NCBI GenBank assembly: GCA_014925825.1
Contig: JACGCK010000002.1
Span: 1,302,001 to 1,366,000, forward strand
Source: Pholiota molesta
Lineage: Eukaryota; Basidiomycota; Agaricomycetes; Agaricales; Strophariaceae
Length of the DNA stretch: 64,000 nt
Reading direction: 5' to 3'
Shown: positions 1 to 64,000 of the stretch, in pieces
Layout of the letters: each line of letters starts with the position of its first letter
Numbering within the stretch: position 1 is the stretch's first letter
Notes under the pieces: model-generated
Database searches by the model: none
Told to the model about the DNA's origin: nothing
Seen by the model: only the letters and a program-made list of their open reading frames with translations
Made by a program: the position numbers and the translations under genes

Positions 1-599
1 TGTTGGAAAGAAAAGTGGTAGTGGTCGTGGTTGTGAAAACGTATAAAGTCAGAATCTGGTTGAAAATCGCACCAGTGAAGACCTTTATAAGCGCGGAGGC
101 ACCTACATGACGTCAAATTCTAATATAGGAGTTTTGCGTCAGTCGGTGATTTAGACTTGGCATTCCAATACAATACTCTGCTGCCAAATACAATACTCTG
201 TGGCAGCTTAGTTGGATATATGAAAGATGTTTCAAGCTAAGCCATGAATGGCACAAAATATGTGTAAAGGATATATACACGAGAGGTATAGATCAATAGA
301 TTAGATGGTATCATGAAGCGAAACGAGTTTAAAGAGTGTACACTATGCATTGACAGTGATATATAAAGGATCGGAAGGGACCGCGATCCCACAAAAGCGA
401 CCGTGGAGAAGAACACATACATATTATCCCGAAAACGAGCGGCGAATTGACAGACAAAGAGTGTGACTATCTGATTGTACCCGGTAGTCCCTTGCAGCCT
501 GCGCAAGGACTAGATCGTAAAACATTTCGAACTTATCGAGCGTTAGTGATATGAAGTTGGGACAGAAAAGCTGAGTAGGATGAGGGAGAATCCAGGCGT
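1..599. other. Intergenic / 3' flank of the CorA gene
   Basis: No convincing gene is visible. Open frames here are short and lack recognisable domains. A short direct repeat (AATACAATACTCTG) occurs twice near 167-200. The right end is the 3' flank of the minus-strand CorA gene, whose stop codon is at 600-602. Confidence 0.4.
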
Positions 600-3103
600 T
601 TACTGGACTCTAATGTCCTTTTTCTTTTGCATATAGTGCCAGAACTTCTTGAGATCGCCAATGAGTGCGATAGGTATGACGAGGACCATGATGGGGAGAG
701 CAAGCTCCCAGAAGCTGAAAAATGATGGGGTGGGTCAGTGGTATTGGCGAAGAGACGATAATGTTTACGAACAAGAGGTCGGAGCGGCGTAGGGACCACA
801 TGGAGTCGAAGTTCATACCCTGTGAAGAGATAAAAAATTAGTTGCTATAAATTAACTCTTCGTGCAACTTACGAAATATCCAGTAAGGACAGTCAGAGGG
901 AGGAATACGATTGTCGCAATCGTCAGTCGCCGCCTGAACATCAATGGTTAATCTACTAGGGCGATGTATAATATGGAATAGTGGCTCACATAACCTCGTT
1001 CATCTCGTAAGATGCAATCTAAAAAATCAAGAGAGTTGGTTAGGAACAGTTGAAAAGACTATGAAGGGAACTGACATTGAAACTGTAGTTGATCAAGTTA
1101 TCTGCGATACCAGCGAACATATCCAAGCTTGTTAGAATATATTCCATATGGTCGAAGACATCCGCCTGTAACAGCGATCAGACATTGTCAGAATTGTGGT
1201 CCTTGTAAAACACACCAGATAGATCTTGGCTTTGTGGCTCATAAATCCAACAATCCTGACGTCCTTGTTTGCAGGGTCGGAGGTGTCGATGAGAGCGGCA
1301 CATCGATCCACATCATATCGTCGTAAAGCGAAGACCATGGTCTTGATAGGGTCAAGAGTACGCTTATGCAAAATGAGGTCTCCAGAAAGAATATGTACTG
1401 ACGGAACATCAAGCTAATTTAGAAAAAAAGAGCAAATACAGAAGATGGAAGATTAACTCACATTCTCTCACAGTTCGCATGTTAGGCCGAAGGAGAATCT
1501 GAAGCTCGTATTTGTGGATTTTGGAATGATATCTGTCAATAACCTGAATGGCGTTATCAACGACTTCAAAATAGATATATCAGTCTGTGTCTTTCGTAGC
1601 GGTAGAAGGGGCGTACTGAGATCAAGGAGAGCATGAATGAGGAGTGATGGATCAGCCGATTTCCTCAGCACGGTGTCTCTACTTTTCAGACGATAAGAAA
1701 TAGGGAGGGTGAAGTTCAGATTTGGCATTGAACGGATAGAAATGACAGTCCCTAGATAGAAGGTCACAATTAGAAGGCAGGTATGGCAACGAGGAAACGA
1801 AACCTGCCATCTCGGAACAAGAAGAAAAACATGGGTGATACAGCGACATTAACTCTGGAGCCCTATATAACATATGTGATTAGCACTGTATCTTCAAAAT
1901 ATCAAGGTATTTCTGAGTAAAACCTTTTTCAAGGTCTCGACGGCGGCTTCGTCCTCCTTGCGTTCTACACTTTGCGCCTGCAACTAACAATAATTGATCC
2001 ATTAGATGATGTCGAGGAGAAGAAAGGGCGAAAAATTGTACTCACAGCAGCCTCCTTTGCCGCCATGATCGTGAATTCTTTGGGAGGTGGGCCCCTGTTA
2101 TATACGGGGTTTCCATCGTTACGAGTAGTAGGCAGAATGGGCGACCGCTTTGACACTGGACGTTTTGAAATTGACGAGAAGGAAGTAGAAACGCCTCCGT
2201 TCTCCGTTAATTCGCCAGAATCAGCAAGAGTCACTCCTTTTTCAGGACTGGAGTAGGATATGGCCTCAGGAGATGATGTACGAGGGCCATCGGTAACTGC
2301 TCCTGTTCCAACGAAAGGAACTTGGTCATCCTCGACAAGTTCATGAGCGAGAACGCGCAGGAAAAGGTGCTTGGTGTAATAGTCTGCCTTGGAACGATTC
2401 CCAGACTGTCCGTGGAATACATCTTCCAATGCCAAGGGATGGAGATCTAAATATCATTGATCGAATGGATAAATCGAGAACAACAAGGAAAAGACGAACG
2501 ATATTTGATTGCAAGGGCCTTAATCACATCCCAGCTCACCCCTCCAATATTAATCCACCTCACTTTCACCCATGGCTCCCTTGGAGGAGGGTCTGAAGAT
2601 CCCATATTCATGAACTGCACAAACTCATTGTTATTCATCTTGCGAGACGTGCTCCTGACGGCGGAATAGTCCATGATTTCGATTTCGCACTCCTGATGGA
2701 TGTGTCTGTATGCAGCATCGACAGCTGGCCGACTTGGATCGACTCCTGGCTCTGCTCCGACCTTTCCGGCGCCCAGCATAGTTGTCGTGCCACGGTGCAG
2801 CGCCAGCACTTTGCGGGCCGCCGCGCGGAACCTCTCCTTCGGGGCAAGCTTGGGCCGTCCTGGGGATATCATTGGAATAGCATTGGCCGAAGGATGGGCC
2901 ATAGAAAACCTGGAGTGTAGGGACCTCTTAGACTGTGCAGATTTGACTCGAGCAAGATCCAGAGGCTGAGGGACATCTTTCGCTTCGGGGAAGGAGGAGT
3001 AGATAGGGGAGCCAGCGGCGGCGACCACACCTTCCTCCTCCTCGCCGATGTCTGGTGTCAGCGACCTAGTATCCGACTCGTCCAAGCTGTTCTCGCGCGG
3101 CAT
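600..3103 (-). CDS. CorA-family Mg2+ transporter (multi-exon)
   Basis: This is a membrane metal-ion channel of the CorA superfamily (CorA/Mrs2/Alr1), expected to import Mg2+ across a membrane. The ATG is at 3103-3101, and the first exon is a long cytosolic N-terminus ending VSWDVIKALAIKY. After an intron comes HPLALEDVFHG, typical of CorA cytosolic domains. Later exons give LLRPNMRTVRE and DHMEYILTSLDMFAGIADNL, the long stalk helix. The last exons hold the first membrane segment (RRLTIATIVFLPLTVLTGYF), the diagnostic GMNF motif (about 808-819), a second membrane segment (ALPIMVLVIPIALIGDL) and a basic tail ending at TAA 600-602. All expected segments are present in order, so the gene looks intact. 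One splice site appears to be GC-AG: the exon ending FRDG near 1806 joins GTVISIRSM near 1755. Which membrane it serves cannot be told from sequence. Confidence 0.9.
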
Positions 3104-3788
3104 TTTCGCCTCTGATTATCACTTGTAGAATATGGTTGAGAGGAAGGAATGGCTTGTCGTAAAATTGACCCATAAAACATTTCCCACAACTGGTTCTGCC
3201 TCGTTTGATGATATTGCCTCGTTTGATGAAACCGTTGCCCACTTACAGCATTACACCGTCACGGTGTGGCTATACATTCCGTGTTGAGCTTAGCTAGGGC
3301 CGACAGAATCTTCGTTGAAACCAAAAGGCGTTCGCGCGCAAAGGCAATATTTAACTTCTTCAATTTTGTTCAAGTGAGTGTAGACGTAGACGATATAAAA
3401 CCCGTACATGCAAAAATATTCCAACTAATGAAGAGACTGGTAATAATTAAAAGAGAGGAGAGCGTTCTAGGTCGGCCGTCATAGCAATGATGCAAAGGTA
3501 AGAGATCATACGAGGAAAGATTTTTCGTTCATCCTTCCTCGGATTGCCTAACGATGATAAGCAGCCAAACAATAATAATAAAGGGAAAAATTCAGCGACA
3601 TAGAGAGTGTGAAAGCCATTACAACTAGGTGGCAATATGATAAAGCGACGATAACGGATGAAGATATTGAAACTGAAAATGCATAGAAAGGATTGTTGTT
3701 TGAGTTCGACAAGTTGGTTGCATGCTTTAGATTTGACAATAAGTAAGAGAGACGGGCGAAAGCGATATTTGATTTGGACGTATTCGAA
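3104..3788. other. Intergenic between CorA 5' end and kinase 3' end
   Basis: About 0.7 kb that should contain the promoter and leader of the minus-strand CorA gene and the 3' UTR of the minus-strand AGC kinase. No gene-like frame or repeat was seen. Specific promoter motifs could not be assigned. Confidence 0.4.
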
Positions 3789-6700
3789 TCATGTTGATTG
3801 CTGGCGAGGAGATGAAAATAAAGAGAACACTTTCTCCGCGTTGTTCTTGTACTTTCGCAGCTTCTTCGTCTTGTATTTTACTTCTGCGCCGTTCGATTGC
3901 GGCGAGCCTTTCATGGATTCGGGAGCTTCCACAAGAACCGCAGATTGCCCATTTCCTGATTGATCAGAAGACTGGCTCAAAGCACCCATAGACAGAGCAG
4001 ACTCTTTTGACTTCAACGAATGAGAAATGCCAAATGTGCTTCCACCAGAAACTGAGGGGGTGAGCAAACCGCCAGCAGAAGAGACTGACGCCGCAGAGAG
4101 TGTATTCGACGCCGAAGCTGACGCCGATTGCGAAACCGACCTGGCGGATTTCGAGGTGAAGGATGAAGGGGGCGGCGACTTTGGCCGCAAGAACTGCCGC
4201 GTTTGTTTCCTGAAAGGGAGCCCCGCAGTCCTGCCGCGCCGCTGTGACGGCGAGGGCGAACCCGCTTCCGACGTCGCCGACAATTCCGATATCCCTGATG
4301 CTGACCGCTGTCCCGCACGAGCTCTAGCAGCGTTGGGCGTCGAGGCCTTCCGGAAGACAGCCAGGCGGTAGCGGTCCACAACGCCACGCGCGAAGAGACT
4401 CGTGCCCTTGGCGCCGTTTCTGTCCTCGCCATCAGCGGCTTCGATGAAGTCCCAGTCTTCGTCTTCCTCGCGCTCGGCCTCCGTCGCTTCGGTGTCTTCG
4501 TCCACAGCGTCTGACAGATACCGGTCGAGCGCAGGTACACCTGATTTTTCGCGGCGACCGCGGGCGGACCGGTTGACGACTGCTGGCCGGGGCAGTGAAG
4601 CCTTGGGAGGGGGTGGTGGTGTAGCTGTGATAGCTTTGTCACTCGCATCAGCCTTGGCGGGCGAGGTAAGGTCAATGGGCGCTGATGGTTTGATATGTTC
4701 CTCGTCTTTGGATTCTTCTGCCCGCAGCGATTCCGTGATTCCAACACCTTGTGTTGGTGCAGGTGCACGAGGCACAGCCTCTGGAATAGCGGGCAGGGCG
4801 GATGTTGACCCACTAATGGATGGAAGGGCGGCCGGGCGAGCTTCAGGCGTCTTAGGCTCGGGACCTTCATCTTGTAAGGTATCTTCCGCACGCAAAGTAC
4901 CCTCAAGCTGCGCCGCATGGTCCTCCAATCCTTGAATAATAGAAAGCGCCTCGTCATCATCGTTGGCGCCCTCGTCCGAGCCTTCTTCCGAGCCAGAAGC
5001 ATCTTCTTCCTCATCGTCGTCATCGATGAGAACAGAGTGGCGGCCTTTGAACGAATAACCGTCGAACACATCTACGTCATCATCCTCTGGAAGAGTCTGC
5101 CGGGCTATTGGCCGAACTGACGAACTGCGAGACTGCGATGGCGTCGTGCTTGTTTCCTCGCCGTCTGTGCGGTCCACATCTGTCTGCGGTTCCTGATCGG
5201 TATCAGTGGCGTCGTTTTCGTTGAACTCGTCTAGAACGGGTTCCATGTCCAAGAAAGTTTCGTCGAAGTTCTGGGTATCACTCGCGTTCGACGGATCAAT
5301 AGGTGGGATATAGGGGGCTGTAAAGGATATTAGCAAGTTGTCCAAAATACACGAAGATTTCCATGCACTCACGTATGTAGCGTTTATAATATACATGAGT
5401 CCAGTCACTAGTAGTTGTAGCATTACATCAGTTCGAGTATAGACCCTGGTAGGAAGGACGTACATCATGGAGAAATAAGGGTGCTTTTTTATTCTAGGTT
5501 CGCAAATTCGGAGCGACGGTACCCGTTGAAGGAGCTACATGAAGAAACAACTGTTAATATACGCCAAAATCCTTGGAAGATAGACCACTCACACCGCGAA
5601 TCAAGCTCTTTGTGTCTTGATCAATAGCCCTATCATCTGGGAATTGCAGCTCATCCTGCAATACGCGGACGTACATGTCCGAGTGATTATTGGCCCAGAA
5701 CGGCGTCTACCCGCAAAAGAAGAAAAAATTGTCAATGACCACTCTCGTTCCTTTCGTAACACGCAAAACCAGAGAACAAAAAGACTCACAATCCCAGTCA
5801 GCATTTCATACAACATCGTCCCAAAGCTCCACCAATCGACCTCATAGCTATACGGCAGTCCCTGAATCACCTCCGGCGCAAGATACTCCGCAGTCCCACA
5901 AAACGTCGTCGTCGAGTCCGTATGCCCAATCGGCTGCCCCGGCCAGCCAAATGCAAGCTCCCCATTCCGGTCCGCCTTCATCCACGGCGGCGTCGCCGGC
6001 TGGGGCGTGCCGGGCACCGAGGAGTAGAACTCGTTCCCGCGCGCCGACACGACGGCGTTGTGCCGCCGGGGGAACTCCTTGGAGAGACCAAAGTCGGTGA
6101 GCACGATGTGCCCGTCCGCGCCGATGAGGATGTTCTCGGGCTTGAGGTCGCGGTAGATGACGCCCGCGGCGTGCAGCCCTTCGACGCCCTCGACGATCTC
6201 GGCGGCGTAGAACCGTGCACGATCCCGGCCGAGGCGGCCCCATCGCGCGAGTTGAGTCGCAAGATCACCGCCGGGATGGAAGTCCTGTGCGCGCATCACA
6301 TATCGTCAATGACTCTCCAAGATAGATGAGAAACAGAAATTGCGCACCATAACCAAAAACAAGTTTTCCTTATCATGGAAACTCCACCACAGCTTGACCA
6401 CAAACGGATCGCGACTCTCCGCCGCCATCCGCTTTAGCACCGCCTGTTCCGTGAGTGTATGTTGCAGCTCCTGGTGCGCCAATACGTGTCGTTTCGTGAT
6501 TGCCTTCAGCGCGAACAGATCCTGCGTCACCTTATGCCGGACCAGCAGAACCTTGCCCGCGCATCCCTTGCCCAGCACGCGCATCATCTCAAAGTCGTCG
6601 ATGACGACCTTGCGCTGCGACTTCCTGGGCTCTCTGTCCTTGGGCGTGCCCCTGCCGGACGAAGTGCGCTTTTTGCGACGCCGCTTGGCGCCTCCATCGA

Positions 6701-8111
6701 GGGCGGCAGAGGAGGACGATTCGTCCCCTGTCTGCGACTCGGCGCCGCTTTGACTCGGCACGGAGGTGGTATACGCGCGCGAAAGACGGTGCGATTTGTC
6801 GGGATCGAGCGACTGGGATCTATGAACGCGGTTGTTGGCCATGGGCACGTCAGGGGCTTGGGGTGCCGTTTCGCCTGCGGCTCTTAGCTCCGCCTCGTTT
6901 TCTTCCCCGGTGGGAGCAGGCTCGACCTCATCCCCGTCCGCAGCTGGAGCAACCGTGGCAGTTGCGTCGTTCGGGTCTTCCCCTGCGATCTTCGCCTTCT
7001 CCGATGGATCGCCCTCGCCGGCCTCCTCTTCCTCGCCGTGCACTTCCTGATGGCTCGCCAGCTGCGTATAATCGTGATCCTGATCATACTCCTCCTTCTC
7101 ATATATGCTCCCGGCCTCACTCGGCGCGGCACTGCTCGCGGCGCTCATCACGTTCTCCTTCTCCTTCGCCGCCGGGATGCCCCCCACATGCGCCGCCAGG
7201 TCCGACCGCACGCGCTTGATCGCGCGCTCCACGCGCACGCTCTCGAGGTCGTCGGTGCGCACGCGCACGAAGCGCTTCCAGAGCCGGTCCATCCGCAGCG
7301 CGGGCGTGTTGGACAGCGTCGTGAGGTACGCCGCGATCGCCGCGGAGGAGGACGACGCGTTCGCGTTGGTGACGCTGCTCGCGAGGTTCGATTTGCTCGC
7401 GGCGCCATCGGTCGGCGAAGCATCCGCGCTGGACGAGAACGAGGTAAAGGGATCGGCGATCTCTTGGCTCGGGCTGGTGAGGGGGGTAGGGTGGCCAGAA
7501 GAGGGCTGCCGCTTCGTGCCGCTCGCTTGGCGGTGCGCTTTGGAGGACGTGGGCGAGGCGAGGCGCGAGAGCGTGGTGAGGAAGGTCGATTTGCGCTTGG
7601 GCGGGGCGGGGAGGGCGTCCGCGTTCAGCGGCAGCGTCGGGACCTTGACGTTGGGGTGGCAGTGGCGGAGCTTGACATCGAGCTCGACCAGCTCCATGGC
7701 GGTACGAGTGAGGGTGAGGTTGTGGGTGGGGGCTGTTACGGAGTCGATTAGCATCACATATCAACGTTCGAGGATCGCAAGGGATAGGGCATGGCATTTT
7801 AGATTTAGATTACGATGGTGATGATTCATGAAGAGTAATGTGTAAACAGCGGCGTTCGAATGATGATGGTGTGTATGGAACGTTGGAGCAAGAAGAAGGG
7901 AAGGTCCGAACGAGCAGGTGACCGCTGCGCCCAATAGAAATAGAAAAAATAACAAGACAGAATGCAGAAACTCACTCTTGATGTAAAGGCAGTAAGAATG
8001 GGAATCATACGGCGATTCGGCGACGCTGACGCTCCATGGACCATCCTGGGTATCCATGCGGACTGGTCCTCGTCTAGAGGATGCAGGAAGATTGGTATCA
8101 AGGGCCTTCAT
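3789..8111 (-). CDS. PX-domain AGC-family Ser/Thr protein kinase (about 1,250 aa)
   Basis: A Ser/Thr kinase of the AGC group with an N-terminal phosphoinositide-binding PX-like domain, an architecture reminiscent of SGK3. Exon 1 (7976-8111) carries GPWSVSVAESPYDSHSYCLY and joins in phase to PTHNLTLTRTAMELVELD at 7733, which together read as a PX start. A long Ser/Glu-rich linker follows. The kinase domain shows the Gly loop GKGCAGKV, ALKAITKRHV with the catalytic Lys, the HRD-equivalent YRDLKPENIL, DFG, and FCGTAEYLAPEVIQG with VDWWSFG. Short exons then give TPFWANNHSDMYV and DWTHVYYKRYIPPYIPPIDP, the AGC C-terminal extension. A turn-motif-like region (FDETFLDMEPV) and a hydrophobic motif (FDGYSFKG, about 5050) follow. 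A roughly 390-residue Ser-rich tail ends at 3789. Frames join cleanly, so it appears functional. Assignment to a named subfamily such as Ypk or Sch9 is uncertain. Confidence 0.9.
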
Positions 8112-9182
8112 CCTGTTCTGCTATTAATGAAAGACAGTTGTTTGCGTCGTGGTTGTGGGAGTAACGGAGTGGTTGGTATAGAGCGAGTCGGTTTGGATAC
8201 GATGGGAATGCGGACGGAGACTGGACTTTGGCTGAGCGATCGTCTGCGGTGAATCTGGACCCTGTGGTAACTCCTTCCCTGATGATCTACCAAGTGATGG
8301 ATCGAGAAAATAGAGTGGCACGTATAAAGGCTGGCAAGTGTAGCGGACTGATCGATTTGAGGTGGAGTGGGGTCGAATGTGGGATAGGATAGGGATAATG
8401 AATGGAAGACAAAACCCAATGCAGATGGCCGAAATTCGAACGTGTGTTGCGAATTGTATGTGCTCAGCAATATTGAATTTACTGGGACGATGCTGTTCGG
8501 CGGGCTGAACGGTTCTAGGTGGGGAGTTGAGCCAGATTCGCGGGGTTTCCTATGGGGTATTTACCTCGCTTGACTGTGCTTTAGCGCGCTTCTTCTGTCG
8601 TAACAATCTCAAAAGCCAACTTGAAGCCGGAAAGAAAGCTGCGGAAGGTCTCTTTTGTTGATCGTCAAGAGCAGTTGAGCGTGCTGGAGATAGTAAATCC
8701 AATGACAATCTAAGAAACAGCGGCTATTCTGAGCTTTGACGGGCGCTGTGTGCGATTTCCGAGCAGCTACGGTTGGATGGCGACGGAGAGAGGGTGAGGC
8801 TTGGGTGTCGAAAAAAAAAGGGACGATATGGGGCGTGCTGGTGGCCACGAGTCGTGGTTGTTGTTGCCTCGAGGCCGGAGAGACTGGCCAATCGGTGCAG
8901 CTGCCTCGTGGTGGGGAATATAAACTTAAGGAATGTAGTAGATGTTGAATGGCGAGCAATGGACAGAACGATGGAGATGGAAGATGAAATGAAGGCTGTG
9001 TTGTCCCTTTTCAACTCTCCTTTCCACCGTCACGGCTGCGATCAACAACGGCCTCAAGCGTCTTTTTTTCTTTTGTTTTGGCCCACATTTCTTATCCACA
9101 TCTTGCACCTTGAACCACAACCGCGACCGTATCATGCATAAATGTATCCCAACTATCTTCCCGAACAAGACACAACAGCAGC
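8112..9182. other. Intergenic, promoter region of the PX-AGC kinase
   Basis: About 1.1 kb upstream of the kinase start (ATG 8111-8109). It is rich in pyrimidine tracts on the minus strand, as expected for a fungal promoter and leader. No gene or repeat was recognised. Confidence 0.35.
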
Positions 9183-10105
9183 ATGACTCACGTACTATTT
9201 ATGCTACCAGCGCTGAGCGCTCTACACCCAAAAGGCTGTCTGGCACGTCGCTTAGCCTACCTCCAACCAAGCCCTCCAGAAGAGGCCATCTACGCAGCAC
9301 GCCCCCCATGTTTCCACTGTTCTCCGAGATAATCGATAACCTCCGGGACGGCCAGGCACTGCCCTTGCCTCTGACGCCATCACTTATCTCCCCTCCATCA
9401 TCAGCACTTGGAAGGCCACAGAAGAAACTTCAAACTTCATATGCCCAAATCACGGAGATTTCCTTATCCTTCTGTGGCATCGATAGGACGCATCGTGATA
9501 CGGGAATATCCTTGCTATCTTATTCATCTGGGTGGTGCCTCTGGTATTCGGCGCGCAGCTACTCGAATTGGAAACTTGGGGTGGTCTGGCTCATTCACAA
9601 TGGATCGGTGCATGGTATCACTGGTGCCGACCTTCGCAGCCCTTGTTCACGGTCGAGCAGCGTTTTCCTCCAAGTTACGAACTGCGTACGGCAACAAACA
9701 AAACAAAAAAGGTGTGCATTAAAAAAGGTGACAAAAGGACGACAAAAATACCGTACTCACCTTGGTCCAGAAGCGTCCACTCCTTCCGATGATCAAATTC
9801 CTTGCTCTTTGTCTAGACATACCATACCCCTCCTTTCGACAGTAAGCAATGCCACAATCCGGATATCCACTATACACTGCCTAAATGATTCCAGAATACA
9901 ACGGACAATTGGGTGAAAGGCGCCTGGTTCTTCTCCCCTGAGCAGCCACGGTCTGCACGGTCCCATCTCCACCTCTGTCCATCTTCCGGAAATGACACCC
10001 CCGCCGGATTATACTCTCGACGAACAACGCCGCCACGAACATGGAACTCAAATTGGGTTTTTGCATCCGACTGACCAAGCTGAATTCACTGAATCGATGG
10101 AATGA
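9183..10105 (+). CDS. Doubtful multi-exon gene of unknown function
   Basis: Several segments read like protein and can be joined by short canonical introns, but I cannot fix the whole model. The frame at 9183 gives LARRLAYLQPSPPEEAIYAA. A 46-bp GT-AG intron (GT at about 9310, AG at about 9355) joins it in phase to ITYLPSIISTWKATEE. A hydrophobic stretch (ILAILFIWVVPLVFGAQ, about 9510) follows in another frame. After an intron starting GTGTGC near 9713 comes MIKFLALCLDIPYPSFR. The last segment reads PPPDYTLDEQRRHEHGTQIG and ends at TGA 10103-10105. No family is recognised. Two hydrophobic stretches would suggest a small membrane protein. Transcript data would be needed to accept it. Confidence 0.3.
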
Positions 10106-11581
10106 TTCGATTCATTCCTTTCGCTCCCATGCTTGCTCTTCTCCTCTTCTTTCCTTCTCTGAAGCCGCGGTCTACCTTTCGCATCGCTCGATGCCCGACG
10201 CCCACCCCATGTTCCCGAATGGCTGCTGGAACCCCAAACCTTCTGGCTCAGGTGCCTCTTGACTTGCGTTCTTCTGCAGCGATGGAGTAGTTGCATGTCC
10301 GGATCTAGCGTTTTGTGCACCATTTTGTCACTTGTGTCCTGTTATATTCTGTGCATCTTAGACTGCAGTGAGCTCCGGGCCTTGCATATTTTGGACGACA
10401 CATTCAGTGCCCGGATCTCGACCATTCTGCGGCCCGTGTGTAATGAAGGTGTTTCTGTCACCTGGAGTCATAACTCGTCGCTCGTACCCTCATGGTTCTC
10501 GTTTTACCTTCGTTCGGTTTTAGAGTACGAGTTTCTGGCTTGGTTAGGAACTCTCGCGGCCTTTTCGAGCGTGTGTACGCGCTTTACTCTAACTGACCAA
10601 GACTTGACCATACATACAGCGTATCGCTGGGCGGTCATCCTCGGCGTCCGAGGTTTCCACCACGCAAGTATTCTAGTGGGAAGAGTTGGAGGTATAGTTT
10701 CTACTACTTTTCGTTAGTTGCAAACTTAGGAACGGCGGATACTGCCCAATATGCTTCCGCGACCTCAAAATAGCAGCTTTCTGCCCTGGGCGAGCAGCAG
10801 CCTGGAGTCCCTGGACTAAAAGTTCTCGCCTCATCATCAACCCATCGAAGTTTGCCTACGGAGGCCTACGGGAGACTAAAAGTCCATCATGCCCGGCATG
10901 CCGTGATTACGCAGCCGACAGTAATTACCATTAGAACGCTCTGTTGCCACGTACATTAATTACTTATGCTCTGCTGTCATACATGATGGGTAATTCCAGA
11001 ATCAAGTTGAATCAAGTTGAATAATTAAACTTTCTGGGGACAGTTTTCCTACATAGAAAGCTGCGTCTTCGCTGCGATATGTTTTTTTAATGCGACCTAG
11101 GGAGCAGCCAGGGGCCAGGGCTCACGGAATCAAACTCAGGAGCCGCATTGGAGCGAGCGCTTGATAGAATAAATAGATACACACGGAACCAAATAACGTA
11201 TTTGAAATAGGGCAGGATTCAATTGAGATAATCGCGGGACGTGGAGCGCCCGCGTCGCAACTTAGGAGGCTGGGCGCTTGTTGAGTCTGAGCGCGCTCCC
11301 TCCACCTGCGGCGAGCGCGCCACCGCGAAAAACGCGTCTATTTGCACCCAGCCATGCGTGGTTCCCCTGACAGTTTCCAGAAAAAACGAAATGAAAGGGG
11401 CAAGCGTGTGATCGCCAAAACGCGAGAGCACGTGATGTTCAACGCGTTGATATCAGCAGGATAAATTTCGTTTAGGTTGGGATTTATTTCATCAACCTAA
11501 ACGTCCACCATAAATACCCCCCACGTCGTCCCCCGCAACGACGCCCTCGCTGCTCCCGACCACCACCACCCCGCGCCCACC
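10106..11581. other. Intergenic upstream of the homeodomain gene
   Basis: About 1.5 kb without a recognisable gene. An open frame at 10259-10717 has no domain signature and no supporting splice structure. The right end is the promoter and leader of the plus-strand homeodomain gene. Confidence 0.35.
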
Positions 11582-12737
11582 ATGCACCACGTCCCCGCCG
11601 CCCTCGCCCCGCCCGCGCCCCTGTCCCGCACCTCGTCATGCGCGAGCGTGTCATCCGAGGAGGACGCGTCCATGAGCTCCACCACCGTCACCGTCATCGG
11701 CAGCACGCGCCGCACGCGCAAGCGCTTCACCAACGTCCAGCTCACCATGCTCGAGAACCTCTTCCACCAAAACTCGCACCCGTCACGCGAGGACCGCGAG
11801 GCCGTCGCCAGGACCGGCGGAATGTGAGTCTTTCCCGCGCCCTGCCCCCGCCGCCCTACCCGATCTGACGCGTGTGCCGGCGTGCAGGGAGATCAAGTCC
11901 GTCACCATCTGGTTCCAGAACAAGCGGCAGACGGAGCGCAAGACCGCGCAGGCGGGCAACCCGGACGCGAACGCGCCGAGCCCGAACGTCGTCCCGAACA
12001 TCACCAGCACGCTGCACACCTTCAGCCTGCACAACAGCGCGCACCACACCGTCTCGCGCACGTCCACGTCGAGCCCGCCCTTCAGCGTCAGCAGCCGCGG
12101 CACCGCGCGCCCCACGCTCGACCGCGTCGCCTCGCGCTCCGAGCTCCGCGCCGCCGCCCCGCGCACGCCGTCGCGCAGACAGGACAATCCGGGCGCCATC
12201 TGGGACAACATGCCCTCCTCCCCGCTCGCGCCCCCGATCAGCCCCCCCGCGCGCGAGTTCATCGACTTTGGGAAGAACGCCAAGACGCGGCGCACCCTCG
12301 AGTGGGCGTGCGCCGCCGCGCGGCTCGCGGACAAGGATAGCTACGCGAGTGGGATGAGCACAGGCTATGCGGCGTCCTCGCAAAGCGGCCCCAGCACGTC
12401 AGGGAGAAGCCTGGCGCGCAGCAGCAGCAAGGGCCGCACGGTGCACAAGCAGCGGAGCCGCTCGCACGTCGCGCGGCCGCCGCGGAGAGAGGGCAGCAGC
12501 GGGAGCGTGATGGACGTGGACCTGACGGACGAGGACGACGACCACGAGGCGATCACGCCCCCGAGCACCTGGGGCAAGGATGACCACCGCTGGCAGCGGA
12601 CCGGCGGCGACAGCGCCCCCAGTCTGATGGCGATGACCGCGGCGACGGTGACGGGCGTGCTGCCGAAAGGCGTCGACGACGACGATATGTTCAAGGCTGC
12701 CCTGGCGCTATGTGGGCTGGGCCGTCGGACACAATAA
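11582..12737 (+). CDS. Homeodomain transcription factor
   Basis: A nuclear DNA-binding regulator of about 363 residues, encoded by join(11582-11823, 11888-12737). The homeodomain lies at about residues 43-101: RRTRKRFTNVQLTMLENLF (arm and helix 1), PSREDREAVA (helix 2) and, after the intron, IKSVTIWFQNKRQTERK (recognition helix with the W-F-Q-N-R/K core). The single intron splits the homeodomain before helix 3 (donor GTGAGT at 11824, acceptor AG at 11886-11887) and keeps frame. The rest is Ser/Pro/Arg-rich and probably disordered, with an acidic stretch (DLTDEDDDHE) that could activate or bind partners. It is a typical 60-residue homeodomain without a TALE insertion. Nothing around it looks like a mating-type locus. 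The ATG at 11582 is the first in frame. Confidence 0.92.
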
Positions 12738-13486
12738 AAAAGTATTTGCCGTGAAGACATGTAATTGGGGGCTGCGGTCTGTTTTTTTCTCTCTTTTTCT
12801 CGGAAGGACAGTTTGGTTTTGGATGGGACATTTGAGCGGGGGATAACGGACGTCGGGTGTCATCAGCTTCACCGTTGCATGCCATCTCAGTCCCTTTTCT
12901 CACCTCTTCATCTCGCTATTACGAATACTTTAACGACCCCAGCACACACTAGACCTACTTTGAATATCCCGCACGACACACCGACGACGATGGACCATCC
13001 GAACCTCTGCGATGCCGCCGCATTCGAAATACCCTGGACTCTAAAACTCTACTGTTCTTCTCTACTTGTATTTTCAGAGCTTTATATATAACCCCTACCT
13101 CTGCGTTGTAGTATACATTATATCCTCGGGCTGAAATTAGCAGTGCGCGCATTCAAACGTTGAAGACCTCAAGTCGCAGCAAATTCCGAATTCACTGTCT
13201 CAAGGTCTGCGCCGTCCGCCACCCGCGCCATGCGAGACGCGCCGCTCTTTTCGTCACTATTTATCGCGGGCATCTTGATTATCATCGATAAAATATGCTG
13301 CACATATGGAGTACAGAGGAGCGCCATCGGATTTAGCGAATTTTTTAAACACACCCCGGATCAACCTTCAGACTCAGGGTCAGCAGCTCATTCTCCGGTA
13401 TAAAATACACATGCCCTCTAACCTCTAGTAACAAGCTCTAACAAACCATCGCAGGCATCCAACCCCTCCATCCGGCGCGACTACGA
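12738..13486. other. Convergent 3' intergenic region
   Basis: Lies between the 3' ends of the plus-strand homeodomain gene and the minus-strand glycosyltransferase gene. It should hold both 3' UTRs. No gene, repeat or hairpin of note was seen. Confidence 0.4.
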
Positions 13487-15647
13487 CTACGCAGCGCGAT
13501 CCACGAACTTCTTCAAAAACGCCCGCAGCTCCTGCTTCCCGACCCCGCCCTCCTCCCACGTCTGCAATATCGCCTCCCTCACGCGCCCCGCATTCCGCCC
13601 CATCTCCGCCCCCCGCGCGCCCCGCACCTCGTCGATCACCGCCCGGATCTCGCGCGCCACCGCTTCCCGCGTGCCGGCGGGCGCACGGCCGCCGAGCCTG
13701 TGGATGGGCCGGAGCCCGAGCGCGCCGGTGCGCACCTCGACGAGCTCGACGGCGACGCCCTTCTGCTCCGCGAGCTGCGCGAAGCCGATGGGCTGGTCGG
13801 CCATGAACGGCCAGCCGATTCTGCAGGACGCGTAAGGAGTAAGGGATGTGGATTGGAGGGTTTGCTTTGGAGATGAGGGGAGGGGGGCTTACAGAGGGAT
13901 GCCGTTTGCGAGCGCTTCTGTGGTGCCGCCGTGACCGCCGTGGGTTAGGAACCAGCCGATGGACTTTTGAACGCGCGGTAAGGATTCGACAATGTATTAG
14001 GTCATATGCAGTGCTCTCCATACCTTATGAGTCAAAATATACTGCTGAGGCGCCCATTTCGTTAGCAAGCCCAAGCCCGACGCCTCGACTTTCTTATGGA
14101 GTTCATCGGATACGTTCGCAAAGACTGATGCCAGACAAAAGACCTGATACCCTCAATGAGAAAAGAAAAAAAGAGGCAGATGTAGCCCAGGAAAACTCAC
14201 GAAAGGCATTTCCTTCTCAATCAACGCGTTGATAAGTTCCTCAACATACTCTGGCTTGGTCGGCCAGAACAGCGTTCCGAGGGATATCTCAACGGAGGAA
14301 GGTAAGGACAAGTATTAAATATATAAAAAAGATGAAAGATGACTTACGAATAAAACAGATTTTTCCCCGTGTTTTTGGAGGGACTTCTCCAAGAATACTT
14401 CGACGGCGGTGTCACCCCTGCTGCTAACGGAGGTGCTGCCGTATCCGATAGGCAGCAAAGGGCCCACAGCATATGCGGGTTTGCCCCAACCAGCGAACCA
14501 AGACCGGAAGGCCTCCACTGATTCTGCATGTTCGTACGTTTCGGACGTGGCGATTATCACGCCGTCGCTTTGTTTGAAAAATCTGAAGAAAATTGAGAGG
14601 AAAGTAAGAAACGAAAGTGTGAGCACTCACACATGCGCAGCTCGTGCTAAGGGCGACAACGGAACTTTGTAAGGAAGCTAGGTGCTTCAGCGTCAATATT
14701 ATTCAGACAACATTTCAATCATTCTTGCTTACAATCTGCGGGAAGAATTCGTAATCGTACATTGGGGGAATACCAGCTATATTGATGAGTTTCCCCTGAG
14801 CCGCATGATAAATCTTGCGAGTAGGGCGTTACTAATGCCCACATTTGAAACGTAGTCATTGAGGATGGAGCGTACCTTCTCGCCAACTTCATCATCAGGT
14901 TCGCCTGTCCTTTCAACTTCGGCTTGAATTTGCGCATCTAAATCCCCAAGGCCGCCGATCTCTTGTGGGCCACAAAGGCGGATGGTCGAGGCGGCAGTAG
15001 ACGACAAAAAGGCCACGATAGGTATGGTATTTCCAGAAACCTCTCGCGTGGCGAGCAAAAGCCCTAAGGCAAAGAACTAGGAGAAACAGGGAACTTACAT
15101 ATTAAATACATTTCAATGTAGAGCTAGAACTTACATCCATAATAATTGCGGTGGGCGCTGGGGCCGGGTCAAATGTTGTTCCTGTCTTCGCGCAGGTAAT
15201 TGGCTTTTCCTGAAGGAGAGTCTGATATGCAGTGGGGTACGTGGCAATGAACCCTCCCAAGACCTTGAACATATCAGGATCCTCGCTATCGAAAGTCGCG
15301 ACAACCCTGTTAGAAGATAAAAACCAACGTCAACAATCGACTTCAGTCACAGCTTCAGCAGGAATAATCACCTAATGCGTTCACGAAGATGTGCTCGCGA
15401 CGCGTCTTGGAAATGTGTGGCTACATCCGAAAGCGCTTTATCGATCATAGTAGGGGGAAGGAGGACTGTCAAAACGATATCATCGCGTTCAAGCACCAGT
15501 CTCGTAGCCAGGACTAGCAAAGGTCTGATATGGCCTATGGTTCAGAAAGAAGATGATAATCCATTAGAGTGTTACTGCATAAAATCTGGGGACCAGAAAT
15601 CTTACCCCACGCTGGGATCGCTGCAAGGATTAAATGGGTTGTTTTGG
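13487..15647 (-). pseudogene. UDP-glycosyltransferase 1, main part, cut in exon 1 by an LTR retrotransposon
   Basis: A GT1-family UDP-glycosyltransferase, which would transfer sugar from a UDP-sugar to a small lipophilic acceptor. The stop codon is at 13487-13489 after LKKFVDRAA. In gene order it shows THLILAAIPAW, then GHIRPLLVLATRLVLERDD with the catalytic His, DGVIIATSETYEHAES in the middle, YAVGPLLPIGYGS, KWAPQQYILTHK, and the donor-binding motif GWFLTHGGHGGTTEALANG followed by PLIGWPFMADQP. Exons are short and frames join well. The first exon is broken at 15647: the ATG and first codons lie 17.9 kb away at 33544-33561, with an LTR element between. It is therefore a recent gene disruption, not an old decayed copy. 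A tandem paralog lies just beyond the insertion. Confidence 0.88.
15643..15647. repeat. Target-site duplication (TTTGG), left copy
   Basis: Five bases TTTGG directly abut the TG end of the left LTR and recur directly after the right LTR at 33544-33548. A 5-bp duplication is normal for Ty3/Gypsy integrases. Confidence 0.9.
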
Positions 15648-15838
15648 TGTAAAGCGGCGCTTTACGGGTAGTTCTTAAGCTGTACAAACTAAGCCAGAAC
15701 CAATATAATTGGTAGACTACGTGGTACAAGCAAAAGATCTACTGTCTGATTACAAATGCAAGTACTTAAATAGTGGCATCACCGAGGGTGATGCCAAACA
15801 AGATATAATATGATGCGTCACGGGGCACGCCCGTGACA
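15648..15838 (-). repeat. 3' LTR of the chromovirus (left copy, 191 bp)
   Basis: A 191-bp terminal repeat bounded by TG...CA, matching 33353-33543 at every base I compared. In element orientation it begins TGTCACGG, follows a purine-rich tract, and is the 3' LTR. It contains three hairpins: GTAAAGC/GCTTTAC (15649-15665), GGCATCACC/GGTGATGCC (15775-15795) and GTCACGGG/CCCGTGAC (15817-15837). A TATA-like ATTTAAGTA is present on the minus strand near 15765. Confidence 0.92.
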
Positions 15839-15850
15839 TACCCCCCCTTG
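15839..15850 (-). other. Polypurine tract next to the 3' LTR
   Basis: On the element strand the LTR is preceded by CAAGGGGGGGTA, a purine-rich run in the expected place for plus-strand priming. It also fixes the element's orientation independently of the ORFs. Confidence 0.75.
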
Positions 15851-15929
15851 AGATCGCTGCGCGATCTCTAACAAAATTTAACAAGAATATGGCAAGTCCA
15901 TATGATGATGATTGGTTGCAGGAGGACTG

Positions 15930-18287
15930 TTAGTCCTCCATGTGTGGTTGTGATGGTGGAGGTGGGTCGTCGTGGTCGTTCGCGTGGTTTTCGCCCCCAT
16001 CGTCCGTGTTCTCCATGACGGCGTCCTGCGTGCCATCGAGCGTTGTATCATTCGTGTTAACGAGTGAAGATGTAGTGCTAGCAACCGCGTTAGCGGTTGC
16101 ATCGTCACTGCTGCTCGTGGGCAACGCGGCAGGAGGTGGGGGCGGAGGCGGCGGTGCGATTGCGGTGTTGGTGGTAATGGCTGTTGCAGCCAGCAATCTC
16201 GCACGTAACTCCGCGACACCCGCGTCGGCGTCGTTGCGCGAGCGCCCGGATAGGTAGCGGCGATATGGTGTATCGCCTGTCAGCAGCCATCCTCGCGCGT
16301 TGAGACTAAACACCCCTCGTTGTTCCTCGGTGTCGAGGATTATATGCATACGGAGGATCTCGTCCTCCGTTGGGTGCCTCCAGCCATCCCATGCGGGTAT
16401 CGCAGGCGGGGCGCCATATTGGTCAAGTCGGTGCAGGCGCTCATTGTCCTGCTCATCCAGTAGTGCCCTATCGAGGGCCGATCCATGGTAGTGCTGGTCC
16501 AAGAATTGCAGCCCGTACAGATATGCGTGATCGACCCAATCGGTTGGGATGCAGTTATGAATGAGGACTTGGATGATGTCCTCAATCGTCATATTCGACG
16601 CATGGCGGTCGTCGATGACTAGGCGCTGGAACACGAACTGCGGGCCAGCTTGGGGGTGCATTGGTGCGCCTGGATTGTTGACGTTGTGCGCGGCAACAGC
16701 ATCCGTGTAACGGAAAGGCATTGCAGTCAGTGCGGCGTACAGCCGCATGAAGACTGATCGCGCGTGGGAGTTGGCGGGGGCCAGCATCCTTCCGAGGCCA
16801 TAACCGAACAGGGAGCGACGATGGATGCGGTAGGAGTGGTCCATGACCACCCCCAGGAATGGGTTGGATGAACCTGGCCGTCCATGTAGCATGATGTATT
16901 GACCCATGACGTCCTGGTTTAACGATTCACGGGGATCAGGTGTGGGCATGCCCGCACCTCGTGTGCTGTTGGATGGGTTGCTCACTATTGCTCGAGAGAA
17001 GTCGCGTGCTATGGGTGCAGGTCCCATAAAGTGTGGCCCCACATCTGGTTGGTAGCTCTGGTTGAATCCAGAATCCATGAACGCGGCCATGGTGCGATCC
17101 CATAACGCTGGGTGTATGCGCCCGATGACGGTGTGGAACTCGGTTAGGAGGCAGTAGGCCTCCATACGCACCGTGTCATCCAGACGAGCGTTGGTGGCAA
17201 TCGTCATGAGACGATCGAGCTCCTCTGGATTGCGTGGGACGCCCCTTGGAACACGCGAGTAGAGGGGGTGCCCATGAACAGGGCGGTACCCTGATTGATT
17301 CTGCATCTCGAATTGAGACGCCACAGCCGCACTCTGGCCAACATACACGATGTTGGTGCGGGCCGAGTAGTAGATCCTCTGTCTCGGCCACATCCCGAGC
17401 ATGGCGTTGTTACGCTCAATTGAGTTTGAGGGTGGTATCCTTACCACCCCAAGTCCGTCTGGAACACGTCCAGACATTTGTCGTTCGACTCGTCGTCTCT
17501 TCTCGGCGAGGGCTTTAGCCCTCAACTCCTTCTCTTCCTTCACGTCGCGATTGTGCTTTCGGCGATTCCTGAGGTCCGCCTCTGATGGCCAGTCACCGCC
17601 CTGCGCGCGAGCAATGCTTTGTGGGTCTTCGTCCCACAACTCAACAGACTCATCGCTCGAGCTTTCGTCGGAGTCGCGAGGGGGCGATGCCCGCTCGATT
17701 GTTGGGTCGTTCTCGACGGCAGGCGGGGCGGGGTAGCTGGGTGGCATCGTGACGAGTGTCACTGGTCCGAATCCCCTTGGTACGAACGGGATGTACGCAT
17801 CCGTGTCCATCTTGATGTCCTCTTCGTACGCTGAGGGTGGGTCCCTCGTTTCGTATCGCGGCTGGCGCGACGACGACGCGCGCATGTTTCGTCGCGGTTG
17901 TGAGGGTCCGGCCCTCTCTACGCGCTCGTCGTGTGGTGCTGGTGGTAGGGCATGCCCTACAGGTGGGTTGGGTGTATGGGTGTACGAGGACCCTCCGTCC
18001 TCGCTGGCTTGGAAGTCACGCCGTTTTGGGGGGCGTTGTTCTTCATCGCGGTCCTCTTCGGATGGCGCTTCTCGTTTGCGGCCCTTCCTGAGAGTCGCAT
18101 TCGCTGTGCGGAGGTGGTCCACCTCCGCTCGGGCTGCTTCCAGGCGTAGGAGGATCTCGTTGATGAGGATGGCCGTCTCATCATCGGGCTCGTCTCCTTC
18201 TAGGGACATCGAGATCCCTGCTCTGAGTAGCCGCTCATTGAGGCGCTTGGTTGCCTCGTCCTCGTCATCCTGTGGCGCTGAGTCCAC
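15930..18287 (-). CDS. Retrotransposon third ORF, unknown function (main frame)
   Basis: An open frame between pol and the 3' LTR, on the same strand as gag and pol. It ends at 15930 and is open upstream to about 18629. It begins with a polar, charged region (KRLNERLLRAGIS; DDETAILINEILLRLEAARA, helix-forming). A basic segment (KEEKELRAKALAEKRRRVER) follows, then a compact domain of about 400 residues including RMEAYCLLTEFHTVIGRIHP, CIPTDWVDHAYLYGLQFLDQ and PPAIPAWDGWRHPTEDEIL. The tail is low-complexity Pro/Thr/Asp. There is no signal peptide, membrane helix, nuclease or protease signature, so it is not an obvious envelope. The position is env-like; the content is not. I recognise the look of similar TE-linked hypothetical proteins in mushrooms but no function. 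The N-terminus is probably the separate frame at 18380-18727, joined across a one-base frame break. Confidence 0.75.
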   Translation of the reverse strand: MDSAPQDDEDEATKRLNERLLRAGISMSLEGDEPDDETAILINEILLRLEAARAEVDHLRTANATLRKGRKREAPSEEDRDEEQRPPKRRDFQASEDGGSSYTHTPNPPVGHALPPAPHDERVERAGPSQPRRNMRASSSRQPRYETRDPPSAYEEDIKMDTDAYIPFVPRGFGPVTLVTMPPSYPAPPAVENDPTIERASPPRDSDESSSDESVELWDEDPQSIARAQGGDWPSEADLRNRRKHNRDVKEEKELRAKALAEKRRRVERQMSGRVPDGLGVVRIPPSNSIERNNAMLGMWPRQRIYYSARTNIVYVGQSAAVASQFEMQNQSGYRPVHGHPLYSRVPRGVPRNPEELDRLMTIATNARLDDTVRMEAYCLLTEFHTVIGRIHPALWDRTMAAFMDSGFNQSYQPDVGPHFMGPAPIARDFSRAIVSNPSNSTRGAGMPTPDPRESLNQDVMGQYIMLHGRPGSSNPFLGVVMDHSYRIHRRSLFGYGLGRMLAPANSHARSVFMRLYAALTAMPFRYTDAVAAHNVNNPGAPMHPQAGPQFVFQRLVIDDRHASNMTIEDIIQVLIHNCIPTDWVDHAYLYGLQFLDQHYHGSALDRALLDEQDNERLHRLDQYGAPPAIPAWDGWRHPTEDEILRMHIILDTEEQRGVFSLNARGWLLTGDTPYRRYLSGRSRNDADAGVAELRARLLAATAITTNTAIAPPPPPPPPAALPTSSSDDATANAVASTTSSLVNTNDTTLDGTQDAVMENTDDGGENHANDHDDPPPPSQPHMED

Positions 18288-18379
18288 ACTCCGTGCTCTC
18301 TGTTTCCCCTTGTTCTTCCTAGGGGGCGTTCTGTTGCCATTGTCCCTAGGGTGAGGGGGTTGGTCTGATTGCGTGCGCG

Positions 18380-18727
18380 TCAGGCTCGGGCCGGGTGCGT
18401 TTCTCGTGGGTGGGGGATGGTATCCTCCATGGTTTGGTGGTGGGGGTGGTAGGATCCACCTGGTTGATTGTATGAGGGATGGGGTTGCCCCATCGTTGGT
18501 GGTGGTGGATGGGATTGTCCCATCATCGGTGGTCCAGGAGGGTAGTACCCTCCAAATGGATTTTGGTATGTGGGGGCCGTTTGCTGGAAGGGGTCGGAAA
18601 AGTGGCGCTGAGCGCCCCCGTTCCCCCCCCTACCAGATCCAGCCCCGCCTCGGATCTGCTGTCCGCGGCTCCGGCCGCGTCCGCCTCGCTGTCCACGCCC
18701 TTGCTGCCAGTCGCCGCGCTGTGCCAT
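18380..18727 (-). CDS. N-terminal part of the retrotransposon third ORF (RGG-rich)
   Basis: This frame starts MAQRGDWQQGRGQRGGRGRS and continues with Gly/Arg repeats and a Pro/Tyr/Gly segment (GGYYPPGPPMMGQ). Such RGG boxes commonly bind RNA. It overlaps the open part of the main third-ORF frame (18380-18629). One extra base in the C5 run (plus-strand G5, 18442-18446) would fuse the two frames smoothly. A single protein of about 930 residues is therefore likely; whether the break is an assembly error, a mutation or programmed slippage is open. Confidence 0.6.
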   Translation of the reverse strand: MAQRGDWQQGRGQRGGRGRSRGQQIRGGAGSGRGGNGGAQRHFSDPFQQTAPTYQNPFGGYYPPGPPMMGQSHPPPPTMGQPHPSYNQPGGSYHPHHQTMEDTIPHPRETHPARA

Positions 18728-18878
18728 AGTTGGAATGAGTGGGTAGGCGATGGGGTGTGGTGGGTGGGTTGTATAAGGAGGGATGCAGGGCCTTGTCGAT
18801 TTCGACGCGATTAAATTTTTGGAACTCCGTCCAAATCGTTCTCACGATTGCGGTCTCGTGATCGCGTGTCGGGCCGGC

Positions 18879-20537
18879 TCATGTCCGCTTAGATAGCTGC
18901 GAGGGCCGTCTAGCGCCCTGCATTTCGAGGTATCGGTCCAAGGCCTCTAGGTCCTTGCATTCGGCATGGGGTTCCCATGTAGTGTCGCCGGCACTCCATC
19001 GAATCTCATATTCGATGTGGCCATCAGTTGTCCACCGATGGCCCAGTATATCGTCTACGAACCATTCCTGATCGTCGGCGGCGCCGAAGTCATAGGGCTC
19101 TGGCTGAGCCCTGTTAGGGAATAGCGCGTCATCGGATGGGTGGTAGGGCCTCAGTAGCGAGGCATGGAATGTAGGATTAATCCTGCGTGTTTGCAGAGCT
19201 GTAGGCAATTGCAAAGTGTATGTCGATGTCTTGGGGTATGCCATCAATACACGATATGGTCCAATGTATTTCGGGCAGAGCTTCCGCGCTCTGCTCTTTG
19301 CTATTTTCAAATTCTTGGTCGATAAATATACCAAGTCTCCTGTTGCGAGGGCAAGTTCCTCGCCACGACGTTTATTTGAGTGATGTGTTTGTAGCGCGCG
19401 CGCTTCAATAATCGCGTCATGCGCCTCGGCTAGGTGCTCGAGGGCAGCCTCTGCGAAGGACCTAATACCCTTCGCGACGCCCTCGTTACTTCGAATTTCG
19501 CGGATCATGGAGGGCATGTATCCTCCATTCAGTTCGAACGGTGCATATTTCGTGGTTTCCGATATGCTCGCGTTTATCGCGAATTCGGTCATTGCCACTT
19601 TATCAACCCAGTTTTTCTGGTTTGCATGGACCAGAGTACGAAAAATTTGTCCAACGTTCTTATTGGCACGCTCAGTCTGTCCATCAGTCTGCGGATGGAA
19701 TGATGTCGACATTAATAGGCGCGTGCCTAATATCTTATGGAGCTCACGCCACCATCGCGAAGTGAACTTCGAGTCTCGATCGCTGACGATCGTGCTTGGT
19801 AGGCCGTGTAGCCTCACGATTTCTCGTAGGTATATCCATGAAAGTTCTGATGCCGTTGTGGTTGTGTTCACTGGTATTAAGTGAACCATACTTGTCATTC
19901 GGCATATAATTACCCAAAGGTAGTTAAATCCTTTGGATTCAGGGAATGGACCAATGAAGTCCATTCCTATCGAGTCCCAAGGTTTAGTTGGTACGGGCAG
20001 TGTGTGGAGCTTTCCAGCGGGTGGTCGTGTTGAGGTCTTCGACCTCTGACATGACTCGCACGTTCGACAGAACTCGCGCACGTCCTTGGCGATCTGTGGC
20101 CACCAATACCATCTCCGTATGTATTCGGATGTGCGTTGTTCACCGAAATGACCGACAACTTCGTGGGCCTGAGTGAGAACCTTGGTTATGAGTTCGCGCT
20201 CGCGTGGTACGCACGTTACGCGGTTTTCGTTATGGTTCGTGAACCATATTATCCCATCCTTTATTTCAAAGGCGGGATGTTCTGATGGCTGGTCCATGAC
20301 CAGCGAGAACAGTTTGTCGTTGGCATATGCTGCTTTTATTTTTGTGATGAACTCGTCATCATTTGGCAGCTTTGGCGCGGGCACATTATTCCTGTTGAAT
20401 AGTGCCTCTCCGAGGCTCATGTCCTCGTGGTTCGCTCCGGCAGAACTCGCGCGGGTCGCCATATCACTATCGTGATCCAAGTCATTGAGGCCCTCGGCCT
20501 CTTTCATCTCTTGCGCTTCGTGTTCGCGCTCTTCGCG
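18879..20537 (-). CDS. pol: Pol, downstream part: integrase and chromodomain
   Basis: The C-terminal half of Pol, separated from reverse transcriptase by foldback copy A. It begins at the junction (DKREEREHEAQEM). It then shows the zinc-binding H-H-C-C region (HEVVGHFGEQ...CRTCESC). The catalytic core follows: D in DSIGMDFIGPFPES, D in STIVSDRDSKF, E in FHPQTDGQTERANK. The GPY/F-type region is KYIGPYRVLMAYP. A C-terminal chromodomain (EWFVDDILGHRW...YEIRWSAGDTTWEP, about 18950-19085) may steer integration to marked chromatin, as proposed for chromoviruses. The ATG-like codons at 20582 lie inside the foldback and are not the native start. Joining base 20537 to 24189 keeps the reading frame. 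Confidence 0.92.
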   Translation of the reverse strand, partial: REEREHEAQEMKEAEGLNDLDHDSDMATRASSAGANHEDMSLGEALFNRNNVPAPKLPNDDEFITKIKAAYANDKLFSLVMDQPSEHPAFEIKDGIIWFTNHNENRVTCVPRERELITKVLTQAHEVVGHFGEQRTSEYIRRWYWWPQIAKDVREFCRTCESCQRSKTSTRPPAGKLHTLPVPTKPWDSIGMDFIGPFPESKGFNYLWVIICRMTSMVHLIPVNTTTTASELSWIYLREIVRLHGLPSTIVSDRDSKFTSRWWRELHKILGTRLLMSTSFHPQTDGQTERANKNVGQIFRTLVHANQKNWVDKVAMTEFAINASISETTKYAPFELNGGYMPSMIREIRSNEGVAKGIRSFAEAALEHLAEAHDAIIEARALQTHHSNKRRGEELALATGDLVYLSTKNLKIAKSRARKLCPKYIGPYRVLMAYPKTSTYTLQLPTALQTRRINPTFHASLLRPYHPSDDALFPNRAQPEPYDFGAADDQEWFVDDILGHRWTTDGHIEYEIRWSAGDTTWEPHAECKDLEALDRYLEMQGARRPSQLSKRT

Positions 20538-20544
20538 CTTGTCA
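20538..20544. repeat. Target-site duplication of foldback copy A (CTTGTCA)
   Basis: CTTGTCA occurs directly before foldback copy A and again directly after it at 24189-24195. The base outside (G) also matches, so 8 bp is possible. Confidence 0.8.
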
Positions 20545-20988
20545 CAGGTACCTACATGCCACGGTATCGTGTAACACATCACATTGGCTAACTACATTGT
20601 ATCATTCGTCACGGTTCCACTGGTCAACACTGGCCAGTCCTGCATTGTACCATGTAACACGGCACACTGTCCAGGGACATTGTACCGTTGGGAACAGTTC
20701 TACAGTATACTGTACACATGTTAATACCATGCGGCATCATATTTTCCGATGCAGTGGCATCCCTCTTTCGAGGTGCGGCGTCATCCAGATGTGAAAGCGG
20801 TGTCATATATATGCCTTTTAAAAATATACATCAGGCGGAAATGCTAAAAAAACTTCGGCATCATGTGAATACTATTGATATAGGATTGCAATAGGATGCC
20901 GATTTTTTTTCGGCATCCAATATCCATATAATGTCTGGTGAGCATAGGATGCCACAAAAATGTGGCGTCATGTACTGATATTGGATGT

Positions 20989-21547
20989 AGGATGCCGCAT
21001 TTTTTCGGCGTCATGCAAATGTAAATTTGATAGGATGCCACATTTTTTCGGCATCATGCAAATATAAATTTGATAGGATGCCGCATTTTTTCGGCATCAT
21101 GCAAATGTAAATTTGATAGGATGCCGCATTTTTTCGGCATCATGCAAATGTAAATTTGATAGTATGCCGCATTTTTTCAGTGTCATGCAAATATAAATTT
21201 GATAGGATGCCACATTTTTTTGGCATCATGCAAATATAAATTTGAAAGGATGCCGCATTTTTTCGGCGTCATGCAAATGTAAATTTGATAGTATGCCGCA
21301 TTTTTTCAGCGTCATGCAAATATAAATTTGATAGGATGCCACATTTTCCCAGCATCATGCAAATATAAATTTGATAGGATGCCGCTTTTTTTTCGGTGTC
21401 ATGCAAATGTAAATTTGATAGGATGCCGCATTTTTTCGGCGTCATGCAAATGTAAATTTGATAGGATGCCGCATTTTTTTGGCGTCATGCAAATGTAAAT
21501 TTGATAGGATGCCACATTCTTTCGGCATCATGCAAATATGAATTTGA
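20989..21547. repeat. Tandem array of 43-bp hairpin repeats, copy A left arm
   Basis: Thirteen consecutive units of 43 bp. Each contains a self-complementary core GATGCCG...CGGCATC around a T-run, then a spacer like CATGCAAATGTAAATTTGATA minus its last bases. Units vary at a few positions. The facing array in the right arm has different unit lengths. Confidence 0.88.
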
Positions 21548-23332
21548 TAGGATGCCGCATTTTTTCAGCATCATGCTATTGTTGTTAGACAGGCATAGGA
21601 TGCCACATTTTCCATGGTATGGGCTATGTAGAAAAGATATTGTTGCATATTTCTGTGGCATGGTGTATATATTGGTGTAGGATGCCGCATTTTTCACATG
21701 CACGGTGGATAGCGCTCATTTAGATGAAGTGCTCGTAATAATATTGTGTGGCTGTGAGCCATGTGACGAGAAAATACCATATATGGGCATGGAATGGTGG
21801 CACCTTCCTCCTCCCCCACAACATCAAAATCAATTTCCTCCGTCATTTCCCCATAAAATCTTTCAATTCTTTTTCCATAATTTTACGTTAGTGTACTACT
21901 ACATATTCTGAGCTTGGTACATTTTCAAACATTATGTAGCAATTACTACAGGACTATCTTTGCATTTGAAACTATAAATAATAGGTTATTGAAACCTTTG
22001 AGGATGTTATTTGAGAATCTGCATCGGTGAAAGAGTAGATATATGTTTAAAGTGTATATTTCAAAGGTTGGTGGAAGATCTGCTGATGTATACACACCTA
22101 AGGAAATAGAAAAGCCATATTGAATTTATTATTGATTGTTGGGCTCATATCATAGCCAATACATGTGGTAGTATCAATATAAAAGCAGACATCGAATGGT
22201 GAGTACATCCTGTATATATCCCTCAGCCATTAGAAGTGCATCCGCTCAAATATTGAGGTGTAAGAAGATGAAACATGTCAGACAAGCATAAAATGTGTAT
22301 TTGTGCCACAGATGTACGAATAAGCACCCAGAAATTCGATGCATCTGAGGTTAGAAGGTGCTGCCAAATACCTACAGAATGAGATAGGCCGGAAGAAAAT
22401 CGAGCCAGTGGTTGGAAAGACAGATTGAAAATACTATCTTGGACATCATTTTTGACATGATTACAATTGTAATACTGTTCTGGTTCATGCAATCCGATGT
22501 TTTAGGTACCATTTCAAACCTATCTTTCCAACCACTGGCTCGATTTTTTTCCGGCTATCTCATTCTGTAGGTATTTGGCAGCACCTTCTAACCTCAGATG
22601 CATCGAATTTCTGGGTGCTTATTCGTACATCTGTGGCACAAATACACATTTTATGCTTGTCTGACATGTTTCATCTTCTTACACCTCAATATTTGAGCGG
22701 ATGCACTTCTAATGGCTGAGGGATATATACAGGATGTACTCAGCATTCGATATCTGCTTTTATATTGATACTACCACATGTATTGGCTATGATATGAGCC
22801 CAACAATCAATAATAAATTCAATATGGCTTTTCTATTTCCTTAGGTGTGTATACATCAGCAGATCTTCCACCAACCTTTGAAATATACACTTTAAACATA
22901 TATCTACTCTTTCACCGATGCAGATTCTCAAATAACATCCTCAAAGGTTTCAATAACCTATTATTTATAGTTTCAAATGCAAAGATAGTCCTGTAGTAAT
23001 TGCTACATAATGTTTGAAAATGTACCAAGCTCAGAATATGTAGTAGTACACTAACGTAAAATTATGGAAAAAGAATTGAAAGATTTATGGGGAAATGACG
23101 GAGGAAATTGATTTTGATGTTGTGGGGGAGGAGGAAGGTGCCACCATTCCATGCCCATATATGGTATTTTCTCGTCACATGGCTCACAGCCACACAATAT
23201 TATTACGAGCACTTCATCTAAATGAGCGCTATCCACCGTGCATGTGAAAAATGCGGCATCCTACACCAATATATGCACCATGCCACAGAAATATGCAACA
23301 ATATCTTTTCTACATAGCCCATACCATCAAAA

Positions 23333-23765
23333 ATGCGGCATCCTATGCCTCTCTAACAACAATTGCATGATGCCGCAAAAATGCGGCATCCTACCCCCAT
23401 CCAATTTGCATGATGCCGAGAAAATGTGGCATCCTACCCACATTCAATGTCAATTTTATATTTGCATGATGCCAAAAAAATGTGGCATCCTACCCCCATC
23501 CAATTTGCATAATGCCGCAAAAATGCAGCATCCTACCCCATCAAATATCAAATCTATATGTGCACGACGCCGCAAAAATGCGGCATCCTACTCTATCCAA
23601 TGTCAATTTTATATTTGCATGATGACGAAAAAATGCGGCATCCTACCCCATCAAATATCAAATTTATATTGGCATGACGCCGCAAAAATGCGGCATCCTA
23701 CCCCTATCCAATGTCAATTTTATATTTGCATGACGCCGCAAAAATGCGGCATCCTCCATCCAATG
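23333..23765. repeat. Irregular hairpin-repeat array, copy A right arm
   Basis: About eight units with the same GATGCCGC/GCGGCATC core as the left array, but spaced irregularly (roughly 40 to 61 bp). The two arms have therefore expanded independently. Confidence 0.8.
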
Positions 23766-24188
23766 ACGCCGCATTTTTGCGGCATTTTATGCTCACCATA
23801 CATTATATTTATATTGGATGCCGATTTTTCGGCATCCTATTCCAATCCTATATCATATATTATACAAACAATGCCGAAAAAAATTTGGTATCGCCAGAAC
23901 AGTGTATATATTTAAAATGCATATATATGACGCCGCTTTCCCAACTGGATGATGCCGCACCTGAAAAGAGTGATGCCGCTGCATTGAAAAATATGATGCC
24001 GGATAATACTCAATTACTCACAGTATACTGTAGAGCCGTTCGCAACGGTACAATGTCCCCTAGACAGTGTGCCGTTTTATACGGTACATTGTACACTGAC
24101 CATTGTTGACCAGTGGAACCGTGACCAACGGTACAAAGTACTTAGCCAATCAGACGTGTCACACGGTACCATGCCGCAGCGCTATGTG

Positions 24189-26457
24189 CTTGTCATTCAG
24201 GCGCCTACTGCGTCGCAGTTCCCTAGCTTGCATCGCCCTCAGCTCGACTACGCGCTCCTTAATCTCTCGAGTCCGTTCAACCGGGAGATCTTCTCCTTCC
24301 GGATCAATTCTTGCGTCTGCGCGAACGTATTCATGGGGCTCGTAGACGTCGGCGCTAGTATCGTTCTCGTAGTATCGAGATAAGCAGTCCGCCGCCTTGT
24401 TATATTCCCCTTTGATGTATGTGATGTCAAAGTCGAATCGCGACATGTAATCCGTCCATCGGCGTTGCCGATGGGATAAGTTCACCTGTGTCTTGAAGAA
24501 TTCAAGAGCTTTATGGTCTGTGATGACATGTAGGCGGTGTCCTACTAGCTTGTCCTCCCACTTTATTAGGGATTCTAGTATGGCCAGTGTCTCGAGCTCA
24601 TGTACAGCATAGTTTTGCTGGGCGCTAGTGAACTTTTTGGACATGAATCCGGCGGGTCTGCATTGTTGCCAGGATGGACCTTGTCCATACATTGCTCCAA
24701 CGCCCGTTTTCGACGCATCGCATATGAGCCATATAGGCTCACCGGATTTCGGGTCGATGGGTCGTATGATCGGCGTCTTGCAGCATATTCGTTTGATCAT
24801 GTCAAAACATCGCTGATGTAGTGGTCTCCAGTGGAATGGCGCGCCATTCATTGTCATCGCGAGGAGAGGCCCGGTATAGGCAGATATATTGGGTAGGAAA
24901 TTTCCTACATAGTTGACTAGCCCAACGAATCGTTGGATGTCGTTGTAATTCCGCGGTACTCGCCATTCGCGTATGCGTGATAACTTGTCCGCGTCAGGGT
25001 GTATTCCTTGGTCGTCGATGATATGACCAAGGCAATCGATTCTTTCGGCGTATAATTCGCACTTTTTCCATTTCAAAAACAGCTGACTAGCGCGTAAGCG
25101 CTCGAATACATATTTGAGGTGTCTTTCATGTTCCTCGACACTATCTGAGAAGATGAATATGTCATCCAGATATACGTGCATGAAGCGGCCGATGGCGTCC
25201 CTGAATATGGACGTCATTAGGCGCTGGAATGTGGCAGGGGCATTGCAGTCGCCCTGCTGTATAACGTTGCTAACGTATGTCCCAGCAATTGTTGCAAATG
25301 CCGTTTTATGTACATCTTCAGGGCGTACCCTGACTTGTTCATATGCATCGGCCAGATCGATTTTCGATCTGATCTTTCCTCGCGCGACGTCCTCACGTAT
25401 GACGTCTTGGTCGGGTAGAGGCGTAACATCCTTTACTGTGTTGTCGTTTCGTAGTCGTGCATCGACTACTGTACGAAGGCGTCCATCCTTCTTGGGGATG
25501 CACATAATCGGTGCGGCCTGTGCGCACGATTTGGCTTCCCACCATCCTGCGTTCACGTATCGGTTGAGTTTTTCGTAGAACTCGTCTCGTAGTGATAGTG
25601 GGCATCGAGGCATGTGGTACGCGTACCGCTTGTTTTCCTCAATTAGATGAATTTCATGGTTTACTTCTCTGAAGGGGGTAGAACCTCCTTGACGCCTTGT
25701 ACCATATCATGAAACTCGTCATGCCATTGTTGGCGTAATCGAGGATAGTCTTCCTCGGAAAGGCCTGTCGCTTTTCCTTTTCCTTTTCTGTCCGGCTTCT
25801 TGTCCGGAGGCTGTTTCCGTTTGGGTTCATCGAATCTTGCACGCAATTTTTGAATGGATGTGCTCCATTCGTCTACTGGTGTCTCCAGTCTGACTACTGA
25901 TTGTGCATGCAGTCGTTCGCGTTCCGTGTTATCAGGGTACCAAGTCCCTGTGAATTCTTGAGTTGAGGATATTTCGTCGTCCTCTGGTGTTCGATAACAC
26001 TCTCCGCGAGGTCTGAACCTCGCCCAATCATTTGTTCTCATATCTGATACCATGGCGTTCCATTCTGTCGGCATTCGTGGATCGGGCATCCACTCGAATT
26101 GTGGTGGTGGTGTCGGTCTATCCCAGAACGACTGTCGTTCTTTCGGAACTTGGTCTTCCTGGATTTCTTTGGCCAGGTTGTCCATGCGTCTTTGGTCCTC
26201 CTCATCTGTTACAAGGTCTTCGACCTTGACTCGTGATGACGTAGGTTGGCAGTATGGTATTTCCATACTTTTTGGGACAGGTTTTGCATGTTTCTTGTGT
26301 GTTTTGTTGTGGGTTTTCTTACCCATATCGTTTTTTCTGTCCTTATCCCCCCCTTGGGAAGAGATAAGAACTCTTCCTCACTCAGCAACATGTTTGGGTG
26401 GTCGACAGCGAGAGATGGCATTTTAAGTCCATCTCCGGCGTCCGCGATATCCTCCAC
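24189..26457 (-). CDS. pol: Pol, upstream part: reverse transcriptase and RNase H (frame-broken)
   Basis: It probably starts at ATG 26457 just after the gag-protease stop. The first segment (MLLSEEEFLSLPKGG) changes frame at a G7 run (plus C7, 26347-26353) into DKDRKNDMGKKTHNKTHKKH. A charged linker runs to VKEVLPP. A second break at a C5 run (plus G5, 25674-25678) leads to FREVNHEIHLIEENKRYAYH and the RT proper. RT shows SKIDLADAYEQVRV, QGDCNAPATFQRLM, the catalytic YLDDIFIFSDS and LGHIIDDQGIHPDADK. RNase H shows WLICDASKTGVGAMYGQ, HELETLAI and VITDHKALEFF. It ends at the foldback junction RRSRRLNDK and continues at 20537. Both breaks need one extra base, so a continuous pol is likely in the source element. 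Confidence 0.88.
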
Positions 26458-26478
26458 AGTCGCTTTCGGGGTAGGCAG

Positions 26479-29038
26479 TCACTCCTTAACTTTCTCGGAG
26501 GCTCTGTACCTCCTCAAACGACCATCTGTGTCCTTTAATTGGACGCGCGTCGCTGCCAGTGCTTTACCGTCGATAATAACTTCGTTTGTAACGAAGTTAA
26601 GGATGACCTTATGCTGTCGCATAAAAGGAGTGCCTACGATCATGTCGTAGCGATCAAAGTTAGCGATGTCGACATATATCGTCGACATTTTCCCGAAGAT
26701 GTCGATGAGGACATCCGCTCCGTATTTAATCATTGATCGACTCCCGACTGTGCCTAATTGGAGGATGTGTGGGTCTAATAGGGTGTCCACCACGATGTCT
26801 GCGACATGCGCAAACGTTGGTGTGATACCAGTTGTGGTGCTTCCTGAGTCCCAGAGGACCCATGCATCCATGCCACCGACCTTCAAGTATGTCGCGAGAC
26901 ATTCTTTGTCCTCGTTGCGTACAACAGGTCGGACACGGCTATTGTTCGAGGTACGCACGCGTACCCTCCGCATAAGGATTTCCTCCTTAGTGGCGCTTGC
27001 GTTAACCGCAGATAAGCGATCGCGGGTTGCGGGGACTGGGTCCTCATTTCTGTCGGCAGGGGATACAGTCATCGCCCGCATGAAATCTGAGGAACCCTCA
27101 GATTGGTAACCCTCGACCTCGATGTCGGTGAAGGTCTGGCCTTCATCGTGGTCTTCCGCACATGCTTCGCAGTCACTCGCGCAGCTGTCTGCGTCGTCGC
27201 CATCGTTCGCTGTCGCGTCTCCATTATCCGAGGGCGTGTCCTCGGAATGGGCTGCCCGTACATGGACCCTCTTGTTCTTTGGGGGTTGTGGGCAGTCTTT
27301 GGAGAAGTGTCCTTCACCTCCGCAGTTGAAGCATGTCAGGGTATTGCCACTGCCAGAGGCTCTGTTCCACGTTTTGTTACGTGGAGCCTCCTGGCTTGGG
27401 TTATCTTTCAGCGGCGTTTTCGTCGCGGTTGGTTGAGAGGGTCGATCCTCCCTTGGCGATGTATGATTTGCGCGTCGATGTGTTTTCTGCGAGCCCGGGC
27501 GACGGCGATCGGTCGTCGCCTCATTGGGCTTTGCGGTCGACGGCGCGGTGTGTATTCTCGCTCGGCGATTGTAATAATCATCTGTCTTGACTCGTGATTC
27601 ATGTGCTATAGCGAAGGCAATGAAGTCCTCCATAGTGTGAGCTTCAGGTGATAATCCTCGCTCGCGGAGGAGCTCAGTTCGCATGTCCTTAGGTATTCCT
27701 TCAAGGAATACTTCGATGAATGAGAAATCATCGGGGTAGGCAGCCATGTTTGTGGCGAACCCAATGAGTTCGTCATAGTATGCTTGTACTCCGCGAGATG
27801 CGGAGTACTTGGCTTTCCTGAAGCCCTCGCGTGCATCCTGCATTGTCGTAGCATGGATAAATCGGTTGTATAAAGCTATTATTACAGCTTCGAACGTCCA
27901 ACCGAGTTTGGTACGACTAACACTGAGTACATGACGAATATACCACTCGTGGGCTTCCCCACCTAGGTGTTCACCGAGTATTATTACTCGCATGCGGTCT
28001 AATTCTTTTCCTCCTAGCTGGCGCACCGCCATCTTGTAGGCTAAATCTGATAGCCAGTTTTCCAAGTCAGCGAACTTGGATGAACCGGTGTATTTTTCAC
28101 CGGTGTCGAGTTTCTGATTAAATTTGACACCATCAGGATAAGATATCCTGACGCTAAGAGCTTCATGAATCAGTGTAGTGAGCCGTTGCTCCATGATGGA
28201 TCGGTGACGATCCGAAGCTTCAACTACGCCAGGGGCGTCGTGGCGAGGTCCGAGCGACCTCGGTGTTGAGTATCCTCGACTAAAATGTCGATTGGTTGCG
28301 GGAGCGGTGCCGAGGTCCAAGACCTCGCTGTCTCTTGGCTCAAAGCTGAACCGTACTGCTGACTTTGGGGTATGGTCCCGTGGGCCATACTTCCGTCGTT
28401 CCTCACGATATTCGTCGCGTCGTTCTTCGCGGTAGTTATCACGTCGTTCTTCGCGATAATCGTCGCGTCGTTCTTCACGGTAGTTATCACGTCGTTCTTC
28501 GCGATAGTCGTCGCGTCGGTCAGGACTGATTATCCTTTCCGGGAGGTCGTTGACCTCCTCGAATTTAACCTGTGTCGGTGCATCATTTCCTAATGATTCT
28601 CCTGGATAATCCAGGTCGTATGCGTTTGGTCCTCGTAACTCGACGCCCTGGTCATCGATTAACGATTCACCAGTTCTATTAATGTCGTCTCGCCTGAGGC
28701 GTTGGTAGGCGACTCTGTCCTTCCAATTCATAGCCCTCGGCGTTCTTACGGTAACGTTTGGGTACGTTACCCGATTATCCGTGTTGGGGGCTTCGCCCAC
28801 ATTGTTGGTTGCGGTATATAATGGTACCGCGCTCGTCTCGCGAGCTTGTAGGCGGTTAGACGCAGCGCGTCGTCTCTGGTACTGTTCGTTCGTTTCGTCC
28901 CATCGTCGTGGTTCGTCGAGACCCGCCCTTGCCATTTCCAACGTGGGGGATGAGTGCGTAAATGGTTCTCCGACCATTTGTGATGCCGTGGGAGGGGACG
29001 TGGTCGTTGACCCTCCTCGATGTGTCAGTGTTGGTACC
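26479..29038 (-). CDS. gag: Gag-protease polyprotein, main part
   Basis: Capsid-like Gag fused to a retropepsin, ending at TGA 26479-26481. In order: a charged region with five 8-residue repeats (RRDDYREE type, about 28396-28515); a Ty3-type capsid domain (YTGSSKFADLENWLSDLAYK, HEWYIRHVLSVS, GVQAYYDELIGFATNM); a CCHC zinc knuckle (CFNCGGEGHFSKDC, about 27300-27345); an acidic linker; and a protease active site (WVLWDSGSTTTGI, about 26840-26875) with MIVGTPFM downstream. The N-terminal 186 codons lie at 32693-33252, separated by foldback copy B. Joining 32693 to 29038 gives 3,120 nt, exactly 1,040 codons, with no stop. The apparent ATG-like starts near 29040 are not native. Confidence 0.9.
28396..28515 (-). 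repeat. Five 24-bp repeats in gag (RRDDYREE)
   Basis: The gag frame contains five successive 8-residue units alternating RRDDYREE, RRDNYREE and RRDEYREE, encoded by near-identical 24-bp units. They are strongly charged and probably form a helix or RNA-contacting segment ahead of the capsid domain. Confidence 0.85.
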
Positions 29039-29045
29039 ACTGATG
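29039..29045. repeat. Target-site duplication of foldback copy B (ACTGATG)
   Basis: ACTGATG lies directly before copy B and again at 32693-32699 directly after it. Confidence 0.8.
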
Positions 29046-29471
29046 CACATAGCGCTGCGGCATGGTACCGTGTGACACGTCTGATTGGCTAAGTACTTTG
29101 TACCGTTGGTCACGGTTCCACTGGTCAACAATGGTCAGTGTACAATGTACCGTATAAAACGGCACACTGTCTAGGGGACATTGTACCGTTGCGAACGGCT
29201 CTACAGTATACTGTGAGTAATTGAGTATTATCCGGCATCATATTTTTCAATGCAGCGGCATCACTCTTTTCAGGTGCGGCATCATCCAGTTGGGAAAGCG
29301 GCGTCATATATATGCATTTTAAATATATACACTGTTCTGGCGATACCAAATTTTTTTCGGCATTGTTTGTATAATATATGATATAGGATTGGAATAGGAT
29401 GCCGAAAAATCGGCATCCAATATAAATATAATGTATGGTGAGCATAAAATGCCGCAAAAATGCGGCGTCAT

Positions 29472-29904
29472 TGGATGGAGGATGCCGCATTTTTGCGGCG
29501 TCATGCAAATATAAAATTGACATTGGATAGGGGTAGGATGCCGCATTTTTGCGGCGTCATGCCAATATAAATTTGATATTTGATGGGGTAGGATGCCGCA
29601 TTTTTTCGTCATCATGCAAATATAAAATTGACATTGGATAGAGTAGGATGCCGCATTTTTGCGGCGTCGTGCACATATAGATTTGATATTTGATGGGGTA
29701 GGATGCTGCATTTTTGCGGCATTATGCAAATTGGATGGGGGTAGGATGCCACATTTTTTTGGCATCATGCAAATATAAAATTGACATTGAATGTGGGTAG
29801 GATGCCACATTTTCTCGGCATCATGCAAATTGGATGGGGGTAGGATGCCGCATTTTTGCGGCATCATGCAATTGTTGTTAGAGAGGCATAGGATGCCGCA
29901 TTTT
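29472..29904. repeat. Irregular hairpin-repeat array, copy B left arm
   Basis: The mirror counterpart of the array at 23333-23765, with the same irregular spacing of GATGCCGC/GCGGCATC cores. The irregularity therefore predates the separation of copies A and B. Confidence 0.8.
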
Positions 29905-31689
29905 TGATGGTATGGGCTATGTAGAAAAGATATTGTTGCATATTTCTGTGGCATGGTGCATATATTGGTGTAGGATGCCGCATTTTTCACATGCACGGTG
30001 GATAGCGCTCATTTAGATGAAGTGCTCGTAATAATATTGTGTGGCTGTGAGCCATGTGACGAGAAAATACCATATATGGGCATGGAATGGTGGCACCTTC
30101 CTCCTCCCCCACAACATCAAAATCAATTTCCTCCGTCATTTCCCCATAAAATCTTTCAATTCTTTTTCCATAATTTTACGTTAGTGTACTACTACATATT
30201 CTGAGCTTGGTACATTTTCAAACATTATGTAGCAATTACTACAGGACTATCTTTGCATTTGAAACTATAAATAATAGGTTATTGAAACCTTTGAGGATGT
30301 TATTTGAGAATCTGCATCGGTGAAAGAGTAGATATATGTTTAAAGTGTATATTTCAAAGGTTGGTGGAAGATCTGCTGATGTATACACACCTAAGGAAAT
30401 AGAAAAGCCATATTGAATTTATTATTGATTGTTGGGCTCATATCATAGCCAATACATGTGGTAGTATCAATATAAAAGCAGATATCGAATGCTGAGTACA
30501 TCCTGTATATATCCCTCAGCCATTAGAAGTGCATCCGCTCAAATATTGAGGTGTAAGAAGATGAAACATGTCAGACAAGCATAAAATGTGTATTTGTGCC
30601 ACAGATGTACGAATAAGCACCCAGAAATTCGATGCATCTGAGGTTAGAAGGTGCTGCCAAATACCTACAGAATGAGATATGCCGGAAAAAAATCGAGCCA
30701 GTGGTTGGAAAGATAGGTTTGAAATGGTACCTAAAACATCGGATTGCATGAACCAGAACAGTATTACAATTGTAATCATGTCAAAAATGATGTCCAAGAT
30801 AGTATTTTCAATCTGTCTTTCCAACCACTGGCTCGATTTTCTTCCGGCCTATCTCATTCTGTAGGTATTTGGCAGCACCTTCTAACCTCAGATGCATCGA
30901 ATTTCTGGGTGCTTATTCGTACATCTGTGGCACAAATACACATTTTATGCTTGTCTGACATGTTTCATCTTCTTACACCTCAATATTTGAGCGGATGCAC
31001 TTCTAATGGCTGAGGGATATATACAGGATGTACTCACCATTCGATGTCTGCTTTTATATTGATACTACCACATGTATTGGCTATGATATGAGCCCAACAA
31101 TCAATAATAAATTCAATATGGCTTTTCTATTTCCTTAGGTGTGTATACATCAGCAGATCTTCCACCAACCTTTGAAATATACACTTTAAACATATATCTA
31201 CTCTTTCACCGATGCAGATTCTCAAATAACATCCTCAAAGGTTTCAATAACCTATTATTTATAGTTTCAAATGCAAAGATAGTCCTGTAGTAATTGCTAC
31301 ATAATGTTTGAAAATGTACCAAGCTCAGAATATGTAGTAGTACACTAACGTAAAATTATGGAAAAAGAATTGAAAGATTTTATGGGGAAATGACGGAGGA
31401 AATTGATTTTGATGTTGTGGGGGAGGAGGAAGGTGCCACCATTCCATGCCCATATATGGTATTTTCTCGTCACATGGCTCACAGCCACACAATATTATTA
31501 CGAGCACTTCATCTAAATGAGCGCTATCCACCGTGCATGTGAAAAATGCGGCATCCTACACCAATATATACACCATGCCACAGAAATATGCAACAATATC
31601 TTTTCTACATAGCCCATACCATGGAAAATGTGGCATCCTATGCCTGTCTAACAACAATAGCATGATGCTGAAAAAATGCGGCATCCTAT

Positions 31690-32248
31690 CAAATTCATAT
31701 TTGCATGATGCCGAAAGAATGTGGCATCCTATCAAATTTACATTTGCATGACGCCAAAAAAATGCGGCATCCTATCAAATTTACATTTGCATGACGCCGA
31801 AAAAATGCGGCATCCTATCAAATTTACATTTGCATGACACCGAAAAAAAAGCGGCATCCTATCAAATTTATATTTGCATGATGCTGGGAAAATGTGGCAT
31901 CCTATCAAATTTATATTTGCATGACGCTGAAAAAATGCGGCATACTATCAAATTTACATTTGCATGACGCCGAAAAAATGCGGCATCCTTTCAAATTTAT
32001 ATTTGCATGATGCCAAAAAAATGTGGCATCCTATCAAATTTATATTTGCATGACACTGAAAAAATGCGGCATACTATCAAATTTACATTTGCATGATGCC
32101 GAAAAAATGCGGCATCCTATCAAATTTACATTTGCATGATGCCGAAAAAATGCGGCATCCTATCAAATTTATATTTGCATGATGCCGAAAAAATGTGGCA
32201 TCCTATCAAATTTACATTTGCATGACGCCGAAAAAATGCGGCATCCTA
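31690..32248. repeat. Tandem array of 43-bp hairpin repeats, copy B right arm
   Basis: The mirror counterpart of the array at 20989-21547: about thirteen 43-bp units with the GATGCCG...CGGCATC core. Confidence 0.85.
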
Positions 32249-32692
32249 CATCCAATATCAGTACATGACGCCACATTTTTGTGGCATCCTATGCTCACCA
32301 GACATTATATGGATATTGGATGCCGAAAAAAAATCGGCATCCTATTGCAATCCTATATCAATAGTATTCACATGATGCCGAAGTTTTTTTAGCATTTCCG
32401 CCTGATGTATATTTTTAAAAGGCATATATATGACACCGCTTTCACATCTGGATGACGCCGCACCTCGAAAGAGGGATGCCACTGCATCGGAAAATATGAT
32501 GCCGCATGGTATTAACATGTGTACAGTATACTGTAGAACTGTTCCCAACGGTACAATGTCCCCTGGACAGTGTGCCGTGTTACATGGTACAATGCAGGAC
32601 TGGCCAGTGTTGACCAGTGGAACCGTGACGAATGATACAATGTAGTTAGCCAATGTGATGTGTTACACGATACCGTGGCATGTAGGTACCTG

Positions 32693-33252
32693 ACTGATGG
32701 TGTTTGGATCAAGACGGGGGACATTGGTGTGGATGCCCTTGAACTCCTCTTGTCGTTTCGAATCAATTCGTATCGCTTCGCGATACGTGTCAAGGTCACG
32801 ATGATTAGAGATATCCATCTCTCTGATCCCTCAGGTATATGTTGACCTGAGTGGTGTATAGCTTGTATGACGTACTGCGTCGCCATTGCTCGCAGTACTT
32901 GTCGTCGATCATCTCGATCGACGTTGTGTATATTCCATACAAGCTCGATCTGGTCTTCGAGACCATTCGTTAGTCTGGCGAGATCGACGCCATCGTCGAT
33001 ATCGTGCGATCGTTGACCGATCGCCTCAGATCCCTCGGTTGATGTCCGAGGTTGTGGCTGCCTGATATCTCTCATCAGGAAAGAGCCACGATCGCTCTCT
33101 GCGCCCACAGCTGAGAGCTGCGATGCGGTGCCTGCAGGACGAGTCCTGCTGGGCGACGTTGTGGTAGTACCCACGTACTCCGGTGTTGCTGGCACTGGAG
33201 TGCGTGGGTCCTCGGAGTTCCCACCTGTTGACAGGTGGTCACCTTCTGCCAT
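32693..33252 (-). CDS. gag: Gag N-terminus (separated by foldback copy B)
   Basis: Begins at ATG 33252-33250 (MAEGDHLSTGG) about 100 nt inside the 5' LTR and runs to SPVLIQTPSV at the foldback. It contains a Pro/Thr-rich start and a helical segment (GLEDQIELVWNIHNVDRDDR). Codons just upstream of the ATG are open but lack another ATG. Beyond 32693 the frame runs into foldback sequence. It continues natively at 29038. Confidence 0.85.
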
Positions 33253-33352
33253 TCTGTTACGTGAAATTTTCACGGGGTGTGTTCAAGAATAGATCTTGAT
33301 TTTCCTTCGGTAAGGAAGGGTCTTTCCAAGTTATTTGGAAGGCTTAAAAAAG
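33253..33352 (-). other. Retrotransposon leader between 5' LTR and gag
   Basis: A hundred bases of 5' untranslated leader. The position next to the LTR should carry the primer-binding site, but it starts CTTTTTTAAGCC on the element strand and I do not recognise a tRNA 3' end complement. Confidence 0.5.
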
Positions 33353-33543
33353 TGTAAAGCGGCGCTTTACGGGTAGTTCTTAAGCTGTACAAACTAAGCC
33401 AGAACCAATATAATTGGTAGACTACGTGGTACAAGCAAAAGATCTACTGTCTGATTACAAATGCAAGTACTTAAATAGTGGCATCACCGAGGGTGATGCC
33501 AAACAAGATATAATATGATGCGTCACGGGGCACGCCCGTGACA
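33353..33543 (-). repeat. 5' LTR of the chromovirus (right copy, 191 bp)
   Basis: Same length and, as far as compared, same sequence as 15648-15838, including the three hairpins. It is followed directly by the TTTGG target copy. Confidence 0.92.
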
Positions 33544-33561
33544 TTTGGTGTGCGCCGACAT
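33544..33561 (-). pseudogene. UDP-glycosyltransferase 1, first codons of exon 1
   Basis: The minus strand reads ATG at 33561-33559 and then MSAHTK up to the retrotransposon. Continuing at 15642 after removal of the element and one TTTGG copy gives THLILAAIPAW and the GT1 catalytic His exon. The paralog at 36398 starts in the same manner (MSPSNATHLILLAMPAW), which supports the start site. This 18-bp piece is the orphaned 5' end of the gene at 13487-15647. Confidence 0.85.
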
Positions 33562-34238
33562 GATCAGACGTCAAAGTGCTTCGGTGGCCAACCTAGTTGG
33601 AAGTTGCGAAGGAACACATCTATTATTTTATATTCGTTTATATATCATTTTGTCGGAATGTATCGCCTGCAGCACCTAGAGTAGCTAGCATCTGCTAGCA
33701 AATTCGTCGAGATATTGATTGAAGTAGTGAGATATGAAATTTTGAAACGTCATATGTACTCCACCGGCAATTTTACTCGGATGATTCGTACCGCAGATGA
33801 ACCAAAATTCTGCACAATACTTCCTATTACTGCAACCTTTCCAAAAATCAAAGCTGTGTTCTTGAGATTTGGACAAGATTTGGAAGCATAAATTTGCGCA
33901 AGGATAAGTACTTATCGATTGTACACCAGATGGGTCTTTTCTAATTTTAGATCGGCCGTCGTCGCGAGGCGGACGCGTACATATGCGCCCACGCGTCGCA
34001 CGTTTGATTCCGCGATTCCATTGCGAGCTCAGCACAGGAGGTTGTACCAATGTACACTGTGCCAGCTCAACCAAATTCTATACACAGCAATGCCGCCAGG
34101 AAGGAACTTTGCTTTCAAGAATTCAGGCCTAAACCACACCGCACAGAGTTAGAAGTAAACTATAAATTCATTGAGGCTATAGCGGGAACAGTAAGTAGCT
34201 GGGATAAGTACTACACGATATTTCATTCCAAGGTGCGT
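33562..34238. other. Intergenic between the two glycosyltransferase genes
   Basis: About 0.7 kb holding the native promoter of glycosyltransferase 1, now cut off from its gene, and the 3' end of glycosyltransferase 2. No gene-like frame was accepted. Confidence 0.45.
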
Positions 34239-36398
34239 CTAAGCAGCGCGATCCACGAACTTCGCCAAAAACGCACGCAGCTCTCTCTTCCCAACACCGC
34301 CTTCCTCCCAGGCTTCTGCGATCTCCTTCTTAAAACGCGCGGCATTCAGTGCCAGCTCCTTTCCCATCGGTCCCCGGACAAGGTCGATCATCTCTCTGAT
34401 CTCGCGCCCGACAGCTTCACGCGTACCAATGGGTGCACGGTCACCGAGTCTGCGGATAGGCTTCAAGCCGTGCTCGCCGGTGCGTACCTCGAAGAGCTCG
34501 ATGGCCACTTTCTGCTCCCCGAGCTGGGCGATGCCGAGAGGCTGGTCAGCCGAAAATGGCCACCCGATTCTGCGCAATGCCCCTGAATGTGAGTAGTGGA
34601 ATCAGTTGGCGCGATGGGAGGACTTACAAAGGAATGCCACTTGCAAGCGCTTCTGTGCCCTCCGTGACCGCCATGGGTCATGAACCAGCCGACAGACTGC
34701 CAGCACATAATTACTTAGCATGCAGCATATTTAAAAAATATGTAGAATTTCCCTTACTTTATGGGTCAAAACATACTGCTGAGGGGCCCATTTGGTTAGT
34801 AGGCCCAAGCCTGAAGATTCGACCCTCTTCTGTAGCTCATCAGGTATGTTTGCCCAAGGCGACGCATAGCAGAAGATCTGATAATCTTCTGTTGAGAATA
34901 AAACAAGATAGATGTAGCATAAGACTCACGAAAGGCAATTCTTTCTCGATCAGCGCCTCTATAAGTTCCTCGATATAGCCTGGCTTTGTCGGCCAGAAAA
35001 TTGTCCCAAAGGATATCTATTTCCATAAGTGGTAAGTAGAAGCAAGGTGTCAGAGGCAAAAGCTTGCTCATGCACAAATAGAACGGATTTTTCTCCGTAT
35101 TTCTGGAGTGACTTCTCCAAGAACACTTCAACAGCAGTGTCGCCTCTGTTGCTGAGAGTGCTGTTACTATATCCAAAAGGCAACAAAGGACCAACGGCAT
35201 ATGTAAACTTTCCCCAGCCTGCGAGCCAAGACCGTAAAGATTTTACTGATTCTACGTTCTCGTATTTCTCGGAGGTGGTGATAATTAATCCATCGCTTTC
35301 TTTTAAGAGTCTGCGGAAGTGTTCGAGCGATACAGACATTATTGAACTTGTTAATAATTATTGCAAGAAAATCTGAAGCACTCACAGATGCGCAGTTCTT
35401 GATATGTCTGCCATTGGAGCTTGGAGATGAAGCTGGAAGCCGCTGTATCAATACATGAATAGGGCTGCTGCCTTACATGTCTACTCACATCTTGTGGAAA
35501 AAATTCATGATCATACATCGGGGGAATACCAGCTACACTGATAATGCTTCCATCCGTCGTTCGCAAAATCTTGTAGTCAACGCGTTAATAAATTTTGCCT
35601 CTGATGAAGCAAGGACTCGTGTACCTTTTCGCCGATTTCTTCAGCAGATTTGCCTGTCCTTTGGACCTCGGCTCTGATTCGGGCGTCTAAATCGCCCAGG
35701 CCGCCAATCTCTGGCGGACCACAGAGGCGGATAGTAGATGCTGCAGTCGAAGAGATCCAAGCTACAACTGGTATAGAGCTACCAGTAATCTCGCGCGTGG
35801 CGCGCAGCTGGCCCAAGCCCATGAACTAGAGGAAGTTAATGTTTCATAATAAATCTCAATTGGACCTTAAAGAGCGTACATCCATAATTATAGCAGTGGG
35901 TGCTGGGACTGCGGCATGAATTCTTCCCGTCTTGGCGCAAGTAAATGGCTTTTCCTCAAGGAGAGTCTTATATGCGGTTGGGTATGCGGCGACAAACTCC
36001 CTCATAACCTTAAACATATCAAGTTCTTGCGTATCAAATGCCGCCATGACCCTATAGGAAGATAGAAACTGGCATTAATAATCGTCTTTTATTATTACTT
36101 CTTCAACGAGCTGGTCACCTAATGTGGTCGCGAAGATGCACTAGAGATGCGTCCTCGAAGTGGGTTGTTACATCCGAAAGCGCTTTGTCTATCATGGTGG
36201 GGGAAACTAGGACAGTCAAGACGAGATCGTTACGCTCGAGTATGAGCTTTGCGGCTAGCACTAGCAAAGGTCGGACATGACCTAGAGGTTCAGAAGGAAG
36301 TATTATAAGTATGTTATTATATTAAATTTGGAACCGAATTTCTTACCCCAGGCTGGCATTGCCAGAAGAATCAAGTGAGTGGCGTTGGAGGGCGACAT
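34239..36398 (-). pseudogene. UDP-glycosyltransferase 2, tandem paralog with a frame break
   Basis: A second GT1-family gene of the same exon plan and clearly homologous to glycosyltransferase 1. The start is ATG 36398-36396 (MSPSNATHLILLAMPAW) and the stop at 34239-34241 after LAKFVDRAA. Visible segments include STAASTIRLCGPPEIGGLGD, LLKESDGLIITTSEKYEN, YAVGPLLPFGYS and IGWPFSADQPLGIAQLGEQK. In the donor-binding motif, SVGWFMTHGGHGG is followed by a two-base deletion relative to the paralog (near 34650-34660), so the TTEAL segment is out of frame. Either the gene is a young pseudogene or the bases were lost in assembly. Two bases rather than one, and not in a homopolymer, favours a true mutation. 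Confidence 0.8.
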
Positions 36399-37338
36399 GC
36401 TTATGGTTATTTGATGCAGAGCTTGTTTTGAATTTTTGAAAGAGAACACCCATTGTTTTATACTCAAGCCTGCTAAATTTATTTATATAATCTCGTCCTA
36501 TACTTACATAAGCAACCGTGATAGCATAACGCGTTTTACCCAATCCACCTCGAAAATCTTCGAGGTTGTACTAGTAATACGGCGTTAACGCAAGAGCCCA
36601 CAGGCAATTTTAGTCATCGTTTGTCAGATTCGTGAGATTTTCAAGGAGTTTGCGCGAGAGCTAAACGCTATTTCCTAAGCCTTTTACGTGGGAGAGAGAA
36701 CTTCTATTTCACATTGTTGTCAATATATGAGCTATGCGAAATCAGCTTATTGAGCCTAGAAATTGCTATCATCTCACTTTAGCTATGTCGAAGCACGGTT
36801 TTCGATTTTGGCTTTAGACGGGGCTGCCTATTTTTAAATGCCAGGATGGGCGCTAGGCTCATGCCTAAATTTAGCTATAGTTATTATTTATAAGTGCATG
36901 CAAATCATAGAGGGAAATTTCTTGGGCAGCAAATATTGAGCCGCCACGGCGGCATTCACCTACCAGCATGTTACGCCTACATCCATTGAAAACCGACTAA
37001 ATTACTTCGAAGTGCTACACGAAAATTCATCGAAATCTGACCTCTGACTCAAATGTCAAGACTTTTCTGTTTTTAGCTTTCACCGTCGCCTATTTGAGCA
37101 ACAGTAACGAACGCCTAATGCAGCGTCCGTCGCTAATTTTGAACACGCATAACGTATGCAAGGCTCCTTGCCAACATACAGTCCAGCTCGAGACAAGCTT
37201 CATATTGAAGTGAAGTAAATAACTTGTTGGGACAAGTCAACGTCATAAAAATTGTATTTGTTGTATTTCAGCCTAGATAACACCGCGCTTGATTCACGTT
37301 GCACCGTTCTCGTGCAATCTTTACCGTCAGTAGCTGCT
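36399..37338. other. Intergenic between glycosyltransferase 2 and the secreted-protein cluster
   Basis: About 0.9 kb of AT-rich sequence with no recognisable gene. It should contain the promoter of glycosyltransferase 2 and the 3' UTR of the first secreted-protein gene. Confidence 0.4.
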
Positions 37339-38171
37339 TCAAGAAAGCACAAGTGTGTAGCTTGAGAGGGAGTAGATCAGCAACGTTAACAATAGCAGTG
37401 AGATTCTCGTATGACGCACTTCGTAGGAACTGAGGATTGTTTTAACCCATCGAGGGGAATGGGGATTCCGAGGGCACCATCAATGGTCAATGCACTGGTT
37501 TCCGTTATCAGCTAACAGTAGACCAAACATATGCATAACCAGAACACCCTACTCACCGAACTTGCGCATTATTTTCTAGATCGAGAACACCAAGGGGGAT
37601 AATCCCCAAGGACGCAATCGCACCTTGAGTGAGATTAACATTGTCGATTGTCCCAGAGTTCCGTGTTGCGAAAGGAGGAACAACAAGGCCGGGTTTGGCG
37701 AATGTGTGTGTGAAGGTGGCGTATACGGTACCATTGAGGCCAGCTTGGGAGGTGACGCTGTCAAGAGTAAGCTCAATTGGCAGTGGGTTCTTTACTGGGA
37801 ATAACATCGAATAATGAGAATTTATGGAGTCGACGTCTATAAAACAAGCTCACCGTCGAAGTCAATGCTAGAAATTGGTAATGATACAAATGAACTTCAT
37901 GGAAATATGTGGAACAAATTCGAACTAACGAAATCAGGTTTGTCTCAAGTGATGCGAGCTAAAGAACTTTGAGAGAGTGAAGCAAATCAGAGAAACAAGT
38001 CGGACTGACCGTGATGAATGCATCAATCTTCGTGACAAGACCAATTCCGAGAGCGTTGATGATGTCCGCAACGCCCAAAGCAGCAGCACGACTATCAACT
38101 TCGGCAGGAAGAGCCGTCACAGCAGCAAGCAAGCTAGTAGCAATCACGAAGAGAGCGGAAAGACGAGCCAT
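37339..38171 (-). CDS. Small secreted protein 1 of a five-gene tandem family
   Basis: An uncharacterised protein of about 190 residues with a signal peptide (MARLSALFVIATSLLAAVTA). Six exons: 38010-38171, a 29-nt microexon 37930-37958, a 14-nt microexon 37854-37867, about 37553-37797, about 37415-37510, and a final exon ending at TGA 37339-37341. The core exon reads NPLPIELTLDSVTSQAGLNG then SGTIDNVNLTQGA and LGIIPLGVLDL. The next exon has GIPIPLDGLKQSSVPTK and the last NYTLVLS. No catalytic motif is seen; beta-rich repeats resemble fungal secreted or wall-associated domains of unknown function. It is the most divergent of the five and lacks the shared upstream block. Confidence 0.8.
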
Positions 38172-39031
38172 TGTGTTCGAAAAGGCCTGGAAGTCAAGCT
38201 ATGCAGATGTCGGAGTGAATGCGAATCTACAAAGATTCGGTATAGAAATCACTTGAAAGGTTCAGTACCTTTATACTGCGCCCCGCAGGTTAGGCACATA
38301 TACTCGGTCTTGCTTCCAGTATAATAGAGCGTCCATATGGTTAACACTAAATATATCAGTCCTTCTTCGGTCAGTAGGTCTTTGACAGTGGGTAAAATTG
38401 TTCGACGATGTGGCATTTTGCGCCATCTTTTCAATGGATGGGGATGAAAGTTCCGTTGTTGGCAGTTGAAATGTGCGTCAAGTGATCACGGAGATGGGTA
38501 GTAACTTGAAAGTATCAGAGCTTTTTATGAGAAGTGCGAATACATCCTATACGATAGCTCCCGTGCGAAGTCTGAGCACAAAGCAAGATAGAATGTATAG
38601 AGCAGGAAACCATGTGAAATGCAGAGCTAGAGGACCCATGACGCACCGTAGACAACCATGACCATGATGGTGAGAAGGGAAGTTTTCGAAGTTCGAGTCA
38701 GTTAATCATCACGCAACAGGGCTTACATACTTTACCCATAGAAAAACTTGCTCAATTGTTCCCAGCCAATCAAGAGCCAAATACGAACGCTCAACGAACT
38801 CTAAGTTACGAACCCGCTGCGCTCTGGAACACTGAATATACAAACGTTTTGCGACGAAAATGCTCTCCACCATGCCCAAGCATTTGCACCCGTTGAGAAT
38901 TCGATACAAGTACTTAGTCGAAAAAATCCGTAACACCCTGCTGAACCACTAAACTTCAGCGAAGTGGATCGCAAAATCGGAATCGCATCTGGTTCGCACC
39001 GGACAGAAATTTTACCAAATTTCGCTGACCA
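38172..39031. other. Intergenic, secreted-protein genes 1 and 2
   Basis: Promoter of gene 1 and 3' end of gene 2. The conserved block found upstream of genes 2-5 was looked for here and not found. Confidence 0.45.
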
Positions 39032-39912
39032 TCATTTGAGCGGTTGTGAAATGGAATAACTGGTAGTGTCGTCAGATCACGTCTTCGATAGAAATCATGG
39101 AAATTTACTCACTTGGTGGGGACACTCGTGTCATTAAGTCCATTCAGAGCAATGGGGACAGCGCCCAGTCCAGTAATGGTAAGCAATCTACACATCGCGG
39201 ATGAAATTGCATTAGCCTCCACTCTTGACATCGTTCGCTGGCCTAGATAGCACAGACAAAGAGGAATTTAAATCACTCACTGAACGCTAATGCTCGCATT
39301 CGTATTCGTAAGATCTAGGACCCCAAGATGACTAATTGCAAGCAAGGCCAGCGTACCCTGAGGCAGCAAAACATTGTCGATGGTGCCCGAGTTCGCAGTG
39401 CCCAGTGCTGGAACGGCAAGACCCGGAGAGGGGAATGATTGCGTGAAGGTGGCGAAGATTGTACCATTAAGCCCGGCGTCAACTGCTATTTCAGTGAGTG
39501 TAAATTCGATCGGGAGGGGATTCTGGACTATTAGAAGGACGTGACTGATTGCATCAGGAAAAGAAAAGGAGTACGCCTTACCATCGATGTTGACGCTTTG
39601 AAGAGTTGAGAGATAAGCAGAAGGTACAGCGAATAGATATACATAGAACTAACGAGATCGTGTTCGTCAAAACTGATTCGATCTGTGAGACGCTATAAGC
39701 TCAGGTAGCGATAATTGAAGCCAGAGTAAGGTACTAACCGTGATAAAAGCATTGATATCCTTGACAAGATCGGAGGTCTGAAACGTATTGACAATAGACG
39801 TGGGCGTCAGGGGCGGTAATGTAGCTTCAGAATCACGATATTCGACAATTGCAGCAGCAGACGACAGAATCAATCCAGTGGCGACAGCAAGGAGAACATA
39901 AAAACGGGCCAT
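39032..39912 (-). CDS. Small secreted protein 2 of the tandem family
   Basis: Start ATG 39912-39910 with signal peptide MARFYVLLAVATGLILSSAA. Exon 1 ends INAFIT. The 29-nt microexon reads IESVLTNTIS and the 14-nt microexon VNID. The core exon carries NPLPIEFTLTEIAVDAGLNG, then SGTIDNVLLPQGTLALL and LGVLDLTNTNASI. The fifth exon reads VPIALNGLNDTSVPTK and the last NYSISQPLK before TGA 39032-39034. Introns are short and splice phases match the other four genes. A conserved promoter block lies 260-400 bp upstream. Confidence 0.82.
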
Positions 39913-40500
39913 GGTACTTCTGATCGTTTTGCGATTGTGAATTTGATACCAGTAGTTAAAGCAGACACCTGTGACGCAAGCCCATTTATACACTGGCAGC
40001 AAATTGTTTTTGCTCGTCCCGGTTTTCTGAACAATCGGTCGAGGAGCTTGAGAAAAATTGGAGGTTGCGGAAAACAAAACGAGAGGACGTCAAGAGTTCG
40101 CAACTGTGCGTGGGTCAATTTCCAGGTGACATGAAGAGACGGAGAAGCTGTGAAATATTGGACTAGAATGATCAACGACCACAGTCTAGGCCATGGAAGT
40201 ATAACAGCGAGCATGTTCCGGGTTGAAGGCTCGTTCACACACCCTCTTGTTCACGGGATTTCATCATGTCGGTTTGGACAGTCCTATTACGACCGCGATG
40301 ACGCCAAGACAAGCACAAGAAGGGGCAATATTCCAGCCCTAAAATAATTGGAAGTTGTGATAAGCTTATTGTACAGGAGTTGAGACAGTATTATAACGAA
40401 GATGTAGAGAAAGGGCACTCAGGGTAAATAAGGGAGTTGATAGAGAATTCCAATATCGAGATTTGACTTATGGAACTGTGCACCAATGAGTAAAGGCCAA
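39913..40500. other. Intergenic, secreted-protein genes 2 and 3
   Basis: Promoter of gene 2 and 3' end of gene 3. Apart from the shared block listed separately nothing was recognised. Confidence 0.45.
40175..40312 (-). promoter_or_regulatory. Shared upstream block of secreted-protein gene 2
   Basis: A block of about 140 bp, recurring upstream of genes 3, 4 and 5. It carries, on the plus strand, GTCTAGGC, GCGAGCATGTTCC, CGTTCACACA, CGGGATTTCATCATGTCGG and CGCGATGACGCCA in this order. The last contains a TGACG (CRE-like) core. Confidence 0.6.
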
Positions 40501-41367
40501 TCAAGAGGGCGCACAAGACGCCAGAGAGTAGCTATTACTTGGGGTCAGATTATATCCATCGCAAAGTTTGAGGAAGATTGCTCACTTGGTAGGGACGCTC
40601 GTCTGCGAAAGGCCGCTAAGAGGGACTGGGATACCACCCACTCCATTAATGCTAAGTTGCCTACGTATTTCGGCAAAAAAAAGGCATCAACCCCCATCCA
40701 TTGCTTTGAATTTGGTACTTGTCGCAGGACAAGCAGATAAACTGCGCTGACTCACCGAGTGGTCGCATTGACGTTGGAAAGATCAAGAATTCCAAAGGGA
40801 AGGATCGCAAGCAGGCCTATCGCGCCTTGGGGAAGCGCAACGTTGTCAATGGTGCCCGAGTTCGCGGTACCGAGCGCAGGCACGACAAGCCCCGGAGAAG
40901 GAAATGACTGCGTGAAGGTGGCGACAACAGTGCCATTGAGCCCGGCATCAACTGCTAAGCTATCGAGCGTGACCTCAAGTGGGAGGAGGTTCTGGACTAT
41001 TAGATGTATGTGAGCAAGTCAAAAACAAGAAGGGAGCAGGCTCATACTGCTGATATTGAGACTTGAAGACGTAGAGTTAGCAGAATCTAGAAGACTTCAT
41101 AACAGTAGAACTAACGAGATAGTATTGGTAACAAGTGTGTCGATCTAAAAACGTCGTAAGCAAAGGGAGAGACGAGGGTCGAGGTTTGGGGAAGACACAA
41201 ACAGTGATAAATGCATCAATGCCTGTGAAGTTGATGACACTGAGGCTAGGGATGGGCAACAGCGATAACGTCTTAGCGCCAGTTTCACGAGACTCGACGA
41301 CTTGACAACGAGCAAAGGACACAAAGACTGTAGTGGCGACAGCAAGAAGAGCATAGAAGTGGACCAT
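40501..41367 (-). CDS. Small secreted protein 3 of the tandem family
   Basis: Start ATG 41367-41365 with signal peptide MVHFYALLAVATTVFVSFA. Exon 1 ends FTGIDAFIT. Microexons read IDTLVTNTIS (29 nt) and LNIS (14 nt). The core exon has LPLEVTLDSLAVDAGLNGT, then SGTIDNVALPQGAIGLL and LGILDLSNVNATTR. The fifth exon reads GGIPVPLSGLSQTSVPTK and the last NYSLASCAPS before TGA 40501-40503. Structure and phases match the paralogs. Function unknown. Confidence 0.82.
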
Positions 41368-42171
41368 CGTACTATCTTTAGAGGGCAGAGAAGAGCAAGA
41401 TAAAGAAGACATCTGTGATTCAGAGGGAAGATAATTTATGTCATTTTCGGTCGTCTAAAACCTCTAAACAATCGAGGTATGTCATAATTGAAACGAATTG
41501 TCCGACCCCGGAGTATAGCGAGTTCAAGAAAGAAACCTTATGCAGACGCGGTCTAGGCACAAAGAGTAGCAGCGAGCATGTTCCAAGTTATGTCAAGGTG
41601 CGTTCACACATACTTTCATTCGCGGGATTTCATCATGTCAGTGCCGATGGTCCTATCATTATGACCGCGATGACGCCATGTCCAAGGGGAAAAAAGCTGA
41701 GAAATAGTTGAGATAAGCTCGGGAATTGGTCGATCCTTGGGGTTTTCACATTACCTGTTTATCCAGCTCTGTAGTACCCCAGCAAACGATACTGAGCTTT
41801 CGAAAAGGCAGAAGCTAGAGGTTCCATAGTACGCAGGCGACGGCAAAGAGGTTGAAACGAGAGTTGAACGTTGAACCAAAGAACGTTGAACCAAAGTTGA
41901 ACGCAATCAGGTCACCGCGTCAAACGTTGAGCACGCGTGGCTTATGTAATCTACTGGAATCGTTCAATAAATTGAGGATCGTCAAGGATCGTTTCTTGCC
42001 ACGATGTTTTCTCGACGAATCGTCCGTTGGATAAATATGTCCATCAATCCACCATATAAAGATATATGTATGGTAAAAAGAGCCCATGAAAAAATACCGA
42101 AGTTCATGTAACAATTTAAATCCCCCTTTAGTTGACGTTGGGAAGTAAGTAATAATTTTCCCTACCAGCGG
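41368..42171. other. Intergenic, secreted-protein genes 3 and 4
   Basis: Promoter of gene 3 (with the shared block) and 3' end of gene 4. A short direct repeat (GAACGTTGAACCAAA type) is seen around 41864-41902. Confidence 0.45.
41548..41690 (-). promoter_or_regulatory. Shared upstream block of secreted-protein gene 3
   Basis: Same order of motifs as upstream of genes 2, 4 and 5: GTCTAGGC, GCGAGCATGTTCC, GTGCGTTCACACA, CGGGATTTCATCATGTC and GACCGCGATGACGCCA. It lies 180-320 bp upstream of the start. Confidence 0.6.
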
Positions 42172-43067
42172 TCAAGGAGGCGAGCAAGATGAGATAGCAT
42201 ACCTAATAATGTGGGTCAGATCATGGCCTATCATTGGTTCAGAGATAATTACTCACTCAGTGGTGACGCTCTGCGTAAGGCCGTCAAGAGGGACTGCAAT
42301 ACCGCCCGTCCCGGAACTGGTGAGTACCCTACATATCCCAATACAAAAGAACATCAGCCACCACTCATTGAATGGGCCACCCACCTTGACACTCTGACGA
42401 GGAGTAAAATGGGCAGGCGAATGGAGCCCACTCACCGAGAGCTCGCATCGATACTAGAAAGGTCAAGGACCCCATATGGAATGATTGCAAGCAAGCCCAC
42501 CGCGCCCTGGGGAAGCACAACGTCGTTGAAAGTGCCCGATGCAGTACCCAGCGCAGGCACCACGAAGCCAGGAGGAGAGAACGACTGCGTAAAGGTGGCT
42601 AGAACGGTACCATTGAGCCCGGCATTAGCTGCTATGTTGTCGAGCGTGAGTTCAACTGGGAGAGGATTCTGGACTATCAGAGCGTATGAGTAAATCGGAA
42701 GGTGAGAAGTTGTAGTGATCTTACTGTCGAAGATGATGCTTTGGAGGTGCCGGAGAATTAATGCAAGAAAAAAGATTCAATAAACATAGAACTGACGAGA
42801 CCGTATTCGTCGTAAGTGATTGGATCTAAAAGACACAGTAAGCTGAGATAGCGATGCTTCAAGCCAGAATCATGTACTAACCGTGATAGGTACGGTCATG
42901 TCTTTGAAAAGACCAACGGCTTCAATGGCATCGATGATAGAGGTGGGCGTCAGCGGAAAAGTAGCACAAGTATCCCGAGATTCTACAACTGGATTGCCGG
43001 TGGCACTGGCAGCAGAGGCTACAAGGAAACCAGTGACGGCAGCAAGGAGAGTGGAAATGCGGACCAT
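42172..43067 (-). CDS. Small secreted protein 4 of the tandem family
   Basis: Start ATG 43067-43065 with signal peptide MVRISTLLAAVTGFLVASA. Exon 1 ends MTVPIT. Microexons read IQSLTTNTVS (29 nt) and IIFD (14 nt). The core exon has NPLPVELTLDNIAANAGLNG. The fifth exon reads GGIAVPLDGLTQSVTTE and the last EYAISSCSPP before TGA 42172-42174. In the core exon the usual SGTIDNV motif is shortened to about DAVPSAG, so a few codons are lost or altered; frame is retained. Confidence 0.8.
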
Positions 43068-44102
43068 TTGTTCAAATATACGGGCCGGCAGTGGCAAGAC
43101 AAAAAAGACATTTGTGAACACAGGCAATTTATATAGGAAGTCATCTCGGATCGTCCTTAATTTTTGGACAAATGACAAAGCAGCTTGAGAAAAGTTGAGC
43201 GTACGAGAAAATGATCAGAAATGTCGGAAGATTGACAATGCCATTCAGATGTCAACCTCCGAGTCAGAGTTCGTTTGACATCTTGTGCACCTTCCAGCCA
43301 TTTCATGTTATTTTCCGAGGTTAACTTCGGGAATCGAGTGTGGGTTTGATAGGATGTGCGATAAGACGGTAAGGTAAAGTCACAATGATCAGCGTTAAAT
43401 GATACACTCATCAAATCAAACGCTCTTCGGCATGTCATAAACAACTAGGATCGTGCAATCCAGGGCATCGATAGACCAGTGGATAACAATAGGCAGACAC
43501 AATCTAGACTTGAAGAGCAGCAGCAAGTATGTTCCGGGTCAAAGGTGCGTTCACACACGCTTCCATTTGCGGGATATCATCATGTCGGAATGGACAATCG
43601 CATTATGGACAAGTAATGGAAGGGAGTGAAAGGGTACAATGTGACCAAGTTTTTTCGCCATTGCATTGGTGAGTCATGACGTCGCGACGGTTGTTGACAG
43701 TCGGGATATTACGAGCCCGAGACGCAGTGTGCTTGCAAAGGGGTCGAGACTTCGAAAACAGAATGTTCAAGATAACGAACACCTTTTGAAGTTTCAGTTG
43801 CCAGAGAACGAGGGTAAAGATGCACAGATGATGGCAAGAATGAAGCAAAGTTTGCTGATCACCATCGTAGACTCCCAGCTTATATAATCCAAAATTCGAG
43901 GCGTTTCTCTTGCGTTTCTCTTCTGTTTCTTGCTAAGTTTCTAGACAACTGGATGCAATATATCTAGGACCAATTTCTCGCAACAATTGGCCAAAGACTG
44001 AGATTATCTTATAGAATTTTTCTAATCATGGGATCATCGGAACCCTACAAATTCAGTCTAATTGCGTGGTGATGAATTCGCGGACGGTCATTGGACGGTC
44101 AA
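43068..44102. other. Intergenic, secreted-protein genes 4 and 5
   Basis: About 1 kb with the promoter of gene 4 (shared block at 43499-43615) and the 3' end of gene 5. No other gene was recognised. Confidence 0.45.
43499..43615 (-). promoter_or_regulatory. Shared upstream block of secreted-protein gene 4
   Basis: Carries AATCTAGAC, GCAAGTATGTTCC, GTGCGTTCACACA, CGGGATATCATCATGTCGG and a truncated end (the CGCGATGACGCCA part is not retained). It lies 430-550 bp upstream of the start. Confidence 0.55.
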
Positions 44103-44966
44103 TCAAGAAGGTACGCACGATGCGAGGGCATAGCTGGTACTTTGCGTCAGACGCCGATCCGAGCTTCAAATTGCTGGGATATCACTGACCTGGTGGGGAC
44201 ATTCGTTTGCGTGAGGCCTGCAAGAGGGACAGCAAGACCACCCGATCCAGCACTGGTAATTGCCCTACATACCCCGACAAAAAATTGCATCAGCTTCCAT
44301 CCTCCTCATTGGGCGGGGGTTTGGGACTGAGGGTACTCACCGAAGGCTTGAGGTGAGATTAGTAAGATCCAGGATCCCAAATGGGACTTTCGAAAGCAAG
44401 CCCACCGCGCCCTGGGGAAGCGCGACGTTGTCGATGGTGCCCGAGTTTGCGCTGCTGAGCGCGGGCACAACGAAGCCCGGAGAGGGGAACGAGTGCGTGA
44501 AGGTAGCGACAACGGTGCCGTTGAGCCCTGCGCTGGCCGCTAAGCTATCGAGCGTGAGTTCTACTGGGAGGGGATTTATGACTATTTGAAGCATGCGAGT
44601 AAGTGAGACGGAAGGTAAAGAGAACAGGCTTACTATTGATTTCGATGCTTTGCGGATATTAGCGTTTAGAGCGTCAGCGAAAGCGAGCAAGTTTAATAAT
44701 CATGGAACTGACTCGAGAGTATTCGTCACAAGTGTTTCAACCTGCAGATGCTATGTATGAGCTGAGGTTGGGATGATTGATGTCAGTGCGATACTAACCG
44801 TGATGAAGGCGGTGATATTCTCGATAAAACCAATAGATTCAAGAGCATTGATAATACCGGCGGGTGTCAGTGGCGGCAAAGTATCACGGGCTTCGAACAC
44901 TGCACTGCCAGAGGAGGAGGAAATAAATGCAGTGGCGACGGCAAGGAGAGCATAAAAGCGGGCCAT
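44103..44966 (-). CDS. Small secreted protein 5 of the tandem family
   Basis: Start ATG 44966-44964 with signal peptide MARFYALLAVATAFISSSSG. Exon 1 ends ITAFIT. Microexons read VETLVTNTLE (29 nt) and IEIN (14 nt). The core exon has NPLPVELTLDSLAASAGLNG, then SGTIDNVALPQGAVGLL and FGILDLTNLTSSLR. The fifth exon reads GGLAVPLAGLTQTNVPT and the last SYALASCVPS before TGA 44103-44105. An upstream in-frame methionine (near 45008) would give an extra N-terminal stretch but would bury the signal peptide, so 44966 is preferred. Confidence 0.83.
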
Positions 44967-46053
44967 TGTACTTCTGTTCGTTTCGAGAGAATCCGAGGGT
45001 GGTAGCAAGAAAAAGAAGGAGGCAAGGCAATTTATGTAATTTTCGATCTTCCTTGAGTTCTGAAATCAAGTATCTTGAGAAAGAGTGACGGTACATATGG
45101 GAATTGGATTAGATATGGCGGGAGTTCGCAACCGCGTGTGGGTCGATCTTCCGATTCGCGTGACGTCGTCCATGTTCCTGTATGTTCTCCAGATCACTTC
45201 GCGTTATGTTCCGGGTTTAACTTCCAGAGTAAAGCATGTGTACAGACAAATGACGCAAAGAGACGGAAAAGTCGCAATGAAGAGGGCAAAGTTATCAACG
45301 GAAATGTGGACAGCATTCCTCGGCATGTCATAATTCAGGCGGATCGTCTGACCCAGAACATCGCGAGTCCAACGAATTAGAACAATCAGACACGGTCCAG
45401 GCGCTGAGAATAGCATCGAGCATGTTCCAAGTCAAAGATGCGTTCACACAGAGTTTTGTTCCGGGATTCCAGCAAGTCGACGTGGACAGCCTATCATGAT
45501 CGCGATGACGCCACGGTCAAACCAAAGAAGAGAATTGCGATATAAAAGGGTTAACTGGAGCAAAAATAGCGGGACACCATGCGGGAATTGCACGACATTT
45601 GAGGGTTTTCACGTCGCACTCGTTGTCGCAGACAGTCCAAAAAGAAGCGAGTCACAGGCCCGAGTGCAGAGCTATAATAACACGATGCGCTGGCAGAGGT
45701 ATTTTGGGAGCTTCATCTTGACGAGGACATAATCGAAGCAAGAAAGGCAAAATCCAAGGATAAGGGGTTGATGCAGAAGTCAAAGCTTTCATCGGATGAT
45801 GGAGGACGAGTTCAAGAGACGAGACTGCGGCGGTGGCCATTGCTGCCGAGAGCGGATCAGAAGGGATCCAGACCAGCGTCGGCTAACTCCCGCAGTACTG
45901 AGTTAATGGAGACAGTATCTCCACCGCCTCCACCCTTCCCACCACCACCTCTTTCTTTTCTTTTCTCTCATCCTTCGGTTTCGTTCTCTGAGAAGAGAAC
46001 TTTTGGCTCAAAACCTCCCGCAAATCGTTTTAAATTAGAGGCGAAGAAGTACA
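44967..46053. other. Divergent promoter region, secreted-protein gene 5 and LysM gene
   Basis: About 1.1 kb between two genes read outward. It contains the shared block of gene 5 and, near the LysM start, CT-rich tracts. No gene was recognised. Confidence 0.45.
45389..45516 (-). promoter_or_regulatory. Shared upstream block of secreted-protein gene 5
   Basis: Carries GTCCAGGC, TCGAGCATGTTCC, ATGCGTTCACACA, CGGGATTCCAGCAAGTCG and GATCGCGATGACGCCA in the same order as upstream of genes 2-4. It lies 420-550 bp upstream of the start. Confidence 0.6.
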
Positions 46054-47067
46054 ATGGGTCGCTGGACGCAATATGACGAGGTTCGTGCTACCACTTGCGC
46101 ATTTCTCCTGTATGCTGTCGCTTTGGAGCATTCTGCATGCTTTATCCTCAACTTTTCATGTTGCATACACTATTGAACGTTGAACGTTGAAGCTTGATCC
46201 TTTCTTTCTCAACAGGATGACTACCGTTTGCCAGAGGGCATGAAACGCATAGGCTACGACTCCGAGTCCGGCAGGTACTACTTCCGCGACACTGACGGTT
46301 CTGTGTGGGTGGGTCCTCAAGGCGCAGAGTTCGGCCAGATGACGAGAGGTAAGTCAACTCCTACAGGTCTCGCCTCATGGACGATGAAGCAGAGCTATAT
46401 TATCTTATCATTCTCGATGCTAACACCTTTTTCATTTCCTCCTATAGTAAATGCCTTGCCACCAACAATAGAGGCAGAAGCTGAACGTTCCGAACGTCGT
46501 GGTAGTCGTAATGACGACTTGGAAGCCTCGCCTCGTGCGTCCAGGAATGGAGGATACGAGGAGTTATCGGAGAGCGACTCAGACGAACATGTAAGCGTTC
46601 TTGCTTTCCAATTTCGCTTACTCTCCAACCCTGCACCTATTGTGTCTCCCTTTACATATCTTTGTCATTGAATTATTAACCAATCCACCACCTCGCAGAC
46701 CCGTCCTATGGCCCATCAAACACCAAACGGCCCCTCTCCGTACCGCTCGCTCTTCCCATTTTTCCTAATAATCGCCGTTCTCCTGCTCCTGGTCTGGCGC
46801 CTCCTCATTCAGCCGTCCCTCTCCTCCCCAGCGATAACCCCCAAGCGCTGCCCGGAAGGCACCGCCTCACACTGGATCCAACCCGGCCAGAGCTGCTGGG
46901 AACTTTCCCGCGAGCGCGGGTGGACATTGGCCGACTTCCGCGAGGCGAACCCGAAGGTGAACTGCGAGCCACTGCTCCCTGGGACGTCAGTGTGCCTGCC
47001 GCCGCCTGCGGGTGCGGGCGCGAGCGCGCTGAAGAACCGGAAACGGACTGTAAAGCGCCGGCTATGA
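46054..47067 (+). CDS. Single-pass membrane protein with C-terminal LysM domain
   Basis: Encoded by join(46054-46080, 46216-46348, 46448-46590, 46699-47067), about 223 residues, all phases consistent. The N-terminal part (GMKRIGYDSESGRYYFRDTD, then VWVGPQGAEFG) resembles a WW-like fold and would face the cytosol. A Ser/Glu-rich linker follows, then one membrane helix (LFPFFLIIAVLLLLVWRLLI). Outside is a LysM domain (HWIQPGQSCWELSRERGWTL, then FREANPKVNCEPLLPGTSVC). LysM modules bind chitin and related N-acetylglucosamine polymers. There is no cleavable signal peptide, so a type II anchor is inferred. It ends with a basic tail (KNRKRTVKRRL). Function in wall sensing or remodelling is plausible but unproven. 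Confidence 0.88.
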
Positions 47068-47925
47068 TGCGCCCGATACGCGAAGCAGCGCTGAGAGGCG
47101 TGTGCCGGCGCTCGCTGCTTGCTGATCTCCTGCGTTCGATTTCTTTGCCTGGACACCGACCCTCTACCGCCCTCTCCTATCTCCGTGCTACCCACGCAAC
47201 CCCAACTATTGCCATCATAACGCTGACGACTGTGCCACGTATCCCTGTGCCACGTATCCTCCAAAATTGACGGGGCTTCTCCCGAGCCATTCCTTTCCCG
47301 AAGATTCTGAGACCGACATTCTCAGAGAGACTCCATGCCTTTCTATGTTCTTCCACTTCCACCATCAGACCCGGATCGGACGTACTTGTGACGAGCCGCT
47401 AAAACCTCGGCTGCTCTTCAGATATAACGCGTATTTCCAGGCTCTTTATTTTTCGGTGTTTTCGGAATCAGTCGTAACATCTGTCCTTGCTCTCTTCCGT
47501 CTATCTATCCTTGCTTTGGCTGTTTATTGGCTACAAGTTTTCTCCGGATCTTTCCTCCACTTTCTGTTCTGTTTACAGTTTTCATTTGATTCCCCTCGGT
47601 ACTATACCACCCCACATTACTATCAAAACGGATCTCTATCTCCCTCATCACGCCATCCATTTTGTACTATAGCCACGATTAATGACTTCACGAACAATCT
47701 ATCTTTTCTCTCTCACTTTCCGCTGCCATTTTCGTGAGATCTCCGGGCTTGACCTCGATGAGTCCGTGCAATCCTCGATATCGACAGCAAAATGCAGGTG
47801 CGTGTATCCCTCCATCGAAGTCTAGTTAACATTTCCTTGTTCCTAGGATATCGGGCATCATTAGGTATATCATAAATAACAGAATCTGCTTCGTTCTTAT
47901 TCCCAAACCCTCCGCCTAGGTGCTG
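47068..47925. other. Convergent 3' intergenic region
   Basis: Lies between the 3' ends of the LysM gene (+) and the ankyrin gene (-). The frame at 47267-47737 has no domain features and sits where both UTRs are expected. Confidence 0.4.
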
Positions 47926-49067
47926 CTAATGCTTCTCCTCCTCTTCCTCCTCGCTGCCTGAAAAGTCATCGTCTTCCCCGCCTTCTTCATCTGGTAAATG
48001 TGGTATGAGAAAGAGAAGTGGGCAGGTATGCAAGTGTCATAAACAAGACAAGAACGTACCACTGGCAATATCATCTCTTGAGACGCTCGCCTGGGCTTGA
48101 TATTTGCGCAGGATGGGCTGTAGGATCCCGTCGTCCGGGAGAAGATCAATCGCTGTATTCCCATTCTTATTGCGTATCCTGTATAAGAAGATCAGAATCA
48201 GAATCAGTCGTAGAGCTCAGCGGCGGTTGAAGGACAAAGACAACACGAAACAAGAACAAAACAAAAAAAGAAAGAAAGAAAGAACGGAACAAGGGAAAGG
48301 GAAAGGAAGAGCAGGCGGTGGTACTAACGTATAATCCGCACCGGCGTCTAGCAGGCTCTCGAAGATGTGCGCACGGAGATCGGCGTCCTCGATCTGGTTG
48401 ACGTAGTGGAGCGGCGTCGCCTTTTCCATGCGGTTAATGGGATCGACATCGCATTCCTCGTGTGCGAGGATGTGCTCGATGGAGTCGAAGGCGGCGTAGA
48501 TCACGCTGGCGTCCGCAAACGCAGGTCCAGGTAGGATATGCAAGGGAGATCAACAGCGTTCCATCAAAGCATTAACCGCAGAGGGGTGGATACAAGTAGA
48601 TGGGATGTGAGCGCCAGCTACATGTGCGGAGAGGCTCAAAGAGCAGGGACGTACGCGATGTGCAGGGCTAGTCCACGGGGGAGAGAGCAAGGGCTGGGTT
48701 AGTTAGGATAGACACGGACACACATCCAAGGGGCGCAAAATAAACACACGCGTGTTCCCCACTCTGCGACGGCGCAACAGAATAAAAACTCAGTCTCCGA
48801 GCCCCTGGCAGCAGACGAACAACCGCGAGACTCACCCGTCTGTGCAGTTGATATCCAGGGTCTTGTCTTCCACTAGTTCACGGACCATGTTTTCGTTGTC
48901 GGCGCGTACGGCAGCAAGGAAGCGCTCGTCTGTACAGCAAAGTCATAGTGAAGGGTCGGGTGGCACAGATTAGACGAAGGTCGTTTATCAGTAGATGATC
49001 CATCTCAATCTGCGCGGTGGAACGTACTGATCGAAGCACCGCTAGATTCTTCTTCTACGACGGCCAT
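47926..49067 (-). CDS. Ankyrin-repeat protein
   Basis: A small soluble protein of ankyrin repeats, expected to act by binding partners. Start ATG 49067-49065 (MAVVEEESSGASI). The next exon reads ERFLAAVRADNENMVRELVE and TLDINCTDG. A very short exon near 48645-48660 likely carries ALHIA. Then come DASVIYAAFDSIEHILAHEE, DPINRMEKATPLHYVNQ and FESLLDAGADYT, each an ankyrin helix-turn-helix. The end is acidic (DEEGGEDDDFSGSEEEEEKH), stopping at 47926-47928. Exact ends of the short exon are uncertain. Fungi have small cytosolic or nuclear ankyrin proteins of this kind, but I do not assign an ortholog. Confidence 0.78.
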
Positions 49068-49367
49068 GGTAGTATAGGTGAGAGATGAAAAAGAGCAGAC
49101 AAGTAGCTTATATAGGGAGGGGTATAGGTAGATGATAATGGCGAATAAAGGAGGCGGTGCATTGTTCAGCGTTGCTACTCCGAACGCTGTTTGTTATCTA
49201 ATCTAATCTACAGAAGCAAGCTGCAAGAAATCAAAGTCAACAATCCAACTTTAATCTAAACCGTAAAATCAAAAACGACATTGAGGTACCATAAGTTGAA
49301 CTTCAATCGAAAGCCTCGATTACTGCAACTAGAAGAACCCAACTCAAAAGCGCAAATGTCGACATAT

Positions 49368-51365
49368 TTAAGGTTTCTCTTCTCGTTGATCCCCAACCAC
49401 ATCCTCCAACAGGTCCGCAAGCGTCCACCCACACCACACATGCGACGAAATTTTCTTCAGATCAGGCCTGCCTCTCTGCAACGCATAGCCCGGCGGAAGG
49501 AGAAGAAGCGGCGCCGCTGGATCCTCGTCCGTTTGCTCAGCTGTCGATGAGCAGGCCTTCAGCGCAGGCAGCTCATCGCGCGCATTCAGGTTCCGATTGT
49601 CGTTCTGTACACAAGTACCATCGCCGACGATTTGCTCTCCCAAAGATAAACCAGACAGAAGGCTCTCACTCGACTTCGCCGAGAGGTCCTTTCCATCCAG
49701 GCGCTCGACGAACCAGGGATGCCGCAACGCATCCTCTGCCCACAGCCGCGACGCGGGCGGATACACGAGAAAGCGGCGGATGAGGTCGAGCACAGACGGG
49801 ATCTCCTTCCCGCCTTCACTTTCCGCGATGCTGCCTGAGCTCAATGCAACTTCATTCGGAGTCTTTGATGGTTTTACAGGGAAATGCGTTAGATCTAACA
49901 CGGAAGGCTCGACGGTTGCAGATGGTGGGAGGTTGGCGAGGAGCGGACGGAGAGGGACCCCTTCGACGACCTTGAAAGCGACGGAAGATGCACCTGGAAG
50001 GGATTTGAATTCCTAAAGCAATTGGGAGTTTTCGATGAATGGAGATCGGTAGGTATAGCTGGAAAAGAAACTACTCACTGGCCAATTCCGTTCAGTCGGT
50101 GTTCCTAGTATCTTGAAAATACTCCATGCGAGGCCAATTTCTCCGCGATCTCCGTTGAAAAGTGTATCGCGTTTCCATTGGGCACCAGGATACCCTATTC
50201 TCAAATAACTACAGGACGCATAAAGCCGTCAGTTAACACTGTTAGTGACTTTTGATGAAATTCAGAGACATACCGAGGGATTATGAAGGGAAGTACCATG
50301 GTCTCGTCCTCCTCTGGAACAGTGTCATCATCATCGTCTCCATCATCCCCTTCACTGCTTTCAAGCCGCAAAGGCGTGAAAAATTCGGTGAAAGTTACAC
50401 CTATTGACCAGAGGTCTAGTGCTATATGTTCATAATTCCGCGTCCCAAAAAGAAGTTCCGGGGCACGATATGCGCTATAATTCCAAAACAAATCCGATTA
50501 GGACGGAAATACAGTTGAAGCGTGGGGTGTTGCAAATTACCGCGTTGACACCTCGAAATATAAATTTCCTTTGTGTTCTGGCCATATATCTTGGCTTTTT
50601 TCAACGTCCTTCTCGTTTTCCTTCCACGCTATACCAAAGTCGATGAGCTTCACGCAGCCGTCCTTGGTTAGCATGATGTTCTCCGGTTTTATGTCTCGGT
50701 GCGCGATACTGCGCAGGGGGTCATGCAGGTATGCCAGCGCTTCGAGCGTCTGAGCGAGAATGCTGCGGGCAAGCAGTACGAACTTCACTGTTTGCAGCTC
50801 GGGGTATATTTTCCGAGACCTCGAATTCTCTGGAGATGGATGGTGTCGAGATATAGGCGATGATGCAGGATGCACAGGAGGAAATGGATGCGGAGAGAAA
50901 TACGGCGAGGCGAGGAGGGACGCTAGGGACATGGGGAGATACGGCATGTATAAGGAGAGCACCGACTCGTCGTCATCGCGGAACGACCCCAGCAGATACA
51001 CAATCTGCGTAATGTCTATAAGTCAAACGCCAGAAAAGCGAGTGCGGACCCACATTCGGATGGATCATGCTCGACAAGAGCCTGCATTCTTTCACGATAT
51101 CGTGCGGCTCGCGAGAGAACTTGCGCGATGTCGAGGAGGATTTGACGACGATCCATTCCGGAACGCCGTCCTCGATTGTCGTCCACGTCCGCCCGACTGT
51201 CGCGAACGGGCCCTCTCGGATAATGTCATAGTGCGATATAGGCTAGATGTTCAAAGCGGTTTGCGTCAGGCATGAGAGCATCGTATGACGCGGATGGACT
51301 GGGCTCACAGTTCCTAGAATGCGTTTCACGTCCAGCTTAGCTTGGGTGCTTGGGCGTACGTGCAT
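49368..51365 (-). CDS. CDK-like (CMGC group) protein kinase
   Basis: Start ATG 51365-51363 (MHVRPSTQAKLDVKRILGT). Exon 2 reads ISHYDIIREGPFATVGRTW, with an unusual Gly loop, and EWIVVKSSS (catalytic Lys). Then HPN joins IVYLLGSF. The catalytic loop is HRDIKPENIML and the DFG region KLIDFGIAW. The activation-to-P+1 region is AYRAPELLFG, followed by EHIALDLWSIGVTFTEFF, typical of CDK-related kinases. An acidic insert (EGDDGDDDDDTVPEED) follows. The C-lobe ends RFLVYPPASRLWAEDALRHP. It stops at 49368-49370. A Cak/Csk1-like role in activating other CDKs is one possibility; no cyclin-binding PSTAIRE-like helix was recognised. Confidence 0.85.
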
Positions 51366-51673
51366 GCTGATGGAAGATGGCAGTGGTAGTGGTAGGCCGA
51401 TAAAGGGATAGCATGTTAGTTGATCGAGCTAGTACAAGGAAGCCTTGATCGACATCCGCAGGGACTGCCACTATGTCATACCCCACGGCATCACGAGACA
51501 CTAAAAACAGGCGTTCAGGCAAGTCATTGGTCAATTTGGGTATTCCATTGAGAAAGATAAGTTATAAAGAATGCGTGCTACATGTAATTGTCGTAGTAAG
51601 TTATAATATACATCACATCAAAAATAGTAAAGGTCCAAAGAAAAATGACATTCTGGCATCATGCATCGCGCTG
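51366..51673. other. Short intergenic region between CDK-like kinase and ABC transporter
   Basis: About 0.3 kb with the kinase promoter and the 3' UTR of the transporter. Nothing else was seen. Confidence 0.45.
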
Positions 51674-54600
51674 TCAGAATACACCAAAAAATCGTTTCTT
51701 TCGGGTTGGTGCGAGCTCGTCACCCAGATGTAGTTGTTCATGATCACTAGCCATATCGTCGTTGATAATCTTGATGAACGCCGTCTCCAACGTCGACTTT
51801 CCGACCGTGAAATCGGGGAAGTCTTTCTCCTGCGACAGGACCTCGAAGATGCTCGCAATCGACATGAGTCCGACAACGCCATTTGATCCACTGGCTTGCT
51901 GTCCGATAGGGACCTCAAATCGCGTGGCGACATCGTCCACCATACGTGCTCCAGGCATGCGCGCCATGACCGCTTGGACTTTGACCAGGTCTTCTCGGGA
52001 ATGACATGAGAAATGGACTTCATAGCTGGCATTACGAGATTCGAGTTCTTCAGGAGTACCGACGGCTACAACAATAGAGTTAGCAATGAAGTTAAGAAGA
52101 CGACAAAAGAAACAACGTACCAAGCATGCGCTTGGACATGATTCCAACTTTAGTAGCCAGATATGAAGCTTCTTCCATGGAGTCTAATCGAAGCAAAGAA
52201 CTATTTAAAAATAAGATAGTTGAATGTCAGAAATTCACTTACGAGTCGTAAGGAAAACAGCCTTGTCGTTGGTGACCTGTTTGAGCACCGCCCAAAGTTC
52301 GCGCTTCATTCTCGCATCGATACCTGTCGAATATTCATCTACCAACACGACAGGGGGATTGCCTAGAAAGCATGTTCAATTGGAGGAATCAGAAAGATGA
52401 GCCATGAACCTACCTATGAGAGCAATTGTAAGCGCCAATTTCCTCTGATTTCCGCCCGACAACTTCGTGGCCAGTCGATTGGCGTATGAATCCAGCCCTG
52501 TGGCAGCCAACAACGAGTCGATGTTATTTTGCAGCTCCTCTCCAGCGAGGCCCCTGAAGCGACCGTAGATGTAGAGGTGTTCGCGAACGGTGAGATGTGC
52601 ATCAACAGCCGTGAATTGAGGACAAACGCCGAATGATACACGAGCTTTGGTTAGATCTTGGTAAACGGATGTTTCGTTGATTTTAACATCTCCTGACTCT
52701 GGCTTGATATGTCCACCTAAGTAAATGGAAGTGGTTAAATTCATAATGAAATTGGCAATACAAGGACGTACGGATCATGTCAAAAGTGGTAGTTTTCCCA
52801 GCACCATTGGGTCCCAACAGGACGAAAAGAGAGTGATGAGGTATAGTGAAGCTAACCCTGTCAACGACTCTGGCGCCGTCATAAGACTTTGACACATTTA
52901 ATATTCGTAGCGGGTCAGTGGTCGAAGGTGATATCGCATGCTGCGCCTCTGCGAGAACATCTGCGTTGAATGCTTTTCCATCCGACCCCTTCTCGTCAAG
53001 AGATAAGGTTGCTCTTTGTGCTTTCTTTGTCCGAGGGAGGCGAATAAATCGAGAATCAATCTGGGCGAGGACGAGAAGGAGGAAAATAATCCATCCAATA
53101 AGGTATACGATTGGGGCGCCAAACCGAGTCATCGAAACCATTGCGGCACCCGAGGCTAAATTTTCGCCATCACAGAGGATGGAAAACTGATTGACCGAGG
53201 TGAGCCCCGCTCGGATCTGAGAAAGAACCGAAGTAAATATTGTGTTCGCTGTAGTGAAAATAGTCTCATACCAAACTGTTGATTGGAGCTACAAGAGCAA
53301 GGGTAAAATGTATTGTGTTCATCACTTTTGGTATATTTGCAGGAGTCGTCTGAAAGAGTGTTACGATATAGCCCGTGAGATAGAGCTAGAATATCAGGAC
53401 GTTAGTCTAATTTTATCATCCTGTAAACCAAATTGACTGACCAAGTAGATAACGAATTGACTGATCACGGCGACCGCAAAGGCTCCGAGAGGTGAAGTGA
53501 CGAAAGTGACAATGATGTAAGAGAGTAAAATGCCTGCCCAACCATATAGACAGATAATTAACCACTAGATCGCGCAGAATGTTAGCGAATTGATATAGTT
53601 AAAAAGAAAAGAGGTGGTAAAATACCAATAATCCTATTCCTTGGAATTTTTCTTTGACAGTTGCATAAACGATTACAATGACCGTAGCAACAATGACCGA
53701 GAACATCGAGTCGAACATCAAATGCCCCAACCACATTCCCAAAGGATTCGAGAGTCCATTTGACAACTGCATTGCCTGAACAGAAGTCTGACGTTCTTTG
53801 GCAATATAAATGGCGAAAAATGCGGGGAATACCGACTGTGTAACATGGATGATCAGCGAGTGGAACGTACACAGAAGAAAATGACTGACCATGGCGGCAC
53901 CAAAGATGCTCAACCATTCCAAAGTCTCTAAACTCTCCGACTTCATTGTCGGCAACATGGAATAGGACTGTTTTATGCGTCTTGCAGCTGGCACGCTGGT
54001 AGTGCCCGTCGTGTTAACTGCATGTTTCCAAAGGAGATTAGTTGCAATACTGAAAAGGCCTAGACTTTCCAATGTCACTTCATAGGCAATGAGATATTGT
54101 TCGTTGTCAAAATCAATGGATAGGCCACCCGAAGTGTTGAAAAAGGAGAAAGTCCGGGAAATATCCTCGACTAAGGTTGGCTGATCTGCGACGGAGATGA
54201 ACGGATTGTACGTGAAGTTGCCTGGATTCAGGCTTGGATCAGGCTGCACACTGTAACTTGGGGTATGGATTTCAGGTAGAGAAGCATTGATCGTTGCATC
54301 CAGACTGAGCGGAGATGCAAAGAGTGTAGCCTGCGATAAGAATGGTGGATATATAGGGAATGCGAAGTCCGATTCAAGCGACAGCACATGCGCGCAGGAC
54401 GTGGTTCCTCCATGTATGAAGCGTATAGGCCACCAGGCACCTGAGATTCCGACAAATAGGGCGACCAAGGGCGCGAACCAACTACGGCGCAGGATGAGAG
54501 CACGTTTGTGGAAGATAGTCGATGCTTGTGCCCAGGGACTGCGAGGACGACTCGATGACAGCTTGAGATCTGATAGTTGAGGTCGAACAACCTTTCCATT

Positions 54601-57577
54601 GGCTTCGTCTATCGGATGATCACTTTCTTCCTGTGCAAGGAGATCCAGGAAAATATCTTCGATTGTGGTCCCAACGACATCGTAAGATATAATATCAAAT
54701 TGCGCCTTCGAGTTCTCGGTAATGCCAACGGCCTTTGTGATGAGGGCCAAGTCCTGGGTCTTCAATTCGTAGAGGAAACTGCCGTCGTCGTTTTCTGATA
54801 CAGCCACATCTGGAGCAACAGTTTGTACGGATTTTAGGAGGTCCATAGAGTTTTGAATAGAGCGGAATTTGACTGAAATGGCATATCCATCGCCCATTGT
54901 TGACTTGAGCGTAACTGGGGTGTCACAAGCGACAAGCTTCCCTGGTGCAGCAAGAACCGCGATGCGATCGGCCAGGAAATCCGCTTCGTCCAAAAACTAC
55001 AAAGTTGTCAATCATTGTACATAGATCGATGAAAGATCGTGTAACACGTACGTGAGTAGTCAAAATGATTGTTCGTTCGTTCCTGTAAGTAGTCAGGGTT
55101 TTCCATAGAGCTCGCCGGCTCAGAGGGTCGACACCCGACGTACATTCATCGACAAGGATAACTAAAGACTGATGAGCGCCATGACGAATGATATTGTAGA
55201 AATATCTTACTTTTTGAACCGCCTACAAGTCCAATAGCGAGTTGTAGCTTCCGCTTTTGGCCACCAGACAGTGTCCCTGCTGCAGCATGGATCTTGGACT
55301 GCAAGTCACAGTCTCGGATCAGCTGCTCCAGAGCCATTTCAGAGGAGCTGCCGTCAGCGGCCTTGATTTCGTTCCACAGGCGCAACGTTTGAAGACAGGT
55401 GAGTTCGGGGAAAAGAACGTTCTTTTGTGGGACTAAGCCCAGTGTACCGCGGGCAGGACGTTCTGTGTTGCCTTCGAAAGCGATCGTACCACTAGTAGGG
55501 CCAAGGAGACCACCAATAATCGACATTATAGTAGACTTTCCAGCGCTAAACAAAGATAAAACTGTCAGATGAATGATTCCATATTCCTCGGCAGAAACGT
55601 ACCCATTTGGTCCTAAGAGAGCGAAAATACCATAGGTCGGGACATTGAAGGACAGGTCTGCGATAGCAACGATGTCCCTTGATTTTCTACGGAAAAATGA
55701 GCTATTGAAGGTCTTCTGAACGTTGTGAATGCTGAGCGCAAGGGTGGAATCGATAGTCGAGGGTATAGCTTGAGCGCTTTTCCGTCTGAAGCCCGTATTT
55801 GATGGGTTTGCGATTTTGTATAATAGACGTTCCCAAATGACGGCGAGCAACGGCCAAAGTAAGATTGAAAACTAGAACGGTTGTGAGAGACTGCATTCAT
55901 CAGGTAAAGGTCAGAAACGTACCACTGCTGCAATGATCATGGGTTGAAGAGTCAATTCATAGGCAGGATCTGGCACCGCTATTGCGAACGGAACGCCATA
56001 GGTCTCGAACCCAGAAAGAACCTTTAATGCAAAAATATAGAACATCGGAGGAAAGAAGAAAGATAGGATGGCTGGCGTGGTGGTTCCAAGTCCTGCCAAG
56101 TTCATAGGCACGACTCCAAGGACAAGCGTCAACACAGTTGTCACGACTGCTGCCAGTTGGGGGTTCTTGCTGAAAGGGACGGCCACGAAAAATGTCCAAC
56201 TTGCTAACGCGAGGCCGGTGAGAAGGTGGACGCCGACTATAATGCCAAGAGGCGTGTTGATAAATAGACGCGCATGCCATATCACTGCGAGAAGGACCCA
56301 AGCAGGGAGATAAATCAGAGAGACAGAGAAGTGCCAAGATCTGGAGAGATGCGGTCAGCCTCAGATGTAGCTCAAAAGTGGCAGTGGTACATGAACTTAC
56401 AATATCCTGGCAGAATCAAGGGCTCCCATCGCTTGTAGATGGGATGTCAGGAGAGCAGCGCGCTCCATGGCCACTCCACCGGCCAACTAAAGGTAAATCA
56501 TGAGAAACCAGCGCGTTCATGTATGATGTATTCGCATATACCTGATACGTTACCCCCGTGAACGCGAGGAGACTAGGAAAAGTACAATTAGGACACATGT
56601 TGAAAACGGGATTGTAATCATGAAAACAAGTAACTCACAAAGCAATACCGCAAAAGCTGCCAATTAACCCCAAAAGCACTGTTTGTTCATTTATAAGTCA
56701 TAGCAAAGTCAGAATGAATGCGCCTTATCTCACTTAATCTATTGGTATTCAATATGTCGATACCATTGGTGTCATGTGTATATGGTAAATGCATAGGTTG
56801 CGAAATTTGTTGGCCAGTGGAGAGTTCGATAATCGCCTGAGTTCATGTTTTAGATACGTGACAGGTATGTATTAGAAGAGAAACACTTACCTGATCAAGA
56901 GCCCATTGCACCGCAAGCAATTTGATTTCAAAGTCATTGTTATGGGTTTTGACATCGATATTTTGAGCGCCGTTGTCGAATCGGATGGTATATGCCACGG
57001 GTCGAGAATCGTTGACAGACGCTGAAGGAATAGTCTCGAATGTGATGGTGGAAAAGCAATCCGAGGCTCCACTAAAGTTCAAGATGCATGCATTCCTTAC
57101 TTGATCGGTGGTTTCTACTTTCTTGAGGGCATTACGCTGCTTCGAAGTAAAATTCTTGCTGAGTTGATTCATGATATCCGTGGCCGTAACGAATCCGGTA
57201 CCATCGGTGTTGTCGGCCCATACGATGGGTTGTGCGCCACTAAAAGCATCTTGAATCCGAAGGACAGGACTCACAGTCCCCAATCCAAGCTAGGAAAACG
57301 AATAAGTAAATCGAAAACGACCTTGATAAACAAAACAACACGCTCACATTTGGCGCCTTTCCGAAGAATCGCGGGCTGTATGCAAGAAACACACCATACG
57401 CGAGAGGAAATATCAAACAGCGTAAGATATTGGCCTTGTCGGATAGAAAGATGTCAGATAAATCCATTACTTTTCGGCCTCGCGAGCACGCACCAGCCAA
57501 TGAGCCCGAAACACAAGAAAGTTCTTGACGAACAGAGCCGTAAATTGCCTCCAAAACAGGCTCTTCGTGGTGAACAT
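51674..57577 (-). CDS. ABCA-type ABC transporter (full size)
   Basis: A full ABC transporter with order TMD1-NBD1-TMD2-NBD2, in the ABCA style known for lipid movement. Start ATG 57577-57575 (MFTTKSLFWRQFTALFVKN); stop 51674-51676 after KKRFFGVF. A large luminal loop follows the first membrane helix (NDSRPVAYTIRFDNGAQN). NBD1 shows ALLGPNG joined by an intron to AGKSTIMSIIGG, the signature LSGGQKRKLQLAIGL and Walker B VILVDECTSGVD. TMD2 has a glycosylation-prone loop and LGMWLGHLMFDSMFSVIVAT. NBD2 shows LLGPNGAGKTTTFDM, LSGGNQRKLALTIALIG and Walker B VVLVDEYSTGID, then FLTTHSMEEASYLATKVGIM. All ATPase motifs look intact in both halves. Many short introns. Substrate unknown. Confidence 0.92.
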
Positions 57578-58591
57578 GAGAGCGTGGGGGCACCTTAACG
57601 TGTTTCGATAAGATCCACAACAACAGTGAGTCCTTTTAAACAGAAATAGGCGTGCTTCTTGGCATGCCATTCAATTTCGCATCTAAAATAGCTGCGGAAA
57701 ATGTCCAGGAATGATGTACCCTGCAGAGAAGTTACGCGGGCCAAATACGCCGCTCCTCTAGTTCAAACGTCGTCGCTATGTATGTTCATCGCCCAGGTCT
57801 GCGCGGCCAAGACGCATACGACTTGCTTTTTCTTGCATCGAGTTGGGAAAACAAAGCTATGATGAATCAACTCTTCCAGTGGCATTCTGATTATCGGCAG
57901 CATGCTGTCAGAAGCAGTACGCCGGTACGACCGCATGCATTCGAGCCTCAGAGTGCTTGCTGCGGAGGGTGAGATGCCAATGCATACACAATGAGCGCTG
58001 GTTTGTATATACGGAGGTGATAGACCGCACCTGGGCTAACTTCTTCAAGCCTCAATGCTTGCTTCCCGCTTTGATTTTTCTCCAATTACAACGCAAATGA
58101 AATAGGAAACCACGTTGAATGATGTGGAGCGACGTTTCATCGCATGCGAGAGTCGTGTAAGGTCGAATTTTCATTGCCATACGTTTGTTTCGCAGGCTGC
58201 TGCACCAGTGTACGTGGAGGTAAAGCTTCAAGAGACTCGGTACACGCGATCACTATCGATCACTAGCCACGACGCGTCTGCGGCGTTGTCCCGCCTTTTG
58301 CCATCAGTAACAGGCCGACATACAAGACGCATAAGTAGTCTGCATTGACAGTCTGCCATAGTCGTCTGCAATAGTCGTCTGCAATAGTCGTCTGCAATAG
58401 TCTGCGATAGTCGGGTTCCGACTATCGACTTTAGTCGCCAACAGCCGAGATTGTGCCAAGACAAGACTGTTGATGCGTGTTTCCTCGCTGCTGACCTTGA
58501 ACGTGAACAGCCATCATCCAACGCGAACATGATAATTTTCGCCACAATTCGCTCTCGCTGTATCTCGGAATCCTAAGCGACGTTCGGGCGC
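57578..58591. other. Divergent intergenic region between ABCA transporter and the 58.6-kb gene
   Basis: About 1 kb holding both promoters. It includes a small tandem repeat (58347-58410). No gene was accepted. Confidence 0.4.
58347..58410. repeat. Short tandem repeat (TAGTCGTCTGCAA)
   Basis: Three perfect copies of a 13-bp unit TAGTCGTCTGCAA plus degenerate flanking copies (AGTCTGCCA, AGTCTGCGA). Simple-sequence expansion upstream of the next gene. Confidence 0.8.
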
Positions 58592-59732
58592 ATGTACAGA
58601 GTCTTCCTAGGGGCGCCATCGAAGGGCGCCATCGCCGCTGACCCAAAATCATACTCATGGCGAACCACATCGTCGAAGGCGCTCTCCGCCAAATCCACCC
58701 GCGCGCACGTCCTGCAGCCCACGCAGTCTGTGGTGCTTCCTGCGGCCACCTTGGAAGCCGCTAGTCGTCGGATATCTTTGATCTACAAGGATATGGTGTT
58801 TGATGACGGTCCTGATGAAGAGAGTTTCTCATCGTTGCACGATACAAGTGAGGATGAGGTCGAGGTTTCTGTGTTTCGTGGCGTAGGTGCGTATTGCCTT
58901 TTCACTATAAGGATTTATCTTCTCACTGTCCGCTTATAGAACAGACGACGATGATATCCTGGCCTGCTACAGAGGACAAAAGCACCTCAGAGCGAACGCA
59001 CTCGCGCGACAGTTTTGCAGCGCCCTCCTTCCTCCTCGACGCGTCATCCAACGCCGCATCCGCTATGCACGCCAAAAGCATCGCCCGGACCGACTCCCTG
59101 TTCGTCGAGACCCAGGCGTTCGAATCGCAGTCCTTCGGGGACCACTCCGACGCGTCCTCCATCGCGCGCTTCCCGTCCTTCCACTTCAACATGCACACCC
59201 TGACCTCGCTCTCCCAGCTCGCGCGCCGCAGGTTCAAAGGCTCAACGAAGGTCAATGTGGTTCTCGCTGTGCTTGAGGTGGAAGCCCCGACACAATACGT
59301 ATCAAGAAAGGCGCCGATGCTGAGGTGTCGATCCTCAAGATGATCCTGGGCGACGAGGACGGCACAGTGGTTAAGCTTACCGCGTGGCGCGAGATAGCGG
59401 ATGAATGGGTGGCTCTGGAAAGGCGGTTGCGACGAAGCGCGGTGACATTGTGCACATCGAAAGTCAGTCATTCGTTCTTATGGTGATGAACACTGGCGCT
59501 CAACGCAATCATTGTAGATGTCAATGCAACAATTGATCCTGCTACATCCACGATACTGACAGCCTCGCCGTATCTCAAATCGCAGCTTGTTATATGTTAT
59601 CGCACGATGCCTTACACCCACGAAGACGGGCGGCTGCGCCCAGATTTGCGCCTGGGGATTAGCGATCCCAGCGTGCGCAAAGTTGCGACCATCGTTGCTT
59701 GGTTCGAAGGAATGGCCGGGCTTGCTCTCTAA
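58592..59732 (+). CDS. Conserved-looking protein of unknown function, possibly OB-fold, with two frame breaks
   Basis: Start ATG 58592 (MYRVFLGAPSKGAIAADPKS). Exon 1 ends at 58886 (donor GTGCGT) and joins 58940 in phase (EQTTMISWPATEDKS). A Ser/Thr-rich region follows, then a compact part: STKVNVVLAVLEVE, IRIKKGADAEVSILKMILGD, DGTVVKLTAWREIADEW, KRGDIVHIE and, after an intron, LTASPYLKSQLVICYRTMPY and RLRPDLRLGISDPSVRKVAT. Stop 59730-59732. The strand pattern and KLTAW / GDIV motifs suggest an OB-fold of the single-strand DNA-binding kind; that is inference. The frame breaks at a C4 run (59283-59287) and near 59408-59412, each repaired by one base, so either a young pseudogene or assembly errors. 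Confidence 0.6.
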
Positions 59733-60120
59733 TATCCGCACACCCCGATTTTCTCCTTCGTCATCATGTTGCACTTGCAAATGATTAAGGGAATTCGAAT
59801 ATTGAATGGAAAAGCCCTCAATTATTTTTGATATCATGCGGCTGCTCAGTATCATCTGCCATATCGAAGCTACTCCTTCAGCTGCCTACGTTGGAGCTAG
59901 TCTCGGAGTCGGACCAAACTCTCTTAAACGTCGGCGCGACCAATTAGGACAGAAAAGAGAGCTTTCCGAGACTACGTTGGAGCCTTGTATGATTGAGACT
60001 GTTTTGTCTCTTTCACGAAACGCAACATGGTGCGCGGTTAGTTTCAAACATTTGTCATGCCGCTCATTTCTACAAAGCAGGTACAATTACAATCTATAGT
60101 CCATACTGTACAAATATTAC
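59733..60120. other. Convergent 3' intergenic region
   Basis: Between the 3' ends of the 58.6-kb gene (+) and thioredoxin (-). The frame at 59806-60099 has no domain features. Confidence 0.4.
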
Positions 60121-60628
60121 TCAGGCCAAAGCCGCTCCCTGTTTTACCAAGTTCTAGAGAAACACCATTTAGATGCCGGATATCCAACTTGAAGACATCA
60201 AACAACTCACCTGCACCGCTGGCGGGTTTGCTCCAACAACGGAATCGACTTTGTTGCTATCCTTGAACAGCATGAAAGTGGGCATCTAGTTGAATGGATG
60301 ATTAAATTTGGATCTGCGTAGGTGAAGATCCAAGACATACTGCTTTGACGCCCGCAACCTGCGCAATAGAATCATGCTCGTCGACGTCGACCTTGTAGTA
60401 ATCGACGCCCTCGATTTGCTCGGAGAGTTTCTCGAAGACGGGGAGATGATCCTGCATGGTCCGCACCAGGTTGCCCAGAAGTCAATGACGACGGGCCTGC
60501 CACTGGCGATCTGCATTGCGGAACGCGAGAATGCAACGTATAAGTCTCGGCCGAGCTCAAACAAACAGTGTGCAGGGACGTACGATGGACTTGTACTGGT
60601 CGAAGGATTCGATAGCTTTGACGACCAT
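60121..60628 (-). CDS. Thioredoxin (one apparent frame break)
   Basis: A cytosolic-type thioredoxin that reduces disulfides in target proteins. Start ATG 60628-60626 ([15 protein letters not shown]). Exon 2 reads [19 protein letters not shown] with the redox-active CGPC. After a frame break at plus-strand G4 (60440-60443) it continues [20 protein letters not shown] and IAQVAGVKA. Later exons give [20 protein letters not shown] with the conserved cis-Pro (MPTF), and [10 protein letters not shown] before TGA 60121-60123. All key residues are present and the length (about 105 residues) is normal. One extra base (C5 instead of C4) repairs the frame, so a sequencing or assembly error is the likely cause. 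Confidence 0.85.
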
Positions 60629-62056
60629 GTCGGATAGGATTAATATGCGGTTTGTATGGAGGGCTCGGTGTGAGGGAGGATTGTATTGTGTCTGGGACAG
60701 CTGCCATCTGGGTCCGCGCTTTTATCTAATCCAGGAGCGCTGCTTGGTGAGCGCTCCCGTGACATGATCTCATAAGTAATCCCCGATTCGTCATGTGCGT
60801 GACGCCCTCCGACGTCCTTCCTGCCCGAAGGTCGAGCCCACTGTCAGCCCACTGCGGGCATGGCCAACTTACCAATCATGGAAAGGGACACCGTCCGTAC
60901 GTTCTTGACAGGGAGCACGCCTTTGCTTAGTATGTAGAGCTTAGGAAGGTCCAGAACACCCCGAGGCCTCGAACTGGGGAGACACCCAACATTAATGTTA
61001 TTTGACACGTTTCTTGGATCTTCTGACTATCTGGTAGGATATAGCAGCTTATAATTAGTTGACTATTCAGCGCAGTGTCTTGTCTGGTGTAGGTAACATA
61101 TCACCATCTGACGCGATTCCAATCATTTTCATGCAATTCGTTCTCATTCTGGAGTATTTAATCCAATAGAAGCGACTAACGAGCCTACTGACTGTCATAA
61201 TGGCTTTTTCACTTCGCACGTGAATGCGCGAACATCTTATGTATGGCCGGTGTGTCCTAAAGTTCATTTAGCTGATCAAGCCCGGGCGCCAAGTAGCCTA
61301 TATCGGCGTATCTACTGTAATCTCTACGAATATATGCTCGACTTGGTAAGAATTTGTAAAAGTAAAACATTTTAAACACTTTGAACACTTGATGTTCTCA
61401 AAATTTCTATAGATAAGCAGATACATACGAGAAGAGGTGAAAGGCTGAAGAGGCTTAACGCGACTTTAATGCAAATCATAACAGCAACGCGGCGATCTAA
61501 AAATAGTGTGATTCCGAGGCGACGATAATAGCATCTTCCGTACATACTTACCTCGACCTATTCCGGCGTCGGCGACAACTCAAACAACCCCATCGGTCAA
61601 CGTCAGAAAGATGAGTAGCGGTCGTGCCACTGTATCAGTAATTACCGAGGCAAAGGACATCCTTGAACATTGAAGTGATTGGTTTATATAACACATTGAC
61701 ATTAAATGCAGTTCATTGCAACGAATATGTACTATGAGTAACGAAAAGAGATATAGTACGTGGGAGATGCAATAATTATCTCCAGTGCTTGAGTGTACCA
61801 AAGGGATATGGGGTCGCGGAATTATTCATGGATTATGGAAGTTGGAAGTATTGGTGAAGGGAGACGGAGGTTTACGACGATCTAAGATATATAATACAAT
61901 GGGAATCAATCAGACGATTTGTCGACGAGGTATCGTCGAGAAAGGCAACGACAGTGTTCTTGACTTCTGAAAATAGAAGGATCGCGTAAATAACACGAAG
62001 AGCGGACAGATCCACAAAACTGCCGAAGTTGCGCGCACATACCAAAGATTACATGG
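60629..62056. other. Intergenic region, thioredoxin promoter side
   Basis: About 1.4 kb without a recognisable gene, RNA or repeat. It includes the thioredoxin promoter (left) and 3' flank of the zinc-finger gene (right). Confidence 0.4.
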
Positions 62057-62988
62057 TCATTGCCAGGTCAACCTGCCCACCTGTCCGAGCACACTATCCA
62101 TAGCATTCTGGACGGCCCTGAATCTGGAGACGCCGCATTTCTCGCTCTCGATGTGCTGCACGAGCGCACTGAGCACACTGAATCTCTGTCCACAGCTGGG
62201 CCCACGGCAAAGGTAGATCTGATCCTGATGCCTTGGGCTCGCGAGGTGCTGGTTCAGCGCGTTCAGGCTGCGGTAGGTGTTGTGGCAAAGATAGCACTCA
62301 AATCCATTCCCGTTCCATGAGGCGGAGGTGGCGATGTATTGGACGGTTTGGTTGGACGACCCGGAGCCGCTGGTGAGGAGGCGGGCGGGGTCTGTGATGA
62401 CGTTGTTCGTGTCGTATTGCCTGACGTAGCGGTTGACCGCATTGCGATCGATGCCTGAGGTGCAGGAGCCGCTTTCGAGGTGGAGAACGAGCGCGGCGCG
62501 CGAAACGAACTTCCCGCCGCATCCGAAAGGACAGGTTACGTCCTTGGGACGGTGGACGGAAGAGTTAAGGTGCTAATACTTCTCAGTCTTTTTGTTGAAA
62601 GTCGAGTTGAAGGAAGACATACCGCACGTAAATTGTTTTCCGAATTAAACAATCTATCGCACGGCGCGCAATAATGGTGCCTCTGAGATTGGCGATAATG
62701 TTCTTTGAGGCCCACGTCGTTCTTGAAGACAATTCGGCAGCTTTGGCAGAAGTCATGGGCATTGGTGTAATGGTCATCTAAATCATCATCATAATCGAAA
62801 TGGGTGCCGCAGTATTGACAGTATGAGTGGTGGGGGCTCTGGACCCAGTGCTCTTTGAGCCCGTTCCACGTCGTGAAGTCGAGGTTGCAGTCGATGCATT
62901 CATTATGCCGTGCAGAGTTGGCCAGGTGCTGGTCGTATGCGTTCCAGCTGTTGAAGTATCGGTCGCAACGGTCGCAGTATTCAGCCAT
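62057..62988 (-). CDS. C2H2 zinc-finger protein
   Basis: Start ATG 62988-62986 (MAEYCDRCDRYFNSWNAYDQ). The first exon has serial C-X2-C...H-X3-5-H fingers: CDRCDRYF...HLANSARH, CIDCNLDF...HWVQSPHH, CQYCGTHF...HYTNAH, CQSCRIVF...HYRQSQRHH and a last CAPCDRLF split by the intron. The intron (donor GTATGT near 62630, acceptor near 62575) leads to RPKDVTCPFGCGGKFVSRAA, LHLESGSCTSGIDRNAVNRY and FECYLCHNTYRSLNALNQHL, then LVQHIESEKCGVSRFRAVQN, ending GQVGRLTWQ at 62057-62059. About eight fingers suggest nucleic-acid binding. The repeated H-X-n-H spacing with Tyr/Asn at linker positions is common in basidiomycete proteins of this type. Target unknown. Confidence 0.85.
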
Positions 62989-64000
62989 GGAGTCTGGGGT
63001 GCGTGTGGGGTTCAAGTGAAGAGGGAGAGTACTAGTAGTATGTAAGTATGCTTGGTGTGCTTTTGTAATTAAGGACGCGCCTCACGTGAAGATGCATCCT
63101 AAGCCTTTTGTGACTCGTAATTTCCTTTAAAAGAACCAAGACGAATAAAGGCGCTTTGGGGCACATCTTTTCGCCATAAGTAGTAGAGAGCGCTTTGTTT
63201 CTGTAGCAACAAGTGGTTACGACTTCTATGACCCGGTCTACTAGGCGAGAAGACCGGGGAACTTCCAGAGTCAAAAGCGCGCGTCTATTTAACGCGCGTG
63301 CGCGGCAAGATCCGGAAATATTCAGCTCCGATTCAACTGCTCGGATCTTTGCGGTTGTGTCCTCAGTTGGTCCTCAGCCTACGCCCGCCAGACGCCCGTC
63401 CCAACTCTTCATCTTGGCAATGCATGCAACTCACACTGAAGGCACTGAATCTGAAGCCTACAACTCCGATTAAATAAGTTATTCATCTCAGAATCGTGAA
63501 AGCAACAATCTTATTTTTTTCCATCGCTTCTGCTTATTTGTTGCTTATTTGCCGGAGGAACCAGTTGGGAACCAGAATTTTCAGCTCCGACCTAATTGCG
63601 TTCGGACATTCGCGGACGGGGTGCGTCAGCGCTTCAGACCTGTCTGTTGAATGTTCGTCTGCCATTCGTTCTGCTGTTCACGCTAAAAATGTCTCTGCTA
63701 CTCACACCGAAGCCGTCTAACCCAAATATTACAATCTCTGCACCTAAGAGTCACGAAAATCCTTGTTGATCTGGCGAGTTTGGCGAGCCAACGCTGTAAA
63801 GCTTTGGACCCCAGGTATTATGTGGTCCATGTTAGATAAACTGATACATAATGGCGTTATACTACCACGATTTGCAATGGTTTCACTTTTCGCCGAGAAA
63901 ATGGTAGCGCTTGCGTTGGCAAGCATTCTCCTATTCACTGAGACATCGGTCTCGTCTCTGCGACTCCCAGAGGTCTATAATATTTGAAGACGCGAAAGTT
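62989..64000. other. Right-end region with small doubtful frames
   Basis: Contains the zinc-finger gene promoter and two small plus-strand frames (63213-63473 and 63496-63720) that share IFSSD and a C-terminal ATHTE motif, possibly a decayed duplication. A third frame (63763-63987) is hydrophobic near its end. None can be assigned a family, so no gene is called. Confidence 0.3.

Follow-up and report, generated by a model that had tools for sequence, protein, structure and literature searches.

What kind of element is the nearly palindromic 3.6-kb segment found in the Pholiota molesta genome, and which transposase could have moved it? The segment lies in the window, the whole 64,000-nucleotide stretch of DNA analyzed here. 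An earlier note had described it as an inverted-repeat foldback transposon of an unrecognized family, with arms, repeat arrays and a flanking duplication, and with no transposase of its own. FB is a foldback element of flies.

Structure and insertion of the FB1 element

Examination of the segment, here termed FB1 copy 1, confirmed that its inverted-repeat structure is that of a non-autonomous foldback DNA transposon. Arms, arrays and target-site duplication (TSD) were all present as described, within 3644 bp (Table 1). Long inverted arms span nearly the whole element and contain tandem repeats. The inner arms (approximately 890 bp) pair in two blocks, one of 552 nt at 98% complementarity and one of 353 nt at 95%; in the outer arms, 20560-20638 pairs with 24095-24173 and 20674-20830 with 23903-24059, both at 83-84%. 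The inner arms are real and somewhat longer than the 820 bp first estimated, and the loop, put at about 75 bp, measures about 145 bp. The 43-bp unit of the left array contains a small hairpin, GATGCCG...CGGC(A/G)TC, and the right-side mirror of the 23-bp motif at the loop edge carries three differences. It also proved true that copy 1 encodes no transposase; the sole open reading frame (ORF) of at least 150 aa entirely within it (23238-23915, 225 aa) had no Pfam match at 0.001.

Table 1. Coordinates of FB1 copies, their internal parts and the interrupted host retrotransposon in the window.
Feature	Position	Strand	Remarks
FB1 copy 1	20545..24188	+	3644 bp; ends CAGGTACC... and, inward from the opposite side, CACATAGC...
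TSD, left of copy 1	20538..20544	n/a	CTTGTCA
Left outer arm	20545..20986	+	first 262 bp 84% identical to one KDZ-1 end
Left array	20988..21576	+	43-bp unit x 13.7, 90% matches
Left inner arm	21505..22398	+	overlapped by the array end
23-bp motif, loop edge	22372..22394	+	CTACAGAATGAGATAGGCCGGAA; common to other foldback families
Loop / diverged centre	22399..22543	n/a	about 145 bp; imperfect hairpin fold still possible
Right inner arm	22544..23436	-
Right array	23328..23755	-	43- and 55-bp units mixed
Right outer arm	23756..24188	-	last 169 bp 88% identical to the other KDZ-1 end
TSD, right of copy 1	24189..24195	n/a	CTTGTCA
FB1 copy 2	29046..32692	-	3647 bp; 99.9% identical to copy 1; TSD CATCAGT (element strand)
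Ty3 integrase half of interrupted pol	18879..20582	-	H2C2, rve, Tf2-1-like SH3; chromo under its cut-off
Ty3 reverse transcriptase/RNase H half of interrupted pol	24159..25613	-
Ty3 gag-like ORF adjoining copy 2	26479..29040	-	CCHC knuckle; Ty3_capsid under its cut-off

Searches of the genome with the outer 301 bp and with the inner arm of FB1 identified ten foldback copies of 2405-3898 bp on nine contigs. All ten are flanked by a perfect 7-bp TSD, every one different, and all begin and end with CAGGTA... and CACATAG..., so that FB1 has the CA..TG termini of Kyakuja / KDZ elements. The TSD had been given as 7 or perhaps 8 bp; the former holds throughout, and an eighth base is not a feature of the family. 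A 552-bp arm block at 98% together with ten copies bearing ten different TSDs excludes chance as the origin of FB1.

Independent insertion was also apparent from empty sites, which were sought in the same genome for both window copies by joining the flanks without the element. The joined flanks of copy 1 gave 12 matches (eight full-length at about 100%, two relatives at 77-80% and the window's own two halves) and those of copy 2 gave 11 (seven full-length at about 100%, two at 79% and the two own halves). The empty sites are other copies of the host Ty3 retrotransposon, whose pol gene is split by FB1 copy 1 between reverse transcriptase/RNase H and integrase. Contigs that match one site also match the other, at a distance of about 4.85 kb (e.g., C603, C473, C10 and C243), and both window copies of FB1 therefore entered a single Ty3 copy of which the sisters are still empty. 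The FB1 insertions postdate a retrotransposon copy that is itself young, and their presence within near-identical Ty3 copies suggests that the family moved recently. Arm complementarity above 80%, further copies and empty sites, on any of which the foldback proposal could have failed, were thus all found in this one genome.

Comparison of the copies indicated that the arms recombine. Relative to the outer ends, four of the ten copies (C603, C179, C100 and C593) carry the loop in inverted orientation. Among the nine copies in which inner arms were compared, the arms are 100% identical in three, 98.9-99.3% identical in another three, and about 94% identical in the remaining three (C24, C97 and C71), where left arms cluster with left and right with right. 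Homogenization of FB1 arms is thus real but varies between copies; recombination within the element may keep the arms alike and also flip the loop. The outer 500 bp of FB1 show 70-86% arm identity in profile, and the arrays do not align.

KDZ elements with the ends of FB1 and FB2

The search with the outer end of FB1, which had been recommended in the earlier note, returned not only further copies and their TSDs but also a relative that codes for a transposase. Contig C223 contains two matches to the outer 301 bp in inverted orientation, 17.9 kb from each other, which form the ends of a 17,872-bp element, KDZ-1 (G000:C223:1134348-1152219). KDZ-1 has a 7-bp TSD (CCTGGAT) and is inserted in a PIF1 helicase ORF, which was recognized on both sides of it (2.4e-45 and 1.2e-7). 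The Ty3, PIF1 helicase and KDZ neighbours agree with the fungal origin supposed in the earlier note. Its terminal 27 bases are identical to those of FB1 at 27/27 and 26/27 positions. The coding content includes a KDZ domain (PF18758, 1.3e-37) and a CxC2 domain (PF18803, 5.8e-17); the transposase has 454 database relatives, the best 120 of which all carry PF18758. The ends of KDZ-1, compared with each other in inverted orientation, match at approximately 79-82%, and inverted subterminal repeats are present. Sharing with FB1 is limited to the outer 170-260 bp or so, parts of which are repeated in the subterminal array of KDZ-1. The arrays and core of FB1 have no counterpart in KDZ-1, the arrays giving no BLAST match.

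A second pair of this kind was found through the FB1 inner-arm search, which led to a further family of palindromes, FB2, of about 3.58 kb. Its arms are 95.6-98.1% identical in self-alignment (four copies read whole), and its similarity to FB1, about 75%, is confined to the inner 1.46 kb. FB2 has the ends CAGGTAGCGGGG and CACAAAGCGGGG. A 7-bp TSD flanks nine of the ten copies in which both ends were examined (C25, C605, C57, C14, C268, C589, C108, C8 and C300), a count that leaves out three further FB2 matches (C235, C478 and C64). The tenth copy, C5, ends in CACAA on both sides and lacks a TSD. Its right half is 99.0% like that of C25, and its right flank is identical to that of C25 over 387/387 bp, as if two foldbacks had exchanged parts or the assembly had been misjoined. 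The ends of FB2 are also those of a 15,007-bp element on C25, KDZ-2, which has the TSD ACCTGAA, inverted subterminal repeats, and CxC2 (5.9e-17) and KDZ (1.1e-28) domains, the KDZ match containing two in-frame stops. There are therefore two foldback families, each matching its own KDZ element.

The KDZ transposase is encoded in KDZ-1 and KDZ-2 and not in FB1, and FB1 is thus a satellite rather than a full member of Kyakuja / KDZ. Assignment to a superfamily is nevertheless possible: KDZ-1, which agrees with FB1 in both ends and in TSD length, codes for a KDZ transposase, and a 7-bp TSD with CA..TG termini has been published for Kyakuja. The Kyakuja assignment of FB1 and KDZ-1 is made from the TSD and termini, the transposase being recognized here only by its Pfam KDZ match. 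The proposal of an unrecognized family accordingly stands at the level of the sequence family, no description of which was found in the literature searched, and falls at that of the superfamily.

FB1 and KDZ-1 share two ends and a TSD length, FB1 has inserted independently, its empty sites exist, and FB2 and KDZ-2 form a second such pair. The explanation that best fits these sequence comparisons is that FB1 is a non-autonomous foldback transposon moved by the transposase of a Kyakuja-type KDZ element, of which KDZ-1 is a related coding copy, and this is very probably correct. The KDZ transposase would act on FB1 in trans, by cut-and-paste.

The outermost ends may also bear on the reaction. Arm profiles of two elements each of FB2 and FB3 and one of FB4 (FB3 and FB4 being further families described below) show 88-100% identity over nearly their whole length. 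Identity drops only towards the centre and, for FB2, in the last 5 bp, which differ between the ends (CAGGT vs CACAA). The retention of two unlike outermost ends by both FB1 and FB2 suggests that transposition may need them, in which case it would select for the difference.

The shared centre and the private words

FB1 and FB2 are not the only foldbacks with a related centre. Centre searches yielded FB3, represented by five copies of about 2.5 kb with ends CACCTGCC and 8-bp TSDs at all five (one taken from printed flanks), and FB4, of which one copy was read, also with an 8-bp TSD. The two ends of FB3 are alike, as are those of FB4, and a need for unlike ends would not hold for these families. 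The outer arms of FB3 and FB4 are unrelated to those of FB1; among all four families, the outer arms as read are unrelated save for one stretch common to FB3 and FB4. The cores of FB1 and FB3 are 64% identical over about 430 columns.

The 23-bp motif at the loop edge had 76 matches in the genome at up to two mismatches, and the reversed pattern had none. These matches fall into 46 loci, 30 with an inverted, inward-facing pair and 16 with a single match. The span of the pair is 200 bp in eight of the 30 loci, 211 bp in eight, 212 bp in 12 and 213 bp in two. When motif loci, 40 scored loci from the centre search and those from the inner-arm search are combined, the central hairpin is present at a minimum of 75 loci, a lower bound in that the underlying searches score the best candidates only. 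Twenty-four of these roughly 75 loci were read (10 FB1, 7 FB2, 5 FB3, 1 FB4 and L061, where the motif pair is in outward order). The motif is absent from KDZ-1 and KDZ-2 at up to four mismatches, and viral contigs contained no exact match to it. Elements of 8.2 kb (C152:31212-39442) and 8.4 kb (C333:1020631-1029019) are bounded by FB3 ends; neither is among the best KDZ matches listed.

A core shared inside unrelated arms implies that the centre is older than the shells or that shells have been exchanged. FB1 could be one of a lineage of foldbacks that have the central hairpin as their defining part and that have switched outer shell and, with it, transposase partner, the new end being copied from arm to arm by recombination. 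The similarity of the cores (75% over 1.46 kb with FB2, 64% with FB3), the narrow 200-213 bp span of the motif pairs, the mostly unrelated outer arms, the change of TSD from 7 bp (FB1 and FB2) to 8 bp (FB3 and FB4) and the lack of the motif in both KDZ elements all favor such a switch. However, the families may instead descend from one ancestor and differ through rapid evolution of the arms without any switch, and complete reading of the shells covered four families. Exchange of shells is a serious possibility, though on balance we doubt it.

A different feature, a short word, links each foldback family to its KDZ element. CGGCATC is the top over-represented 7-mer in KDZ-1 (71 copies vs 2-4 expected, z 29.5) and also in FB1 (31 vs 0.2 expected), while CCGGCCG is the top 7-mer in KDZ-2 (54 vs 2-6 expected, z 18.5) and also in FB2 (20-25 copies; 20 vs 0.1 expected). 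The best z in the controls, four 15-kb chunks of the window, was 6.0. Crosswise, CCGGCCG does not occur in KDZ-1 or in any of the ten FB1 copies, and CGGCATC occurs four times in KDZ-2 and in none of four FB2 copies. The 56.7 kb of the window outside the two FB1 copies contain nine CGGCATC and three CCGGCCG; FB3 and FB4 each contain two CGGCATC and no CCGGCCG. Some copies of the word sit in homologous ends, and the shared 7-mer is not wholly independent evidence. BLAST matched none of the FB1 arrays to KDZ-1, so that the 7-mer has been multiplied in different repeat units in the two elements.

The words are dispersed. Each element's own word occupies 15/18 one-kb bins in KDZ-1 and 13/15 in KDZ-2, vs 0/18 and 4/15 for the word of the other element. 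After trimming of 2.2 kb from each end of KDZ-1, CGGCATC ranks second (z 18.2), below the overlapping ATGCCGC; after trimming of 1.5 kb per end of KDZ-2, CCGGCCG ranks third (z 13.5), below CGGGGCC/CGGCCCC. In KDZ-1 the word falls within ORFs too, but is absent from the ORF (639 bp) that encodes the KDZ domain. No strong private word stood out in seven further KDZ loci (z up to 4.6, as in 3.5-kb control chunks), although these, at 3.3-3.6 kb, are too short to decide the matter. We infer that the private 7-mer is a putative site for a KDZ-encoded DNA-binding protein (the transposase, its CxC2 region or an accessory protein), which would serve in docking or in anti-silencing. For docking, the FB1 arms would be dense arrays of the sites that occur throughout KDZ-1.

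A short, family-private word that is dense along the element, as in VANDAL/VANC systems, is present in both KDZ-1 and KDZ-2. VANDAL transposons are MULEs. In Arabidopsis, VANC lifts silencing on them (PMC5735166, in the part cited). By analogy, the 7-mer might be an anti-silencing code, bound by a KDZ-encoded protein that lifts silencing along the element, with the foldbacks as satellites carrying extra sites. The spread of the words over the whole of KDZ-1 and KDZ-2 and their persistence after trimming fit this, as does the fact that they differ wholly between the two elements and are multiplied in arrays, as are VANC targets (PMC5735166). Against it, VANC motifs are described as mainly non-coding (PMC5735166), whereas here the word is found in ORFs too, and the Galileo transposase is reported to bind repeated sites in long terminal inverted repeats (TIRs; PMC3688188), so that docking also explains arrays at the ends. 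An anti-silencing role is therefore regarded as tentative and rather unlikely.

The centre might instead be a transcribed hairpin from which small RNAs are made, as an RNAi decoy or regulator. The 23-bp block is conserved in both halves of the stem while the flanks and the loop next to it have diverged more, which resembles a small-RNA precursor, and the 200-nt centre folds at -108 kcal/mol (z -16), though any palindrome would fold. When 21 centres were folded on both strands (two elements without the motif pair, C593 and L044, being dropped), the minus strand was the more stable in 9/9 FB1 and 5/5 FB3, and the plus strand in 5/6 FB2 and 1/1 FB4; the stable strand therefore differs by family, and there is no direction common to all. 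For the innermost part of FB1, folding was hardly more stable than in shuffled sequence (z -1.4/-1.8 in both copies tried); it was better for FB2 and FB3 (-3.6 to -6.4), and FB4 had values of -0.9/-2.1. An Rfam search of the FB1 element at E up to 5 gave 11 matches, none near the gathering score, and no tRNA was predicted (bacterial code) in L001, in an FB3 locus or in either of two overlapping pieces from a single FB2 locus. The motif search revealed no obvious target beyond foldback-like loci, most of the 16 single-match loci being unread. A small-RNA function is accordingly improbable. That FB1 is an assembly artefact or segmental duplication rather than the result of transposition is scarcely credible: palindromes are hard to assemble, and FB2 C5 has no TSD and shares its right flank with C25, but FB1 has ten copies on nine contigs with ten different TSDs and clean empty sites for both window copies.

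The preferred reading thus remains a foldback moved by a KDZ transposase. A broader synthesis can be imagined, in which every KDZ family carries a word of its own along its whole length, recognized by a protein that the element encodes; the foldbacks are docking arrays that parasitize this code, and the ancient central hairpin, with its 23-bp pair and 200-213 bp span, has passed between transposase systems by shell swap and arm-to-arm copying of the new end. As a whole this is speculative and rather unlikely.

Comparison with known systems

As a foldback transposon with TSDs, FB1 is ordinary. Three features are not: a candidate KDZ helper was found twice, each helper/foldback pair has a dispersed word of its own, and families that differ in TSD length share one centre. 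The second window copy, the dispersed 7-mer, the loop inversions and the shared central hairpin are additions to the earlier note. In the open-licence PMC literature, no publication combining Kyakuja and foldbacks was found, and the titles and abstract openings listed on KDZ, Kyakuja and Zisupton and on fungal foldbacks and palindromic elements revealed no family of this kind.

The Kyakuja elements of Laccaria bicolor (Kyakuja-1_LB and -2_LB) are described in the cited part of PMC12730594 as having a 7-bp TSD, 5'-CA..TG-3' termini and no TIRs, and as carrying TET/JBP. The TSD, the ends and the KDZ transposase of the partner elements are alike here. In contrast to the absence of TIRs in that description, FB1 has long arms and KDZ-1 has diverged inverted ends, and TET/JBP has no equivalent in KDZ-1 or KDZ-2, which contain none of the five TET/JBP-like matches in the genome; FB1 has no recognized gene. 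The KDZ1-KDZ3 elements of Cryptococcus resemble KDZ-1 and KDZ-2 in being large and in combining a KDZ transposase with a zinc-binding CxC domain, although this is CxC1 rather than CxC2; their TSDs are mostly 8 bp (4-8), their TIRs are 139-241 bp, and foldback derivatives were not found among the elements described in the cited part of that source (PMC12810828).

The fly foldbacks Galileo (PMC3688188) and Tetris (PMC4079207) are, as far as the cited parts describe them, like FB1 in their long arms with tandem repeats, a middle domain and copies without transposase, and the repeated transposase sites in the arms of Galileo can be likened to the FB1 arrays (PMC3688188). Galileo belongs to the P-element superfamily, whereas FB1 would have a KDZ helper and has a 7-bp TSD. 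Tetris has TSDs of 8-10 bp and, in the cited account, no identified helper (PMC4079207), whereas FB1 has a candidate in KDZ-1. Foldbacks can thus lack an identified helper, as Tetris does (PMC4079207); here, each of two families can be linked to an element of its own genome that codes for a transposase. Unlike in fly foldbacks, one central hairpin is common to several families, which makes it possible to test whether foldbacks change helper.

The closest parallel to the words is offered by VANDAL/VANC of Arabidopsis, which is described as having a family-private short word that is dense, often tandem and different between related elements, as in the KDZ pairs (PMC5735166). The binding protein is known there (PMC5735166), whereas here the word is a predicted site that also occurs in ORFs and in non-coding foldback satellites. 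The paired words of FB1/KDZ-1 and FB2/KDZ-2 provide a direct test of KDZ substrate recognition and of a VANC-like code outside plants.

Larger elements with FB3 ends

The end pattern of FB3, a foldback family with an 8-bp target site duplication (TSD), bounds two larger elements, which are probably its autonomous partners. The genome also holds five TET/JBP-like matches, one of which reached the Pfam cut-off; none of the five lies within KDZ-1 or KDZ-2, the elements encoding KDZ transposase.

Coordinates of the features (C, contig of the searched genome, G000; W, window)
Feature	Position	Detail
FB3-ended element	C152:31212-39442	0 mismatches
FB3-ended element	C333:1020631-1029019	1 mismatch
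FB2 copy	C5:158980-162557	no TSD
FB2 copy	C25:73223-76804	
FB2 copy	C108:29187-40728	11.5 kb; 7-bp TSD intact
L061	C179:357000-361000	
TET/JBP-like matches	C1:11550; C1:615047; C34:35000; C124:10405; C268:304883	
Direct repeats, first pair	W:13484-14585 / 34236-35313	~72% identity
Direct repeats, second pair	W:14872-15559 / 35621-36308	~72% identity
Tandem repeat	W:28394-28518	24/48 bp

Unusual foldback copies

The C5 copy of the foldback family FB2 shares its right flank with the C25 copy over 387/387 bp; this identity and the missing TSD reflect either ectopic exchange or misassembly. The extra length of the C108 copy is presumably a nested insert. In L061, a diverged relative, the paired 23-bp loop-edge motif faces outward rather than inward.

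Repeats around the Ty3 ORFs

A 24/48-bp tandem repeat lies inside the gag-like ORF of the window's Ty3 retrotransposon. Two pairs of direct repeats, the members of each 20.75 kb apart, bracket the Ty3 ORFs and are possibly old long terminal repeats.
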